NCBI GenBank assembly: GCA_938006335.1
Contig: CALLMF010000003.1
Coordinates: forward strand, 1 to 64,000
DNA length: 64,000 bases
Direction: 5' to 3'
Origin: an uncultured Granulosicoccaceae bacterium
Lineage (GTDB): Bacteria > Pseudomonadota > Gammaproteobacteria > Granulosicoccales > Granulosicoccaceae
Both the position numbers and the translations under genes were made by a program. Positions 1 to 64,000 of the stretch are shown piece by piece. The notes beneath the pieces were generated by a model. It searched no databases. It saw only the letters and a program-made list of their open reading frames with translations, and had not been told where the DNA came from. Every line of letters starts with the position of its first letter. Positions within the stretch are counted from its first letter, which is position 1.

Positions 1-1622
1 GCGTTCAGCCCACCGGCCAACAGAAGTGCAGCGATGACCGCGGTAAGAATCAAGCCCCAGATGATGATGTGATGCTTGGTTGCTGCATCCTGAGACCCAC
101 CTGCATTGATCGTATTTACTACCAGCACGGCCGAGTCAGCCGACGTGACAAGGTAGGTCAGTAGCAGGATAACGATCAGTACGGACAGTGCGGCCGCCGC
201 CTGTGGCATCAACACATTAATGGTCTCGTAGAGCTGCGCGGTCAGGCTCTGGGCAAAAATACTGCCGTTAGCCGAACCATTGAGCTCCAGATCAATTGCG
301 GTGCCACCCAGCAAGGCGAACCACAGGAAGCACATCAACGACGGTGCCACGATGGACCCGAGAACAAACTCGCGAATGGTTCGGTTTCTGGAGATGCGTG
401 CCAGGAAGATGCCGACGAACGGAGCAAAGGCGATCCACCACGCCCAGTAGAAGATTGACCACCAGCCCTGCCACTCGCCCGGGCTACCCGCACCATCGGC
501 GGGGAACACCTGGAAAGTGATCGCCGGCAGGTGAATGATGTAGTCGAAGATGCCGTAGCCCAGTATCTTCATTGCAAACAAGGTGGAACCGAAGACCAGG
601 AAGAACGCGATCAAACTAAAGGACAACACCATGTTCAGGTTACTGAGCCACTTGATGCCCTTGCCGACGCCCGACAAGGCCGATAGCGTCGAAAGGATCA
701 TGACAACCGCCAGGGCCAACAGCATGGAACCGGTTGTCGGTGTCAGTTTCCCATCAGCCGCCGTGGTCATAAGCCATTCGGCACCGGTGAAGTTGTACAG
801 CCCGGCCGAGAACGACTCAAGCCCCAAACCGATGGTCTGACTGATACCGAGGATCGTCGCCACGACCGCCGTGATATCCACGACATGACCTATCGGACCT
901 GACAATGTTCGGCCGAACAAGGGCGTGAGGGTCGAGCGAATGGTCAGCGGAAGATTCCGCGAGTAGGCAAAGAACGCGAGCGAAATGCCTACAAGCGCGT
1001 AGCAGGCCCAAGCGCCTACACCCCAGTGCAGGAAGGAGTATCGGTACGTCGATGCAATGGCGGACTCAGTCTTCGCAACGACGAGGTCCGGAATCGCTTG
1101 CATGGCCCCAGCCTCCACCTGGGCTGCGTATGTCGCCATGGCCGAGCTGCCTTCAGCGATAGCGATGCCAGCCGCATCGAGCGCTGCCTGTACCTCGATC
1201 GTGCTCATGCGAATCATCGGATTATCACCGATGTGCCACATGGGCTCGCCCGTGGCGTACCCCAACATGCCAATGCCGATACCAGCCCCGAACATCATGG
1301 AGAACCAGGAAAAGTTCGAGAACTCCGGCTTGTCACCATCTCCCAGTTTGATCTTCCCCCACCGTGGATGCACGGCAATCACCAGACAAACGACAACGAA
1401 GAACGCGACAGAGAAGGTGTAGTAGTAGTTGAGGTTGTTGAACGACCACGTCTTCATGGCCCCCAGCACTTCTCCCGCCTTTTCCGGCAAGAGCGCCGCC
1501 CAGATGACAACAAGGGCGATGATGATCTTCGATGAGAACGCGACGATTTTATTGAAATTCAAATAAAATCCGCTGTCCGCGGTGGGAATGGCTAGCTCTT
1601 GAAGTGCTGGTTTTATCGCCAT
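1..1622 (-). CDS. BCCT-family osmolyte transporter (3' end cut by window edge)
   Basis: Secondary transporter of the betaine/carnitine/choline (BCCT) family, an inner-membrane carrier of quaternary ammonium osmolytes. The start ATG at 1622 is preceded by GAGGA six bases upstream. The translated minus strand is a string of hydrophobic segments. It carries the family glycine stretch GAGIGIGM near residue 107 and the Trp-rich signature WAWWIAFAPFVGIFLARIS near residues 390-408. About 540 codons are visible and the reading frame is still open at base 1, so the C-terminus is missing. It follows the BTAD regulator on the same strand after a 280-base gap and probably has its own promoter. The family is clear; the exact substrate (glycine betaine, choline or another) cannot be read from the sequence. 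Confidence 0.93.
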   Translation of the reverse strand, partial: MAIKPALQELAIPTADSGFYLNFNKIVAFSSKIIIALVVIWAALLPEKAGEVLGAMKTWSFNNLNYYYTFSVAFFVVVCLVIAVHPRWGKIKLGDGDKPEFSNFSWFSMMFGAGIGIGMLGYATGEPMWHIGDNPMIRMSTIEVQAALDAAGIAIAEGSSAMATYAAQVEAGAMQAIPDLVVAKTESAIASTYRYSFLHWGVGAWACYALVGISLAFFAYSRNLPLTIRSTLTPLFGRTLSGPIGHVVDITAVVATILGISQTIGLGLESFSAGLYNFTGAEWLMTTAADGKLTPTTGSMLLALAVVMILSTLSALSGVGKGIKWLSNLNMVLSFSLIAFFLVFGSTLFAMKILGYGIFDYIIHLPAITFQVFPADGAGSPGEWQGWWSIFYWAWWIAFAPFVGIFLARISRNRTIREFVLGSIVAPSLMCFLWFALLGGTAIDLELNGSANGSIFAQSLTAQLYETINVLMPQAAAALSVLIVILLLTYLVTSADSAVLVVNTINAGGSQDAATKHHIIIWGLILTAVIAALLLAGGLN

Positions 1623-1902
1623 AGTAGTTCCTCACCTTGTTGACCGCGTGCGCGGACCCTATCACGGTCGGCAGCATTAGCCAAAGCGAACGATCGAACT
1701 GATCTTTTCGGTAGTAGGGAATCAGAGGCAATACTCCACGCCAACATCTCGTGGATCAACACGCATGACTAATCCGCCGCCCGATCCTACGCGCACTGCA
1801 CAGCGTGAGCATTCCGATGTCAGTGTTAGACGCGTGCAACCTCTATGAGACGAGTCGTGATACATCACTTTCGCGATCGCGCAGACTGATTGGACCCGAC
1901 TG

Positions 1903-4900
1903 TTAGCTACTCTCCCGTTCCAGACGATGACGAACCCGTCGCGTGACCGCTGTGGATCCGAGCGCTTCCTGGGATTCGAGTTCCTTGCGTAGAGCATCTA
2001 CCGCGCGAGTGCGTTGGGCAGCAGGCCCGGTGCGCTCACTCGTGACTCCGACGCTGAGAATGCGTAGCAAGCTCGCTCGGTCTCCACTTTGTCGTGCCTG
2101 TCGGATCCCGGTATCACAGGCCGCACGCAGAACGTCGGGAGACGCGTTCATGACCTCCAACGCTTCGATGCGCAAGCGGTGCAGACTCGCGGTGCAATAG
2201 GCTTCTTTAGACTCGCCCGCCGCGGTCAAGCCGAGCTGAGCACTCTCAATGCTCTTTTGCGGCTGGCTCGACGTGAGCCAAGCATCACCCAGCAATCGAA
2301 ACCACAGCGGGCGAAAATGCTGTTCTTGCAGTCGCTCATACCGTGCTATCGCAGTCTGCATGGATTCGATGGCACGCATGGCCTCACCGTTCCATACGCC
2401 ATGCATGCCAACGAACATGTCAACGATGCAGGCAATACGTTCAAGAGGACAAGCAAGCGCGACAGCGGACATTGCCGTGATGGCGATCGACAGGCGGTCC
2501 ATGTCTTCCATGGCGATTGCCGACAACGCGAGACCGATCAACGGATACAGACGTCCCTCGAGGTCGATATGCGCCATCACGATCATTGGATCGATCATGA
2601 AGCTTTCGCGCGCTGCATCGGCTCGGCCGCGTACGGCAGAGTGGAAGGAATCGGTAGCGCGGCTCATAATCACTGGCCACGGCAATCGATCGGAGTCGAG
2701 TTCTCCCGTTCGAATCGAATGGTCGGCAATTCGCAACCCAGAGCGCAGCGTGGTCTGAGCCGCTGCGTACCGACCGAGCTGAAACTGTGCGAAAGCGATG
2801 GAGCGACGCGCCTCAATGCGATCCGCCACATCACCGAATCGTTCGGCAAGCGGGAGCGTTTCCCCCGCCTCTGCAAGCGCCTTGTCAGCTGCACCTGAAA
2901 AGGAATGGAATATCCTGGTCTGAAAGCGAGCCTGTACGAACTCCTTGTGTCCGATCACAAGCGACAACAGAGCGCCCATCTCTCGAGAAATCTCGCCGAT
3001 CCGAGAGAACGCGAATCCGTGAACGTGCCTGAGGGAATGCACCTGCATCTGCAGCAAAGTCAACTTGTGAAGCGGCACGTCCTCCGGATCGAACAGCTTA
3101 CCGCTCGACAACAGCGCCAGTGCTCGATTGCAGAACTGCAGGGATTCCTGTAGCGCGAAGCGGCTCACCGCATATTCCGATGCCTGCTTGTAGGCTTCGT
3201 AGGCAAGCTCGAGCTCGCCGGCCTGCTCCTGGTGGTTAGCAATCAGACCACGCACCTTGTCCACATCAGTTTCGTGCTGGTGAGCGAGCACGAGCGCGAC
3301 ACGCGCGTGGATGAAGCGCTTGCGTGCAGCACCCAACGACGATACCGCAACCTCCCTGATGCAATCGTGCCCGAACACGTACCTACCTTCGGAGGTCTCG
3401 CGTAGCAGTCCTCTCGACACGAGCTCTTCAGTTGCGTCAAGGGCAGCATCAGGACCAAGATCAGCTGCACGAGCAATCAGTACAGGGTCAAAAAAATCTC
3501 CGTGTACGGCCGCGACGCGCAGAAACGGCGTGAGCGCTTCCGGTAGTGCAGCCAGTCTCGCGTCAATCAAGGAGTGAATCCGCACAGGCAACTCATCCGG
3601 AGACTCACCGCGCTCAAGCGCAGCGAGTTGCTCCAAAAGAAACAGCGGGTTACCACCTGACCGACGAAAAACTGCGGGAGACACGACGATGTTGCCCGAG
3701 TAATTGGATTCAACCAACCGACTCGCTGCCTGACCATCGAGCGGTCCGAGTTTGATTCGGTGGAAGCCCAGCTCACGTTCGAGTCCCCGAGCGAAAGCCA
3801 CGATATCCGGTCGATCGGGAAGAGTTTCGGTACGCAGGGTCGCAACGACGGCGAGCGATCGCGATCTCGCTTCCCGAGCAAGGTACGCCAACCACTCAAG
3901 CGAATCGCGATCGCACCAGTGCAGATCGTCCACAACCAGTATCAGACGCTCAGCTCGTGTGGTGAAGCATGCGACGAGGGCATCGAACAGCAGGGCGCGT
4001 ACACGTGGACCAAACTCTCTGCAAGGCGACGTCGGAAAGACGTCCGGAAACACTCGTGCAAGAACAGAGAGCTGGTTCGTGTCGAGTCTATCGATGCAGT
4101 CTCTGATCGCTGGCGCAGCAATCCACGCCGCAGGAACCCGGTACGCAAGCTCACCGTCAGCAGCGTGGCAGCGGCTCACGATCGACAACAGGCGCTCTGC
4201 TTCCAACGATTGCAGGAATTCCTCGACCAACCGGGTCTTACCGATCCCTGCCTCACCCTGGACGAACACCACTCGAACGCCTTCGCAACTGTCATCGCCA
4301 CCCAGAACCGCGTCGTGTAGCTGAGCCAATTCATGCTCACGACTGGCGAACACGGAACGCAACAAACCCGCGTTGCCGTTCGACCGACTACTCGACGGCG
4401 ACGCGGCACCCGAATCGGTCGCAAGAAGTTCCTCAACGGCCGTCATCAGCTCCGGGCCGGGATCGAGCTCGAGTTCGCGTTTCAGCCGTTCGGCATGTTC
4501 ATGGAATCCGGCAACCGCTGCTGCGCACCTGCCGTCTGCGTGCTGAGCGCGCATCAAGACCAATCGCGAGGCATCGTCACAGGCATCCCTAGCCACGAGG
4601 TCCCGAGCAAGTCTCGTCGCCGTCGTAGCGTCGCCCTCGTGCAGAAGGTGATCAGCAGCGAATAACATCGCTTGCCGGTAGGCATCGGCGCGGCGCGTTC
4701 GTTCCGGTACCAACCAGTCCGACCGACAGGTTGACAGCAGCGGCGCGACGTATAGTCTCTGTAGCTCGTCGCAATCGGCGCACAGAGCGTCGATGTCACT
4801 GGGCTGCACGCTGCGCAATCGTGCAAGCGCTGCATCGAAGGCAGTGGCATCCAACGACCATGACTCAGGGAGCTGAAGTCGCAATTGCTTTCTGTCAGCC

Positions 4901-5154
4901 TCGAGCGGGATCGAAAATGCGGAATGACCGCTCTTGAGCACATACCACTCGCGGCGCAGGTTGGTCCGCGCCTGCACCTCGGTGGAATCCGGCCACATCG
5001 CCGCGGCCGCTGTCGCCCGATGTACACCATCAGGGTTGAGCAACAGCAGTGCGACAAGTTCCTGGGCGCGTGGCCGCTCGAGCGGACCCGGATTGGTCAG
5101 CCCTTTCTCGGTCGTGAGGAAAAAATCTCCGAACAGTGAGATCCGTACGCTCAT
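1903..5154 (-). CDS. BTAD/AfsR-like transcriptional regulator with ATPase and helical repeats
   Basis: Large cytoplasmic regulator of 1083 residues. Residues 1-95 look like an OmpR/SARP-type winged helix and residues 100-245 like the bacterial transcriptional activator domain (BTAD). A STAND/AAA-type ATPase follows, with Walker A GEAGIGKT at residues 300-307 and Walker B LILVVDDLHW near residue 405. The remaining ~550 residues look like TPR-type helical repeats. This is the AfsR/MalT-like architecture, in which ATP and ligand binding release a DNA-binding form. The start codon lies at the edge of a perfect inverted repeat (5154-5171). The gene lies 31 bases downstream of the haloperoxidase-like gene on the same strand, so the two may be cotranscribed. 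Its target genes are not evident; the neighbouring enzyme, TRAP and BCCT genes are candidates by position only. Confidence 0.88.
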   Translation of the reverse strand: MSVRISLFGDFFLTTEKGLTNPGPLERPRAQELVALLLLNPDGVHRATAAAAMWPDSTEVQARTNLRREWYVLKSGHSAFSIPLEADRKQLRLQLPESWSLDATAFDAALARLRSVQPSDIDALCADCDELQRLYVAPLLSTCRSDWLVPERTRRADAYRQAMLFAADHLLHEGDATTATRLARDLVARDACDDASRLVLMRAQHADGRCAAAVAGFHEHAERLKRELELDPGPELMTAVEELLATDSGAASPSSSRSNGNAGLLRSVFASREHELAQLHDAVLGGDDSCEGVRVVFVQGEAGIGKTRLVEEFLQSLEAERLLSIVSRCHAADGELAYRVPAAWIAAPAIRDCIDRLDTNQLSVLARVFPDVFPTSPCREFGPRVRALLFDALVACFTTRAERLILVVDDLHWCDRDSLEWLAYLAREARSRSLAVVATLRTETLPDRPDIVAFARGLERELGFHRIKLGPLDGQAASRLVESNYSGNIVVSPAVFRRSGGNPLFLLEQLAALERGESPDELPVRIHSLIDARLAALPEALTPFLRVAAVHGDFFDPVLIARAADLGPDAALDATEELVSRGLLRETSEGRYVFGHDCIREVAVSSLGAARKRFIHARVALVLAHQHETDVDKVRGLIANHQEQAGELELAYEAYKQASEYAVSRFALQESLQFCNRALALLSSGKLFDPEDVPLHKLTLLQMQVHSLRHVHGFAFSRIGEISREMGALLSLVIGHKEFVQARFQTRIFHSFSGAADKALAEAGETLPLAERFGDVADRIEARRSIAFAQFQLGRYAAAQTTLRSGLRIADHSIRTGELDSDRLPWPVIMSRATDSFHSAVRGRADAARESFMIDPMIVMAHIDLEGRLYPLIGLALSAIAMEDMDRLSIAITAMSAVALACPLERIACIVDMFVGMHGVWNGEAMRAIESMQTAIARYERLQEQHFRPLWFRLLGDAWLTSSQPQKSIESAQLGLTAAGESKEAYCTASLHRLRIEALEVMNASPDVLRAACDTGIRQARQSGDRASLLRILSVGVTSERTGPAAQRTRAVDALRKELESQEALGSTAVTRRVRHRLERESS

Positions 5155-5171
5155 GGCATCTTATGATGCCA
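5154..5171 (-). promoter_or_regulatory. Perfect 7-bp inverted repeat at the regulator start codon
   Basis: TGGCATC (5154-5160) and GATGCCA (5165-5171) are exact complements separated by TTAT. In the mRNA the hairpin ends at the A of the BTAD regulator's ATG, where a ribosome-binding site would lie. It could be a translation-blocking hairpin or a dyad operator for autoregulation. The repeat is seen directly; the role is inferred. Confidence 0.45.
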
Positions 5172-5185
5172 GCAGACGACCGCCG

Positions 5186-6568
5186 TCAAGGTGCGGCGAT
5201 CAACAGCTTCTCAGCGAGTCTTTGCAGGACGTCGTCGGCGACATGACGGCCCAGCACTTCGCCGGCCACCTTGTCCATCGGATAATGAATACCGGCTATC
5301 AGCCGCGAGCGCCCGGCTTCATCAGACATTGCCACGAATTCTGCCTCGCGTTCCGGGAAGAAGTGCGCAAGTGTCGCGGCGAAGTTGCTGCCCGCACAGG
5401 AGTGAGCTGACGGGTAGCTAGGGTGTGGCGGGCTTGGGAACAGTGTCTTCAGTGAGTCGTCGAGCTGGGCTGGCCTGATCAGCCACCACGTGTACTTGGC
5501 ATGAAAGCACGCAACGATCGCGTCGGAGTTTGACGTTGCGACGGTGGCGTATATGAAGGCGGCATGCGGCAAGTCACCACCAAGGTCGTTTTCAAAGATC
5601 GACGCCGCCAGTCGTTGGTACCACACGTGATACGCACTTTCGACACCGTGCTGGCTCCAGGCCAGGATCATGTCGGGCACCTCGCGCTTGATTGCCTTGA
5701 GTTCGTCCAGCTGCGCCCGCATCGCGTCTGACCCCACGGCGACCGGCGGTTCGGGCAGGTATGCCTCGGGCGACTCGATCACCCACGGTTTCCAGTCTCC
5801 GGCGGCGGGATAGACGAATCGCTCGCCCTTCAGCTTGTCCGGCCCGGTCGGCCGCTCGCCGTGCCACTCGCTATCGGATCTATCGACAGCTGCAACTTCG
5901 TCGAGAATTGCCTGAGCCACTGCACGTCCGAGATCGAGCCCGGCGGCCGTATCGCTCGGATAGCTGACACCGGCAGCGACTCGACTGTGAGCCATCACAT
6001 CGGCAGTCTCGCTGAACACATCCGCCTCGTCCGGGAGCAGATAAGCGAGAACGCTTGCGGCAGCACCCGCTGCTGCTGCACGTACCGAGGGGTATCCATA
6101 AGCAGTACCGGGATCGAACAGCGCTCCCTCAACGGTCGGCCGGGACCGCGCATAGTGTCGCTGTGCGGTCGCCGCGGAGGCGACTGCGTCGTAGATTGCA
6201 ACGTTCAACAACGACAGTCCACGCCCCTTGAACGGCGACGGCGGCCCGACCCGATAGCGGTGCAACAGCATCTCCACCCAAAAATGATTCGCTGCACCGG
6301 CGTTCCAACGGATCGCCTCACCGCGTTCATCGTCCGTCAGTGCGGCGTGCGCCTGCTCAACTTCATCGAGCTCGATCTGAGTTGCAGCGTTGTCTGGGGG
6401 CGGCGGCGGCCTGACCGCTGCTGCCGATTCGACGATCCACGTGCGGTGGCCGATGGCGCCGCCATCCTGGGCGGTGGCAGGCAGCACCCCTGCTACGGCC
6501 AGTACAACGGCACAAAGCACACAAGGGTAAGGCGGGCGAGTGCTAACAGACAGGAATCGTGGGAACAC
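5186..6568 (-). CDS. Secreted vanadium haloperoxidase / PAP2-family enzyme
   Basis: Exported protein of about 460 residues with an N-terminal signal peptide ending near ATAQ. It holds the full signature shared by vanadium haloperoxidases and type 2 phosphatidic acid phosphatases. These are KYTWWLIRP (K-x6-RP), PSYPSAHSCAGS near residue 385 (PSxH) and SRLIAGIHYPMD near residue 422 (SR-x3-G-xH-x3-D). Family members bind vanadate to oxidise halides, or hydrolyse phosphate esters; the sequence alone does not say which. The start is GTG at 6568 with GAGGATC upstream. It precedes the BTAD regulator on the same strand and diverges from the TRAP genes. Confidence 0.85.
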   Translation of the reverse strand: MFPRFLSVSTRPPYPCVLCAVVLAVAGVLPATAQDGGAIGHRTWIVESAAAVRPPPPPDNAATQIELDEVEQAHAALTDDERGEAIRWNAGAANHFWVEMLLHRYRVGPPSPFKGRGLSLLNVAIYDAVASAATAQRHYARSRPTVEGALFDPGTAYGYPSVRAAAAGAAASVLAYLLPDEADVFSETADVMAHSRVAAGVSYPSDTAAGLDLGRAVAQAILDEVAAVDRSDSEWHGERPTGPDKLKGERFVYPAAGDWKPWVIESPEAYLPEPPVAVGSDAMRAQLDELKAIKREVPDMILAWSQHGVESAYHVWYQRLAASIFENDLGGDLPHAAFIYATVATSNSDAIVACFHAKYTWWLIRPAQLDDSLKTLFPSPPHPSYPSAHSCAGSNFAATLAHFFPEREAEFVAMSDEAGRSRLIAGIHYPMDKVAGEVLGRHVADDVLQRLAEKLLIAAP

Positions 6569-6766
6569 TTTTTTGATCCTCTATACGCTCGAAATGAGCG
6601 ATCACGAGTCTCATCTCGCGAGCGTTCGCTTTGCGTTTGCGCCATCGGCCAGGAAGTCCGATCAGGGTGAACTCGCGCCAGGGCCGCCCTTGAGTCTTTC
6701 TCCAGACCCCACGTTCTGCTAGCGTTCGCCCCAACACGAGGAATCGTGTGCAACGGAGGGATTTGC

Positions 6767-7771
6767 GTGCATACATGGGTTACCCGTCCACATTGGCTAG
6801 CCTACGTGGCCGCCATCGTCGCGCTGTTCGTGCCGAGTCCGCCCGTCCAAGCGACAACGACTCTCAGAATCGGCCACGTAGGTAACGATCAGGGCGCCAT
6901 CCACGCCGGTGCGGAGCGCTTCGCTCAACACCTCGCCAACGTGTCCGATGGAGAGATGGCGGTGGAGATCATTGGTCGAGGCGCACTGGGCAACATCCCG
7001 GAGTTGTGGGTTCAGATGCAGGCAGAGGCGCTCGACATGCAGGTTATCGACACCGGTGCGATCAGCCTGTTGGCGTCGGGCAAGCCAATTCAGGTCCTCC
7101 TGACGCCATTCCTGTTCGAGAGTCAGGTTCATCTCAGGCGCTACATGGAAAGCCCGTCGGCACGCAGCCTCCTGAACGATATTGCCGTCACCTCAAGCAT
7201 TCGATATCTCGGTCATGTAGGCGAACGCTCGCCGCGGCTCATCTCGACCACACGCCGACCGATAGTATCCGTTGCCGATCTGCGAGGAATGAAGATGCGT
7301 GTGCCACGACATCCAATGTTCATCGAGATCTTCAATCGCTGGGGGAGTATCGCAACACCAGTACAACCAGCCGATATGTTCATGGCGCTGAAGTCTGGCC
7401 TGGTCGACGGTGAGGACAACGGCATGGTCACGCTTGCCAACAGCTCCAACGCCTCGATCATCCGACACGTCACGCCCATCGACTGGAACCGCTCGGTTGT
7501 TGCCTTGTGGATTTCGGACAAACGCTGGCAATCACTTACCGACCAACAACGCAGTTGGATCGAGGACGCGGTTAGTCAGTCGGAGTCCGATGCGGCGGCC
7601 GCTTTCGATATCGATATGCGGGACGCACGCGAAAAACTTGACGAACTCGGTATAGAGATCCATAAGCCGGAGCTCGGCGGCTTCAAGGCTATCGTCGAAG
7701 ACTTCGTTGACACGCACGAGGGCACGATATGGCCTAAAGGCGAGGTCGAACGCATTCGAGCGCTTCGCTAG
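6767..7771 (+). CDS. dctP: TRAP transporter substrate-binding protein (DctP family)
   Basis: Periplasmic solute-binding subunit of a tripartite ATP-independent transporter, about 334 residues. GTG at 6767 is chosen because GGAGGG (6755-6760) lies six bases upstream; the earlier in-frame GTG at 6746 has no such site. A signal peptide ends near PPVQA and the mature protein begins TTTLRIGHV. It then shows the DctP fold pattern, including the stretch ADLRGMKMRVP used in ligand contact and the helix PADMFMALKSGLVDGEDN. The conserved Arg that binds carboxylate ligands is probably in MRVPRHP. The two membrane subunits follow directly. The substrate is unknown, most likely an organic acid. Confidence 0.9.
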   Translation: MHTWVTRPHWLAYVAAIVALFVPSPPVQATTTLRIGHVGNDQGAIHAGAERFAQHLANVSDGEMAVEIIGRGALGNIPELWVQMQAEALDMQVIDTGAISLLASGKPIQVLLTPFLFESQVHLRRYMESPSARSLLNDIAVTSSIRYLGHVGERSPRLISTTRRPIVSVADLRGMKMRVPRHPMFIEIFNRWGSIATPVQPADMFMALKSGLVDGEDNGMVTLANSSNASIIRHVTPIDWNRSVVALWISDKRWQSLTDQQRSWIEDAVSQSESDAAAAFDIDMRDAREKLDELGIEIHKPELGGFKAIVEDFVDTHEGTIWPKGEVERIRALR

Positions 7772-7810
7772 CCAACCCCAACGGAAGCGATAGCAACTGA
7801 CGAGCAGGCA

Positions 7811-8290
7811 ATGCAGACGAGCATACGAGGTGTGTTTCGAACCGGGCTGTCGGTGCTGCTCGCCGCAGTGCTCATCCTCATGATCTCTTTCGAATGCATC
7901 AGCATTCTGTTCCGTCACGGGTTGTATGCAAGCCTGCCGTGGGTATCTGACATTCGACTCCTGCTACTGCAGACACTCGCCTGGGTTGGAGCTGCTCGTC
8001 TGTGGCTGGGGCATGAGCACCTGGTGTTCGCGTTGGTCGGCCGCAATGCGGGTCGCTGGCAGCGAGGAGTGCGCATCGTGTCTGACGTCACCATGGTGCT
8101 CGGAGCCCTCTGGTTACTGCCGCAGATCGCCAGCGCCATCAAGCTCTACTCGGCACTGACTCTACCTGTCCTACCATTGCCCCTTAGCGTAAAACTATTG
8201 CCACCATTTACCGGAGTCTTGCTGCTGTGCATCGCTGCCATGCTCAACCTCCTCCATGGGGTCGCCGACAGGCGTATTGACACATCGTGA
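7811..8290 (+). CDS. dctQ: TRAP transporter small permease (DctQ family)
   Basis: Inner-membrane protein of 159 residues with four predicted hydrophobic helices and the layout of the DctQ small subunit. It has an early Glu-containing helix (LMISFECISILFRHG), a cytoplasmic loop with RLWLGHEHLVFALV and two C-terminal helices. It begins 39 bases after dctP and ends 21 bases before dctM, so the three genes form one operon. DctQ docks on the large subunit and helps present the binding protein. Confidence 0.88.
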   Translation: MQTSIRGVFRTGLSVLLAAVLILMISFECISILFRHGLYASLPWVSDIRLLLLQTLAWVGAARLWLGHEHLVFALVGRNAGRWQRGVRIVSDVTMVLGALWLLPQIASAIKLYSALTLPVLPLPLSVKLLPPFTGVLLLCIAAMLNLLHGVADRRIDTS

Positions 8291-8311
8291 AGTCGTCGTG
8301 GGGAATCGGCC

Positions 8312-9589
8312 GTGATCGTTGACCTGACATTCGTATTCGGCGTCGCGTTGATCACCCTGTTCGCGGGTGTTCCTGTGCTGCTCTGCGTTGCCTTGTCGAC
8401 CGCTGCATACGCCGTGCTTTTCGACGCCATGCCTCCCGTTGTTCTGGTACAGAGTCTTGTCTCAGGTCTGGACCGAAGCGGGCTTGAGGCTATCGCCTAT
8501 TTCATATTCCTCGGATCGCTGATGAACACCGGGGGACTCTCGCAGCGGCTCGTCGATCTTGCTCTCGCGCTGCTCGGACATCGTCAAGGAGGACTCTCGC
8601 AGGTAAACATCGTAGCAAGCATGCTGTTTGGCGGTATATCTGGTTCTGCTGTGGCAGACGTATCTGCGGTAGGCTCAATCATGATCCCGGCCATGCGTCG
8701 CGAGGGATATCACGCCGCTTGGGCCGCTGCGGTCACGGCCACATCAGCCAGTATCGGCCTGTTGATCCCACCATCGATCCCTCTGGTGCTCTTTGCCCTC
8801 TTCAATGATGTGTCCGTCTCCGACCTGTTTGTTGCCGGCATCGTCCCAGGGCTCCTGATGGGCGTCTATCTGATGCTGGTTTCTGCGTGGATCGCCAAAC
8901 GTCGATCTTATCCACGCCACGGACGGGCAACACTGCGGGAACGCCGCTCTGCTCTCATCGCAAGCCTTCCGGTACTCGCGCTACCGATACTGATCACCCT
9001 CAGTCTCTACACAGGTATTGCGACTGCGTCAGAAACTGGTGCGTTGGCGGTTCTGTATGCGCTGATTCTCGTTTTGTGCCTCCAGCGCCCGTTGACGTTA
9101 CACATGCTCAGGCAACTGGCTACCAACGCAGCTTTGGACAGCGCTCGAGTGCTGTCAATAATCGCAGTCTCTGGTGGGACGATATGGATCATTGCCAATC
9201 TCGGCGCCACCAAAAGTCTTGTCTCCTGGGTCGAGGCTCTCTCGTTGCCACCTGTCCTGCTGCTGCCTTCTATCGCCATCGGACTGGTCTTGCTTGGTAC
9301 TGTCATAGGACCAAGCTTGCAGATGATTCTGATCATACCGGCACTTGCGCCGGTCGTCGTAGCCGCCGACATCCACATCGTGCACTACGGTATCGTCAGC
9401 GTACTTGCGTCAGCACTTGCCCTGGTGACGCCACCGGTCGGCGTGCTTTTGTTTCTGACGGCGACGCAATCCGACAGTTCCATCGGTAAAGTAGCAAGAG
9501 AAGCCCTACCTCTGATTGCTGCGATGTTACTTTTGCTAGCCACCCTTGTTGTCTTTCCTACCTTGTCGATAGGCTTACTACGAGTCTGA
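8312..9589 (+). CDS. dctM: TRAP transporter large permease (DctM family)
   Basis: Inner-membrane Na+-coupled translocation subunit, 425 residues with about 12 hydrophobic segments. Family marks include FLGSLMNTGGLSQRLV, GGISGSAVADVSAVGSIMIP and the re-entrant-loop region SASIGLLIPPSIPLV. The start is GTG at 8312 with a purine-rich site (GGGGAAT) ahead of it. It is last in the dctPQM operon. Confidence 0.92.
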   Translation: MIVDLTFVFGVALITLFAGVPVLLCVALSTAAYAVLFDAMPPVVLVQSLVSGLDRSGLEAIAYFIFLGSLMNTGGLSQRLVDLALALLGHRQGGLSQVNIVASMLFGGISGSAVADVSAVGSIMIPAMRREGYHAAWAAAVTATSASIGLLIPPSIPLVLFALFNDVSVSDLFVAGIVPGLLMGVYLMLVSAWIAKRRSYPRHGRATLRERRSALIASLPVLALPILITLSLYTGIATASETGALAVLYALILVLCLQRPLTLHMLRQLATNAALDSARVLSIIAVSGGTIWIIANLGATKSLVSWVEALSLPPVLLLPSIAIGLVLLGTVIGPSLQMILIIPALAPVVVAADIHIVHYGIVSVLASALALVTPPVGVLLFLTATQSDSSIGKVAREALPLIAAMLLLLATLVVFPTLSIGLLRV

Positions 9590-9617
9590 AGCACCGGCAT
9601 CCACAAACTGCCTTGAC

Positions 9618-9926
9618 ATGGCAGCAACACACCCACTCAAACCCAGATTCATGAACTCCGAAGCAGACAATCTGCTCAAGAAACATGCTCAGCTCAACCA
9701 CCTGGAATCGGTGAAGGTGACCAGCCATGTGCAGCGCGAGCGCGGCGACTGGTTTCTCAACACATTGATGCTAGACGGCTACTCGGTCGCCTTCAAGTAC
9801 AAGCGCAAGAAGCAGTACCGAAGCCTTGAGGGTGCGGTAGTCAACCTCACCTACTATCCGGAAACCGAAGTCATCGCAGGTCTCGAATTCGAGTACATGA
9901 AGGTTGTCAGGGTTCGACGTAGCTAA
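9618..9926 (+). CDS. Conserved small hypothetical protein
   Basis: A 102-residue basic protein (ATG at 9618) lying 28 bases after dctM on the same strand. It has no signal peptide or membrane helix. The middle contains a Lys-rich strand (AFKYKRKKQYRSLEG) followed by hydrophobic strands, suggesting a small alpha/beta cytoplasmic protein. I do not recognise a family. The link to the TRAP operon is positional only. Confidence 0.55.
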   Translation: MAATHPLKPRFMNSEADNLLKKHAQLNHLESVKVTSHVQRERGDWFLNTLMLDGYSVAFKYKRKKQYRSLEGAVVNLTYYPETEVIAGLEFEYMKVVRVRRS

Positions 9927-10647
9927 GGACTTGTCAGTACGATGATTCAGTTGATGTTCGCTGGTTCGGCGTCCGCTGGCGCTCTGATGATCCGCCCAGT
10001 CCTCAAAAATGATCTGTGACACTGCAATCACTTTGCCGACCATAGCCGCCGACAAGCTTTCCCAATAGACCAAAGCGTCGTCGTTGTCTGGCAAGTCCGC
10101 GATCAGAGCTTCCAACGCATACCCAGTTTATGGCTCATCATCATTAGCCCCTTCGTCCCTGATGGAGTCGGGGTTGCCGCGTGTAATTGCGTTTCTGACA
10201 GCTGCGATATTCGACAACAGTCGGTACTTACCAGGCGCATCACACCCTTCTTTTGTGTCTCGGGGAGAGTGGTGCATGATTACCGCAAAGCCGCCAGTCC
10301 CAATGAGCGCGTCTGACCACTCCAGCGGACGGGAGGCCCCATCGCCGCCATCCCGGCTACGTCTCAGTTCCGCAGGCAGAGTGCCGTCGCCTGAGATTTC
10401 AGGGCGGGACAGAGCGAACACATCCTGTGCTGCACTGGCAGTTGCCGTCGTGTCTTGCCTTCCAGCCTCGTTCCGCATGGCCTCGAACGGTGTGTTCCAG
10501 CAGCCGCCCAGGGCGTGGCGCGGCGTCGACACATACTCAAGTTGGCCTTCATTCCGTCCGATACCCAAATTGAAGGGTTCGCATCAGAGCACCTCCAGCC
10601 GAATGGTCCACTCTGGCGTAGCTTTGAATACACGGAAAATCGATTTC
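9927..10647. other. 720-base stretch without a convincing gene
   Basis: It lies between the small hypothetical gene and the TSP3/OmpA gene. The frame of the latter is open upstream, but that translation looks non-coding. The minus strand holds open frames at 10128-10568 (146 residues) and 9771-10115 (114 residues, running antisense into the small gene). Neither shows a motif, good start site or family resemblance. The promoter of the TSP3/OmpA gene should lie at the right end. Confidence 0.4.
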
Positions 10648-13600
10648 ATGAACAGCACACGCCAGCAGCGATTGATCGCCCTTGCCACGGGACTATTCGT
10701 GACGGCGATCATACCCCGACCAGCGTACGCAGACTCTTCCGGGAACGTGAATGACTACACACCGGTATGCGTTGGCTCCTCATTGACCTTTGCGGCTGAG
10801 ACCACCGGCGACGATGCCCGAGTAGTCAATCCTGGACACGACTACGGCAGGTTGAACAGAGCACCGCGCCCTGCTTGGTTTTATATGAAAATCGAGGACG
10901 GAGGCATACTTAATCTCGCACAGACGAACTCGGCTAACGTTGACGTGGACGGCGCCTTCTGGGGGCCTTTCGACGACATCAGTGACTTCCTGCGAGACGG
11001 TTCAACGCCCGCCGAATCCTACGAGAGCGCCAAGCTGCTCGATTCGGACTACTTCCCGACCGCCGATTTCAACTTCATCACCCGTGTCGATGCCGGAAAG
11101 TACTACGTATTGCTGATCACAAACTTCTCGGGCAGCCCGACCGACATATCGCTCGACACTGGCTCGGGCACTTCCGCAACCTCGGACTGCGATGCAACAC
11201 AACCCGGTTTTGATGTTACGCCGGAGGATGCAGATCTCGAAATCGACGAGCGAGAAACGACTGCAGTGGAGAACGGTGCAACCGATTCCTACACCTTGAG
11301 TCTGTATCGCCCACCGGGCGCGGACGTCACCGTAGACATCGCGACACAGACCGGTGAAGTCACCGCATCCCCATCGCAAGTTACTTTCACATCCGCGAAC
11401 TGGTACCTGAAGCAGACCATAACCGTCACCGCCGTGGACGACGCCGTGATCGACGGCCCGGTTGCCGACATCATCGTCAACACGGCCAGCAGCACTGATA
11501 CCGACTACGACGGCCTGGTGCGCAACGTTACGTCCGAGGCCATAGACAACGATGATCTGGACGGCGACGGAATCCCGCTGTCTATCGAAGGTACCGGGGA
11601 TCTCGACAATGACGGGCTCGCCAACCACGAGGATCCCGACGCCGACGGCGATGGCATCGACGATGCTGTCGAGGCCGGTACGGACCCGTTGAATCCACGG
11701 AACAGCGATGCCGATCCCGATCCTGATTTCCTTGATACCGACAGCGATGGCGACGGCATTGATGACAGTCTGGAGGGTGTAGTAGACACCGACAATGATC
11801 AGACTCCCGACTATCTGGATCAGGACAGCGATGGCGATGGTGTGTCGGACACGATCGAAGCGGGAGCCGATCCGGCAAACCCGAACGACTCCGACGATGA
11901 TGGTGTCGAGGACTTCCGTGAGACTGACAGCGACGACGATGGCCTGAGCGATACGCTCGAGGCGGGTGCCGATCCGGCGAACCCGACCGACACCGACAAC
12001 GACGGTATCGCGGACTATCGCGAGACCGACAGCGATGACGATGGCCTGAGCGATACGCTCGAAGCGGGTAGCGATCCTGCGAACCCGACCGACACTAACA
12101 ATGATGGTGTCGCGGACTTCCGCGAGACCGACAGCGATGACGATGGTCTGAGCGATACGCTTGAAGCGGGTACCGATCCGGCTAACCCGACCGACACCGA
12201 CAATGATGGCGTCGCGGACTACCGCGCGACCGACAGCGATGCGGATGGCCTGAGCGATACCGCAGAAGCGGGTAGCGATCCGTCGAACCCCACTGACACC
12301 GACAACGATGGCGTCCCGGACTATCGCGAGACCGACAGCGACGGCGATGGTATTCCGGATACAGTCGAGATTGGCCCCGACCCTGCCAACCCGATAGACA
12401 CCGACAACGATGATGTCGCGGATTATCGCGAGACCGATAGTGATGGCGATGGCTTGAGCGATACGCTTGAAGCGGGTACCGATCCGGTCAACCCGGTAGA
12501 CACTGACAATGATGGCGTCGCGGACTATCGCGAGACCGACAGCGATGGTGATGGCGTGCCAGACGCCGTTGAGGCCGGCGCTGATCCTGCGATGCCACGA
12601 GATAGTGACGGTGATGGGATCGCAGATATGCTGGACCTGGATGCCGACGGTGACGGCCTGCCCGACAGTCTTGAAGCCGGATCCGATCCAGCGTCGCCGG
12701 TAGACAGCGATGGAGACGGCATCGCCGATCTGATAGACATCGATGCCGACAACGATGGTATTCCGGATGAGATCGAGTCCGCGTCTGGTGCCGACACGGA
12801 TGGTGATGGCGACGGTGTAGTCGATCGCCTCGATCTCGACAGCGACAACGATGGTGTGTTCGACGCGGTGGAGAACGGTGCCGATGCCTCGCTCGATGCT
12901 GATGGTGATGGACGCCTCGACGGGGAAATCGGTGCCAACGGTCTTGTCGATGAGATAGAAACGTCAGCAGACAGTGGTGCGGTCGACATCGATAGTGATG
13001 GTGTGTCTGACGCTCCTCGCGACTCGGATGCGGACGGCGTGATCGATGCCCTCGATCGCGACTCTGACGACGACGGCATCACCGATTCGGTCGAAGCCGG
13101 TGCCACTGATGCGGACGGCGACGGTGTCGTCGACGGTTTCGTTGACAGCGACAATGATGGTGTGGACGACGCAACATCAATCGTCGGTGTTGCCGATGTT
13201 GACACTGATGGCGATGGCCAGGCTGATCGGATCGACCAGGATGCCGATGGCGATGGCATCGGTGACTCGATCGAATTCGGATCCGACCCGGCCGCGCCGC
13301 TCGATACCGACGGTGATGGTGTTGCCGACTATATCGACACCGATTCAGATGGTGATGGTGTGTCGGATGCGGCCGAGATTGGTCCCGATCAGGATCCTTC
13401 GCTCGATACTGATGGCGACGGGTCTCCGGACTATCTCGATACCGACTCGGACGGGGACGGCATTGCCGATGGAGATGAAGAAACGAACGTCGACACGGAC
13501 GGTGGCGATACACCAGTCAATTTCGACGCTGATTCCGATGGGGATGGTCTACCGGATCTTCTCGAAGGAAACGTGGATACCGACGGCGATGGCATTGTGG

Positions 13601-15621
13601 ACAGACTCGATCTTGACTCCGACAACGATGGCATCAGTGATGCACTCGAAGCGGGTATCGATCCGGCAAGGCCACTGGAAGCCCGAGATACCGATGGCGA
13701 CGGCATCATCGACGCGCTTGACCTGGATTCGGACAACGACGGTCTTTCCGATGCACTTGAGTCACGTGGCGAAGATGCGGACGCCAATCGGGACGGCATC
13801 CTGGACGGCTTCGTCGATGCGAACAGCGACGGGCAGCACGACGACCCCACCACGTCGCCACAGGACTCGAATGCTGACGGTCGCCCGGACCATCTCGTCA
13901 TCGATACCGACGGTGACCGTCTGTTCGATTCGGTTGAAGCAGGATGGACGGGTGTGGTCGATGTATTCGGCCAGCTACCGGATGCCGATCAGGATGGTGT
14001 CGTCGATGCGCTTGAGGATATCGATGACGACGGCGTACCAGACAGTGTCGACGTCGATTTTGTCGGTGGGCTTGATAGCGATGGCGACGGTATCGTCGAT
14101 GCAGCGGACGTCGATCAGACCAGCGGTACTGACAGCGATAGCGACGGCATCGTCGACGCCAGTGACGCCGATGCCGATGGTGACGGCATGATCGATCTGC
14201 TCTCGGATATCGGTGGCGAGCCGATCGTCACGCCCTTGCCGGATTCCGATGGGAATGGTGTTCCAGACATCCAGGAGTCGGAAGTCGGTGCGGCGCTCGG
14301 CGCAGGCGCGATACGAGGCGGCCTCCAAGGCGGCGGGTGCAGCATCGGGGGCAATACGTCCTCCAATACAACGCTCGGTCTGCTGCTGCTCGGTTCTGCT
14401 GGGATATGGTGTGTGCGTCGTCGCCGAGCGACGCCGATGCGCGCCGCAGTCGTGGTGGCAGCCACCGTCATCGGCACCTCTGCTCAGGCAGCGGACCCGG
14501 CCAATGCCGCGTCCGTCAACGCCGGCGCCGAGACCTTGCCGGTGGTGGGTGAGGCCCTACCCTACGACGAACTGGACCGTGACCGTCGGATCTACGTCGG
14601 CCTCGGCTTTGGCCGAAGCTGGCTGGAACCCGATACCAGCGAAGTTGAGGGCATCGATCCGAACGATCGTGTTCACCTTGGCACACAATTCACGGTGGGC
14701 AAGGACTTCGGACCTCGTTTCAGTGTCGAGGGGCACTTTGCGGAACTGGGTACGGCCGGGCTGACCGAGGACGCGTCGGTTGGGTATCGCGAGCTGGGAA
14801 TCAGTGCGCTCGGCTACCTCGGACGTCAGCCTGCTCGCGAACGGCGTGAAGGATTGTTCGCCTTCGGTCGTGCCGGGCTTGGGCTCCTGATGAACGATCC
14901 GAGCGATAACATCAGCTTCGAGCAGGATAACGCCATGCATCTGGTCCTAGGCCTCGGCGCCGAGTACGCAACGCGTCGTGGTCTGGCACTGCGTGTTGAA
15001 ACACTGCTCATCGATGCAGATGTCAATTACACGCAGCTTGGGCTCGTGTATCGCTTCGGCAAACGCGATGAACGCAAGCCGATGCGCGAGATCGCCCAGG
15101 CGCCCGAACCACGTCCTGCACCTGCACCTGCACCTGCACCTGCACTGGTGCCGGTGCCGACGGCGGCGGCCGCCCTTCCCCCGGCTGACAGTGACGCCGA
15201 CGGCGTTGTCGACAGTGCAGATGCGTGTGCGCGGACGCCAGCCGAGTTGGCGGTCGATGAGCGTGGCTGTGCGCTGTTCTCGGGAACGCTTGAGGGTGTC
15301 AACTTTGAACCTTCGTCGGCCAGGCTGTTGCCACAGGCGACGTTGCGCCTCAACGAGGCGGTAGCGACGCTCAAGGCACACCCGTCGGTACGGTTCACGC
15401 TGTCGGCCCACACCGACAGCCAGGGTAGCGAGGCAGACAACCAGCGTCTCTCCGTAGCCAGGGCCAGGGCAGTGGGCATTTATCTCGTCCGTGCAGGTAT
15501 TCCGCTCGAACGCTTCACCGTCCGAGCCTACGGAGAAACGCGTCCCATAGCCGACAATGCCACGCCTGAAGGGCGACTCAAGAATCGACGTGTAGAGCTC
15601 ATCGCACTCAGCGGGCGCTGA
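10648..15621 (+). CDS. Giant TSP3-repeat protein fused to OmpA-type outer-membrane protein
   Basis: The start is ATG at 10648, giving 1657 residues, because a clean signal peptide (residues 1-28, ending RPAYA) begins there. Residues ~30-190 form an N-terminal domain and ~190-300 a Calx-beta-like strand domain. Residues ~305-1210 are Asp-rich, Ca-binding thrombospondin type 3 repeats, including eight 34-residue units. At residues 1228-1231 a GGGC motif precedes a hydrophobic helix and WCVRRRR, the pattern of bacterial C-terminal sorting tags (MYXO/JDVT-CTERM style). Then a second signal-like peptide ends TSAQA, followed by an eight-strand-type beta barrel, a Pro-Ala linker, one more TSP3 unit and a C-terminal OmpA domain (~1545-1655) that binds peptidoglycan. 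The tag and second leader suggest a precursor cleaved in two, or a fusion of two genes. Surface or outer-membrane location is likely. Confidence 0.85.
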   Translation: MNSTRQQRLIALATGLFVTAIIPRPAYADSSGNVNDYTPVCVGSSLTFAAETTGDDARVVNPGHDYGRLNRAPRPAWFYMKIEDGGILNLAQTNSANVDVDGAFWGPFDDISDFLRDGSTPAESYESAKLLDSDYFPTADFNFITRVDAGKYYVLLITNFSGSPTDISLDTGSGTSATSDCDATQPGFDVTPEDADLEIDERETTAVENGATDSYTLSLYRPPGADVTVDIATQTGEVTASPSQVTFTSANWYLKQTITVTAVDDAVIDGPVADIIVNTASSTDTDYDGLVRNVTSEAIDNDDLDGDGIPLSIEGTGDLDNDGLANHEDPDADGDGIDDAVEAGTDPLNPRNSDADPDPDFLDTDSDGDGIDDSLEGVVDTDNDQTPDYLDQDSDGDGVSDTIEAGADPANPNDSDDDGVEDFRETDSDDDGLSDTLEAGADPANPTDTDNDGIADYRETDSDDDGLSDTLEAGSDPANPTDTNNDGVADFRETDSDDDGLSDTLEAGTDPANPTDTDNDGVADYRATDSDADGLSDTAEAGSDPSNPTDTDNDGVPDYRETDSDGDGIPDTVEIGPDPANPIDTDNDDVADYRETDSDGDGLSDTLEAGTDPVNPVDTDNDGVADYRETDSDGDGVPDAVEAGADPAMPRDSDGDGIADMLDLDADGDGLPDSLEAGSDPASPVDSDGDGIADLIDIDADNDGIPDEIESASGADTDGDGDGVVDRLDLDSDNDGVFDAVENGADASLDADGDGRLDGEIGANGLVDEIETSADSGAVDIDSDGVSDAPRDSDADGVIDALDRDSDDDGITDSVEAGATDADGDGVVDGFVDSDNDGVDDATSIVGVADVDTDGDGQADRIDQDADGDGIGDSIEFGSDPAAPLDTDGDGVADYIDTDSDGDGVSDAAEIGPDQDPSLDTDGDGSPDYLDTDSDGDGIADGDEETNVDTDGGDTPVNFDADSDGDGLPDLLEGNVDTDGDGIVDRLDLDSDNDGISDALEAGIDPARPLEARDTDGDGIIDALDLDSDNDGLSDALESRGEDADANRDGILDGFVDANSDGQHDDPTTSPQDSNADGRPDHLVIDTDGDRLFDSVEAGWTGVVDVFGQLPDADQDGVVDALEDIDDDGVPDSVDVDFVGGLDSDGDGIVDAADVDQTSGTDSDSDGIVDASDADADGDGMIDLLSDIGGEPIVTPLPDSDGNGVPDIQESEVGAALGAGAIRGGLQGGGCSIGGNTSSNTTLGLLLLGSAGIWCVRRRRATPMRAAVVVAATVIGTSAQAADPANAASVNAGAETLPVVGEALPYDELDRDRRIYVGLGFGRSWLEPDTSEVEGIDPNDRVHLGTQFTVGKDFGPRFSVEGHFAELGTAGLTEDASVGYRELGISALGYLGRQPARERREGLFAFGRAGLGLLMNDPSDNISFEQDNAMHLVLGLGAEYATRRGLALRVETLLIDADVNYTQLGLVYRFGKRDERKPMREIAQAPEPRPAPAPAPAPALVPVPTAAAALPPADSDADGVVDSADACARTPAELAVDERGCALFSGTLEGVNFEPSSARLLPQATLRLNEAVATLKAHPSVRFTLSAHTDSQGSEADNQRLSVARARAVGIYLVRAGIPLERFTVRAYGETRPIADNATPEGRLKNRRVELIALSGR
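11818..12633 (+). repeat. Eight tandem 102-bp repeats inside the TSP3 gene
   Basis: Unit boundaries fall at 11818, 11920, 12022, 12124, 12226, 12328, 12430 and 12532, exactly 102 bases (34 codons) apart. Each unit encodes two TSP3 half-repeats of the form DSDxDGLSDTLEAGxDPxNP followed by DTDNDGxxDYR. Several units are nearly identical at the DNA level, which implies recent unequal exchange or gene conversion. Copy number may vary between strains. Confidence 0.85.
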
Positions 15622-15631
15622 TCACCGAGAA

Positions 15632-15658
15632 CGTGGAACTCTCCAGTGATGTTCCATG
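15632..15658. terminator. Possible hairpin between convergent genes
   Basis: CGTGGAAC (15632-15639) pairs with GTTCCATG (15651-15658), with one G-T pair and an 11-base loop. It sits in the 60-base gap between the ends of the TSP3/OmpA gene and the racemase gene. It has no T run, so it is at best a weak or Rho-assisted terminator. Confidence 0.3.
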
Positions 15659-15681
15659 CTACGCAAGATTGCACCAGCAGC

Positions 15682-16842
15682 TCAGGCGGCGTCTGCAGCG
15701 ATGGTGTGTGAGTACCGCGACATCGGTATCGATGCGGGAGGCAGTTCCGGGTGCCTGATCTGCGACCCGTCCGAGTACACCTTGCCCACATGCGGAGATG
15801 TCATCAGTCGCAGTAGGGCGTTGTATCCCGGGATAAATCTGATCTCCTCGCCCACCGCGAGCCGACGACTTGCGGATTCCACGATCAGATGATCACTGCT
15901 GGCACCGTGCAGGCGGATGTCTGCGGGCGCCAGCAGATCATCCGGGTCCATGTCCTGACGCCCAATCGCGAGTATTGCCTGCTGAACGTCACCCCGGTCC
16001 GGAATCATCGGCGTGTCGCCGGCGGCGTTCTGCGCCCTGTGGCCCCATGGCATCGTCGGCTTGCGCTTGGACTCGATCACTTCGGCTACCAGCGTGAACG
16101 CATCGACGTGCAAGCCATCGACAGGCATTCGATCCAGCGGATTGCGACCGAGCAACAGGGCTTCGCCCAGCCGCAGGTCGTTGATGAGTCCCGTATCCGC
16201 ACAACCGAGGGCCCAGTCGATATTGGCGGAATTGCCACCCGACACAAGGACATGCCGTGCGGTGTCCGATTCGACGTGCATCGCCTTGGCCAACGAGGAC
16301 AATACCTTCATGTTGACCACATCCGGCACGACGCCACTGCGACAGGCAAGGTTGGCACCGATACCTGCAACGATGATGTTGGGCATTCGCCTGACCATTC
16401 GCACGATTTCGGGGAGGTCCTCTGGCAGGATGCCTTCGCGCAGATCACCGAGTTCGACCATGAGCATGACGCGATGGCTCCGGTTGATTCGGCGGGCGGC
16501 GCGAGAGAGTGCCGAGATGACATCGACCTCGGTGTTGCAGCTGAGGTCGACATGGCGCACAACGCGATCCACCTGAGTGAGCATGGGTGTGCGGATCAAT
16601 GTAATGGGAGTCGTGATGCCAGAGGCACGCAGTGTCTCGACGTTCTCGATGCGCGAATCGGCGAGCGTCCGGATGCCGGCAGCTAGCACTGTTTTCGCGA
16701 CCTCGGGCGAGCCGAGTGTCGCCTTCAGCACGGCGGTAATGTCCATACCCCTTTGGGCAAGTCGTCCTCGCAGCACGCAGGCGTTAGCGTAGATGCGGCC
16801 CAGATCGACTTCGACGCGCGGCACAGGCCGCCCGTCGTTCAC
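15682..16842 (-). CDS. Ornithine/alanine racemase-family PLP enzyme
   Basis: A 386-residue fold-type III PLP enzyme with an alanine-racemase-like TIM barrel. Lys40 in ITAVLKATLGS is the expected PLP lysine, and GIRTLADSRIENVETLR is typical of the ornithine racemase/YhfX branch. The C-terminal beta domain is present. Its ATG overlaps the stop of the upstream DgcN-like gene (ATGA, 16839-16842), so the two are translated together. Expected role: interconversion of L- and D-amino acids such as ornithine or glutamate. The substrate is inferred from the family only. Confidence 0.82.
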   Translation of the reverse strand: MNDGRPVPRVEVDLGRIYANACVLRGRLAQRGMDITAVLKATLGSPEVAKTVLAAGIRTLADSRIENVETLRASGITTPITLIRTPMLTQVDRVVRHVDLSCNTEVDVISALSRAARRINRSHRVMLMVELGDLREGILPEDLPEIVRMVRRMPNIIVAGIGANLACRSGVVPDVVNMKVLSSLAKAMHVESDTARHVLVSGGNSANIDWALGCADTGLINDLRLGEALLLGRNPLDRMPVDGLHVDAFTLVAEVIESKRKPTMPWGHRAQNAAGDTPMIPDRGDVQQAILAIGRQDMDPDDLLAPADIRLHGASSDHLIVESASRRLAVGEEIRFIPGYNALLRLMTSPHVGKVYSDGSQIRHPELPPASIPMSRYSHTIAADAA

Positions 16843-18044
16843 GTTGCGATCGCAGGCGTTGCGGGGTCGAAGTTTGCGCTCTCGAGTTCCGGAAACGCCG
16901 TGAACACCATGGCAGCCAATTGCTCGGCAGGCCGTTTGAGTGCATCGGTCACTGGAATACCGAGTTCCTCCTCGTAGCGCTCGATGCTCATGTCGACCTC
17001 GGAGTCGCTCATGCTCTCGTGGTTGATCGTGAGCCCGATTACCCGAGTGTCAGAGAATGTCTGGATCAGCTTGATCTCGTCGACCGGCTTCGGCATCGGC
17101 ATCATCGGGAAGTCGCAACGATGCTTGCGTGCCGGCGCGTGCTGCAGGATGACCGCGTCAGGACAACTTCCTCGCAGTATGAATGACGAGGTGGAATACG
17201 CCGGATGACTCAATGCACCCTGTCCTTCAACGATGATGACATCAGGCTGTTCGCGTTCGAAGGCATCGATGATCTCGGCCTCGAGCTCACCGGCACAGAA
17301 TTGCGAAGGCACCGCATCCCGGGCGATGCCGTAGCGTGCACCTTGCATCAGACCAGTCTGACCAGTACCGATCATCACGACATCGAGCCCGCGTTCGGTG
17401 AGTGCCGCCGCAAGAACCGTTGCCGTGGTGCGCTTGCCAATGGCGCAATCAGTGCCGAGCACGGCGATGCGCGGGCAAGTGATCTCATGGATGCGACCAC
17501 TGAAGGTGTGCAGTGTTCGTTCGGTGTTCGGTCTTCGGATATCCAGTATTCGCACGTTCATGCGCGCACTGGCATTGGCGAACTCCTCATCGTCGTTAAG
17601 GAATTCGTGCAGCCCGTTGACGATGTTCAAGCCCCGCTCGATCGCTTCGAGCACAAGAGCACGTTCGTGCGTGGATAGTCTTCCGCTCGCGGGCGCCATG
17701 CCGAAGATGTACCACTGGGGCACTTGCTCCGCCTTCTCGATTGCATCGGCGAGGTCCTTGTGAATCGGTATGCCATTGGGGACACCGTCAAGCACGACAC
17801 CAGTGTCCGATCCGACAAGAGTGCTGTCGATGACAGACAGGACACGGTACAGCTCGGAGTGTCTGACAAGACCGTTCGCGGTCTTGCCATCGATCTTGCC
17901 GAAGTTCGCCTCGCAGTAGACAACAGCAGTGGCTTGCTTGTCCTGCAATGCACGAGCTGCCTGTCCCGCGGATTCTCGAGCGGACTGCAGATCGAAAACG
18001 GACTGGCGCACGCGGGACAGCGTGCGATCGGGCAACTGGGACAT
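16839..18044 (-). CDS. DUF1611 / DgcN-like protein (D-amino acid N-acetyltransferase family)
   Basis: A 401-residue cytoplasmic protein of the DUF1611 family. ATG at 18044 is chosen because GAGGAG lies six bases upstream; the open frame extends to 18188 without a better start. The C-terminal half has a P-loop-like motif (VLGTDCAIGKRTT), then IGTGQTGLMQGARYG and VDEIKLIQTF, all typical of the family. A characterised member, DgcN, acetylates D-glutamate in a D-glutamate breakdown route. Here the usual partner epimerase/dehydrogenase is absent and the next gene is a racemase overlapping by four bases. A role in D-amino acid turnover is inferred. Confidence 0.8.
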   Translation of the reverse strand: MSQLPDRTLSRVRQSVFDLQSARESAGQAARALQDKQATAVVYCEANFGKIDGKTANGLVRHSELYRVLSVIDSTLVGSDTGVVLDGVPNGIPIHKDLADAIEKAEQVPQWYIFGMAPASGRLSTHERALVLEAIERGLNIVNGLHEFLNDDEEFANASARMNVRILDIRRPNTERTLHTFSGRIHEITCPRIAVLGTDCAIGKRTTATVLAAALTERGLDVVMIGTGQTGLMQGARYGIARDAVPSQFCAGELEAEIIDAFEREQPDVIIVEGQGALSHPAYSTSSFILRGSCPDAVILQHAPARKHRCDFPMMPMPKPVDEIKLIQTFSDTRVIGLTINHESMSDSEVDMSIERYEEELGIPVTDALKRPAEQLAAMVFTAFPELESANFDPATPAIAT

Positions 18045-18249
18045 GATCGCTCCTCGAGATGAACTCAGAGGAGGCGACGGGATCGTTTCGGCCTGGGGCC
18101 GCCGATGTTCAACGAGTAGTCCCCCTAAGCAGGGACATCGGACGGTATCACAGCTGACGCCACGGCGTTCGCAAGAGTCGGCCCCCATCTGCCGTTTGGC
18201 GCATTGCCCTCACCACGCGCCATCAATCCCGTTTTTCAACGGCCTTTCG

Positions 18250-21200
18250 TCACTCTGACGACGAGAGATACTCGAACTCTCTGCTGTAGGTGCCATAGAG
18301 AGCGTCGTTTCTCGACAGCAGGGTCTCCCGATACCAGATCAGGTCCAGCACCCTCGCATTCGTCATGATGACGGCAATCGGGTTGCAGTCCCGGCAGACA
18401 GCCGCAGCAGAATTCCATCGATACTGCTCGGCCTGTTGCTCCGCAATCAATGATCGGACTTCGTCCGCATTGGCCAGTTCGGCATCGTCGGCAACCAGCT
18501 GTCCGGCCATGGACAACCAACGGGTGGACTCGGCGCTGCTCGCACCTGATCGACGCAAAGCGCCTGCGAGGTAGGCGTAGGCCCGAGCCCTGAAGCGGGA
18601 CACACTGATCAGATCAGCGAATCGCTTCGCCTGCTCAAGATCGGGCGAGATCGCAAGATTGCGTCGCGAGCTAGCGTCTTCTGGCTCTCGCGAACCGGCA
18701 TGGCCATCGGCCAGCGCCTTGAATAACTCCAACGCCATCGTCTGCCCTCCATCGGTACTCAACTTGACGAGATTGCTGTCTGACTTGTCGTATTGCCGTG
18801 TGGAAAGTTGATGCTCCATGAGAGCGATCAGTAACTGATCACGAAGCGAGTCATCGGTCAGTCGATCCACGTATTCAGTGGCCTGGTCGCTACGATTGGA
18901 TGCAACCAGCATCAGTGAAAAACCAAGCCAGGCCCTTTCACTGTCAAAACCGGACTCGAGCACGCCATTCAATTCCTCTTCAATCCGCTCACGTGTGGCT
19001 GCGTCCTGGATCTTGTCCGCAAGTATCGAAAAATCCAACTCCGCCCACGACAGTCCGATGCCCTTGTCGATCGCTCGATCGGCTGCATTGATGTCAGCGG
19101 CGGCAAGGTGGCGTACCGCAATTTCACGATACGGATCGGCACGGCCGGGCCAGGCACGTCGCTGATCGGCGAGTTGTTCGGCAACATCCACGTAGCCGAT
19201 TTCAGCGAGCGATTCCAAGGCCTGACTCATGGACTCACTGGCACTGTCGCTCATGGGTGTATCCATGAACTCACCGGCGGGCGTGTCGTCAAAGGCGTCC
19301 AGTGTCGACCAATCAAAGCCCTCTGCCACCGCCAACAGCCGGTCCACGTGAGCGGCCCGTTGCCCGGGATCGCGGCTTGTCGCAGCAACGAATCGCATGA
19401 TCGAGAACTGCAGGCGATCGGATCCTTCGGCTGAGGTATCTCCTCGTCTGTCCAGCTCACCGATCAGTGCATCGATACCCGCATCGTCGTCTGTTGACAT
19501 CAAGAGACGGGCGATACCCCCAATGGCCGCGGGAGTGACGCTTGCCCAATCAAACGGCCCAGCCAGAGCCTGCGCTTGTCGAACATTGCCACGTCGAAGA
19601 AATTCAGTGAATGCCACGCCTTGCAGGGTCGCCTTGTCGGGCGCGACGCTTTCGTCTTCGATCAACTGTTGGAGATCGTCCAGTCGGGCGGATTGGATCA
19701 GTGGCGCAACCACTGCTCCGATCAGCCCGCTACCGTCTGAGCAGATCGACGCAAGATCGATCGCATCGTCTACGCGACCGAGTCGGATCAAGCGATCTAC
19801 CCATGCCTCACCGCCGTCGCGTTCCGGAACCATGCTTGTATCACTCGGACAGCTTGGCATCTCCCCAAAGGCGAATAGGACGTCATCGATTACCTTGTCA
19901 ACCAGGTCTTCGTCTGCTGCGCCCGAATCAAGGATGCTCTGGTAGGCCACCAGCTTGTTTGCTCGTTCGGCAATTTGCTCCGTGAGTAACGAGGCTCGGT
20001 AGGTGTCACCGGCAGCAGCCACATGAAACGCGACAGTTGCCCAGCTGCCATCAGTCTCGATGCCATCCTCTACATTGACTACCAGCTGGATGGCAGCACT
20101 GATACGACCTGCATCCGCGAGTGCATCGACCGCCAACTGGAGCACATGCTCAGGTCGATAGGCAGCAGAGCCTTTCGACAGCGGGGGTAGATTGGTCGCG
20201 AGCAATTCCAGTGCATCCACAGCACCATCGCGCTGCAGGGTGTCAGCAATACGGCCCGTCTGATCCAGCAGCAAGGACTGCTCGGCGAGCAGTGCACGAG
20301 CCTCCTCCTCCATACCCAGACGGAGCAGCGCGGACAGGATGGTGCTGTAGGCCATATCCGCGACCTCATATCGGAACCAGCTGGCTTGCTCGAGCGCCAC
20401 CGGCAACTCCCCGACCCGGACCAGTGCCGACAGCCAGTTGAAGACTCTTGGGTCGACCCAGAATTCAGCCCTCGGCCCAAGGGATACACGACGCATCGGC
20501 GTGGTCTCCATCAGTGCGCGCACCTGAAAACGAGGCGTGTACTCCCTTACCACCGTGCCGGACAGCACCTGCACACTCACGCCCGCGAGCCCGACGAAGG
20601 AAGCGATCAGGATCGCCTTGAGCATCCGCAGAGACGAGGTGCCATCGCTGCGAAGAAGGGTCTGGTTTGTATTTTCTTCAGGTAACTCACACGCGCCGGC
20701 TGCGAGCCAGTCGGCAACGTCAGGCGCCAGCTCTGGCCGGGCGTACGCCCGGCTACCCCGAAGCCGCGGGCCGATATAGGCCAGCAGAATCTTCTCCACG
20801 CCATCGACTTCGAAAAACGAGGTGTGTACCAGATCACTGAATGAGAGATTCGTCTTGAGGTGATTGACCAGACCGGCAACTCCTTGCCTTCCAGAGGCGA
20901 TCAGGCCAAAGGAGCTTCTGAAGCTTTCAATGAAACTGGCGCCGTTGCGGTTGGCAAGTGTCTTCTGTGCGCTCTGGAATGACTCCGGGAGTTCCGGCCA
21001 GCAGGCGCATCCGCGCACCGGAGCGGGTGACACACCGGTTACCCAGTCCCCGGAGCGGTCATTACCTTGCAGGCGTGCGCGCAGTCGGTCCCAGATGAAC
21101 TCGTCCCCGGCCGCGGCAAGCGCATGGTTGTAGATCAGCTTGAAGGGCGCTGCGACCACACCCCACAGCGCGCTACCAACACGCCGGAAATCAAAGCGCG

Positions 21201-22020
21201 ATCGCGGGATGATCTCGCCCGCGCCACTGAGCGACGTGACCAGCCCGTTGATCACTTCGTCCTCCGATGACCACAGGGCCATCCAGATGTGTCCGTACCA
21301 GCTGAAGGCGCGCTCGGCGGCCTGGTTGTCGAGAGCGATTCTGCGACGCGACCAGAGCCTGCGCACCGCCTTGGTCAACAACCCGACCCCGACAATGAGG
21401 ATCACTGACCACAGCAGCGGGAGCACCAACGGCACGCTGAGTCCGGTGACCGCCCAGATCTCGGCGACATGATGGAGGTAGGGCTCGATGAAACGGAAGC
21501 TCAGATACCCGAACACCAGAGTGGTGAGCCACGGCAGCAGCGTCCACTTGTCGAAGGGTCTTGGGTCCACATGAATAAACGGTGTTGCCACAGTGATCCA
21601 CGACTTCAAGCCGGTGAGCTGTTCATCGGATCGTGCCGATGCGGTGAGGGCATGCCAGATGACCGATCCGCCATGGCTGTTGCCGATGAGGTGATACCGG
21701 CGCCCCTGTGACTCGAGTGCCTGTAGTTGTTCGAGTAGCTCGAGGCCTGCGGCGACACGTTCAGCTTCGCTGTTGACGCCCGACCAATGAAACACATGCC
21801 CGGCAGGCTGCACATCGACCACCGGTTCCAGACCATCGCTGAGGCGTTGGTGGAATTTGCTACCGCGCTGCCACCAGGCCTCACCTTCGTCAGCGATATC
21901 CGCACCGCCCGTCCCGTGGATGAGCAAAACGAGATCGCGGCGATCACTCGCATCATCGTCGCTCGACCGAGGCGACGGAGATGCGTGATCACGCAAATCA
22001 AGTCGATCCGGGAGCTCCAT
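18250..22020 (-). CDS. Membrane alpha/beta-hydrolase with long helical-repeat domain
   Basis: 1256 residues. Residues 28-170 form an alpha/beta-hydrolase core with the oxyanion strand LVLLIHGTGG and nucleophile elbow GNSHGGS (Ser115). Two or three hydrophobic segments follow around 160-225. The hydrolase-like pattern resumes near 380-430 (DLVHTSFFEVDG could supply the catalytic His). Another membrane helix lies near 470-495. The remaining ~750 residues are acidic, Ala/Leu-rich and look like degenerate TPR or Sel1-like helical hairpins. The protein probably sits in the inner membrane with the lipase-like domain on one face and a protein-binding arm on the other or the same face. I know no characterised protein with this exact layout. 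It appears monocistronic. Confidence 0.7.
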   Translation of the reverse strand: MELPDRLDLRDHASPSPRSSDDDASDRRDLVLLIHGTGGADIADEGEAWWQRGSKFHQRLSDGLEPVVDVQPAGHVFHWSGVNSEAERVAAGLELLEQLQALESQGRRYHLIGNSHGGSVIWHALTASARSDEQLTGLKSWITVATPFIHVDPRPFDKWTLLPWLTTLVFGYLSFRFIEPYLHHVAEIWAVTGLSVPLVLPLLWSVILIVGVGLLTKAVRRLWSRRRIALDNQAAERAFSWYGHIWMALWSSEDEVINGLVTSLSGAGEIIPRSRFDFRRVGSALWGVVAAPFKLIYNHALAAAGDEFIWDRLRARLQGNDRSGDWVTGVSPAPVRGCACWPELPESFQSAQKTLANRNGASFIESFRSSFGLIASGRQGVAGLVNHLKTNLSFSDLVHTSFFEVDGVEKILLAYIGPRLRGSRAYARPELAPDVADWLAAGACELPEENTNQTLLRSDGTSSLRMLKAILIASFVGLAGVSVQVLSGTVVREYTPRFQVRALMETTPMRRVSLGPRAEFWVDPRVFNWLSALVRVGELPVALEQASWFRYEVADMAYSTILSALLRLGMEEEARALLAEQSLLLDQTGRIADTLQRDGAVDALELLATNLPPLSKGSAAYRPEHVLQLAVDALADAGRISAAIQLVVNVEDGIETDGSWATVAFHVAAAGDTYRASLLTEQIAERANKLVAYQSILDSGAADEDLVDKVIDDVLFAFGEMPSCPSDTSMVPERDGGEAWVDRLIRLGRVDDAIDLASICSDGSGLIGAVVAPLIQSARLDDLQQLIEDESVAPDKATLQGVAFTEFLRRGNVRQAQALAGPFDWASVTPAAIGGIARLLMSTDDDAGIDALIGELDRRGDTSAEGSDRLQFSIMRFVAATSRDPGQRAAHVDRLLAVAEGFDWSTLDAFDDTPAGEFMDTPMSDSASESMSQALESLAEIGYVDVAEQLADQRRAWPGRADPYREIAVRHLAAADINAADRAIDKGIGLSWAELDFSILADKIQDAATRERIEEELNGVLESGFDSERAWLGFSLMLVASNRSDQATEYVDRLTDDSLRDQLLIALMEHQLSTRQYDKSDSNLVKLSTDGGQTMALELFKALADGHAGSREPEDASSRRNLAISPDLEQAKRFADLISVSRFRARAYAYLAGALRRSGASSAESTRWLSMAGQLVADDAELANADEVRSLIAEQQAEQYRWNSAAAVCRDCNPIAVIMTNARVLDLIWYRETLLSRNDALYGTYSREFEYLSSSE

Positions 22021-22361
22021 GGGGGGAGTCTAGCGTGTGCAGGATCAACCGAGCAGATTTAGCGCTCCATGACACATCAGAATGGACGGAACAATCGGGT
22101 TCCTGCACAGTGACCCAATCGACGGGACCGCCGCTAACCTTGATTCCGGCATGAAGATTTTCACGTGCAGCAACTACGACCGGATGTATCAGGCCCATCC
22201 CTTCGTGTTGAAGCGGGTGATGCCATCCAAGCGGCGACCGGGCACCCATCGCGGCCGAGAGCGCAAGTAATTCCGTCGTGAGCACCGCACGCACCTCAAA
22301 CATCGAAGGGCTGACGGATCTGATTGACTTGATGGACGGGAAGTAGCTCCTGCTGCGCACA
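22021..22361. other. 341-base gap without a clear gene
   Basis: It lies between the start of the hydrolase gene and the end of the M20 gene, both on the minus strand. Short open frames exist on both strands (for example minus 22369 to 21998, 123 residues, overlapping both neighbours), but none has a motif or convincing start. It should contain the hydrolase promoter. Confidence 0.4.
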
Positions 22362-23519
22362 TCATCCACGCGTGCCTAACAGATCCCGCGTGATTCGCTC
22401 GAAAATCGACGCACCGACAGGAATGAGCGCATCGGGAAAATCGTAGTCTGGATTGTGCAGGCCCGCATAACGTTCGCCGGGACCCAGGCACAATATGGCA
22501 GCTCTGGCATCCCAGCCGAACACGCCAAAATCTTCTGATGCGCGCATTGGAAGCCCGGAGTCGTCACAACTTATGCCGAGCGCATTCATTGCCTTGACCG
22601 CCATGTCAGTGGCTTCCGCATCGTTGACGGTGGCGGCAAAGGCATCGCAGACGTCAAAGCAGAGTGACAAACCTGCTTGTTCTGCCAAGTCGCGGGAGAG
22701 GTTGCGTGCTGCTTCATCCAGAGCGTGTAGCGCCTCGTCCGTCGCTGTTCGCAGAGTGACAAGCAGACGAGCCTCACCCGGTGCGATCCCGAAGGTTGGC
22801 TCACCCATCTGAACATGAGTCACAGTCACCAGGCGAAACTGATCGTTCAGCTCATCTGCAAGACTCAAGGTATTCAAAGCGGGAATCAATTGCGCGATAC
22901 ACATGGCAGGCGACACGCCCTCTTGCGGACAGGCGGCGTGCGCGGTTTTTCCCACAAAGCTGATAGCGAGCCCTTGCGATGCGCAGTTCATCAAACCAAC
23001 GCGCGTGGACACGAAACCAAACGGCCGACCCGGCTCGACATGAATCGCGAATGCGTAGTCCGGGCGCAGGTCCTCGAACTTTTTGTCCGCAACCACAGCG
23101 CGAGCCCCGCGTCCATCTTCCTCTGATGGCTGGAACATCAAGACGACCCGGCCGACCGCGGTTGGGCGCTCTGCCAACATGCGACCCAGCGCCAGCAACA
23201 TCGTCATGTGCCCATCATGACCACAGAGATGACCGTGACCAGGCACCTTGGACACCCAGGGATTATCAGAAATTTCCTGGATAGGCAGCGCGTCCAGCTC
23301 TGCGCGAAAAAGCACCGTTGGACCCGCAACGCCACTATCGAATACCGCAGCGACACCGTGCCCACCCAACTCGGTCACGACTCTGTTCGGCGATAGCGGT
23401 GTGAGCGCATCAACAATCCTCTGAGCGGTTTCAACTTCGTTGCCAGAGAGTTCGGGGTATTGATGCAGCTCGCGCCGGAATTCGGTGAGCTCGCGAACGT
23501 CGTTGGTGGACAATGTCAT
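22362..23519 (-). CDS. M20-family amidohydrolase
   Basis: About 385 residues from ATG at 23519, where the alignable M20 N-terminus begins (REL HQYPELSGNE pattern). The open frame extends to 23573, so a slightly longer form is possible. Metal-ligand motifs are visible: FRAELDALP, CGHDGHMTMLL, the EED-type PSEEDGRGA and HVEPGRPFG. The protein is an IAA-amino acid/hippurate hydrolase-like zinc or manganese enzyme that removes acyl groups from amino acids or related amides. The substrate is unknown. The lid/dimerisation domain is intact. Confidence 0.88.
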   Translation of the reverse strand: MTLSTNDVRELTEFRRELHQYPELSGNEVETAQRIVDALTPLSPNRVVTELGGHGVAAVFDSGVAGPTVLFRAELDALPIQEISDNPWVSKVPGHGHLCGHDGHMTMLLALGRMLAERPTAVGRVVLMFQPSEEDGRGARAVVADKKFEDLRPDYAFAIHVEPGRPFGFVSTRVGLMNCASQGLAISFVGKTAHAACPQEGVSPAMCIAQLIPALNTLSLADELNDQFRLVTVTHVQMGEPTFGIAPGEARLLVTLRTATDEALHALDEAARNLSRDLAEQAGLSLCFDVCDAFAATVNDAEATDMAVKAMNALGISCDDSGLPMRASEDFGVFGWDARAAILCLGPGERYAGLHNPDYDFPDALIPVGASIFERITRDLLGTRG

Positions 23520-23663
23520 GGGAATCTGCCAATCACGTCGTGTTTGATCACGTTCGTTCAAACCGTCAAACAAGTCTACGGGAATCCATTTGAGAGCCGC
23601 AGCAGCTCACGTTACATGCAGTCGGTGTACGCTCATACACTGGCTATTGACCGAGGAGTATCC

Positions 23664-24389
23664 ATGCTCGGAACGACAACGCGTGCTTTGCCTACCTGTC
23701 TGGCCATGTGTCTGGCCCTGTGTCTGGCACTCGCGCCGACGCCGTGGTCCGCGACGATGGCTGATGACGAGCAGTTACCGCACGAGGTTATCAGTACGCT
23801 TGGTCAACGGCTGAATGCCGTTGGCGCGACCAGCGGCAAGCACTCCGAAATGCGCCGCGAGGTAGACGAGGCAATCGAGAAAATTGAATGGCGCACTGCC
23901 CAGGGGGACGATTCCACGCTGACGGCGAGAGATCATCTCGGGCGGACACCATTGATAGCGGCTGCTCATCACGGTTATGCCGAAATCGTCGAGGCTCTGC
24001 TGGATGCCGGAACGGTGCGCGCGGCTATCGATGCGATCGACGACAGAGGATTGAGTGCATCGGATCACGCCACCCTCGCCTTTCATCAGTCGATCTGGGC
24101 TTGTCAGAATTTAAATAGTGGCAACATGATGAGATGGTTGCCCCGAATCATGATGGCTTCTTGGTACGCATCAGAAGACCCCTACACGAAGCTGCAAGTA
24201 TTGCTCGGAGATGCGGGTGCTACCATGGAAATCGAAAGAGCACGGGCAGTCTGGTTGACGCTTTGCACACAGCAATCGCGCGAAACCCGAGACGCCGTGA
24301 CGAACACCAACACTCTGCAGCAAACGCTCATCGAGCAAGGTGAGCTATCGTTCAAGCGTGTCATGGAGGGTGTAAGCAATCGTCGATGA
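23664..24389 (+). CDS. Exported ankyrin-repeat protein
   Basis: About 241 residues. ATG at 23664 is chosen because GAGGAG (23653-23658) lies five bases upstream and a signal peptide follows, rich in Leu and Cys and ending near WSATMA. One clear ankyrin unit (GRTPLIAAAHHGYAEIVEALLDAG) lies near residues 93-120, with a degenerate second unit after it. The C-terminal third has no recognisable motif. It is likely a periplasmic protein-binding factor. It diverges from the M20 gene. Confidence 0.65.
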   Translation: MLGTTTRALPTCLAMCLALCLALAPTPWSATMADDEQLPHEVISTLGQRLNAVGATSGKHSEMRREVDEAIEKIEWRTAQGDDSTLTARDHLGRTPLIAAAHHGYAEIVEALLDAGTVRAAIDAIDDRGLSASDHATLAFHQSIWACQNLNSGNMMRWLPRIMMASWYASEDPYTKLQVLLGDAGATMEIERARAVWLTLCTQQSRETRDAVTNTNTLQQTLIEQGELSFKRVMEGVSNRR

Positions 24390-24758
24390 CCCTCTGAAAC
24401 GTTGTGCGTGGACGCTCCAACACTGACAAGAATTCGGGTGCCATCTGGTCGGATACCTTGCACAGCACGTCGACGTTCTGCCCAGCTTCCGCGCCGCTTT
24501 CGTGTATCAGCGCGAGCGCATCCTGGTACCCGACGATCCCCTGTTCCGAACGGCTGGCGGGCTCGGCCAGTGACTGCACCAGCGCACGCAGCGGGGGACG
24601 GACCACAAGCACTTGAATCGGGGGAAAGGGGGCAAACAACACCTTGACTACCCCTCAAGGACAACTAGTCTGAGGCAGGAGGTCTGTACCCAGCGTGTTG
24701 GACACCGTCAGTGAATGATTGACCGTACGACCCACCACAGACTGGACCTGCAAATACC
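24390..24758. other. 369-base gap with one doubtful minus-strand frame
   Basis: A minus-strand open frame from 24642 to 24361 (93 residues, overlapping the end of the ankyrin gene) has plausible protein-like composition but no motif or good ribosome-binding site. No terminator is obvious. Otherwise it appears to be the leader region of the EamA gene. Confidence 0.35.
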
Positions 24759-25652
24759 GTGATAGCACGCACCGACACGATGAAGGGACTGGCCCTGATG
24801 TCGCTGGGATTCTTCTCGTTCTCCATCGGTGATGCGACGGCGAAGCTGCTGACAGAGACCCTGCACCCGGTTCAGGTCGTCTGGTTGCGCACGGTCGGCC
24901 TGTTCGTCGGCGTGTGTTGCGTGCTGGCGATACGCGGTGTCCGCGTGCTCAGAACGCCTCGCCCACGGTTGCAGCTGTTGCGCGGCGTCGCGGCGGTTGG
25001 CTCAGCGACCTGCTTCATCATCGCGCTGCGCTACGTCCCTCTACCGGAAGCGGTGGCCGTGACCTTCGTCGCGCCGTTCATCGTGACGGCGCTCGGCGCC
25101 CTCGTACTCGGCGAAGCGGTGGGTATTCGCCGATGGCTGGCCGTCGCCGCCGGCTTCATCGGCATGCTGATCGTGATCCGGCCGGGACAGGGCATCTTCC
25201 ATCCGGCGATCTTCCTGGTCGTACTCGCCGCCTCCTTCTTCGCAATGCGTCAGTTGCTATCCCGTTGGCTCAGCGGCATCGACTCGGTGCTGACCACCGT
25301 CGCCTACACATCCATCGTCGCCTTCGCGCTCACCAGTCTTGCGCAGGTCTTCGTCTGGACGACACCCACCGGCGCGCGCACGCTGGGATTGATTGTCGCT
25401 CTGACCCTGTCAGCGGCGATCGGGGAGATCCTGATCATCCGCGCACTCGACATCGCCCAGTCCGTGGCGCTCGCACCCAGCCACTACACGCTGATCATCT
25501 GGAGCTCCCTCTACGGCTACCTGCTGTTTGACGATCTGCCGGATCGATGGACCCTGCTCGGCTGCAGCATCATCATTGCATCCGGCCTTTACACCCTCTA
25601 TCGGGAGTACGTACTGTCGAAGGCTTCACGGGTGCCTGGTAAAATTGTGTGA
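24759..25652 (+). CDS. EamA/DMT-family transporter
   Basis: A 297-residue inner-membrane protein with ten hydrophobic helices in two EamA halves (residues ~8-140 and ~150-285). Family marks include GDATAKLLTETLHPVQVVWLR and PLPEAVAVTFVAPF. The start is taken as GTG at 24759; ATG at 24780 is an alternative, and neither has a strong Shine-Dalgarno site. Members export or import metabolites such as amino acids and nucleobases. The substrate is unknown. Confidence 0.87.
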   Translation: MIARTDTMKGLALMSLGFFSFSIGDATAKLLTETLHPVQVVWLRTVGLFVGVCCVLAIRGVRVLRTPRPRLQLLRGVAAVGSATCFIIALRYVPLPEAVAVTFVAPFIVTALGALVLGEAVGIRRWLAVAAGFIGMLIVIRPGQGIFHPAIFLVVLAASFFAMRQLLSRWLSGIDSVLTTVAYTSIVAFALTSLAQVFVWTTPTGARTLGLIVALTLSAAIGEILIIRALDIAQSVALAPSHYTLIIWSSLYGYLLFDDLPDRWTLLGCSIIIASGLYTLYREYVLSKASRVPGKIV

Positions 25653-25832
25653 CATGTCGCCGGCTCTGTGCCGGACCCGTTGTCCGATCCACTAGAGATC
25701 AGACCCGCCTGGTCGTTACAGCCCATACAGGCGTGATTTTCACTGTCTACCCTTACCGTGCGCCGACACCATCGTCCGGCATCCTCGATCGACCGGTCGG
25801 GGCAACACACCCGCTCAAGAGAAAGTTTTTGG

Positions 25833-26234
25833 ATGGACGTACGACGACATAGAGTGTTTGCTGCAGCACTCGCCACGACCGTGGGAGCTTCACTGCTTGC
25901 GGGGTGCTCCGCGCTGGGCCTGTCCACGGGATCCGATTCGGAGAACAACATCCCGACCGCAGAACCGCGCGTCCCGACATTGAACGTGACCACGGCAGAG
26001 TCCGCACCGGTGGACACGCTGTCCACAGCGTCGTCGGAGCCGATTGCAAACCCCAGTCGGGACCTCACGCGGAACGTGCAGAGCGCGCTGAACGCTCGCG
26101 GCATCGATGCGGGACCCGCGGACGGTTACGCCGGGAAGAAAACGGTGCTGGCGATCCGAATCTTCAAGATCGCGCGCCGCATGGAGGTCACGGACTACAT
26201 CACGCCGCAGTTGCTCGACGAGCTGGATATCTAG
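25833..26234 (+). CDS. Lipoprotein with peptidoglycan-binding-like domain
   Basis: 133 residues from ATG at 25833. The N-terminus is a lipoprotein signal with lipobox LLAGC, followed by a Ser/Thr-rich linker. The C-terminal ~60 residues (LTRNVQSALNARGIDAGPADGY onward) match the three-helix PG_binding_1 pattern, in which the phrase GPADG is typical. It is probably anchored in the outer membrane and touches the cell wall. Confidence 0.7.
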   Translation: MDVRRHRVFAAALATTVGASLLAGCSALGLSTGSDSENNIPTAEPRVPTLNVTTAESAPVDTLSTASSEPIANPSRDLTRNVQSALNARGIDAGPADGYAGKKTVLAIRIFKIARRMEVTDYITPQLLDELDI

Positions 26235-26294
26235 TCAAGTGGTAGCGCGCAGATCTCCGTTGTCGCGCAGAAAAGGTCTATCAGTCAATTTGGC

Positions 26295-29200
26295 CTAATG
26301 AACGCGGGCATTGTGAGAGCGGGCATTGCACAGCCGAGCCCCATTGGCCCCAAAAAGAGCTGCATCACGGAGTAGAGCAATCCTTCGCGAACAGGCCTGT
26401 ACCCGCAGATAGAGCATCAGCAGCAAACCGGTAAAGAACAGTCCAGCAGCACCACCGCCGACCGTTACGGTGTCGATGGGCAACGCACTGGCCAGTACCG
26501 GCCCATCTTCACTGACGGACAGCTTGCCGGTATCGGGGGCGTAATCTATCCCTTCGCCATTGACGGCCGCATTTTCTCCGCGAAGCAGCAGATCAACCGC
26601 GGTAGTGTTGTTCAGCATGCTGAGATCAATTCTTATTTCCGCAGCGCGAGTGCCAGTGACCAACTCTACCTCGTTGGTATCAGACCATGACCACTCAGAC
26701 TGGACACGGCCAGTAAACTGCTGCAATTGTCTGCCCTCGATGATGAAATCAGCGCCCAGAGCCAGCTCGCCTGAAAATCCGTTGAATCCGGTGGCAACGT
26801 TCTGGTCCGAATCGATCAGCACACTGTGCCCCCACGTCAACTCGATGGGATCGAACGTCTCGTAGGCGATGTACAGCGCGTCGTCCGACTGTTGCGCCCT
26901 CAGTGACTGCCAATCAATGGTATTGGAGCCATTCATGTCGTCGGCATCAGCGACAACCACACCTTGCACACTTTGCCAATCTGCCAGGTCGCCGTCCACA
27001 GTGATATCCAGCGGTGTGGCGGGCTGCAGGTTCGGCTCTTGTGTACTGTAGACAAAGCGCCTTCGGTCTGCTCTGGCTGTCACAATGCCAGCAGCATCCG
27101 GATAGAAGTCAAGCGCATCGCCGCCGACTGCAGCATTTTGCCCGGAAAAAAACAGAGACAGTGACGTGGAGTTGTTCAACGCTGATCGTGGTATCTGAAT
27201 TTCCACGGCGTTACCGCTGATGGCCGGGGCAAAGCTACCTGCCACCTCCCAGGCCCAATTGTCTCCGGTACCCACGTAACGATGAATGGTGTTCGCCTCA
27301 AGCAACACATCTATACCCACCGGATACTCGCCATTGAAGCCATTGAACCCGGTACCGGTATTCTGATCTGTATCGAGCATGATGCCGTTGCCCCATGACA
27401 GAACGGCGGGTGCGTCATTACGCCAGGCGAGATAGAAGTTCTGCGCATCATGCGCCATCCAGCCTTCACGCCAGTCAATCGTGTTGCTGCCACCGCTGAC
27501 ATCATCCGGATCGGTACCAAATGAGGTCAAGGATGACCAGTCATCCAGATTACCGTCTACCTTGATTGTGGCCGGATTGAATACGGCGGCATCGACAGGT
27601 GTCGGATCAACAGACAAGACCTCGCCATCACCGAACCGATAGGCAAAGCTGCGTAACTCTGGCGGTGCGGTCGGATCGGCCACAGCGTCCGGATAGTAAT
27701 CCACTGAGGTACCATCGACCGAACTATTGTTAGCAAACAAGAACAATCGAAACCCCTTCGGATTACCGAGGGCTGCACGAGGGATGCTCATTTCGAGATT
27801 CGCGCCATCAAGTACAGCGGCCAGTGTCAAACCCGGCCCCCAGGAAAAGTCGTTACCATTTCCTGTATATCGGTGCAGGGAATTACCTTCCACCATGTAG
27901 TCCACGCCGATGGGCAACTCATTCTGAAAGCCTCGAAACCCGGTTGTCGGATCACTGTCTGTATCGAACTGGATGCTGTAACCCCAAGTCAACCGAACGT
28001 CATCCGGTGCATGACTGTCGTATCGCACATACAAGGCTTCATCGTCATGCGCGAGCCATAGCTGAGCAAGGTCAAGCGGATTGTCAGCGCCACTGACATC
28101 GTCCGCGTCTCCGGCGAAAGAAGACGTGTCACCCCACTGAGCAAAGTTCCCATCTATTCGAATGGCACCGTTGGGATTGCTCGGTGTATCGTCAATATCT
28201 TCCACACCATCATTGTCGTCGTCCGGATCCACGGGGTCGCTGATACCATCGCCATCAGAGTCATCACGTGATACAGCGGCAATTTCGTTAGCGTCAATCT
28301 GCAATAGATAGCTCGCCAGATCATCCAGAGCGGCACCGCTCAGAGCAGTGATATCAGTGTTCATGTCACGAGTGTGCGCACGAATTGCTGCTTGTACGGT
28401 GGGCGCTGAACCATCATGAAGATAGGGCGCACCCAACCAGAGACCACGCAACGTCGGCGTATCCAGACCACCATCGAGAAGTGGTTGCCCCAGTCGACCG
28501 CCGGTGTCAGCGTCAACGGTACCGATATCGTGGCCAACGCCTGTAGGACTGTCGCTAAAGCGTGTCCCGCTGTGGCATTGAGCACAGTTGGCATCGCGAA
28601 AGACGTCTTTTCCACGCAAACCGGCACTGGTGAGTGAGCCGTCTGCCGACCGAAACGGGCTGGCGGGCTCGACGGTCAGGCTGGCCCCATAGGCCGCCAG
28701 GGCATCCAGATCTGTGCTCAATCCCGCTTTGGGATTCGACGCATCCAGGGGACCATAGGCATCATTGAAGTCGACGTCATCCAGTAGTCCATTACCATCG
28801 AATATTTCGCGAATATCATTCTCGAAGTCATGAAACTCGTCAAAGTTGGCAGACCAGTGCACATTGCCGTGATCAATGCCACCACGTGTTCTCAAATCGG
28901 TGGTGTTACGCAAGCCCTCCCCGGCATCACTGAAGTCCCACACGCGTCCGTCGGTGCCGGCATCGTCATGACACGACGCGCAGCTGATGTACTCCTGCGA
29001 TGCAAGGCGGGTGTCCTTGGAATCATGAAATAGTCTTTTACCCAGCAGTACCTGCGGAGAGAGCGTTTCGTTTGCGACGGTCTGCAGGGTTCTGATGACA
29101 TCAGCGGTGTTGCTGTTGCCTGTCATCAGGCCCGAAGTGTCCAACTCACTGACACTGCGTGAGAGGTAATTGTGTACGTAGACGCGCGTTCCATCCGGCG

Positions 29201-31736
29201 AGCTTATGATGCCCATCGGTGCAAACCCAACACTGGTCGATGTGATGATATCGCCGCTGAACGCATCCAGCACCTTGACCACTCGACTGCCCTCGTGCGC
29301 GGTAAAGAGGTAGTTGCCCGTTGGGCCATAGGTAGCAGCAACAGGTGCGCTGAGGTTATCGAAATGCACGCGCTGTTGCGTATTCTCGGAGCGATCAATC
29401 AGGTTGAGCTGCGAGATGATGCCGCGCACCAGCATGTCATGCTCTCTCGCATTGCCATCACGCATCGACCCTCGGTAGATGTTATCCAGTTTGGCTGGAA
29501 TATACGCTTGCCTGCCTGACGGAGAGACTGCTGGCGCCCGTAGATAATTGGGTATACCCCGTGCTTCGATCTCCGTGTCAACACCATTGTCTGGGTTGTT
29601 GTAGGGCAGCTGCACAGTGTCGCTGATGGTCATGGAGCTGGTCTCGATGATGAGAACCTCTCCACCACCGGTTGCTGGTGTACGCGTACTTTCATCGGCA
29701 ACTGGCAAACTGATAAAGCGCGGCGCGTACAGACGTAGCCCATCCGCACTCAAGCCCAGTTCTCTGGGAAAAGGCCCGCTGTCAAGTTCGGCAACTGTCT
29801 GTGTCGAGTTCAGATCCAGTTTGATAATCTTGCCGACGGCCTCCAACGCAATGTATGCGAACGGCTCATCACTCGAAATGACCAGACCACTCGGCCGCGA
29901 CCCGTGCGGCAACTTAATTGAATCAATGACTGCCAGGCTATTGGTATCTATTCGTAACAAGGTCGCAGCTGATCGGTTTACCACGTGCAAGACCCCTGCA
30001 CTGCCCATTGCCAGGCTGCGCGGCTCATCATCAACGGATATCTCCGCCAACACGTCACCAGAGACAGCGTTGATCACCGTGATACTGTCGTGGTCTGGAT
30101 TGACGGTGTACAGGCGGTCATCGTCTGCTCTGGATTCATAGACAATGCTCGCGGATGATCTGGCCGTGTCAAGCGCCAGTGGTTCATGCACGCGAGCTGT
30201 GATGACTGACTGCGTGCTGCCGGAGCCATTGGTCGCTGTCACCACGATCTGGTACAGCCCTGGGGCGGCATAGCGGTGGGTGGCACGGCCGTCGGTGGTC
30301 GTAACCACCGGACTGCCATCGCCAAAATCCCAATCGAATGTCGCCGCCACGTTGTCATCCAATATCACCGTGTATTCTGCATCCACACCGGCAGGCGTAG
30401 GGGCTGCCTGAACGCTTGCAATGGTTAAAGCGCTAGGTGGTGCGCCGTTTATATAGACCGCGTAACGGTTGTCATGCGCAATGAACATGTCCATGTTGCC
30501 GTCGACATTGATATCCAGCATTTTCATGTCGTATGATTCTTCTGATGCCCAGGCATCGGCAACAAACGTCCTGAAGGTGCCCGAATCAACCCCTTCATTG
30601 ATGACCATCTCGGTACGATGCCCCTCACGGCTATTTACGAGACTGCCAAAGTTTCGCAGTATTGACGACAGCACGTAGTCCATATCACCGTCTCCATCGA
30701 AATCCCGCATGTGCACAAAACCGTGTTTACGGTTGCCGCGCAGCATGTCTGCATCCGTGCGCACCGAGTACTCGGGAATGCCGAGAACATCAAACGTCCC
30801 TGTAGACATTTGAGCGTTGGGTGCCGGGTTTGAGTACTGGCGATAGTCGAAAATTCCGTCACCATTGAAGTCGGCGGCACCATAGATATAGGAGAAATTA
30901 TCCGGGTTCTGAAAGACAGAGCGCAAGGTGGCGTTGAAGGTACCGTCCCCCTGGTTGTAGTAGACGTACAAACGCAGATCGGATTCGTTATAAACGATGT
31001 CGATATCGCCATCACTGTCAACATCAGCAAGCAGGGCCGTGTGGCCGCGTTGATGTTCGGATCCGCCTAGCGGTCCCAGTCGTGAATTTTCGAGAGTGAA
31101 ATTTCCATTGCCGTCGTTGACTAGAAGGCGATTGCTTTCAGCTTCTACCTGAATCACAAACAAATCGGCTGCGCCATTGCCGGTGATATCTCCAGACTCG
31201 ATCACCAGAGCATTATTGGCACCACTCAGCGCCGTACCAGTGTCGAAACCCAGCCAACTGCCGTTAGCGTCCAGGCCCTGATTGAGGAACAGCAGAGGAC
31301 TGGTACCCAAACGGGCAAACACCACATCGGTGAAGCCGTCACCATTGGCATCGAAGGCTTCAGCGTAATTTGAATTGCGCGCTTGATCAGCTGCCGCGAG
31401 AAACAATGTCGTCCGGTTGACCAGCGCTCGGTCTTCGTTCATCAGCAGTATTGGACTTTCGCCTCGGCGGCTAATCATCAAGTCATCGACACCATCGCCG
31501 TCGAAATCGCCTACCTCCACGGCTTTGACACTCGAATCGTTTTCAAGCCCAGCCACGAATTCAGAGCTTCTATCAGAGAATTCCTGTGCGGTAGCTGGTG
31601 TCGACAGCAACGTCAGCGCGGTGATTAGCCATAGCGCTGCTGCAACTGGCGACTTCTTTGATTGTCTCAGCAACCCTGCTGCACCGGAGACAGTGCCAGT
31701 TGTCAGTTGCGTGGAGATCGGAAACGGATGCTTCAT
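26295..31736 (-). CDS. Giant secreted FG-GAP / beta-propeller / di-haem peroxidase-like protein
   Basis: About 1813 residues from ATG at 31736; an upstream TTG at 31796 is in frame but less likely. The signal peptide ends near TPATAQ. In order: FG-GAP/VCBS repeats (DFDGDGVDDLM type, residues ~55-450), a PKD domain (~460-540), YVTN-type propeller blades (~545-870), and a cytochrome c peroxidase/MauG-like region. That region has CASCH near 918, CAQCH near 1052, and the family phrase TPTLRGLWLGAPYLHDGS. A short Ca-binding DxDGDG stretch follows, then three ~180-residue repeats (IRIDGNFAQW, IKVDGNLDDW, ITVDGDLADW). The C-terminus is a hydrophobic helix followed by basic residues, like a surface-sorting tail. 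It is presumably an extracellular or outer-surface redox enzyme with substrate-binding arms. The exact reaction is unknown. Confidence 0.85.
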   Translation of the reverse strand: MKHPFPISTQLTTGTVSGAAGLLRQSKKSPVAAALWLITALTLLSTPATAQEFSDRSSEFVAGLENDSSVKAVEVGDFDGDGVDDLMISRRGESPILLMNEDRALVNRTTLFLAAADQARNSNYAEAFDANGDGFTDVVFARLGTSPLLFLNQGLDANGSWLGFDTGTALSGANNALVIESGDITGNGAADLFVIQVEAESNRLLVNDGNGNFTLENSRLGPLGGSEHQRGHTALLADVDSDGDIDIVYNESDLRLYVYYNQGDGTFNATLRSVFQNPDNFSYIYGAADFNGDGIFDYRQYSNPAPNAQMSTGTFDVLGIPEYSVRTDADMLRGNRKHGFVHMRDFDGDGDMDYVLSSILRNFGSLVNSREGHRTEMVINEGVDSGTFRTFVADAWASEESYDMKMLDINVDGNMDMFIAHDNRYAVYINGAPPSALTIASVQAAPTPAGVDAEYTVILDDNVAATFDWDFGDGSPVVTTTDGRATHRYAAPGLYQIVVTATNGSGSTQSVITARVHEPLALDTARSSASIVYESRADDDRLYTVNPDHDSITVINAVSGDVLAEISVDDEPRSLAMGSAGVLHVVNRSAATLLRIDTNSLAVIDSIKLPHGSRPSGLVISSDEPFAYIALEAVGKIIKLDLNSTQTVAELDSGPFPRELGLSADGLRLYAPRFISLPVADESTRTPATGGGEVLIIETSSMTISDTVQLPYNNPDNGVDTEIEARGIPNYLRAPAVSPSGRQAYIPAKLDNIYRGSMRDGNAREHDMLVRGIISQLNLIDRSENTQQRVHFDNLSAPVAATYGPTGNYLFTAHEGSRVVKVLDAFSGDIITSTSVGFAPMGIISSPDGTRVYVHNYLSRSVSELDTSGLMTGNSNTADVIRTLQTVANETLSPQVLLGKRLFHDSKDTRLASQEYISCASCHDDAGTDGRVWDFSDAGEGLRNTTDLRTRGGIDHGNVHWSANFDEFHDFENDIREIFDGNGLLDDVDFNDAYGPLDASNPKAGLSTDLDALAAYGASLTVEPASPFRSADGSLTSAGLRGKDVFRDANCAQCHSGTRFSDSPTGVGHDIGTVDADTGGRLGQPLLDGGLDTPTLRGLWLGAPYLHDGSAPTVQAAIRAHTRDMNTDITALSGAALDDLASYLLQIDANEIAAVSRDDSDGDGISDPVDPDDDNDGVEDIDDTPSNPNGAIRIDGNFAQWGDTSSFAGDADDVSGADNPLDLAQLWLAHDDEALYVRYDSHAPDDVRLTWGYSIQFDTDSDPTTGFRGFQNELPIGVDYMVEGNSLHRYTGNGNDFSWGPGLTLAAVLDGANLEMSIPRAALGNPKGFRLFLFANNSSVDGTSVDYYPDAVADPTAPPELRSFAYRFGDGEVLSVDPTPVDAAVFNPATIKVDGNLDDWSSLTSFGTDPDDVSGGSNTIDWREGWMAHDAQNFYLAWRNDAPAVLSWGNGIMLDTDQNTGTGFNGFNGEYPVGIDVLLEANTIHRYVGTGDNWAWEVAGSFAPAISGNAVEIQIPRSALNNSTSLSLFFSGQNAAVGGDALDFYPDAAGIVTARADRRRFVYSTQEPNLQPATPLDITVDGDLADWQSVQGVVVADADDMNGSNTIDWQSLRAQQSDDALYIAYETFDPIELTWGHSVLIDSDQNVATGFNGFSGELALGADFIIEGRQLQQFTGRVQSEWSWSDTNEVELVTGTRAAEIRIDLSMLNNTTAVDLLLRGENAAVNGEGIDYAPDTGKLSVSEDGPVLASALPIDTVTVGGGAAGLFFTGLLLMLYLRVQACSRRIALLRDAALFGANGARLCNARSHNARVH

Positions 31737-31922
31737 GGACGCTTCAATTGAAATAGTGCGCAGGAAATTACGCCGGTCGTTCACGGCGAACCGCAATGTC
31801 CCAGCAAGTATCGAGCCCTATTTTTTCAGCGAATCCGTGCATGAGCGGCACCTTTGCGCTTGGCGCGTTTTGTGCTGAGCGTTCACCTGCGATAACCCGA
31901 AGATCACTACGCCCAGACAATC

Positions 31923-32834
31923 ATGTTCAGAAAATTGCTGTTCCCGAATTGCGCTCCCCAGGGTCAACTTCTGTTGGCGAGCATGTTGTTTGGCGGGTTG
32001 CTGGTGAGCGGGTGTTCTGGTAGCGACAGTTCCAGCGCAAAAAATCCATCCACCACGGCTCCTGCCGCAGTGGGAGAACCAAGTAATCAACCTTCGATTC
32101 CAGTATCGAACACGGACTCGGCTCCGCAATCCAACCCTTCGTTTTCCGTCAGCCGGTCTGTCGAACTGACCGGCGCGCAACAGGTACCTGCCGTGGCAAC
32201 GCGATCTGCAGGTCTGGCGAACTTGTCGTTGAGTACCGGTAGCGGCCAGTTGAGTGGCAATGTCACTCACTCAGTGGCACTTGCCACTGGCGCCACCGTC
32301 AATCTGGGAAGCCCCGGCGAAATCGGTGCCCCGGTGATAACACTGACACGTGAATCCAGCACCAACTTTGTCATACCGCCCGATACGATTCTGACACCAC
32401 AACAACAGGCAGACTTTCAAGCCGGCAGGCTCTACGTCGTAATCACGTCCGATGCCTTTCCCGAGGGTGAAGTGCGCGGTCAACTCAGTGAGGCTCCCAT
32501 CAGCGTTGCAGTGCAGCCACTACTGGACGATATTCAGGCCAAGGTGTTCACACCCACATGTTCGGGCTGCCACACAGGTTCGGGTAGTTCATTGCCCGCT
32601 ATCATGGACCTGACCACGGCTGACGCCAGCTACAACTCGCTGGTTAATTTCCCGAGTCTCAATGAGCCGAACCTAACGCGCGTGCAAGCCGGGTTCTCCG
32701 AAGACAGCCTGTTGATTCACAAGTTTCTCGGTACCCAACAGGTGGGTTCACGTATGCCCTTTCGTGGCGAACGTCTGGACACCTCCGTCATCGATGCCAT
32801 CCGTGAGTGGATCAATGCCGGCGCACCTCGGTAA
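31923..32834 (+). CDS. CHRD-domain lipoprotein with c-type haem motif
   Basis: 303 residues, exported and lipidated at Cys31 (lipobox VSGC). Residues ~78-190 are a CHRD domain (ELTGAQQVPAVATRSAGLA through EGEVRGQLSE). CSGCH near residue 213 is a single haem c site in a small cytochrome-like C-terminal domain, where SRMPF may supply the distal Met. It is divergent from the giant peroxidase-like gene and shares its ~186-base intergenic region, so the two probably work together in extracytoplasmic electron transfer. Confidence 0.78.
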   Translation: MFRKLLFPNCAPQGQLLLASMLFGGLLVSGCSGSDSSSAKNPSTTAPAAVGEPSNQPSIPVSNTDSAPQSNPSFSVSRSVELTGAQQVPAVATRSAGLANLSLSTGSGQLSGNVTHSVALATGATVNLGSPGEIGAPVITLTRESSTNFVIPPDTILTPQQQADFQAGRLYVVITSDAFPEGEVRGQLSEAPISVAVQPLLDDIQAKVFTPTCSGCHTGSGSSLPAIMDLTTADASYNSLVNFPSLNEPNLTRVQAGFSEDSLLIHKFLGTQQVGSRMPFRGERLDTSVIDAIREWINAGAPR

Positions 32835-32932
32835 GGGTCGAACAACCAATAGAGGTCGGCGGTCAAGAACAGTCGCGAGAGTGGGTGCCGTTGCCTTTGC
32901 TCTTGACCTTGGATGTGGAAGTCTGCAGCTAC

Positions 32933-34189
32933 CTATTGATCAGAAGCCGTCGACATGGCGAACTGTCCGCTGATACGTCGAGACCACGCATACAAAAGCA
33001 CCAAGGCTGCGAACCCGACGATGGCGGACCACGACAGCACACTCGACAATGTCAGCCAGTTCAATGCCTCCTTGCCGACGATCAATACTGACAGTAAAGC
33101 AAGCATCACTGAGAACGACACCCGTCCAGCGAGACTCAGTACCGACAGAAACGTCGCTCGCTGAGCACTGGAGACGTAAGGCGCCACCACACCCAGCATG
33201 GGCCCATGCGCCATCGACATGGAGAAGTTCCTGAACATGACCAGCACCAGCATGACCGGGTGAAGTACGAGCGACAGGCCAGCGACAATGATGAGCTGCA
33301 CGGAGACGCTGGCCAGCAACAAGACACGAAGTCCGACACGGTCAATCAGCCATTGACTGACCGCTGCTCCCACCGCGCCGCCAAACATCGACACGCCCAT
33401 GACCACACCTGACACGATAGGTGCGGAGCCGGCAGACAGCCAGCCGGTAACAGCTGTATCACCCAGCAACTTCAGATACGGTTGATAGAACTCGTAGGGA
33501 ACATGCTCCAGCACGAATCCGATGATGAAGAAGCCCAGCACCCAGCCGAGTATTGGATGAGAGAAGTACCCGAGCGTACGCTTCAGTTGTGAGCCGAACC
33601 CTGCCACAGCGCCCTCGGCCTCCACCGCTGGCTCCACCAGACGCACACTCAGCAACACCGACCAGACAGCCGCCAGAAAGGCGACTAGATACGGTAAGCG
33701 AAGATCCATCACACCCAGAACGCCACCGACAAGACATGACACCGCCAATGCGGCCATGCTCAACTTCTGGGCTATCGTCTCTCTTTGCGTGTACTCCTGC
33801 TCTCGGCCCAGGATACGCAGAGAGTCATACAACAAGGCACTGTCACTACCGGAGCGGAAAGCCATTCCTGCCGCCATCAGTATTTGCGCCAAGGCCAGGG
33901 CTGTAAACGTATTTGCGGCAGCAAAGCCTGCGTAGGCAACGCTGGACATGACCGCTGCAGCGATCAGCGTGGGCCGCCGACCGAACCGATCGGAGAAGTA
34001 TCCCGAAGGCACCTCTAGCACGAACACGGAAAAGTAGAACACAGAGCCCAGTAGTACCGCGTCGCCGAGCGATACTCGTTCAATGAAGAACAGGAAGAAG
34101 ATTGGCAAGCAGGGCACGGTGCTGCTGGCAACCTTGTATTGCCTGAACAGCAGGAGGTTGCGCTCAAGCGATGATGAGTCTGTGTTCAT
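32933..34189 (-). CDS. MFS transporter
   Basis: A 418-residue inner-membrane protein with 12 hydrophobic helices. The loop 2-3 signature is SGYFSDRFGRRPTL. A charged central loop (residues ~195-215) joins the two six-helix halves. It is of the efflux/DHA-like size. Substrate not inferable. It converges with the CHRD lipoprotein and diverges from the next lipoprotein. Confidence 0.87.
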   Translation of the reverse strand: MNTDSSSLERNLLLFRQYKVASSTVPCLPIFFLFFIERVSLGDAVLLGSVFYFSVFVLEVPSGYFSDRFGRRPTLIAAAVMSSVAYAGFAAANTFTALALAQILMAAGMAFRSGSDSALLYDSLRILGREQEYTQRETIAQKLSMAALAVSCLVGGVLGVMDLRLPYLVAFLAAVWSVLLSVRLVEPAVEAEGAVAGFGSQLKRTLGYFSHPILGWVLGFFIIGFVLEHVPYEFYQPYLKLLGDTAVTGWLSAGSAPIVSGVVMGVSMFGGAVGAAVSQWLIDRVGLRVLLLASVSVQLIIVAGLSLVLHPVMLVLVMFRNFSMSMAHGPMLGVVAPYVSSAQRATFLSVLSLAGRVSFSVMLALLSVLIVGKEALNWLTLSSVLSWSAIVGFAALVLLYAWSRRISGQFAMSTASDQ

Positions 34190-34489
34190 GCCGAAGTCAG
34201 CGTGTCCGTGGCCGTCAAGTTACGCGAGCTTTCTGGGCTCGATTTGACCATACACGTTATTCGGTGCTTCGCTACTCAGTAACTGATGCTGTCGAGCTGA
34301 AGACACATCGGGCAACCGGTCGAAATCAATCAGATGAAGATTCGATCCGTCGCAAAGCCAAACCGGCCGCATGAGAAAGGCGTGTCAGTCGCTCACTACT
34401 CTACGCACCCACTTTGTATTTATTACCCCAATTTGCCTTGGAAGTCTGCGGTAGTCTGCGGCTGCAGCCACCGATTGAGGGATCAACGT
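34190..34489. other. 300-base divergent intergenic region
   Basis: It separates the MFS and lipoprotein genes and must hold both promoters. The octamer AGTCTGCGG occurs twice close together (34443-34461). I see no sure promoter or RNA. Confidence 0.4.
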
Positions 34490-35374
34490 ATGGACCGCCG
34501 TAGCCCGACCTCCAGGTCATGCAGCAGCCGCGCAGGTGTACCCTTGCTGTCCGCCTTCACGCTCGCACTTGGCGCCTGCGGTGGCAGTGGCAGTGGCAGC
34601 GATAACGGTGATGATCGGATCGTGTCCGAGCGACCCGGTGTCAGGATCGTGCACCCGGCTGATACCACGATCGAGGAGTTGTCCTCGCGCTGGCTGGCAG
34701 TGCTCGGTATCTTCCAGGTCGTTCCCTTGGCCAGCACCACCGGCGACATTTCGCTCCGGCTCATCGACTACGATGAAGATTTCGACTTCAGCATCCATGC
34801 GGACTTCTATGTACTCGATCTCGACGTCTGCGACATCGACGATGGCGAGAACGGCGGAGGTGGCGGAAGCTCTGATGGCGTCAGCGGTGGATCGAATCTG
34901 GTGTTGTCGAGCCAGGGTTCGACCTGGGCGACGATCCCGTATGATGCAGCCGAGGCTCGCTACATCGGCGACAACGTGTTGCCGGCACTGCCGCCGGACG
35001 ATCTCAGCTACACGTTGCCGGGAGAGATGTTTCCAGCGGTGAACGACGTGCCGATCGTCTCGCCTGTGCCGCCCGTGCGCGTGTCGCCCGTAATCGGCAC
35101 ACCGATCACGTCACAGACCGAGTACCGCTGGGAAGCGGACGCGTCGGGTACCAGCATGCAGATCGTGTTCATACACTTCATCGACGGCGAATTCCAAGGC
35201 TTTCCGGTCACCTGTACGGTCGAGGACGACGGTTTTTTCGAACTGCCTGCCGATGCGATAGCCGCATTGGGCGCCCTCGAGGGAGAGCTCGGCGTTCGCT
35301 ACGAGCGCGCTTATCGTCAGGTCGAATTCCGTGACGGCATCGCCGTGTTCCAGAGGGTCGAACTCGCCGACTGA
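34490..35374 (+). CDS. Lipoprotein of unknown function
   Basis: 294 residues. ATG at 34490 is preferred over earlier in-frame starts because GAGGGA (34476-34481) lies upstream and a lipoprotein signal follows (lipobox ALGAC, Cys30). A Gly/Ser/Asp linker follows, then a beta-rich domain with an Asp-rich segment (FDFSIHADFYVLDLDVCDIDD) and a Gly-rich insert. No family recognised. Probably outer-membrane anchored. Confidence 0.65.
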   Translation: MDRRSPTSRSCSSRAGVPLLSAFTLALGACGGSGSGSDNGDDRIVSERPGVRIVHPADTTIEELSSRWLAVLGIFQVVPLASTTGDISLRLIDYDEDFDFSIHADFYVLDLDVCDIDDGENGGGGGSSDGVSGGSNLVLSSQGSTWATIPYDAAEARYIGDNVLPALPPDDLSYTLPGEMFPAVNDVPIVSPVPPVRVSPVIGTPITSQTEYRWEADASGTSMQIVFIHFIDGEFQGFPVTCTVEDDGFFELPADAIAALGALEGELGVRYERAYRQVEFRDGIAVFQRVELAD

Positions 35375-35424
35375 GGCTTTCGGGCGCGACCTGGTACAAG
35401 CGTACGCCCGTACGTGCCGCCGCA

Positions 35425-35583
35425 CTAGTCCGAGGTACTACCCGCCGGGCTCATCTGCTTGTCGCAACAACTGAAGAAGGGTTCACCCGACTCGCACTGG
35501 CAATCGGCGGTGACGAGAATCTGCATGCCGCAGGTCTCACATTCGAAGGTATTGCCTTCCACCGGTCTTGCATCGTTACTCAT
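35425..35583 (-). CDS. 52-residue desulforedoxin-like Cys-rich protein
   Basis: A short gene missed by length filters. ATG at 35583 has AGGAGA eight bases upstream and the frame ends TAG at 35425-35427. The product has CETCGM near residue 15, CQC at 28-30, and SCCDKQM at 38-44. The CxxCG...CC(x)xxM spacing matches desulforedoxin and the N-terminal iron/zinc domain of desulfoferrodoxin, though with an extra CxC. It probably binds one Fe or Zn in the cytoplasm. A redox or stress role is inferred. Confidence 0.7.
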   Translation of the reverse strand: MSNDARPVEGNTFECETCGMQILVTADCQCESGEPFFSCCDKQMSPAGSTSD

Positions 35584-35786
35584 GGAACCGTTCTCCTGTT
35601 AAAGACCCTAGAGTTTGCCTCACCCGTTGAACAACGGGCACGCCTTGTAGTTCTTGCGTTCATCCCTGATCGCGCTGTCCCGAACGTACATACCGTATTT
35701 TTTGCAGTGCCGATGATCCGAGTCGAGCGACTGATAGTCTGATGCAGTAATCGAGATCACACCGCACAAAAGGAAACAGAAGCCGG

Positions 35787-35912
35787 ATGGACAGTTCGAC
35801 CTTGATAATCGTATTACCTCTGGTGACGTTTGCACTGGTTGGCACATGGCTCTACCGCAGCCGCCGCAAAGCCAAGGCAGGACTCCCACCTGATAGGCGC
35901 GACAAGGTGTAG
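35787..35912 (+). CDS. 41-residue single-pass membrane protein (copy 1)
   Basis: ATG at 35787 to TAG at 35912. The product has one hydrophobic helix (TLIIVLPLVTFALVGTWLY) followed by a basic tail (RSRRKAKAG). Copy 2 at 45929-46054 differs at only six residues, all mild (V/A, A/V, T/A, R/Q, D/E), while the opposite-strand reading of the same bases differs more harshly. This supports coding on the plus strand. The function is unknown; the topology resembles small inner-membrane stress peptides. Confidence 0.6.
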   Translation: MDSSTLIIVLPLVTFALVGTWLYRSRRKAKAGLPPDRRDKV

Positions 35913-36142
35913 CCGACCACCGTCGCCATAGGGTCCCACTGATCGTCGGTAATGTCGTCCTTGTTGGTCCGCTTGATCTCGACGATGCGGAGACCGGACT
36001 TGTGACCAACGCTTTCGCCGTCCCCGCTGTCAGCACCGACGCGCTTGCTGTCATCGGTGGCGAGCCAGTCTTCCTGCTCCTTCGGCGCCACTTTGATGCG
36101 GTCGCGTCACTCACCCCGGATGACCTCACGATCCTTGCTTGA
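35913..36142 (-). pseudogene. Broken DUF3140 gene (copy 1)
   Basis: The minus strand matches the intact DUF3140 gene at 46145-46483. Here an in-frame TGA replaces the Trp codon in the segment corresponding to WDEWRDHINM, the initiator region is altered, and the last ~36 codons are gone at the TGTAG junction. The remaining matching residues include KEQEDWLATDDSK and GESVGHKSG. Confidence 0.75.
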
Positions 36143-36234
36143 ACTTCTGTGCTCTCCACTCAGCTGTACAAGCCTTCTGGTGCTGCCCCGCCCTTGAGTG
36201 AGGAAGATGATTCGGATAGCATCAGCGTCTCACA

Positions 36235-36846
36235 CACACGCTACGCTATGGAGACTGCAAGGCGGCCACACGGGTGCTGTTGCACCTGCTGATCGAACTC
36301 GGAATTAGCGCGCTGCCAGCCCTGACAAACACCAGGGAAGGACTGAAGGAGAATGACTTCCCCTCGCGATTTCACGGCTTTGATCACGCGCACACCACAT
36401 TGGTTGTCGACGGGGAACGTCATTGGATAGATCCCACGCGACGTCTGCAGCGAGGAACGCTTGGGCGCTTTGATGACACTGACTACAGCCGTGCGGTAAT
36501 CCAGGCCGAAGACCAGCAGGAATTGCAAAGCATGCAACAGCCGTGGGGCGGCTGGTACATGACGGTCGACAACATGCGGAATCTGTCGCAAGGCAAGGAC
36601 ACTCCGGCCTCGCTACTCGTGGTAACGCAAACACACGGCGACGCTGCCGAGGGATAGGGCGCTTCCTCGGAAGCCGATGGCGTCGACGGTGTGTCACGAA
36701 GCTACCAGGCCTACTTCGAGCGAAACTACCGATCACTGGAGACCACAGACGCACTGCCCACCATTGCCACCGCACTGGAACATCCCGCCGAATTGATCGA
36801 GCGTTGGCAGGTAAATTACGCAACACCGATCAGCTGTACATGCTGA
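36235..36846 (+). pseudogene. Remnant of a DUF3857/transglutaminase-like gene
   Basis: An open frame begins mid-domain with LRYGDCKAATRVLLHLL, the transglutaminase Cys motif (GDCK), and continues with FHGFDHAHTTLVVDG and HWIDPTRRLQRG, the His and Asp of the triad. It is interrupted by TAG at 36655-36657 and continues in the same frame (SYQAYFERNYRSL) to a TGA at 36844. The whole N-terminal DUF3857 domain is missing and no start site exists, so it is dead. Confidence 0.7.
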
Positions 36847-36928
36847 CACTGATCGTTTCGATACGCGCTGTTACTCGCTCACCCGAGACAGATCCAATGA
36901 TGCCGAGGCCCGTAGACTTGCCGCTACG

Positions 36929-37168
36929 ATGACCTACCGTAGCCTCGCAGATACTCTCAACGTACAAGATGTTACCGCCTACGCAGACGCCTTTGATTCC
37001 GCCGAGCCCTTGGTATGGATCTCGATCCAGAACAAACGTCCATACGACCCTTGGGTGGAATCCACCGTCGAGTGGTTATTCGAGGCCGTCGAGGAAGCTG
37101 ACGAGGAATCCGTTGAGCTGCCGCTTCGGGACAAGGCCGACGAGTCGGAGCTTGGCGGGCCGACCTAA
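36929..37168 (+). CDS. Small acidic hypothetical protein
   Basis: 79 residues from ATG at 36929, with many Asp/Glu and no signal or membrane helix. It has no recognisable family and no good ribosome-binding site. It lies 82 bases after the transglutaminase-like remnant in a region full of decayed genes, so it may also be a fragment. Confidence 0.35.
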   Translation: MTYRSLADTLNVQDVTAYADAFDSAEPLVWISIQNKRPYDPWVESTVEWLFEAVEEADEESVELPLRDKADESELGGPT

Positions 37169-37351
37169 GGCATCAGCTGTAGTGAATCCACACTCATTGG
37201 CCAGGGACAGGTCACTGTGGGCAACATTGGGCAGCGCAGTAGTGAGCCGGTAATTGTTAACCGGTTAACACGGGATAGTTTGAAACACGTCAAGAAATAG
37301 CCCAGGTTGCCACTAGCGTCTGTAACAACGGCAATGCGGCGCTATGGCTAT

Positions 37352-38545
37352 ATGTCAGACGACATCGACAGTGACAAGCGTGTCGCGCGAGTTCTTCTTA
37401 TCGAGGATGACCCGGTTTTTCGGGAACTGTGCTCGCGTTTTCTCACTGCGGATCTGAAGTACAACTTCCAGGTATCGGCCGTGGAGACGGCACACGAAGC
37501 ACTGCTGGAATGCGAGACGGTCGCTTTCGACTGTCTGATTGTGGACTACCGTCTGCCAGGCCACACCGGCACCGAAATTCTTTCGATGCTGAAGGATCGT
37601 CTCGGCGAACACCTGGCACCCACTATCGTCATGACCTCGGAAGGCGGTGAGCAAGCGGCAGTTGACGCCATACGTGCAGGCGCACAGGACTTCCTGTTCA
37701 AACGCACACTAACCCGAGACGCGTTGAGACGCACCGTAAGCAACGCGGTCGAACGCGGCAGGCTCAAACGATCCATAAGCGCCGGACGCAAGGAACTGAA
37801 AGCCTCTTGCGAACTGCTTAGCCGCCGTAACGAGGAAATCACGCGGTTCTACCACAACCTCTCGCACGAAATGAAGACGCCGTTGACAGCAGTGCGCGAG
37901 TACGTCTCCATCGTGAACGACGGTCTGGCAGGGACTGTGGTAGACGAGCAGAGAAAACTTCTTGGGCACGCGTTGGCTGGTTGCGACCAGCTGGCCACGC
38001 AGTTCAACGACCTGCTCGATCTTGCTCGGCTGGAAACCGGAAAGGTGTCTGTTGAGCTGGAAACGTCAACTATTGCCAATGTCTTCGAGCGTTGCCAATT
38101 GGGTGCTCGGGCAGCCATTCAAGCCAAAGGCGTTGAGGTGGATTGCGATATAGCTCCAGGCATCGAAACACTGCTGATGGACGAAAATCGGATTGTGCAG
38201 GTGGTCGGGAATTTTCTCGACAACGCCATCAAGTTCACCCCTGGTGGGGGGCACATCACACTCAAGGCAGAAACTCTCTCCGAGAAATCGAGGGTTCGGA
38301 TCAGCGTATCGGACAACGGCATAGGCATTGACAGCGAGCAGCACGCTCAGATTTTTGAGCGACTGTTTCAGGTTTCTTCATCGAATCTGCAGGAAACCCC
38401 ATGCGGCATGGGTATTGGACTCGCAATTGCTTCAGAGATTGTCAAAGCGCACGGCTCAAAGATTCACGTCGCCAGCGAATTGGGAAAAGGGGCTGAGTTC
38501 TCTTTTGAACTCGACGCCTGCGAAGCCCGACAGCAGGCGGCCTGA
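37352..38545 (+). CDS. Receiver-histidine kinase hybrid (receiver first)
   Basis: 397 residues from ATG at 37352; ATG at 37334 is an alternative and neither has a strong ribosome-binding site. Residues ~8-125 are a receiver (acidic pair EDD, phospho-Asp in CLIVDYRLPG, Lys in FLFKRT). A short coiled linker follows, then the HisKA H-box FYHNLSHEMKTPLTAV and a HATPase domain with DNAIKFTPGGG, SDNGIGID and MGIGLAIA. There is no membrane segment. It is the first gene of a four-gene plus-strand signalling run. Confidence 0.9.
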   Translation: MSDDIDSDKRVARVLLIEDDPVFRELCSRFLTADLKYNFQVSAVETAHEALLECETVAFDCLIVDYRLPGHTGTEILSMLKDRLGEHLAPTIVMTSEGGEQAAVDAIRAGAQDFLFKRTLTRDALRRTVSNAVERGRLKRSISAGRKELKASCELLSRRNEEITRFYHNLSHEMKTPLTAVREYVSIVNDGLAGTVVDEQRKLLGHALAGCDQLATQFNDLLDLARLETGKVSVELETSTIANVFERCQLGARAAIQAKGVEVDCDIAPGIETLLMDENRIVQVVGNFLDNAIKFTPGGGHITLKAETLSEKSRVRISVSDNGIGIDSEQHAQIFERLFQVSSSNLQETPCGMGIGLAIASEIVKAHGSKIHVASELGKGAEFSFELDACEARQQAA

Positions 38546-38568
38546 ATGCATACGAAACACCGGACACT

Positions 38569-38889
38569 ATGAATACCGCGCCTGACACTGCTCCAACGAT
38601 TACCCTCGACGCGGAGATTGTCAGAAAGTGGCGACACGACTTGCAAGGCCCTTTGTCGAACATACGGGCATTCAGCGAAGAGCTGAGGGAAGCTCTGGAG
38701 AGCGTCGAGCAAATCAAGCCCACAAGCAACACCACCGAGGATGAGTGGTACGCGCTGAACGTCCTCTTCGCTGAAGACATCAAGCCATGCATGAGTCTGA
38801 TCGAGCGTTCAGTGCAACAGCTTCAGTCCAGCATGGACACCACTCGTGAATACGTCGACCGCCTTTTAGAAAATACGCAGCAGCGATGA
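38569..38889 (+). CDS. Orphan histidine-kinase dimerisation/phosphoacceptor protein
   Basis: 106 residues, starting 23 bases after the hybrid kinase. Residues ~20-40 (KWRHDLQGPLSNIRAFSEEL) match a kinase H-box, and the rest forms two long helices ending REYVDRLLENTQQR. There is no ATPase domain, yet the frame closes cleanly two bases before the next gene. It could be a phosphotransfer intermediate, or a partner/inhibitor of the adjacent kinases. The role is inferred. Confidence 0.65.
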   Translation: MNTAPDTAPTITLDAEIVRKWRHDLQGPLSNIRAFSEELREALESVEQIKPTSNTTEDEWYALNVLFAEDIKPCMSLIERSVQQLQSSMDTTREYVDRLLENTQQR

Positions 38890-38890
38890 T

Positions 38891-40756
38891 ATGAGCGGCC
38901 CAACTTCCTTGGACGACCGTTTGGCTTCGGACAACCATGCCATCGGAGATCTGCTGCACTCCCTGAGCGAGGAAAGTGGGCATGTCTACGGAAGCATATC
39001 GCTGAACTGGATTCACTGGACCATTCTACTCGGATCGCTGCTGGTAACCTTCGGCGCATGGTCCTATTCAACTAACGCCATCACCGAGAAGGCTGATACC
39101 CGGTTCAACGGCTACCACGAGCAGACAGTGGAACTGCTAACCGAACGACTCAGTAAATACGAGGACGCGTTATGGAGCGGCGTGGCACTGAGCCGAACCA
39201 GCGATCGTGCGCTGACGCGCGAGGAGTGGACGCGATACGCCAATTCTCTTGATATCGGAACACGCTATCCCGGCGTTAGCGGGATAGGCCTTATCGAGCC
39301 AAAACGCGATGTCGAGCTGCAAAGCTGGGTTGAATCAATCAGACGTGAACTTCCCGACTTCAATGTGCATCCCAAACACGACGAGGCCGAATCTCTTGTA
39401 ATTTCCCAGATCGAACCAAGCAAATCCAACCGAGCAGCGCTGGGTCTGGACGTCGCTTTCGAGGAGAATCGGCGAGAGGGTGCGATCCGGTCACGTGAAA
39501 GCGGAAAAGCCGTTGTTACGAGCCCCATCGTCCTCGTGCAGGATGACAAGAAGACGCCGGGTTTTCTGTTCTTTGCGCCGGTGTATAACGAGTCAGGTCT
39601 GACTACTGTTGAAGAGCGCAAAGCAGCGTTTCGGCACTGGGTGTACGCCCCGTTCATCATGTCAGAACTGATTCGCGGCGTGCTGGATGAGCAGAGCCGC
39701 CAGATTGGTATACGCATCACCGATCAAGGCGACGAACTCTACTCCGAATGGACGGGTGATCATGCGTCCTTGAGTAACGAGCAGAGTGTCAGACGTATAA
39801 GCGTGGGCGTCAACGGTCGCGAGTGGATGGTGGAAGCATGGCCAAAAGCGAGCTTTGCCGCTCAGGTATCGTCGAACCAGCCAACACTGATACTGATAAG
39901 CGGGTTGACTATCGACGCCGGGTTCCTGTGCATCTTTCTGCTGATGACTCGCTCCAACCGCAGAATCTTTGAACTTGCAAGTACGCTGGCGAGCGCGTCC
40001 CAGCAATTGAATACCACCTCGAAAGAACTGCAGCAAAGCAACTCAGAGCTGCAGAGCTTTGCCTACATCGCTTCACACGATCTAAAGTCACCGCTACGCG
40101 GTATTAGAGACCTGACCGAGTTCGTTGAAGAGGATCTGCTGGAACTGTCTGACTCCAGCCAGTTGCCTGACCAGGTCAGTCACAACTTCAACAGAGTTCG
40201 CGCCCAGATCGACAGGATGTGTCAGTTGATCGACGGCATATTGAGCTATTCAGCGGCTGGCAAATGCCCCGTGCCATTTGAAAAGGCAGCCATGAGCGAA
40301 CTGATCGACGAAATCGCTGAAGACCTGCAACTGCGTCCGGAGCAATTGATTCTTGACGACCGGCTCAGCCAACTCGAGACGCCCAAACTGCCGCTGAAAC
40401 AGGTTCTGCAGAACCTCATCGGTAACGCTGTAAAGTACGGCACGCCTGACGAAACCGCCGTGGTGTCTGTCACCGCCGTGGAGCTGAATGGGTTCTATCA
40501 GTTCTCGGTCGCCGATTCGGGCGTGGGAATCGACCCTCGTTTCCATCAGCGTATCTTCGAAGTATTCCAGACGCTGCACGGCGGCAACCGCAAGGACAGT
40601 TCCGGAGTCGGGCTAGCCATCGTGAAGAAGACAGTCGAGAGCTATGGCGGCGCGATTCGTGTGACGTCGCAACCAGATGTTGGAACAACCTTTACGTTCT
40701 CGTGGCCGCGAGAAGCTGCAAATGAACCAAGCAACACGCTGAGAAAAGCGGCATGA
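38891..40756 (+). CDS. CHASE-domain sensor histidine kinase
   Basis: 621 residues. A membrane helix near 42-60 precedes a periplasmic CHASE domain (~85-310, with YPGVSGIGLIEP and FFAPVYN typical of CHASE), and a second helix lies near 335-355. After a coiled stretch comes the H-box SFAYIASHDLKSPLRGIRDL and a HATPase domain with GNAVKYGT, DSGVGID and GVGLAIVKKTVE. It resembles phytochrome-type kinases in the catalytic half. Its stop overlaps the ATG of the next receiver (40753-40756). It probably senses a small periplasmic ligand. Confidence 0.9.
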   Translation: MSGPTSLDDRLASDNHAIGDLLHSLSEESGHVYGSISLNWIHWTILLGSLLVTFGAWSYSTNAITEKADTRFNGYHEQTVELLTERLSKYEDALWSGVALSRTSDRALTREEWTRYANSLDIGTRYPGVSGIGLIEPKRDVELQSWVESIRRELPDFNVHPKHDEAESLVISQIEPSKSNRAALGLDVAFEENRREGAIRSRESGKAVVTSPIVLVQDDKKTPGFLFFAPVYNESGLTTVEERKAAFRHWVYAPFIMSELIRGVLDEQSRQIGIRITDQGDELYSEWTGDHASLSNEQSVRRISVGVNGREWMVEAWPKASFAAQVSSNQPTLILISGLTIDAGFLCIFLLMTRSNRRIFELASTLASASQQLNTTSKELQQSNSELQSFAYIASHDLKSPLRGIRDLTEFVEEDLLELSDSSQLPDQVSHNFNRVRAQIDRMCQLIDGILSYSAAGKCPVPFEKAAMSELIDEIAEDLQLRPEQLILDDRLSQLETPKLPLKQVLQNLIGNAVKYGTPDETAVVSVTAVELNGFYQFSVADSGVGIDPRFHQRIFEVFQTLHGGNRKDSSGVGLAIVKKTVESYGGAIRVTSQPDVGTTFTFSWPREAANEPSNTLRKAA

Positions 40757-41196
40757 ACGGACTCCATGTACTTCTGATTGAAGACAACGATGTTGACGCT
40801 GAACGAGTCCAACGCCTGTTTCGGCGCTCACGCGTGCAGCATGAACTAATGCATGTTGAAAACGCGCAAGCCGGGCTCGACGTTCTGGATGGCCCCTTCA
40901 CGCCCGACAAGGCGCTACCCGATATCATTCTGCTTGACCTTAACCTGCCTGGTTTGAATGGCCTGGAGTTCCTTGAAATTCTGCGAAACTCAGAGCACAC
41001 AGCGAGTTTACCTGTCTGCATCCTGTCAAGTTCCAACTGGCACTCGGATGTCGACCGCGCTACCGCGCTTGGCATAACAAAATATTTCGTAAAGCCGATC
41101 AGCGGCAAGGACATCGACCAACTGTCAACGCTTCTCGGCAGGCCGGATAGCTTTGCGCTACCAGCTAAAATGACGCGGAGAGCACCCAGTGGATAA
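40753..41196 (+). CDS. Single-domain response regulator (Rcp1-like)
   Basis: 147 residues consisting of one receiver domain: acidic pair EDNDVD, phospho-Asp in IILLDLNLPGLNG and Lys in KYFVKPISG. The long beta4-alpha4 pattern is typical of Rcp1-like partners of phytochrome-type kinases. It is translationally coupled to the CHASE kinase by an ATGA overlap, so it is the likely phosphate acceptor. Confidence 0.9.
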   Translation: MNGLHVLLIEDNDVDAERVQRLFRRSRVQHELMHVENAQAGLDVLDGPFTPDKALPDIILLDLNLPGLNGLEFLEILRNSEHTASLPVCILSSSNWHSDVDRATALGITKYFVKPISGKDIDQLSTLLGRPDSFALPAKMTRRAPSG

Positions 41197-41611
41197 CCCA
41201 AAGACCCTAGTTGATGTTCTGGTGATTGACGACGATGAGCTGGTACTGGAACGCCATCGGCGTTACTTCGACCGTAACCCAGGGTTCAACAGCCGTCTGA
41301 CAACAGATCCGGACGAAGCGAGACGGGTGGTGGAGACATGTGTGGTGAATTACATCGTGACGGACTACCGCATGCCCACCCAGCTGGGTACGGCCCTACT
41401 GGATGAACTTGCTGGCTTGAACAAGAACCCACTCACACAGTATGTTCTTTGCTCAGCATCGGCTTTGGCCCCCGCTGAGCAGCGTTCGCTGGACCTGCTT
41501 CCGATCAACGTCATCGAGAAAGACGAATTGCTCACGCGCGAAGGTTTGGAAAGGCTGGCAAGCGAGCTCACTCGCCTGCGCAGCCAGGACGCCCCTGATA
41601 TCGCGTGCTGA
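41189..41611 (+). CDS. Single-domain response regulator
   Basis: 140 residues from GTG at 41189, overlapping the previous gene by eight bases, with GCGGAGA upstream. The receiver motifs are DDDELV, phospho-Asp in YIVTDYRMPTQLG, and a Lys in IEKDEL. No output domain is present. It is the last gene of the phosphorelay run. Confidence 0.83.
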   Translation: MDNPKTLVDVLVIDDDELVLERHRRYFDRNPGFNSRLTTDPDEARRVVETCVVNYIVTDYRMPTQLGTALLDELAGLNKNPLTQYVLCSASALAPAEQRSLDLLPINVIEKDELLTREGLERLASELTRLRSQDAPDIAC

Positions 41612-41687
41612 TTCGTTGAATACGGCGCATCTACCGCCCACATTCGTCAGCAGACCCGCGTTCAACTGACAAACAGCGCGAATCGTT

Positions 41688-42140
41688 TCAGTTAACGTAG
41701 GTTTCGATCGGCTCGATACCTTCATGTCTCGGCAATCTTGGACTGGTTGCCTTGTCGATGGCATCCATCATTTCTACTGACGAGAATGGCTTTTCCAGAA
41801 AAGCGACCGCGTTCAGCTCGCCTGCGCGCTCCTTGTGCTTTGGCTTCTTGCTCGCCGTGATGAAGATGACCGGAATTCCGTCAGTCTGATCCGATTGCAT
41901 CAATCGTTCAGCTACCAATAGGCCGTTTCCACCGGGCAGATTGATATCCAGCACGGCGACATCAGGCGTTTCCTCTACCGCGTGTTGTATGGCATAGACG
42001 GCGTCAGCCGCAGTTGTAACCTCGTAGCCCACCGCACGCAGGCGATAACCAATGGCATCAGCGATGGCGGTGTCGTCTTCAACGATCAGTACTTTCTTCA
42101 CTTGGTTCACCAATTCCCCAGTAGCTTGAGTCCGATTCAT
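41688..42140 (-). CDS. Single-domain response regulator (CheY-like)
   Basis: 150 residues from ATG at 42140; the frame is open further upstream but the receiver starts here. It has VEDD at the acidic pocket, phospho-Asp in VAVLDINLPGGNG, T/S in IFITASKK and Lys in FLEKPFSS. It converges with the phosphorelay operon and may feed from the same kinases. Confidence 0.85.
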   Translation of the reverse strand: MNRTQATGELVNQVKKVLIVEDDTAIADAIGYRLRAVGYEVTTAADAVYAIQHAVEETPDVAVLDINLPGGNGLLVAERLMQSDQTDGIPVIFITASKKPKHKERAGELNAVAFLEKPFSSVEMMDAIDKATSPRLPRHEGIEPIETYVN

Positions 42141-42479
42141 GGACGTATCACGGCGCGCTTGTGCAGTGCGTGTAGCGCACGCAGACGCGACGTAATTCGT
42201 TTGCCCTTTAGGTAATTGGCCGAAGGTCGAATTACTTGATGTTGCTAGCCGCAACCTACGTTGGATTTTCCAACCAGCGCAGAACTCTGACATCGACTCA
42301 CTGCAAGCACTCAATGTCCGGCAGAAAACTCAACTGCCCGGCATTTAGCAGGAAAACGTCAAAGTGACGTCCAGTCCACAATCCACCGTTTTGTAGAGAA
42401 GCGGTGCATCTCGAAGCGCCATTGGCACCCATTGGGCGCACTTCCACCTCTGGTCCTCGACGGAGTCCACATCGAACGT

Positions 42480-42839
42480 TCAGTGAACTTCCGCAGCGTC
42501 GAGATTGTTCGCGTGCGTGCTCGTCCACGCGGCGATCGCCTCGATCACCGGAAGCAGCGTGTGGGCCATGTCGGTGATGTCGTACTCGACGCGCGGCGGA
42601 ATCTCGTTGAACTGAGTCCGAGTCACGAGTCCGTCGCGTTCGAGTTCGCGGAGCTGGCGGGTCAGTGTTGTCGGCGTGACCGGGCTCATGCGCTCTGCGA
42701 GTTCGTTGAAGCGAGCCTTGCCGTCGCATCCAAGGTTGTAGAGGATACCGATCTTCCAGCGACCACCGACCATTCCGGTGAAGGTTGCCAGAGCCTCGAC
42801 GGTTACGGCAGCTGGCAGGTGTTTGGCCACTTTTTTCAA
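42480..42839 (-). CDS. HxlR-family transcriptional regulator
   Basis: 119-residue winged-helix regulator with the HxlR core GRWKIGILYNLGCDGKARFN, LTRQLRELERDGLVTR and PPRVEYDIT. Members sense aldehydes, quinones or other electrophiles through Cys; one Cys lies near residue 38 (LGCDG). It is divergent from hchA and the nitroreductase, which it probably controls. Confidence 0.9.
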   Translation of the reverse strand: MKKVAKHLPAAVTVEALATFTGMVGGRWKIGILYNLGCDGKARFNELAERMSPVTPTTLTRQLRELERDGLVTRTQFNEIPPRVEYDITDMAHTLLPVIEAIAAWTSTHANNLDAAEVH

Positions 42840-42850
42840 CTTTCCCTATT

Positions 42851-42885
42851 AGTACCGTAGAAGATACTACTACCTCGAAGGTACT
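42851..42885. promoter_or_regulatory. Candidate HxlR operator
   Basis: AGTACC (42851-42856) and GGTACT (42880-42885) are exact inverted half-sites 23 bases apart, in the 101-base gap between the divergent hxlR-like and hchA genes. The centre also holds TAG...CTA-like symmetry. Position and symmetry suggest the regulator binds here to control both directions. Confidence 0.5.
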
Positions 42886-42940
42886 GTGCTCGGCGCGCCA
42901 TCCCAGATAGGCGGCCTCACCAGCACAAAGGAATCACTCC

Positions 42941-43810
42941 ATGCGTAATCCCCTCTCCCCCCAGGTCGAGAGCGATGGAACATACCGTCCGTCATGGCTC
43001 GCCATGAAACTGGCAACCAAGGACACGACCGATTACGACGGTCACGTCTACACCAACGCCTATCAAGGCGCGCTGAAGATCCTCATGATCTGCACCGAGC
43101 AGAAAGCCATGACGATGGGCAACGGCAAAGCGTTCTCGACCGGCAACCATCCGGTGGAGATGCTTGTACCAATGCTGCACCTGCGCGCCGCCGGATTCGA
43201 GATCGACATTGCAACACCCACCGGCGCGCCGGTACAGATCGAGATGTGGGCGATGCCCGAGAAGGACGAGACGGTAATGGGTCTATATGACGAGCTGAAG
43301 CCTCGGTTCGACAGCCCGATGGTCTTGTCCGACTTCGTTTCCGAGTCTCTGACCGACACCTCGCCGTATTGCGCGGTGTTTCTGCCCGGCGGCCACGGCG
43401 CGATGTTGGGACTCCCCGACAATGCCGACCTCGGCAAGATCCTGCACTGGGCCCGTGACCGCGACCTCCACACCTTGGCGCTGTGCCATGGGCCAGGCGG
43501 CCTGCTCGCAGCAGACCTGCCGGCAGCCAGGGAAGGACGAGCCGACGACGGCTTCCTCTACGAGGGATACGAGATGGTCGTGTTCCCCGATTCGGTCGAC
43601 AAGCAAACACCGCGCATTGGCTACTTACCCGGCCCCATGCCCTGGTGGCTCTGTGAGCGCCTCACCGGCCTCGGCGTGAACATCATCAACACCAAGTCGA
43701 ACGGCATGACCCACATTGATCGCAAACTGGTATCCGGCGATGGCCCTCAAGCTGCCAATGCCTTCGGCCGACTTGCCGCTGACTCCCTTCTCGACGAACT
43801 GAACACGTAA
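42941..43810 (+). CDS. hchA: HchA-type DJ-1/PfpI protein (glyoxalase III/deglycase)
   Basis: 289 residues, close in length and sequence to Hsp31/HchA. The catalytic Cys-His are in TLALCHGPGGLL, with AVFLPGGHGAMLGLP forming the active-site loop. It also has the HchA-specific N-terminal extension (YRPSWLAMKLATK). It converts methylglyoxal to lactate and has been reported to repair glycated proteins. ATG at 42941 has AGGA nine bases upstream. The nitroreductase follows by 12 bases. Confidence 0.9.
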   Translation: MRNPLSPQVESDGTYRPSWLAMKLATKDTTDYDGHVYTNAYQGALKILMICTEQKAMTMGNGKAFSTGNHPVEMLVPMLHLRAAGFEIDIATPTGAPVQIEMWAMPEKDETVMGLYDELKPRFDSPMVLSDFVSESLTDTSPYCAVFLPGGHGAMLGLPDNADLGKILHWARDRDLHTLALCHGPGGLLAADLPAAREGRADDGFLYEGYEMVVFPDSVDKQTPRIGYLPGPMPWWLCERLTGLGVNIINTKSNGMTHIDRKLVSGDGPQAANAFGRLAADSLLDELNT

Positions 43811-43822
43811 AGCACCCATCAC

Positions 43823-44464
43823 ATGACCCACAGCTCAATCACCGAAGCGATGCAATGGCGCTATGCCGCCAAAGCCATGGACCCACACTCTCCAGCGCCA
43901 CAAGACAAGGTCGACGCCATCGTCGAAGCCGTTCGCATGGCGCCCACCTCGAGCGGTACCCAACCCTTCGAGCTGTTCGTGATCACAAACGGCGAGACCA
44001 AGCGCCGGATTCGCGCCGCAGCATCGGATCAATCGCCCATTACCGATGGCTCGCATGTTCTTGTCTTTGCGGCGTGGGACGACTACACCGACGAACGCAT
44101 CGACGAAGTCGTCAAGCTCAACAAGGACGCTCGCGGCGAGCTCCCAGCAATCGATGCGTACTACGACAACCTCAGGGCCAACTATATTGGTCGCGAACCA
44201 GAGGTCAACTACGCACACGCCGCTCGCCAGGCCTATATCGCGCTCGGCTTCGCCCTCGTCGCCGCTGCGGTACACGGTGTCGACAGCACCCCGATGGAAG
44301 GATTCGACCCCGACCAGGTCGACGACGTTCTGGACCTGCGAGAGAAAGGGCTTCGATCCGTCGTGCTGCTGTCGCTCGGGCAACGCGACCCCGACACCGA
44401 CTGGCTGCTGCCATTGCCGAAGGTGCGCAAGTCACTCAACACGTTGGTCACTCACATCGATTAG
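43823..44464 (+). CDS. Nitroreductase-family NAD(P)H flavoprotein
   Basis: 213 residues with the nitroreductase FMN-binding pattern: RYAAKAMD at the N-terminus, RMAPTSSGTQPFE for FMN phosphate contact, and LREKGLRSVVLLSLG near the C-terminus. It resembles NfsB-type enzymes that reduce nitro compounds and quinones. It is cotranscribed with hchA under the HxlR-like regulator, which fits an electrophile-detoxifying operon. Confidence 0.87.
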   Translation: MTHSSITEAMQWRYAAKAMDPHSPAPQDKVDAIVEAVRMAPTSSGTQPFELFVITNGETKRRIRAAASDQSPITDGSHVLVFAAWDDYTDERIDEVVKLNKDARGELPAIDAYYDNLRANYIGREPEVNYAHAARQAYIALGFALVAAAVHGVDSTPMEGFDPDQVDDVLDLREKGLRSVVLLSLGQRDPDTDWLLPLPKVRKSLNTLVTHID

Positions 44465-44505
44465 AGGACGAGTACTTCACGATGGTGACAGGCTCCGTAG
44501 TACAG

Positions 44506-44565
44506 GTCGGTGTGTCGACGGTTGTGCGTATCCGGCGTATCGAGGCGCATGGAACAGGCTTGCCA
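44506..44565 (+). repeat. 60-bp direct repeat, copy A
   Basis: It begins GTCGGTGTGTCGAC and ends CTTGCCA. It matches 46697-46756 with about seven differences. It lies between the nitroreductase and CheB-like genes. See the paired copy for the deletion model. Confidence 0.75.
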
Positions 44566-44680
44566 ATCCTCGCACTACTCTTTGCGCCCGTTTGGTATTT
44601 CCTGAACTCTCTTTGACCCGTATGCTGTCCACTCTGGGCCACAGTTCCGCCGGTGGTCCGTCAGCAACGGGATCGACGGC

Positions 44681-45280
44681 ATGAAACTGGTCATCATCGG
44701 AGGCTCCGCCGGTAGCCTGGAACCCTTGCGAAGGATCGTGTCCGACCTGCCGGTCGATCTCGATGCGGCGGTGCTCGTGTTGCGACACCGCCAGCGGACG
44801 CCCCCTACCCTGCTGCCGAGCATCCTCGAACGCGATAGCCGTCTTCCGGTCCGCGAAGCGGTCGACGGCGAGCCGATAAGGCCAAGCCATATCTACGTCG
44901 CACCGGGCGGGTGCCATGTGACTGTGCACGGCGGTCGACTGAAGGTACAGGCGGCGCCGGACGGCCAGGGCCCACGCCCGGACATCGATCTCGCCCTCGA
45001 AAGTGCGGCCGAGACTTTTGGCGATGAGTGCATCGGCGTGATCCTGAGTGGTTTTCTCGACGACGGTACGCAGGGCGCGATCCGACTCGCCAGGGTCGGC
45101 GGCACGACGCTCGTCCAGGAACCGCGCGACGCGGAACAGGCATCGATGCCACGCAACGTCATCGCGCGCGACCACCCAAGCGAGATCGTGCCGAGTGCAC
45201 GCCTCGGCCAAATGATCGTCGACTACGTCAATGGCGAGCGCGAAGGCGACGCGCTGATCGACCGAGCGGCACAGGCCTAG
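44681..45280 (+). CDS. CheB-type methylesterase domain protein without receiver
   Basis: 199 residues comprising only the CheB catalytic domain. Ser9 in IIGGSAGS, His37 in VLRHRQ and Asp in LSGFLDDGTQG form the triad. CheB removes methyl groups from glutamates of chemoreceptors, but no receiver domain or chemotaxis gene is nearby. Stand-alone copies may act on other proteins. ATG at 44681 has no strong upstream site. Confidence 0.85.
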   Translation: MKLVIIGGSAGSLEPLRRIVSDLPVDLDAAVLVLRHRQRTPPTLLPSILERDSRLPVREAVDGEPIRPSHIYVAPGGCHVTVHGGRLKVQAAPDGQGPRPDIDLALESAAETFGDECIGVILSGFLDDGTQGAIRLARVGGTTLVQEPRDAEQASMPRNVIARDHPSEIVPSARLGQMIVDYVNGEREGDALIDRAAQA

Positions 45281-45399
45281 GCCGAAAGGACCATCAGGCG
45301 CGAGCAATTTACATCCGCGAGGACGATCCTGACGAGTGGTCGGTAGAGTCGGCCTCTGGTGCACCTGCACGACGTAACCCCCTTCAATGGAGCTAGTTC

Positions 45400-45624
45400 A
45401 TGCCGTCGTCATCTGACTCAAACACGCTGTTTGCCCACACGAATCCATCTCCGATCGATCCTGATGGAACGCCGGATCGCGCGCCCGAGATTCCACCGGA
45501 CAGACCACAGCCGATACCACCTCAGGAAGCCCCGCCATCCCCCACTCCCGAGCCCGACCGGGAGCCCGTGCTTCCGCCGATGACACCACCGATCAATCCG
45601 GTGAACGATCCCTTGCCTCTGTAG
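45400..45624 (+). CDS. Small proline-rich protein
   Basis: 74 residues from ATG at 45400, with GGAG seven bases upstream. The C-terminal 45 residues are about one third Pro and end INPVNDPLPL. There is no signal peptide. A truncated second copy of the 3' half lies at 46757-46858 with the ending NPVNDPLPM conserved, which supports coding. The family is unknown. Confidence 0.55.
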   Translation: MPSSSDSNTLFAHTNPSPIDPDGTPDRAPEIPPDRPQPIPPQEAPPSPTPEPDREPVLPPMTPPINPVNDPLPL

Positions 45625-45656
45625 TTGCGGACAAGGCTGTTTTCTGCAGGGATTAA

Positions 45657-45691
45657 TTCCAGAATGAGGCATTGGCGAGTGCGATGGGTTC
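45657..45691 (-). pseudogene. Short remnant of a DUF2789 gene
   Basis: About 35 bases read on the minus strand as PIALANASFWN, matching IALADASFWN in the intact DUF2789 gene at 46887-47105. A stop codon follows at once. It marks the end of a duplicated block. Confidence 0.6.
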
Positions 45692-45928
45692 GCAGAGGCA
45701 GTTCAACGAGTGAGAGTAGCGCCAGTTAATGCCTGATACACGTCCAGACAGGAAACTAGCGTCACCCGTTGAACAATCGGCGCACTTTGTAGTTCTTGCG
45801 TGCATCCATGCTTGTACTGTCACGAAAGCCCATGCCGACTTTTTTTCAGTGCCGACGATTTGGTTCGAGCGGCTGATAGTTCGATGCCGTAATCGAGATC
45901 ACACCAGTCAAAAGGACATGGAAGCTGG

Positions 45929-46054
45929 ATGGACAGTTCAACCTTGATAATCGCATTACCTCTGGTGACGTTTGTGCTGGTTGGCGCATGGCTCTACCGC
46001 AGCCAACGCAAGGCCAAGGCAGGACTCCCACCTGAAAGGCGCGACAAGGTGTAG
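45929..46054 (+). CDS. 41-residue single-pass membrane protein (copy 2)
   Basis: ATG at 45929 to TAG at 46054. One helix (TLIIALPLVTFVLVGAWLY) and a basic tail (RSQRKAKAG). It is a paralogue of the gene at 35787, with six mild substitutions. It faces the DUF3140 gene. Function unknown. Confidence 0.6.
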   Translation: MDSSTLIIALPLVTFVLVGAWLYRSQRKAKAGLPPERRDKV

Positions 46055-46144
46055 TCGAACCGGGTACGGTTCGAATTGAAGTCGAAGACACCCGTCTACG
46101 CGGGCGCGGTCGCACGCGTCAATCCCGATGCAGCGACAGCGCAA

Positions 46145-46483
46145 CTACTTCAGTGGATCATGTCCCCAGTTCATCAGGGAATAGCGCCAGGCGCTGTTTT
46201 CTACATCCTCCGCTGGTCCACCTTGTGAAAGGTGACGTTTGATGTAGCCGACCACCGTCGCCATATGGTCCCACTGATCGTCTGTAATGTCGTCCTTGTT
46301 GGTTCGCTTGATGTCGACGATGCGGCGACCGGACTTGTGACCGACGCTTTCGCCGTTCCCGCTGTCAGCGCCGACGCTCTTGCTGTCGTCGGTGGCGAGC
46401 CAGTCTTCCAGCTCCTTCGGCGCCATGTTGATGTGGTCGCGCCACTCATCCCAGATGACGTCGCGATCCTTGCCTGAGCTCAT
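46145..46483 (-). CDS. DUF3140 protein
   Basis: 112 residues from ATG at 46483. The family core is visible: WDEWRDHINMAPKELEDWL, GESVGHKSGRRIV, DDITDDQWDHMATVVGYIKR and the ending WRYSLMNWGHDPLK. It is a small cytoplasmic protein of unknown function; the family is often found near stress genes. An inactive copy sits at 35913-36142. Confidence 0.85.
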   Translation of the reverse strand: MSSGKDRDVIWDEWRDHINMAPKELEDWLATDDSKSVGADSGNGESVGHKSGRRIVDIKRTNKDDITDDQWDHMATVVGYIKRHLSQGGPAEDVENSAWRYSLMNWGHDPLK

Positions 46484-46696
46484 ATTTTTTCCATCATCGA
46501 TTCGAATTGCATGCGTGTTCTGCGCGAGCGCGAGCAAAGTTCCCAGGCACCGAGCGTTCTCATCAGCCCGACACCCGCCTTGCGCGACTGACGGTCAGAC
46601 TAAACCGCGGTGATCAGGAACCTGTCGGCTTGAACAATTTACGGCTTATGGCAAGGATCGACCTTGACGAAGACGCTCGACACACTCGACCGCCGA

Positions 46697-46756
46697 GTCG
46701 GTGTGTCGACAGTTGTGCGTATCCGGCGTATCAAGCCGCATGAAACGGTCTTGCCA
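46697..46756 (+). repeat. 60-bp direct repeat, copy B
   Basis: Matches 44506-44565. Here it is joined directly to the 3' half of the proline-rich frame (46757 onward) and then to an intact DUF2789 gene. The block 46697-47105 therefore looks like a copy of 44506-45691 that lost the CheB-like gene and the 5' half of the proline-rich gene. Confidence 0.75.
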
Positions 46757-46858
46757 GCCGACGTCCCGCCATCCCAAACTCCCGAGCTTGTAAGGGAACC
46801 TGTGCTTGCGCCGACGACACCGCCGACTAACCCGGTGAACGATCCTTTGCCGATGTAG
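46757..46858 (+). pseudogene. 3' half of a duplicated proline-rich gene
   Basis: The frame reads PPSQTPELVREPVLAPTTPP and ends NPVNDPLPM before TAG, matching the end of the gene at 45400-45624. The 5' half is absent and the frame upstream comes from the 60-bp repeat. Confidence 0.65.
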
Positions 46859-46886
46859 GTGCGGACACGGCTGTTTTCAGCGTAGA

Positions 46887-47105
46887 TTATTCGCGGAACA
46901 GTGCGTCCAGTTGCCCCGCCGCTATCGACCACGGGTCGTCTGCTCGTATGGCGTCCCTGAGCATACCAGCCTGGCCCGCGTTCCAGAACGAGGCATCTGC
47001 GAGTGCTATGGACTCGTCAAGGGGGCCGTGCTGCTCTACGAAATCTTCCACATTCTCGTCCGGCAGCCCGAGCTGCTTTGCGAGCTCTTCCAGGGTGTAA
47101 TCCAT
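46887..47105 (-). CDS. DUF2789 protein
   Basis: A 72-residue acidic helical protein matching the DUF2789 pattern: LEELAKQLGLP, IALADASFWNAGQAGMLR, and WSIAAGQLDALFRE. Cytoplasmic, function unknown. ATG at 47105 lies about 240 bases from the GGDEF-EAL gene end. A remnant copy is at 45657-45691. Confidence 0.85.
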   Translation of the reverse strand: MDYTLEELAKQLGLPDENVEDFVEQHGPLDESIALADASFWNAGQAGMLRDAIRADDPWSIAAGQLDALFRE

Positions 47106-47346
47106 GATGCATTCCGTGATTGAATGAAGGCCGTATCACTACCTTGTTACCGGGGTGTACACCTCGGCCATTGAACAAATTGCAGAGGCAGTTGGACCGT
47201 ACGAAATCCCCGGGTAACACCCATCGTTTGTTGGCAATTTGGCCGGATGGGGAAGCACTGTTGGGGGCAGGTCCCCGTTGGCGCCGGTAAGGTGGTACAG
47301 CTGAGTAACGCGAGGCCGTCGCAGCGATGCCGGGCCGGAATCAGCT

Positions 47347-49494
47347 TCAGTTCTGCCCCACAACCTGCAGCCTGGGTGGTGACGCAATTCGATATCGGGC
47401 GGACAGCTGACGGGTCAGATCAACAGCGGCCTGTGGTCGACACAGGAAATACCCCTGCACTACATCACATCCGATATCACGCAGATGTTCCAGCGAACGG
47501 GCATCCTCAACCCCTTCGGCCACCATTTTCAGACCCAGGTTGTGTGTCAGATCCAGGGTTGCCTTCACGATGACGGCGTCGCGTTCGCTGTCGAACAGGT
47601 TCTGGATAAAGGATCGATCCAGTTTCAACTCCTGCACCGGCAGTCGACTCAGATACGACAGCGAACAGTAGCCCGTGCCGTAATCGTCTATCGACAACTT
47701 CACGCCGAGGCGCCGGATGTCATCCAGCACCTGCTCCGCTCGCTCGGGTTCACTCATCATGGCGCTCTCTGTCACTTCAAGTACCAACGCGTCGGGTTGA
47801 AGGCCGACCTCATCGAGTAGCAGGGCGACATCGTGGGTGAGATCGGCATCGAGAAGATTTGACATCGACAGATTGACGGCCACATGCAGCTCATATCCAT
47901 CATCGCGCCACTGACGACACTGGTGTAGCGCTCGCGACAACACGAAGCGGGTGACGTCACCGATCAGACCGCAACGTTCGGCAAGCTCTATGAGTTCGTT
48001 GGGCGGAACGTGTCCATGCGCCGGATGGTGCCACCGGAGCAGGGCCTCGGTGCCCACCATGCGCCCTTCGTGCAAGCTGTATTTCGGCTGAAAGTACACC
48101 GTCAACCCATCGTTTCTTACGGCATCCCGCAGGTCATTGACCAGAGCCAATCGTGAGACATCGTTGAAGTCGTGCTCCTGGACATAGAACGTACTCGGAA
48201 GGCTCGCCTTCTTCGCGGCATACATCGCCACGTCAGCGCAGCGCATCAGTTCACGTGCGTCGGTTCCGTCATCGGGCGACATCGCGATGCCAACACTTGC
48301 ACCTGAGCTCAGCTGGTAGTCGCCGACGGAATAGTTCTCTTCAATGGCACTCACCAAGCGTATAGCGGTGGCTTCCGCCTCGGCTCGACTCACGCCGTTC
48401 AAGACGAGGGCGAACTCGTCTCCGCCGAGTCGCGCGACGAAGTCACCGGGACGGATGACATGCTGCAGACGTTTTCCGGTGGCCTTCAGGACTTCATCGC
48501 CGACTTCGTGTCCCAGTGTGTCGTTGATCTGCTTGAAGTCATCAAGATCGAGAAGCATGACCGCCAGGGAGCCAGTTTCCACGGACTCATCTTGAAGCAA
48601 CTGCACCAGGACCTGATCGAAGTCGAGCCGATTAGGCAGGCCGGTCAGTGAGTCGTGCCGGGCCTGACGTCTCAGTTCGCCGGTCATGGTCCGGGTACGC
48701 AAGGAATACATGAAAAGAAGGAAACTGACGCCGGCGAGACCGATGACGGAAACTGCCGCCACGATGAGCAAACCCTGTTGCGTCTGTTCCTTTGCCAAGG
48801 CGGCCGCACGATCCAGCGGGATGTCTATTTCTATCGCGCCCAGAAGTTCATTGAGCTGCCAGCGATGACCGGGCTCGATGCCCGCATTCTCACGCAGAGC
48901 TGCGATGTCCGGCTGCTGCTCCAGCGCGTTGTGACAGTCGACGCAGGATTGACTGGCAGCCGGGTCGGCGCGCAGATAGCGCAGTGTCTTGACGCCAGCC
49001 AGCTCTTCGATCCGCCAGACGGGCTCCCAGTCGATCGGTGTGGCAGGAGCTGGCTTGTCCTGTTGTTGCAGCGCGTCCCACGCCCAGCGTTGAAACGGAT
49101 CGACGATGCCCTGATCAGGGTCCAGATTCCACAGACTGACAGGCTTGAAGCGGTAGAGACCGTCGGCACCCGGAACGGTGGTTCGCGACAATCGCTTTAG
49201 AAACTGGGCGGGCAGCGGTACGTGCCCTTCGAGATCGTCAGAGTCGGCAGATGCACCAAAGCCGTCACGGACTAGCTTCGATACCGCCAGTTCCGCGTAG
49301 GCTGAGCGTGCTGCCGCTGCCTGGCTCGCGACGATCTCGGCGATCTTGAGCGCCTTGTATTCGATCAGTTGGTTCTGACTGCGAGAGACAACCGCCCAGG
49401 TCACCACCGCAACCAGCACGACGAACAGCGCCGACAACAGCACGATCTGTGCTGGGAGGTCGGGCAACCATCGATTGTCGCGTGTCTGTCTCAA
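47347..49494 (-). CDS. Haem-sensing GGDEF-EAL protein (DUF3365 sensor)
   Basis: 715 residues from TTG at 49494, with GGAAG upstream. A membrane helix (residues ~14-38) precedes a periplasmic Tll0287/DUF3365-type domain with c-type haem motif CVDCH near residue 183. A second helix lies near 240-262. GGDEF is intact (RLGGDEF, near 375), as is EAL (TEALLRW, near 485). The EAL metal and loop motifs NLSMSN, DDYGTGYCSLSYLSRLP and EGVED are also present. It could make or break cyclic di-GMP in response to redox or gas binding at the haem. It is last on the minus strand after the sugar operon but separated from it by 219 bases. Confidence 0.9.
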   Translation of the reverse strand: MRQTRDNRWLPDLPAQIVLLSALFVVLVAVVTWAVVSRSQNQLIEYKALKIAEIVASQAAAARSAYAELAVSKLVRDGFGASADSDDLEGHVPLPAQFLKRLSRTTVPGADGLYRFKPVSLWNLDPDQGIVDPFQRWAWDALQQQDKPAPATPIDWEPVWRIEELAGVKTLRYLRADPAASQSCVDCHNALEQQPDIAALRENAGIEPGHRWQLNELLGAIEIDIPLDRAAALAKEQTQQGLLIVAAVSVIGLAGVSFLLFMYSLRTRTMTGELRRQARHDSLTGLPNRLDFDQVLVQLLQDESVETGSLAVMLLDLDDFKQINDTLGHEVGDEVLKATGKRLQHVIRPGDFVARLGGDEFALVLNGVSRAEAEATAIRLVSAIEENYSVGDYQLSSGASVGIAMSPDDGTDARELMRCADVAMYAAKKASLPSTFYVQEHDFNDVSRLALVNDLRDAVRNDGLTVYFQPKYSLHEGRMVGTEALLRWHHPAHGHVPPNELIELAERCGLIGDVTRFVLSRALHQCRQWRDDGYELHVAVNLSMSNLLDADLTHDVALLLDEVGLQPDALVLEVTESAMMSEPERAEQVLDDIRRLGVKLSIDDYGTGYCSLSYLSRLPVQELKLDRSFIQNLFDSERDAVIVKATLDLTHNLGLKMVAEGVEDARSLEHLRDIGCDVVQGYFLCRPQAAVDLTRQLSARYRIASPPRLQVVGQN

Positions 49495-49713
49495 CGTGAC
49501 TTCCAGCCTTGCAAAAGGGGGGCGTCATCAATTGCGCAGGGACACAAGGCGCATCCCGTCGCTACCCATCCGTGTCGGCTGAGTCGATCCGCTCTAGACG
49601 GTCCAGGGTGACAAATGTGATGCCGTTCACATCCCGGCATTGGAGGCTGGTGGGCAGAAGATAGCGCCCCATCCTTCAGAGTGACGATGGGTTTTTCGAC
49701 GTGCCGCCGATCC

Positions 49714-50634
49714 TCAGGAGATACATCCTGTGGTTCGTGTCCCGATCCGATAGATCCGTCCCGAAGACGTCACGAACAAGGTGCTTCCATCCATACCACC
49801 GAAACAACAGTTGGCCGTTGCGTCCGGTAGTTCGATCCGGCCCAGCCGTCGACCGTCGGCCCGATAGATATGGATACCATCACCTGCGCTCGTCCATACG
49901 CGTCCCCCACGATCGACGCGCAGGCCATCGGGTACTCCCGGGCTGATCTCTGCGAATACGTCACCGCCAGTCAAGGTCGTGCCGTGGACCTCGAACATGC
50001 GAATGTGGTGCGGACGATCGAGATCGATACCGGGAAAGCTTGCGCCCTGTATCGCACCTGAATCGGCAATGTACAAACGAGACTCATCCGGGGAGAACGC
50101 AAGACCGTTGGGCTTGTCGAAGTCATCGGCGACGCGCACGACACTGCCATCGGTCGTGATGCAATACACGTCGGCACTGCCAATTTCACTTTCAGCCGGA
50201 TAGCCCTCGACATCGGAATTGATGCCATAGGGTGGGTCGGTAAACCAGATCGTGCCATCGCTCCTGACAATGACATCGTTTGGTGAGTTCAGTCGTTTAC
50301 CCTCGACGTGGGTTGCAAGCACTTTCGTGACTGCGGGCTTGTCCGGATCTTCACGAACAACAACTCGCCGACCACCGTGCTCACAGGAAATCATCCGCCC
50401 CGCAGCATCAAGGGTATTGCCATTGGCAAAATCGGTATCAGCCAGTACCACATCGACACCCTCGCCTTCACGCCAGCGCAGCAGACGCTTGGACGGAATG
50501 TCGTTGAAGTAGAGTGCATCATGCCACCACACCGGCCCTTCGGTCCAGGTGTAGCCGCTCGCGATGAGCTCTGGCAGGACCTCCTGGTCCAGACAATCAG
50601 CCAGCTCGGGATGGTCCTGGTGAATCCTGATCAT
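49714..50634 (-). CDS. SMP-30/gluconolactonase-family lactonase
   Basis: A 306-residue six-bladed beta-propeller with the family residues: Glu in TWTEGPVW, Asn in LNSPNDVIV, Asp in FTDPPYG and Asp in IADSG. It hydrolyses sugar lactones such as gluconolactone. ATG overlaps the stop of the second permease (50631-50634), so it is the last gene of the sugar-uptake operon. It probably opens the lactone formed after oxidation of the imported sugar. Confidence 0.88.
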   Translation of the reverse strand: MIRIHQDHPELADCLDQEVLPELIASGYTWTEGPVWWHDALYFNDIPSKRLLRWREGEGVDVVLADTDFANGNTLDAAGRMISCEHGGRRVVVREDPDKPAVTKVLATHVEGKRLNSPNDVIVRSDGTIWFTDPPYGINSDVEGYPAESEIGSADVYCITTDGSVVRVADDFDKPNGLAFSPDESRLYIADSGAIQGASFPGIDLDRPHHIRMFEVHGTTLTGGDVFAEISPGVPDGLRVDRGGRVWTSAGDGIHIYRADGRRLGRIELPDATANCCFGGMDGSTLFVTSSGRIYRIGTRTTGCIS

Positions 50635-51569
50635 GCCTGAACTCCGCGTCTGAAATTCTGTACCAGCAGCATCAGAATGATGATGCCGCCGAACACGATC
50701 TGTCGCCAGGCCTCACCGAACTGCATGACCGACAGCACCGAGGTCAGCAGCGTGATGAACAATGCGCCACCGACGGTGCCGAGGTAGCTCCCACGCCCAC
50801 CGAGGATGGACGTGCCACCGATGACGACCGCGGCAATGACCGGCATCAGGTAAGGATCCCCCATGGACTGATAGGCCTGATTCGCGTAGCCCGCCACCAG
50901 CACGCCACCCAATGCCGAGCACAGTCCGGCCACGATGAAGGCACCGAACGCGATTCGAGGGGTAGCAACGCCGGATAGCCAGGTGGCCTTCTCGGAAAGA
51001 CCGATGGCGACAAGGTAGCGACCAAAGGATGTTCTACGCAGTAGCCAGACAAGCGCTAACGACAGCACCAGCCAGACCCACAGGGCATTCGGTAATCCAA
51101 GACTGTCCCCGGAAGCCAGAGTACGCATCAGAGGCGATGCCTCACCGCGTGGATTGAAGCCGCCGGTAAACAGCACCGAAGTACCCAGCAACATCGCATT
51201 GACCGCGAGTGTCCATACCATCGACGGGATTCTGAACACGGCGACACCAATTCCGTTGACGACTCCGATAATGGCTCCTGTACACAATGCCGCAGGTATC
51301 GCGATCGCCTCCAGTACCGGGTGGCCCGTGCCGACAAGTGTGGTCGACACGATGGCTGCCCAGCCGAGTGTCCAGGGAACGGACAGGTCGATGTGGCCGA
51401 GCAGTATCACGACCATTGCGCCTGCTGCAAGCACACCGAGAAACGAGGCGATCTGCGCTTGTGTCAGCAAGTAATCGAGACTCAGGAAATTCGGAAACAC
51501 CAACGAACCCAACAGTACGACCACCAGTGATCCTACCCAGGGAAGCAGTGCATCGATATCGATCCTCAT
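50631..51569 (-). CDS. Sugar ABC transporter permease (RbsC-like), second
   Basis: A 312-residue inner-membrane protein with 8-10 hydrophobic helices and the CUT2/RbsC signature near GGTSILGGRGSYLGTVGGA. ATG overlaps the previous permease's stop (51566-51569). Pairs with the permease encoded upstream to form a heterodimer. Confidence 0.9.
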   Translation of the reverse strand: MRIDIDALLPWVGSLVVVLLGSLVFPNFLSLDYLLTQAQIASFLGVLAAGAMVVILLGHIDLSVPWTLGWAAIVSTTLVGTGHPVLEAIAIPAALCTGAIIGVVNGIGVAVFRIPSMVWTLAVNAMLLGTSVLFTGGFNPRGEASPLMRTLASGDSLGLPNALWVWLVLSLALVWLLRRTSFGRYLVAIGLSEKATWLSGVATPRIAFGAFIVAGLCSALGGVLVAGYANQAYQSMGDPYLMPVIAAVVIGGTSILGGRGSYLGTVGGALFITLLTSVLSVMQFGEAWRQIVFGGIIILMLLVQNFRRGVQA

Positions 51570-52531
51570 CTATCGAAGACCTCGAGTCGATGTCGCATGC
51601 GCAGCACATCGACACTACCGATGGCGATGGCCAGCGCCAGTATCAAGCCTTCAACGAAGGGTTGCGCGAGCGGCGGCAAGCCGGAGAAGAACATCAAGGC
51701 AGCAATGGTCTTCAGTATGAAGGCTCCGATGATGGCACCGAACAGCGAGCCGACACCGCCGCGCAAGGCGACGCCGCCAAGCACGATCGCCGCGATGGAG
51801 TTCAAGGTATAGGTCGGTGCGATACCGGCATCTCCCGTGGTTGTCACAAAGCTGACGAAGAGACCGGCAAGACCTGCGAAGAATCCCGCCAGCACAAACG
51901 CACCTATCCGGACGCCGGCAACGGGCGTACCGGACTGCCAGGCTGCCTGCCCCGCCGAGCCGATGGCATACAGCGATAGCCCGAATCCCGTGCGTCGAAG
52001 TGGTAACCAGAAACCGAGAACGATCACCAGCATCAGAATCAGCGCGGTCGGCACACCAGCGACGTCCAGCGTCATCGCATCGGCATAGTCGTAATCAACC
52101 GCCCCTCCCGGTGTTGGCCGCAACAAGAGCGCGATGCCACCAAACACGGCACTGGTGGCGAGCGTAGCGACGATCGGCTGCAGACGACCGAACACGATCA
52201 GCAGTCCATTCACCAGGCCGCAGATGGTCGCGACCACGAGCACGGCAAGCGTCCCGTAGGCGATTTCAAACGCGCTGCCTGATAGCAGATGTGACGCAAC
52301 CACGTTGGACAGCGCGACGATGGCGCCCACCGACAGGTCCAGACCGCGCACCAGCACCGCAAAGAATTGAGCGATGGCCACCAGTGCGAGTATGGTTGCC
52401 TGATTGGCCCAGATGGTCATCACATAGGTCGTCGGTCCACTCGGGTGTGTACCGAAATACAGCGCCACCATGCCGACAAGGCACACCAGAGCAAGCAGCT
52501 CCCGTGGATTACCCGGCTTCGGCAGCGTCAC
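51566..52531 (-). CDS. Sugar ABC transporter permease (RbsC-like), first
   Basis: A 321-residue inner-membrane protein of the same family, with GLDLSVGAIVALSNV near the N-terminus and GGVALRGGVGSLFGAIIGA in the ATPase-contact region. GTG start overlaps the ATPase stop by four bases (GTGA at 52528-52531). Confidence 0.9.
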   Translation of the reverse strand: MTLPKPGNPRELLALVCLVGMVALYFGTHPSGPTTYVMTIWANQATILALVAIAQFFAVLVRGLDLSVGAIVALSNVVASHLLSGSAFEIAYGTLAVLVVATICGLVNGLLIVFGRLQPIVATLATSAVFGGIALLLRPTPGGAVDYDYADAMTLDVAGVPTALILMLVIVLGFWLPLRRTGFGLSLYAIGSAGQAAWQSGTPVAGVRIGAFVLAGFFAGLAGLFVSFVTTTGDAGIAPTYTLNSIAAIVLGGVALRGGVGSLFGAIIGAFILKTIAALMFFSGLPPLAQPFVEGLILALAIAIGSVDVLRMRHRLEVFDR

Positions 52532-54042
52532 GCGGCCGCTCCTGGATCGAGCGATGCGGTCACCACAGCCTCGGACGTCAGTTCCTCATCGGCGAGCGTG
52601 GACACGATACGACCGTCGTAGAACACATGCACTCGGTCGCAGAGATGTACAAGCTCCTCGTGGTCCGTGCTCAACAGCACCACAGCGACACCCTTGGAAG
52701 CCAGTCGTCGCAGCAGCGCATAGATCTGTGTCTTGGTGCGCACGTCGATACCACGTGTTGGATCCGCGAGCAAGAGGCAGCGTGGCGACAGCGCCAGCCA
52801 CTTCATCAAGGCGACTTTCTGCTGGTTACCACCAGAGAGCGCAGCAGCCGGCTGAGCAAAGGACGCGCATTTCAATTCAAGCTCCGCCGCGAGCGCCTCG
52901 AAGTCGGCGTCGCCCGGCCCATCATGACCGAGCTGTGCAAGTTCCAGGTTGGCCGCGATCGACAACTCCGGTATCAGACCTTCGGTCTTTCTGTCCTCCG
53001 GAACAAGGGCGAGCCCGGTACTGCTCTGCTTGGCGATCCGGGGGTTCTCCGGTACGACCTGGCGTTCACCGATCTTCACCGCACCGTCGACACGACGCAG
53101 CACACCGAAGAGCGCTTGCAGCAGAGTGATCTGCCCCTGACCATCGAGCCCCCCGATTCCGATGATGTCGCCTGCCCGCACGTCGAAGTGCAGGTCGTGC
53201 AGACGACCGTTCCATGTCAAACCATCGACAGCCAGAACGACCTCGCCCAGCACTTCATCCACCGATGCCTTGGGTGGAAACAGCTCGTCGATGGACTGGC
53301 CGACCATGCGTTGGATGATGTCGCCATAGCCGTAGCGGCCGTTGTCGAAGGTCTCCACGTGTCGGCCGTTGCGAAACACGCTGATGCGATCAGCCAGGGC
53401 TTCGACCTCATGAAAGCGGTGTGAGATGAACAACACGCCAAGGCCCGCGTCCCGCCGTTCTCTCAACAGAGCAAACACTCGATCTACCACACTTGCATTA
53501 AGGGCAGACGTCGCCTCGTCGAGAATCAACAGGCGCGGCTCCCGGTAAAGCGCCTTGACGATCTCCACGAGCTGGCGATCCGGCAGTGTCAGATCACGCA
53601 CGCGAGCCGTCAGGCGAATACCCTCGCCACCGATTCGATCGAGCAGTGCACGCACGTCGCGCATGCGCCGATAGGAGAAGAATCCGAGACCCGTCGAGCG
53701 TGCGCCCAACAGCACGTTATCGCGTACCGACAGGTCCGGCGCCAGCGACAGCTCCTGGAACATGCAGACGATGCCATGCTCCAGCGCGACCCGCGGGCTG
53801 GACAGGCGCACGGGGTGTCCATCGACAAGCACGTCACCTGGCTCCGGCTGGACGACCCCGGCGACGAGCTTCATCAGCGTGGACTTTCCGGCCCCGTTTT
53901 CACCGAGTACGGCGTGGATTTCACCTGCATGGCAGGCGAAATCCACGTCCGACAGCGCAACAACCGGCCCATAGTGCCGCGATGCGCCCTTGAGCTCCAC
54001 GATGGGCGCTGTCCCGGACGGCGTCACCACGTCATGCGGCAC
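52528..54042 (-). CDS. Sugar ABC transporter ATPase (RbsA/XylG-like, two NBDs)
   Basis: A 504-residue protein with two nucleotide-binding halves. NBD1 has Walker A GENGAGKST and Walker B LLILDEATSAL. NBD2 has a degenerate P-loop (GGLDGQGQITLL), as in RbsA, and the signature LSGGNQQKV. The start is GTG at 54042, directly abutting the binding-protein stop. Energises uptake through the two permeases. Confidence 0.92.
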   Translation of the reverse strand: MPHDVVTPSGTAPIVELKGASRHYGPVVALSDVDFACHAGEIHAVLGENGAGKSTLMKLVAGVVQPEPGDVLVDGHPVRLSSPRVALEHGIVCMFQELSLAPDLSVRDNVLLGARSTGLGFFSYRRMRDVRALLDRIGGEGIRLTARVRDLTLPDRQLVEIVKALYREPRLLILDEATSALNASVVDRVFALLRERRDAGLGVLFISHRFHEVEALADRISVFRNGRHVETFDNGRYGYGDIIQRMVGQSIDELFPPKASVDEVLGEVVLAVDGLTWNGRLHDLHFDVRAGDIIGIGGLDGQGQITLLQALFGVLRRVDGAVKIGERQVVPENPRIAKQSSTGLALVPEDRKTEGLIPELSIAANLELAQLGHDGPGDADFEALAAELELKCASFAQPAAALSGGNQQKVALMKWLALSPRCLLLADPTRGIDVRTKTQIYALLRRLASKGVAVVLLSTDHEELVHLCDRVHVFYDGRIVSTLADEELTSEAVVTASLDPGAAA

Positions 54043-55167
54043 TCAGTTGTTGTCGGGGGACTGCCCCAACAGTTCTTCTGGCGTGAATGGCGCGAAGCAA
54101 TCCGGGAAGCCAGTGCCCGTGTTGAAGGACTTGGGCAGGTCCGGAAAGTAATGCACGCCTTCCTCAATGTCCGCATTGGCTACCTGCGGTATCGGCAGGA
54201 ACACGGTTTGAGGCAGCGCGTTACCGGCGAGCAATTCAACCGCTGCCTCCAGCGCAATGGCCGACATGGCGGGCGCCTGAGCGGCTGAAATGCCTGGGAT
54301 GTCATGCTCGTCGATCAGCATGCGCACACCATTCTCAGCGTCGAGCCCCATCGGCACGATCGGGTGATCGGCCGCAAGCAATGCGTTGATGGTGCCGGCA
54401 CCACCGTGTTGCGAGACCACACCATCGAACTGCCCGTGTGTGGCAAGCGCATCAGCGACGACCTTCTGGCTGGTACCGGTGTCCCAGTTGCCGGTGACCT
54501 GCACGATCTCCAGACCCTCGACCTGGTCGAGTACAGACATCATGCCGGCGCGACGATCCCGATCCGTCGAGTTGCCGGGCAGCCCGTCAACCATCAGGAT
54601 CTTCTCTGCAGAGCCGCCAAGCGCATCCATGACCGCCTGTGCCTTGAGGCGCCCGAGTTCGAGCTGACTTTCGTTGATCTGCACGACCTTGTCGGTATCG
54701 AGCACATTGTCAAAAGGTACGAGCACGACACCCGCACGCTCGGCACGTCGAATCACAGGCTCGAAGGCAGTGGGGTTGACCGCGATGAACGTGATGGCAT
54801 CGAAACCTGCCGCGATGAAGTTGTCGATGGCGGCAATCTGCGCTGCACTGTCATTACCAACGGAAACCACCTTGAACTCCTCGATCTTCTCGGCATTTTC
54901 CGGACGCGCCGCCCAGGCCTTGGAGGCCTGTATGGCAGCGATACGCCAGTCATTGCCGGCAAAACCATTGACGAAGGCGATCTTGTAAGGCCCTTCCTTT
55001 GCGTCGCGCTGGATCACGGTACTGTCTGGTGCAGCGGCGAAGCATTCCGGGCGGTGCGTGTCCTGTGCCGCAGCCAGTGCCGAGACGCCGAGACACGCAG
55101 CCACGGCAAGCGATAGACACGAAAAACGCAGACGAGCGGGTACGGCTGGCTGAATGGTTCTGTTCAT
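54043..55167 (-). CDS. Sugar ABC transporter substrate-binding protein
   Basis: 374 residues from ATG at 55167, with GGAG upstream and a signal peptide ending ALAAAQ. It has the type 1 periplasmic binding fold (IAFVNGFAGNDWRIAAIQA, AAGFDAITFIAVNPTAF, VVSQHGGAGTINALL). The closest functional group is ribose/xylose-type binding proteins of CUT2 systems. First gene of the five-gene operon. The exact sugar is unknown; an SMP-30 partner suggests an aldose that is oxidised to a lactone. Confidence 0.9.
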   Translation of the reverse strand: MNRTIQPAVPARLRFSCLSLAVAACLGVSALAAAQDTHRPECFAAAPDSTVIQRDAKEGPYKIAFVNGFAGNDWRIAAIQASKAWAARPENAEKIEEFKVVSVGNDSAAQIAAIDNFIAAGFDAITFIAVNPTAFEPVIRRAERAGVVLVPFDNVLDTDKVVQINESQLELGRLKAQAVMDALGGSAEKILMVDGLPGNSTDRDRRAGMMSVLDQVEGLEIVQVTGNWDTGTSQKVVADALATHGQFDGVVSQHGGAGTINALLAADHPIVPMGLDAENGVRMLIDEHDIPGISAAQAPAMSAIALEAAVELLAGNALPQTVFLPIPQVANADIEEGVHYFPDLPKSFNTGTGFPDCFAPFTPEELLGQSPDNN

Positions 55168-55380
55168 GATGGCTCCGTCAAGTGATCGCCGAGAAATATC
55201 GGGTTGAGACCAACCGTACCGATACTGGTGATCAAAACGCAAGAGTTCGCGGAATTTCTTGCGCTGCATCAAATCTCTTGCGCTACAACAAGAGTGAGAT
55301 TGATGGACGAAACCGTCGAGATTCATCGACGGCAATGTCGAGCATCGCGAAAGATTGCTCGGTGCTGCTAGAGGTACCGC

Positions 55381-57084
55381 CTACGCGGCCTGCGCATAGT
55401 CCCGATCAAACGGCTCGTTGGCGATCAAATGCAGCATGTTCTTGGCGCGTGAACACCCGACGTAGAAGTCTGCATTACCGAACACGGCGCGCGTGCCTGG
55501 CTTTGGCAAGTCGATCATCACTAGCGCATCCGCCTCCAAGCCCTTGAAGGATCGGATGGTCGTCAGCAAAACGCCTTTGCCGGCCTGCCAATCAGAGACA
55601 CTCGAAGTCAGTGGGACGCCTGCGATTTTCGAGACCTCCCCAAGACAACCGCGATCTGTCTTCCACGGCGACAGGATGGCGATCTGCTGCGGCCGGATCT
55701 TCTCGTCGGACAGCCAGGCGCCGACAAGCTTCTCGACGTGCCGTCGGCGCAACGCCTCGTCCCCGGCCACGTCCACCGTCACGGCAAGTCCTTCCGGGGC
55801 CTGCGGAGACACATCGCCTTTGATCGACACGATGTTGGCTGACCAAGTTGCGATGGAGCGTGTGTTGCGGCAATTGGTCGGTAGATCCAATCGAAGTGGA
55901 AGCCAGGCTTCAAGTGCTTTAGCGCCGTCGGCTTCAAAGAGATCCTGATGCTCGTCGTAGAACGCGTACACAGGTGCATCGTCAGCCACCAGCATGGCAA
56001 GCGCAGCCCACCAATCAGCGCGGAAGTCCTGCCCCTCATCGACGATCAGGGCGTCTATCTCGAGCCCTGCGGCTTCCGCGTTCTCGACCAGCAGCTCGGC
56101 GGTCTCGCGCTTCCAGAAGTCATCGGCGTCCTCGGGAGCGACTGGCACCTCGAACACGTCGCCACCCTTGCGCGTAACCGACTCGCATAGGTCATGAAAG
56201 GTATGGATCTCGAACGGATGGCGATCGTCTGCCGTCGCCTCGCGCAACCATGCCGCGAGCGAACGGTTGTAGCAGAGCATCATCGTGCGCTTGCCCTCTG
56301 CCGCGAATCGACGGGCCTGCTGTACGGCGAGCATCGTCTTGCCCGAACCTGCTACACCCCAGATACGAGCACGCGACTGCGAACGTGAATACGCAAGGAA
56401 GCGCGCTTGCTCATCGGTCATGCGATAAAGCACGGCGTCCTCCGTCTGAATACGCGCTGCGAGCGAAGGCACCAGTTGCATGCTCGGTAGCATCGCGTCA
56501 ATTACTTTCCTGAAGCTGACAATGCGCGCGTTGGGAGTCAGCTGGCGGCTCCAGCTCTTCAACGCGCCTTCAACAAAATCGCCTATGGAGCGTAGCGCTG
56601 TGCCATCACACAGAATGGCGGGATCGACGTTGGACGGCAGGGTGCCCTCTGTGCGTGTGGACGGTAGGACCACCGCGTAGCCGTAGGTGAAGCCGAGTTG
56701 TTGCCGCGGCATACCGAGGTTGTCTGCGACACGCCGGACAATGGTGTGCATATTGCCACGCGCCTGCTCGAACGGATCCTTGATGGAATGACGTACCCCG
56801 TGACGATCGACCGAGGTCCAGCTACCATCGCCATCGACGGACACGCCACCGCCCTTGACCTCAAGTACGAGCATGCCCTTACCCGGCCACAGGATCACCG
56901 CATCCGCCTCACCTTCGACGAGGCGGGAGACACGCCCGTTTTTGCCGCGATCGCGGCGAATCGTTTCCCAGGAATGCAGGATGATGCAGTCCTCCGGCAA
57001 ATCGCGCATCAGCGATGCGATGACCTCGCGCTCCGAGTCCGGCTGGATCGAGGCAACGTCGATGACGGGCAGAAGTCGGGGCAT
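55381..57084 (-). CDS. NERD-domain UvrD-like helicase
   Basis: About 567 residues from ATG at 57084, where the typical NERD N-terminus begins (MPRLLPVIDVASIQPDSERE); an in-frame GTG at 57171 is possible. Residues ~10-130 are the nuclease-related NERD domain, with Glu/Asp in GEADAVILWPGKG and the LEVKGGG core of PD-(D/E)xK nucleases. The superfamily 1 helicase follows: Walker A GVAGSGKTM, motif II IVDEGQDF, and CSRAKNMLHL near the end. It likely cuts or unwinds DNA and is common in anti-phage or DNA repair settings. It lies 150 bases after an HNH nuclease gene on the same strand. Confidence 0.87.
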   Translation of the reverse strand: MPRLLPVIDVASIQPDSEREVIASLMRDLPEDCIILHSWETIRRDRGKNGRVSRLVEGEADAVILWPGKGMLVLEVKGGGVSVDGDGSWTSVDRHGVRHSIKDPFEQARGNMHTIVRRVADNLGMPRQQLGFTYGYAVVLPSTRTEGTLPSNVDPAILCDGTALRSIGDFVEGALKSWSRQLTPNARIVSFRKVIDAMLPSMQLVPSLAARIQTEDAVLYRMTDEQARFLAYSRSQSRARIWGVAGSGKTMLAVQQARRFAAEGKRTMMLCYNRSLAAWLREATADDRHPFEIHTFHDLCESVTRKGGDVFEVPVAPEDADDFWKRETAELLVENAEAAGLEIDALIVDEGQDFRADWWAALAMLVADDAPVYAFYDEHQDLFEADGAKALEAWLPLRLDLPTNCRNTRSIATWSANIVSIKGDVSPQAPEGLAVTVDVAGDEALRRRHVEKLVGAWLSDEKIRPQQIAILSPWKTDRGCLGEVSKIAGVPLTSSVSDWQAGKGVLLTTIRSFKGLEADALVMIDLPKPGTRAVFGNADFYVGCSRAKNMLHLIANEPFDRDYAQAA

Positions 57085-57236
57085 GACGTGCGTCCATGTT
57101 GCTCGCTGAGGGCGGTACGAATCAGCATGTTCGACCACGATTGCATGGCTAACGGCCTGCCCGTCTGACACTGCACCGCTCGACGCCGGTATTCAGAACC
57201 TCTTCACGGCCCGGTCACACGGGTTTCGGCCCTGGT

Positions 57237-58046
57237 TCACGCAGCGCGAACGTATATGTCGTCGTTAGCCTCTGACAGACATCTCAGCGCATCGAGTACG
57301 TCGGTGTTGATCCCGGCATCGCTTCCGACAGCGTCGAGAATCGTGGACCGTTCCGTATCGTTGACCGCCGCGTCAAACGCATGCAACAACGCCGCCGTGG
57401 CGCGGTACGAGGGCCAGATGGACTCGAGCCACTCTCGGTAGTGCAACTCGGTCGCCACCGACTCCAGCGCAAGTAGCTTGTCCGACGCAAAGGCGGACGG
57501 ATTATCGAGCCCGCGTGAAGCGTAGGTACCCGGCTCACGACGTCTTAGCCACTGAGCATGCTGTTTGAGTGCACAACGCATGTAGTAGGTGTCGTCGCGG
57601 GTGTGACGGGGCAAGCCGCGGAGTTCACGGATACGCCAATCGAGTGCGACCAGTGAATTCCCGATCGCGCGATTGAACCACCAGTCCGACGCCACGATGA
57701 CCTCGCGGCGACGCAGATCGCACAGCAACTGATCGTCCGGCAGACCGAATACCCTCACATAGTCCCTCGTGATCCAGCCGTTGTGAAAGAAGCACAGGTT
57801 GTCGCTTCCGTTGTCCCTCTTCTTGATGTTGAACGTCGACGACACGCACGCGCCATTGTCCAGCGTGGACGTACCGCCCCGTGCACTCGGCTTCAGGTGA
57901 TCTGCCCAGTCGTTATCCCACTCTGGCGTCAGGCCCTGATCGGGGATCCACAGCGAGACGCCACTGAAGGCGCAGGTGGCGCGATCCCGACCGAAGATGG
58001 CTGACTTCTGGTTGTTGGTGAAATTGGTTCGCTTGCGCGAGGGCAT
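57237..58046 (-). CDS. HNH endonuclease-like protein
   Basis: 269 residues. The N-terminal 90 residues contain a CxxSG motif (RATCAFSG), DHLKPSARGGTSTLDNGA and NIKKRDNG, which fit the HNH fold (His of DH, Asn of DNG, N-K near the end). The remaining ~170 residues are helical and unfamiliar. It is a restriction-like nuclease candidate, immediately upstream of the NERD-UvrD gene, and may be cotranscribed with it. Confidence 0.72.
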   Translation of the reverse strand: MPSRKRTNFTNNQKSAIFGRDRATCAFSGVSLWIPDQGLTPEWDNDWADHLKPSARGGTSTLDNGACVSSTFNIKKRDNGSDNLCFFHNGWITRDYVRVFGLPDDQLLCDLRRREVIVASDWWFNRAIGNSLVALDWRIRELRGLPRHTRDDTYYMRCALKQHAQWLRRREPGTYASRGLDNPSAFASDKLLALESVATELHYREWLESIWPSYRATAALLHAFDAAVNDTERSTILDAVGSDAGINTDVLDALRCLSEANDDIYVRAA

Positions 58047-58389
58047 GGTGCGAGTGTCCGAGGCCTCCTTGGGACAAGGTAACGGCCAATGCGCAGATTA
58101 GCTTTCGAGCAGATGCCTCAATCTGAGGTAAGAACGCTGAGCAACAGGATTCCAGCGGAGCACCGGAGCAGAATTTTCTATTGACCGCCTATCTGCCAAC
58201 TCGATGGCCGATAGGCTGACCGATATAAATGAGGCCGCGCACACCAGCCTTCGAGTCACGAGGACTGGCAGTAAGGCCAGTTGCAGTACCGAGAACTGTG
58301 AGCCAGCTCGCTAAAAACTGTTTACGCGAGTAGACATCCGACTCCCCGACGGGAATCAGCGCCTCATCCATCTCCGGTTTTGCACCGAT
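58047..58389. other. 340-base gap without a convincing gene
   Basis: A minus-strand frame from 58479 to 58189 (96 residues) has no motif. The stretch precedes the HNH gene start and should hold its promoter. Elsewhere it looks like decayed sequence. Confidence 0.4.
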
Positions 58390-58594
58390 CTCTGCCCTCG
58401 TGGGAACACGCTCTTCCATCTCGGTTGCATCTGCAGCCAGCAAGCTTGAACTCTCTGAGCCCACTATCCGCACAGCCATTGGAAAACTGCAATCGCTTGG
58501 AGTCGTTGCAGAGTCAACAGGAAAACAACGGAATCGATGCTTTAGCTACTCGCGCTATCTTGGAATATTGGCCCAGAGGACGGAGCCGCTTTGA
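58390..58594 (+). pseudogene. C-terminal fragment of a Fic-family gene
   Basis: About 64 codons read ISVASAASKLELSEPTIRTA then IGKLQSLGVVAESTGKQRNR and CFSYSRYLGIL, with a stop at 58594. This matches the winged-helix tail found at the end of many Fic/DOC AMP-transferase proteins (TGKxRNRxFxYxxYL). The Fic domain itself is absent and no start site is apparent. Confidence 0.6.
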
Positions 58595-58644
58595 GAAGCA
58601 ACCAACACCGCATGTGCAGGCTGGGAACAAGCGGGTGATTGATG

Positions 58645-58704
58645 TGGTGGGCAGGGACGGAATCGAACGCGCCCGGCAGGGTGCCGACACGGAGATTTTC
58701 AGTC
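58645..58704 (-). other. tRNA-Phe-like 3' fragment, possible attachment site
   Basis: Read on the minus strand it runs GACTGAAAATCTCCGTGTCG, a tRNA-Phe anticodon arm with GAA, and later GTTCGATTCCGTCCCTG then CCCACCA, a T-loop, acceptor strand and CCA end. About 14 extra bases (ACCCTGCCGGGCGC) split the T-stem, and there is no D-arm or 5' acceptor strand. It is therefore not a working tRNA. Such 3' fragments mark the far end of elements inserted into tRNA genes. Confidence 0.5.
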
Positions 58705-58959
58705 CCTTTGGCGGCTCGATTCCGCTCGTAGATTCAAAAAATCAGCGAACAGTACTGGCTCTCGCTGCAGTACACAGTTGAGTGATGCGGGACTCACTCA
58801 TAAAATTCTCACGCACTTAAGACTACATGTTTGCACACGTCTGACTGATACTCGGCAAAACTTCGCAAGGATGCGAACACAACGCCGCGGCTTCTGTCTG
58901 GGCCGCCAAGGCCGAGCTGCAGCGCCCGCCGCATGACCTAGAGTGCCGTGTACTTCTCC

Positions 58960-59178
58960 GGACGACTGGCGTCCGGCGCGCCGGTGGTGTCGGCACCCCG
59001 GTCGACATCGTCCGACGGCGCGACGCACAGAACGGCCATGGGACCGATATCGACTGCCACCTGAAGCCGCTGGGCCTGACCGCCACCGAAGTTGCTGACC
59101 TGACCCGCTTCGTGCGACACGGCCTGTACGATCCGTCGCTCGAGCGCTTGCTGGACAACGCGGATGAGCAAACGCGCG
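58960..59178 (+). pseudogene. C-terminal remnant of a di-haem peroxidase-like gene
   Basis: The plus frame reads GTPVDIVRRRDAQNGHGTDID then LKPLGLTATEVADLTRFVRH and GLYDPSLERLL. That is the usual ending of cytochrome c peroxidase-like proteins (LxPLxLTxxExxDLxxFLxxGLYDPNL). No haem motif remains and the frame runs into the end of the opposite-strand jetD-like gene. Confidence 0.5.
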
Positions 59179-59181
59179 CAC

Positions 59182-60480
59182 TCACGACGATGCTGGATTC
59201 GCGTCGTTCAGAAGAAACTCGATCAACAACTCCTCATGCACCTGCCGGCGCACGGTGTCGAAACGCTCGCGCAGCATCGGATCCCACGGAGTGTCACCGC
59301 ACGCGGCGCCATCCGTCGGTAGCTCGATGCCTTGGTCGGCGGCGTAGTTGAGCGCGGCGTTGTAGTCGGCGGCACCCATGCGCCAGGGTTTGCAGCCGAG
59401 CGCGTGCAGGCGGCGGCAGATGGCGATGCCTGCCACGTCGAAGTCTCCGTGGTGTCGCACCGTCACGCCATGCGCGAGCAGTGCACTCACCAGGCGCATC
59501 ACCGCCGTCGCGGGATTGCCGTTGGTCGCGATGACCGCGAACGGGGTATCGCGTTCCGCGGCCGCCTCGACCAGCCGCGGGTTCTCGACCAGCAGCACGG
59601 CATCGCGTGGCGCGATCGTCACGGGATGTCGCTCCAGCGCGAATGTCGTCAGGTGCAGCGGCACGCCAGCCGCAGTCGCGGCCTGCGCCAACACCCCGAG
59701 GGTACTGTCCGGTGCAAGTGGTAGACGCCAGCCGAGCACGGGCGCGGACACGCGATCGTGAATCACGCCGGCAGCGCTCCAGATCGCGCGCCCATCGCGG
59801 GGTTCGAGGCTCCGAGCGCCCTTGAACCAGAGGGCGCGACGCGCGCAACGTTCCAACAGGACACCGTCATCGAGGGCGTGTGCCGAGCCGAACAGCTGTA
59901 CGGCAAGCTCCGTGCGCGCGAGGGGTTCCTCGGCCTCTGTCAAGGCGTCCAGCAAGCGGCGCGTGTTCGTCGTGGCCTCCCTGAGAGAGTCGTGATCCGA
60001 CCGCGCGAGTTGCCCGGACTGGAACAACCAGGACATCCACTCCATCGCCCAGGGTTCATGCCAGGTGGCGCACGTACGTTCGATGGCGGCGCGCGTCTCG
60101 GCACGCGACTGTCGCGCTTGGCGGCGCGCTTCGCTGTCGAGAGAACGCGGTGCGCCGAGTCGGGTCAACGCGTCGTCGAGATCCGTCCCGACCGAGTGCG
60201 CGATCAGGGCGCACTCTAGTGCGTCCAGATCGATCGTGGCGCCGATGGGTGCACCCAGCAGCGATGTCAGTGACAACCGTCCGTGCTCGCGCAGCGGTGG
60301 CACGCGCAAGCGGCCGCGTCGGTCGAGCCCGTAGCGATCGAGCCGGGCACGCACGGCCTGCCACAACGGCTGCACGTCCGCGTGCAACAGCGAGGACGGT
60401 GGAGATGCGGACGAGTCGTTCAGAACAACGACCCCTGCTCGTGCGACGGCAGGGATGCATCTGTGGATGCCTGCACGCAC
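59182..60480 (-). CDS. jetD: Wadjet type III JetD-like protein (TIGR02679/DUF2399)
   Basis: About 432 residues. The start is uncertain: GTG at 60480 overlaps the end of jetB by 61 bases with GGAGG upstream. The C-terminal half has the DUF2399 Toprim-like motifs: VLLVENPRLVEAA (catalytic Glu) and VRHHGDFDVAGIAI (Asp pair), plus a conserved WRMGAADYNAAL. In Wadjet systems JetD is the nuclease that cuts plasmid DNA looped by the SMC complex. Last gene of the operon. Confidence 0.87.
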   Translation of the reverse strand: MRAGIHRCIPAVARAGVVVLNDSSASPPSSLLHADVQPLWQAVRARLDRYGLDRRGRLRVPPLREHGRLSLTSLLGAPIGATIDLDALECALIAHSVGTDLDDALTRLGAPRSLDSEARRQARQSRAETRAAIERTCATWHEPWAMEWMSWLFQSGQLARSDHDSLREATTNTRRLLDALTEAEEPLARTELAVQLFGSAHALDDGVLLERCARRALWFKGARSLEPRDGRAIWSAAGVIHDRVSAPVLGWRLPLAPDSTLGVLAQAATAAGVPLHLTTFALERHPVTIAPRDAVLLVENPRLVEAAAERDTPFAVIATNGNPATAVMRLVSALLAHGVTVRHHGDFDVAGIAICRRLHALGCKPWRMGAADYNAALNYAADQGIELPTDGAACGDTPWDPMLRERFDTVRRQVHEELLIEFLLNDANPASS

Positions 60481-61580
60481 TCATCGCCATCGACCTCCGA
60501 CTCGATCACCGCATACCGCGCCGCAGCCGGCAAGCTGCGCACGCGAGTGTCGTCCACCTGCAACAGACGCAGGTCACCGAGCAGCCTGATCACGCGGTCG
60601 GCCAGTGCCGGTACGCTGGCCGTCTGACTCTTCGACCAGTGACGCGCATGTCGCTCGATCATCGTGGCCAGCATTGTCTCCATGTCGGCACGATCGACCT
60701 CGCCGCCGCGCTCGATCAGCGCGTCCAGCAGCAGTAGAGCGGCGTGGTTCAGGGTGTTTGCGGCGGGAAACGCGATGTCGGTGAGCCGATCCTCGGGATC
60801 GATCGCGACGACGCCCTCGGCACGGGCCTCGAGCTGCAGGCCGAACATGTCGTCGAGCATGGCGCGCTCCTCGCCGATCCGCCGACGTAGTTCGGACCAC
60901 TCGGGCTCGGTCACGTCGACGGCGTACAGCACGGGGTCCTCGACCAGCCGGGCGCGTAGCCACTGACGAGTGTTGGCGCGTGCGGCACTGCGGTCGATCA
61001 GATCAGACGGCGTTTCCGCGCGGGACAGTGCCGGTAGGGGCAGCAGCGCCACGCGATCCGGATCGAACTCAAGGACCGCATCGGCATCGGCGTCGGTCTC
61101 GTAGCGCCCGACCTTCTCGTGCAGTTCGGCGGCGAGACCGGTGTGGATGAGCCACTTCAGTACGACGACGAAAGCGCGACGATCGGCCGGCTCGCTACCG
61201 AGCGTGATCTCGGCATCGGCCGCGGCGCTGTGCACGTCACCCACCAGATCGCGCAGACTGATCACGCGCGGACCGGCAGCGACCGCGGCGAGGATCAGGG
61301 TCAGCAGCACGAGCTCGCGCTGCGTCATCGGGCGCGGCGTGCTGCCGACCGTATTCAGGGTGCGTCGATGTGCCAGGCTTGTCGTCTTGTACAAGCGTGC
61401 GGTGCGACTGGAGACCTGCAGGCGGTAGCCGAGGCGTTGGGTGAACAGGCGGTCGAGCGCCACCTCGTGCTTGCGCACCGCGGCGAAGGCCTCGGCGTCG
61501 CGCTCGGCGCACAGCAGCGGCGTCTGCAGCATCCGGCGTGCCGCGGCCTGCAGGGCCGGCTTGTCGGCGTCAGATGGCAT
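60420..61580 (-). CDS. jetB: Wadjet type III JetB-like protein (TIGR02678/DUF2398)
   Basis: About 386 residues from ATG at 61580, which overlaps the end of jetA by 11 bases. Family stretches include LGYRLQVSSRTARLYKT, LVEDPVLYAVDVTEPEWSEL and LQLEARAEGVVAIDPEDRLT. The protein corresponds to the kite-type partner (MukE-like) of the SMC complex. It is the third gene of the operon visible here. Confidence 0.88.
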   Translation of the reverse strand: MPSDADKPALQAAARRMLQTPLLCAERDAEAFAAVRKHEVALDRLFTQRLGYRLQVSSRTARLYKTTSLAHRRTLNTVGSTPRPMTQRELVLLTLILAAVAAGPRVISLRDLVGDVHSAAADAEITLGSEPADRRAFVVVLKWLIHTGLAAELHEKVGRYETDADADAVLEFDPDRVALLPLPALSRAETPSDLIDRSAARANTRQWLRARLVEDPVLYAVDVTEPEWSELRRRIGEERAMLDDMFGLQLEARAEGVVAIDPEDRLTDIAFPAANTLNHAALLLLDALIERGGEVDRADMETMLATMIERHARHWSKSQTASVPALADRVIRLLGDLRLLQVDDTRVRSLPAAARYAVIESEVDGDECVQASTDASLPSHEQGSLF

Positions 61581-63090
61581 GCAGGCGCAGCTCGGCATCA
61601 AGCAAGGTCAGCACGCCCTCCGGGCATTCGAGACGCACCGATGCGTCTGTACGACGGGTGACCTCGCAGGCGAGGTCGCGGTCCTCGGCGCGGCGGATCG
61701 GATCGTTCGGCACACGCCGCGCGCCGGACGCGGACAGCAGCATGCGAATGCGACGCAGGGCCTCGGTGGAGAGCTGTACGTCGATCAGTCGGCCATCCGC
61801 CTCGGCCGCAGCCAGCAGTTCCTCCGCGACTTTCGCATCGGCAAGGCGCATCGCTTCGCGCTCGCGACGTAGCACCTCGCGCTCCATTGCGCGATCCCGG
61901 ACCGGGCTGGCACTGCCGCGCTGCCGTCGCTCGCCGCGTTCGCGCAGCGTGACCGGTACCGCCGCGCGCGGCGCCGTTGCCCACGATGTGGTCGACGCCA
62001 CCGGGTCCTCGGCATCCCGCGACGGCAGACCGAGATGACGCGCACCGTGCAAGCCAAAGGCGGCATTCAGCAGCGCGTGCGCACTGTCCGCGTCGTCTGC
62101 CTGATCGAGCCAGCCGGCGAGCCTGACGAAATCGATACGTCGCGAGGCGCTGCCGCTACCAGCGCGCGAAAGGCGCGTGAGGTTCCCGGTCAGCGTGCGT
62201 ACCGCAGCCATCGCCTGACGAGTCAGCGCCTCCAGGCGCGAGGGGGCGTCGTGTTCCGCCTCGAACCAGCGCTGCAGGTGCCACCAGTCGGCGGAGTCGG
62301 TGCCGGCGATAGCGCGCACCTTGACCGTGCCGGCCATGCCCTGAGCCTCCACTCGTGCCGCGAGGCCGACACGCACACGCGCGCCGATCGCCTCGACGTG
62401 TGGCTCCAGCGCTCGCAGCGCGCGTGCGATCGGTCGGGTCATGCGCTCGATCTCGATCAGCTGCTCGGACACGTAGCCGACCAGGACCTCGGCGAAGAAC
62501 GCGATCTCCTCGGGGTCGAGGTCGTAGCGGCTCTGCCACTGGTTGATCGAGGCGAAGAACTGCGTGAGCTCATCACTGAACGAGGCGTGCGGATCGAACA
62601 CGCCGCGCACCGCATCGATCAGGTCGTTGACCGCGACACGCTCGAGCCCCTGCTCGACGAGGTCGAACAGGCGTTGCAGTGCGCGCAACACGTCGCGCAG
62701 GCGACCGGCCTGCACGTCGCCGATCTCGTCGACCCGCCCGAGCACGCCTTCGACCACGGCATGCACCTCCTGCCCGGCCCGCGTGATCAGATACCGATGG
62801 CGACGTCGGTAGTAGTCGTCGAGGCTGGCCGGGTTCCCGACCGTGGTGGACGCGGCGAGGTTGCCCCACGTGCGCAGGCTTTCCAGCCGATCGGGCACGA
62901 CGTCCGGGTCGATGTCAACGCCATCTGCGCGTAGGCGCGCGACCACGTCGTCGGGCGAGAACTCGGCGAAGAAGGTGTCGGCAAATATGCCAAGGATGGC
63001 CCGATAGTCGCGCCATTCCTCGCCGCCGACATAGCGGAACAGCAGACGCGCACGCGCCGCTTTGTCCGGTGCAGACGCCTGCTCGTTCAC
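61570..63090 (-). CDS. jetA: Wadjet type III JetA-like protein (TIGR02677/DUF2397)
   Basis: About 506 residues from GTG at 63090, whose GTGA overlaps the SMC gene's TGA (63087-63090). The N-terminus RARLLFRYVGGEEWRDYRAI and the segment LDDYYRRRHRYLITRAGQEV are typical. It acts as the kleisin (MukF-like) that bridges the SMC heads. An unusually Arg/Ala-rich helix lies near the C-terminus. Confidence 0.88.
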   Translation of the reverse strand: MNEQASAPDKAARARLLFRYVGGEEWRDYRAILGIFADTFFAEFSPDDVVARLRADGVDIDPDVVPDRLESLRTWGNLAASTTVGNPASLDDYYRRRHRYLITRAGQEVHAVVEGVLGRVDEIGDVQAGRLRDVLRALQRLFDLVEQGLERVAVNDLIDAVRGVFDPHASFSDELTQFFASINQWQSRYDLDPEEIAFFAEVLVGYVSEQLIEIERMTRPIARALRALEPHVEAIGARVRVGLAARVEAQGMAGTVKVRAIAGTDSADWWHLQRWFEAEHDAPSRLEALTRQAMAAVRTLTGNLTRLSRAGSGSASRRIDFVRLAGWLDQADDADSAHALLNAAFGLHGARHLGLPSRDAEDPVASTTSWATAPRAAVPVTLRERGERRQRGSASPVRDRAMEREVLRREREAMRLADAKVAEELLAAAEADGRLIDVQLSTEALRRIRMLLSASGARRVPNDPIRRAEDRDLACEVTRRTDASVRLECPEGVLTLLDAELRLHAI

Positions 63091-64000
63091 GCGGGCATCG
63101 TCAGGGTGTGACCATCCCACTGGCTGTGCTCGAGCAGGATGACACCCGCGGCTTCGTCGCGCACAACCTCGGTGATCGCGAGCGCCGGCACCGTCGCGTG
63201 CGTGCCCCACAGGCGTTCGCTGGTCGCGATGAAATCCAGGTCGAGTTCCACGAGCAGCCCGAACAGCCGGGCGTGGTTGTCTTCGGACACCTTCGCGAAG
63301 GCATCATCAAGCAGCAGGAAGCGCGGCACGCCGACTGGCGGCCCGGCCGCAGACGCGCGTTCCTCCAGCGCATCGCAGCCGGCGGCGAGGGCCGAGAACA
63401 GCGGCAGGTAGGTGACCAACTTCTTCTCGCCTTCTGACAAGGGCGTGCGTCGCGACAGCGGACGCTCGGCGTCGTTGCCGCGACGTAGCAACACGTGCAT
63501 GGTGTGCCAGCCGCGGTAGTCGAGCACGCGGTCGATCAACTCGCGGTAGGGCGACTCGGGTTCCAGCCTGCGCGCCTCGTCCAGTCGCGCAGCGAGGGTC
63601 TCGCGCAGCTCGCGCTCCTCAGCCTCGTTGCGTAAGTCCGGCAGTTTCTCGAGGATGTCGACCATGCGCGAGGTCGCCTCGTCGAGCTCCGGGTCGCGCC
63701 GCCATCGCAGGCGCACGCCGATGCCATGGCTCGTGGTCACACTCGCGAGCCGCTCGTTCATGCGCTCGATCAGGGTCTTCGCTTGCTGCAGCTTGCGCGC
63801 GACGTCGCCCGCGAGCTGACCGTGCAACAGTTCGCGCAGCGCCTGGTCCTGCTTCTGACTGAGCAGCGCCTGCAGCTGTCGAAGTTGCGTGCCGACCTCG
63901 ACCAAGGCATCCGCCAGGCTGAAGCGACCGAGCGGTCCGTTCACCGACAGTGACAACGCAAGGGTGGAATCCGGCTGGTGACTCTCGGCGTCCCACCCGG
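63087..64000 (-). CDS. jetC: Wadjet type III JetC-like SMC ATPase (TIGR02680), C-terminal part
   Basis: The C-terminal ~304 codons of an SMC/SbcC-like ATPase, open at the right edge so the N-terminus lies outside. It shows a coiled-coil segment with EERELRETLAARLDEARRLE, the signature motif LSEGEKKLVTYLPLF and Walker B RFLLLDDAFAKV. It is the motor of the Wadjet complex, extruding loops on small circular DNA. It stands first in this operon, ahead of jetA and jetB; the usual type III order as I know it puts it third. Confidence 0.9.
   Translation of the reverse strand, partial: GWDAESHQPDSTLALSLSVNGPLGRFSLADALVEVGTQLRQLQALLSQKQDQALRELLHGQLAGDVARKLQQAKTLIERMNERLASVTTSHGIGVRLRWRRDPELDEATSRMVDILEKLPDLRNEAEERELRETLAARLDEARRLEPESPYRELIDRVLDYRGWHTMHVLLRRGNDAERPLSRRTPLSEGEKKLVTYLPLFSALAAGCDALEERASAAGPPVGVPRFLLLDDAFAKVSEDNHARLFGLLVELDLDFIATSERLWGTHATVPALAITEVVRDEAAGVILLEHSQWDGHTLTMPA

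Follow-up and report, generated by a model that had tools for sequence, protein, structure and literature searches.

A predicted type II Wadjet operon led by its SMC gene and the lineage of C-first loci to which it belongs

The window analysed here is a stretch of 64,000 bases (contig C3:1-64000) from a contig of 68,626 bases in a draft genome of 3.8 Mb. It carries four tightly packed minus-strand genes which, as the first-pass annotation had claimed, are transcribed in the order C-A-B-D. The first of them crosses the window edge, and two further genes lie downstream of the last. The features are as follows, with window positions unless otherwise indicated:

Contig C3:63087-67202 (= L003:8087-12202), minus strand: jetC, SMC-like ATPase, ATG start, 1371 aa
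63087..64000, minus strand: 3' part of jetC contained in the window, the ATG start lying beyond the window edge
63087..63090, minus strand: 4-base GTGA overlap of the jetC stop with the jetA start
61570..63090, minus strand: jetA, kleisin (DUF2397), GTG start at 63090
61570..61580, minus strand: 11-base overlap of jetA with jetB
60420..61580, minus strand: jetB, KITE protein (DUF2398), ATG start at 61580
59182..60480, minus strand: jetD, Toprim nuclease (DUF3323-DUF2399), start uncertain
57237-58046, downstream of jetD: HNH-like protein as read from the sequence, no library match
55381-57171, downstream of jetD: NERD-helicase, PADLOC RTasNERD-Hel at 164 bits

Extension of the sequence past position 64000 recovers jetC in full and places it first in the operon, because a divergent Opp/Dpp-type ABC permease gene lies directly upstream, 118 bases away. 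A second jetC downstream had been named in advance as a finding that would contradict the proposed rearrangement; a TIGR02680 search detected none in the genome, the sole additional hit being a fragment of 20 bits elsewhere in the assembly, on a different contig. Both the GTGA overlap of jetC with jetA and the 11-base overlap of jetA with jetB are present as first described, the latter spanning 8 bases in six relatives. For jetD, the candidate starts are GTG at 60480, later TTG or GTG codons, and the CTG of a CTGA overlap at the jetB stop. This CTGA occupies the jetB/jetD junction (about 60420-60425), at which jetD of several relatives begins within a GTGA overlap, and at this usual position the window offers no ATG, GTG or TTG start for jetD.

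The four products belong to recognised families. JetC scores 630 bits against TIGR02680 (cut-off 463), JetA 206 bits against TIGR02677 (cut-off 166) and 335 bits against DUF2397, and JetB 130 bits against TIGR02678 (cut-off 125) and 235 bits against DUF2398. JetD, in which DUF3323 is also present, matches DUF2399 at 108 bits and TIGR02679 at 174 bits, the latter under a cut-off of 196 that is a detection threshold and not a type-defining feature. Other JetD models pass, and the low score is therefore read as probable divergence rather than absence of JetD. With this caveat, the earlier matching of four overlapping genes to the four TIGR families holds. The best PADLOC models are JetC2 (883 bits), JetA2 (440 bits), JetB2 (286-289 bits) and JetD2 (291 bits). 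In a sequence search of the PDB, JetC matched the JetC of 9qe0 at E=1.6e-53 and JetA matched its JetA at E=4.9e-19; JetC and JetA chains are the sole clearly related ones there, neither JetB nor JetD finding a significant match. The entries concerned (9qe0 and 9qe1) are titled 'Neobacillus vireti Wadjet-II JetABC'.

These assignments overturn one part of the first-pass annotation, in which TIGR02677-02680 had been attributed to type III Wadjet. At a threshold relaxed to E=10, no match to the type III models JetA3, JetB3 or JetD3 was obtained and JetC3 appeared only at E=2.3, whereas the JetX2 models score 286-883 bits; type III Wadjet proteins in PADLOC bear the suffix 3 (PMC12645576). The closest solved relative, moreover, is titled Wadjet-II. 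A type III identity is accordingly considered very improbable and would require mistaken type labels in both PADLOC and the N. vireti entries, and TIGR02677-02680 are taken as the type II set because of the PADLOC JetX2 models and the Wadjet-II matches in the PDB. Since JetA (DUF2397), JetB (DUF2398), JetC (TIGR02680) and JetD (DUF2399) are encoded together, which is the gene content of Wadjet type II, the operon is, as judged from its sequence, a complete type II Wadjet (JetABCD).

The ATPase site of JetC combines conserved and altered elements. The Walker A motif GINGSGKST (GxNGSGKST) and the signature LSEGEK are intact, and the Walker B motif LLDDAF carries Asp at the usual position of the catalytic Glu. 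This Asp-Asp arrangement occurs in 11/11 C-first loci (those in which jetC leads the operon) and in four A-B-C-D sisters, with Glu in 61 sampled JetCs. In the D-loop, all 11 C-first JetCs carry Ser, whereas the 60 others with a readable motif carry Asp (60/60). Together, the Walker B Asp-Asp and the D-loop Ser may slow the ATPase cycle or change its gating.

JetD retains the Toprim Glu E299 and the DxD residues D346/D348, which do not vary across two alignments (23 and 21 sequences); a small number of remoter JetD sequences, not part of these alignments, deviate from the Toprim motif. Its AlphaFold2 model (pLDDT 90.5) aligns with the topoisomerase VI A subunit (1d3y; Z 15.0, 4.7 A over 240), MksG (8b7f; Z 13.5, 8.0 A over 260) and JetD (7til; Z 11.4, 10.2 A over 297). 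Less confidence attaches to the model of JetA (pLDDT 76, pTM 0.42), whose helical core is MukF-like (7nyw_C; Z 13.3, 2.9 A over 162) and also aligns with the JetA chains of 9qe0/9qe1, which head the structure comparison. Intact catalytic residues, together with four open, full-length frames and retained overlaps, argue against an operon that has decayed or is silent in its host. That reading draws on the unclear start codon of jetD and the TIGR02679 score under cut-off, and is given a small probability.

The arrangement of the genes was compared across 80 loci encoding more than jetC alone, a sample biased to Actinomycetota and to the relatives of the window, so that its counts are not population frequencies: 48 loci are A-B-C-D, 16 A-B-C, 10 C-A-B-D, five D-A-B-C and one C-A. 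In the A-B-C class, D is absent, unrecognised or past the end of the stretch, and the C-A locus lies at a contig end. A-B-C-D is therefore the common order, as the first-pass annotation had stated, and C-A-B-D is not the ordinary one. The annotated loci on plasmids of Streptomyces, Cupriavidus, Alicyclobacillus and Pseudonocardia all show A-B-C-D. That order is typical of type II without strictly defining it, variants with D-A-B-C and A-B-C being known as well, and the operon described here departs from it. Among the papers of the literature collection searched, judged by titles and abstracts, none was found to describe gene order within Wadjet types.

The 11 C-first loci comprise the window, five from the same family, two from Pseudonocardia, one from a Pseudonocardiaceae MAG, one from Geodermatophilus, and L147 of the Pseudonocardia-centred sample, in which roughly 1 kb of additional sequence lies between B and D. 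A tree of JetC from 81 loci places all C-first rows on one side of a single branch (SH-aLRT 100), nested among A-B-C-D loci, and they again form one clade in the JetA and JetD trees (SH-aLRT 100 each). These trees are quick searches with some long branches, midpoint-rooted for drawing only, and they resolve the unity of the C-first clade more securely than the position of its nearest A-B-C-D sisters. A contig of Candidatus Poriferisocius (L008) also belongs to this clade; neither A nor B precedes its C, within which the contig ends. The grouping of all C-first loci in a single clade by three proteins is explained by one ancestral rearrangement. The proposal of a rearranged variant thus stands insofar as the order differs from the usual one, but the variant is not confined to this genome and is common to a monophyletic lineage.

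The same evidence bears on the idea that C-A-B-D is a local oddity, produced by an assembly artefact or a recent inversion in this genome. Although the wider family is usually A-B-C-D, the C-first order recurs in 11 loci from separate genomes of two phyla with the overlaps conserved, and the finished genome of Pseudonocardia dioxanivorans CB1190 (L006) has C-A-B-D too, which leaves this idea with a negligible probability. The lineage with a single ancestral rearrangement is found in the gammaproteobacterial family of the window and in some Actinomycetota (Pseudonocardia, Geodermatophilus), a distribution that makes horizontal transfer of the C-first operon likely. The class of the host was read from RpoB, the assembly containing no 16S gene: this protein matches RpoB chains of the E. 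coli kind, those of Pseudomonas and Xanthomonas among them, at 2060-2200 bits, against about 1750 bits and below for the next groups, and on this single protein the host is probably a gammaproteobacterium. Members of the clade are rare: a JetA profile built for it detected no additional ones when run on 395 further Actinomycetota genomes and 368 further genomes of the host's class, and a TIGR02680 gene over cut-off is present in 6/47 other genomes of the host's family, five of these six being C-first. The idea that the PADLOC model PDLC00553 represents the C-first clade was abandoned, since it gives higher scores to A-B-C-D JetCs.

Nine of the 11 C-first loci share a 4-base NTGA overlap between the jetC stop and the jetA start, and in the other two jetA begins 4 bases past the stop. 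Coupled synthesis had been read from the overlaps in the window; the overlaps themselves are confirmed, and their conservation suggests that translation of the SMC and kleisin genes may be coupled. Since the published N. vireti complex has a JetC:JetB:JetA stoichiometry of 2:1:1 in each half (PMC12647877), it may be speculated that the first place of jetC could help to supply the most abundant subunit.

The preferred reading, held with high confidence, is that of a complete, SMC-first type II Wadjet, belonging to one lineage with a single ancestral rearrangement and probably operating by the ordinary Wadjet mechanism as expected from homology. According to this mechanism, JetC (the SMC motor), JetA (the kleisin) and JetB (the KITE protein) would form a loop-extruding complex that reels in DNA; once a small circle has been fully extruded, the Toprim domain of JetD would cut it, leading to removal of the plasmid. 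Complex formation, extrusion, cleavage and an anti-plasmid role are thus most likely, by analogy with related systems. The presence of a Wadjet system is not in itself proof of activity, because Cupriavidus necator H16 from which a predicted type III Wadjet had been deleted showed no change in electroporation or plasmid stability (PMC12645576). The Walker B Asp and D-loop Ser of JetC could also mean weak hydrolysis, a point counted against the preferred reading, as is the missing jetD start at the usual junction.

According to an alternative reading of the same residues, the job of the C-first lineage would have changed, with the altered ATPase site of JetC yielding a slow or regulatory SMC complex with a target other than small plasmids. 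The D-loop Ser, universal in the clade and absent from the 60 other readable JetC sequences, favours this possibility. However, Walker A, the signature and all Toprim residues are intact, the gene content is unchanged, and the Walker B Asp-Asp is common to the four A-B-C-D sister loci, so that a change of job appears improbable, marginally more so than a decayed or silent operon. A tentative and rather doubtful proposal, although less so than either of these, is that the C-first loci represent a functionally distinct Wadjet-II subtype, in which an ATPase retuned by Asp-Asp and the D-loop Ser, and SMC-first, kleisin-coupled translation that sets assembly, would lead to different extrusion or cleavage.

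The type II Wadjet of N. vireti LMG 21834 (9qe0, 9qe1) provides the nearest structural reference. Its JetC and JetA are homologous to those of the window and its JetC is equally 1371 aa long, although the two systems are distant in sequence; the comparison covered the JetC and JetA sequences. Type II loci with A-B-C-D order, such as those of Streptomyces (L054), Cupriavidus (L055), Alicyclobacillus (L056) and a Pseudonocardia plasmid (L058), encode the same families (TIGR02677/02678/02680/02679) but differ in that their JetC is at most about 30% identical to that of the window, with Asp in the D-loop and mostly Asp-Glu in Walker B. The C-A-B-D loci of P. dioxanivorans (L006), Geodermatophilus chilensis (L004) and the same family (L047-L051) share the order, the clade, and the Walker B and D-loop motifs, with NTGA coupling in most; their JetC is 39-47% identical to that of the window and their flanking genes are different. 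MksBEFG/Wadjet type I of C. glutamicum and P. aeruginosa fills the same four roles, and the JetD fold predicted here resembles both MksG and JetD; its proteins belong to different sequence families, and its operon order mksFEBG corresponds to A-B-C-D (PMC10123090).

The novelty lies in the lineage, which combines a single rearrangement and a diagnostic D-loop change with occurrence in two phyla and constitutes a modest but real variant of a known system. It gives a Wadjet-II clade defined by two independent features, gene order and the D-loop change, and present in two phyla. The natural variation of its JetC, a predicted loop-extruding SMC, in the D-loop and Walker B offers a comparison for the control of extrusion and nuclease activation by ATP hydrolysis. 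Gene-order rules in detection tools may need to allow for C-A-B-D and D-A-B-C.

Past the NERD-helicase and HNH-like genes downstream of jetD lies a sugar-type ABC transporter operon, as read from translations, and the segment from 55.4 to 67.2 kb, with a transporter locus on either side, resembles a small inserted defence island. A comparison of the flanks of C-first operons from different genomes revealed no conserved accessory gene, the exceptions being two almost identical neighbours in Pseudonocardia and a single weak match.

Several other arrangements emerged from the sampled loci. Five D-A-B-C loci of the Pseudonocardia-centred sample (L104, L106, L108, L109 and L110) group together in the JetC tree with an SH-aLRT of 97, and D-A-B-C is a second rearranged order of type II Wadjet. 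A-B-C without a recognised adjoining jetD was observed at L114, L115, L118, L124, L126, L128 and L139, and likewise at L140, L142, L145, L148, L152, L154 and L155; at these type II loci jetD may be absent, unrecognised or located elsewhere. Four further matches (L009, L010, L011 and L012) cover the N-terminal ATPase stretch of JetC alone, over 37-132 aa at 64-81% identity. Those of L009, L010 and L012 end within their contigs without the rest of the system and that of L011 is cut by the end of the fetched stretch; these fragments are possibly truncated genes or members of another SMC-like family.
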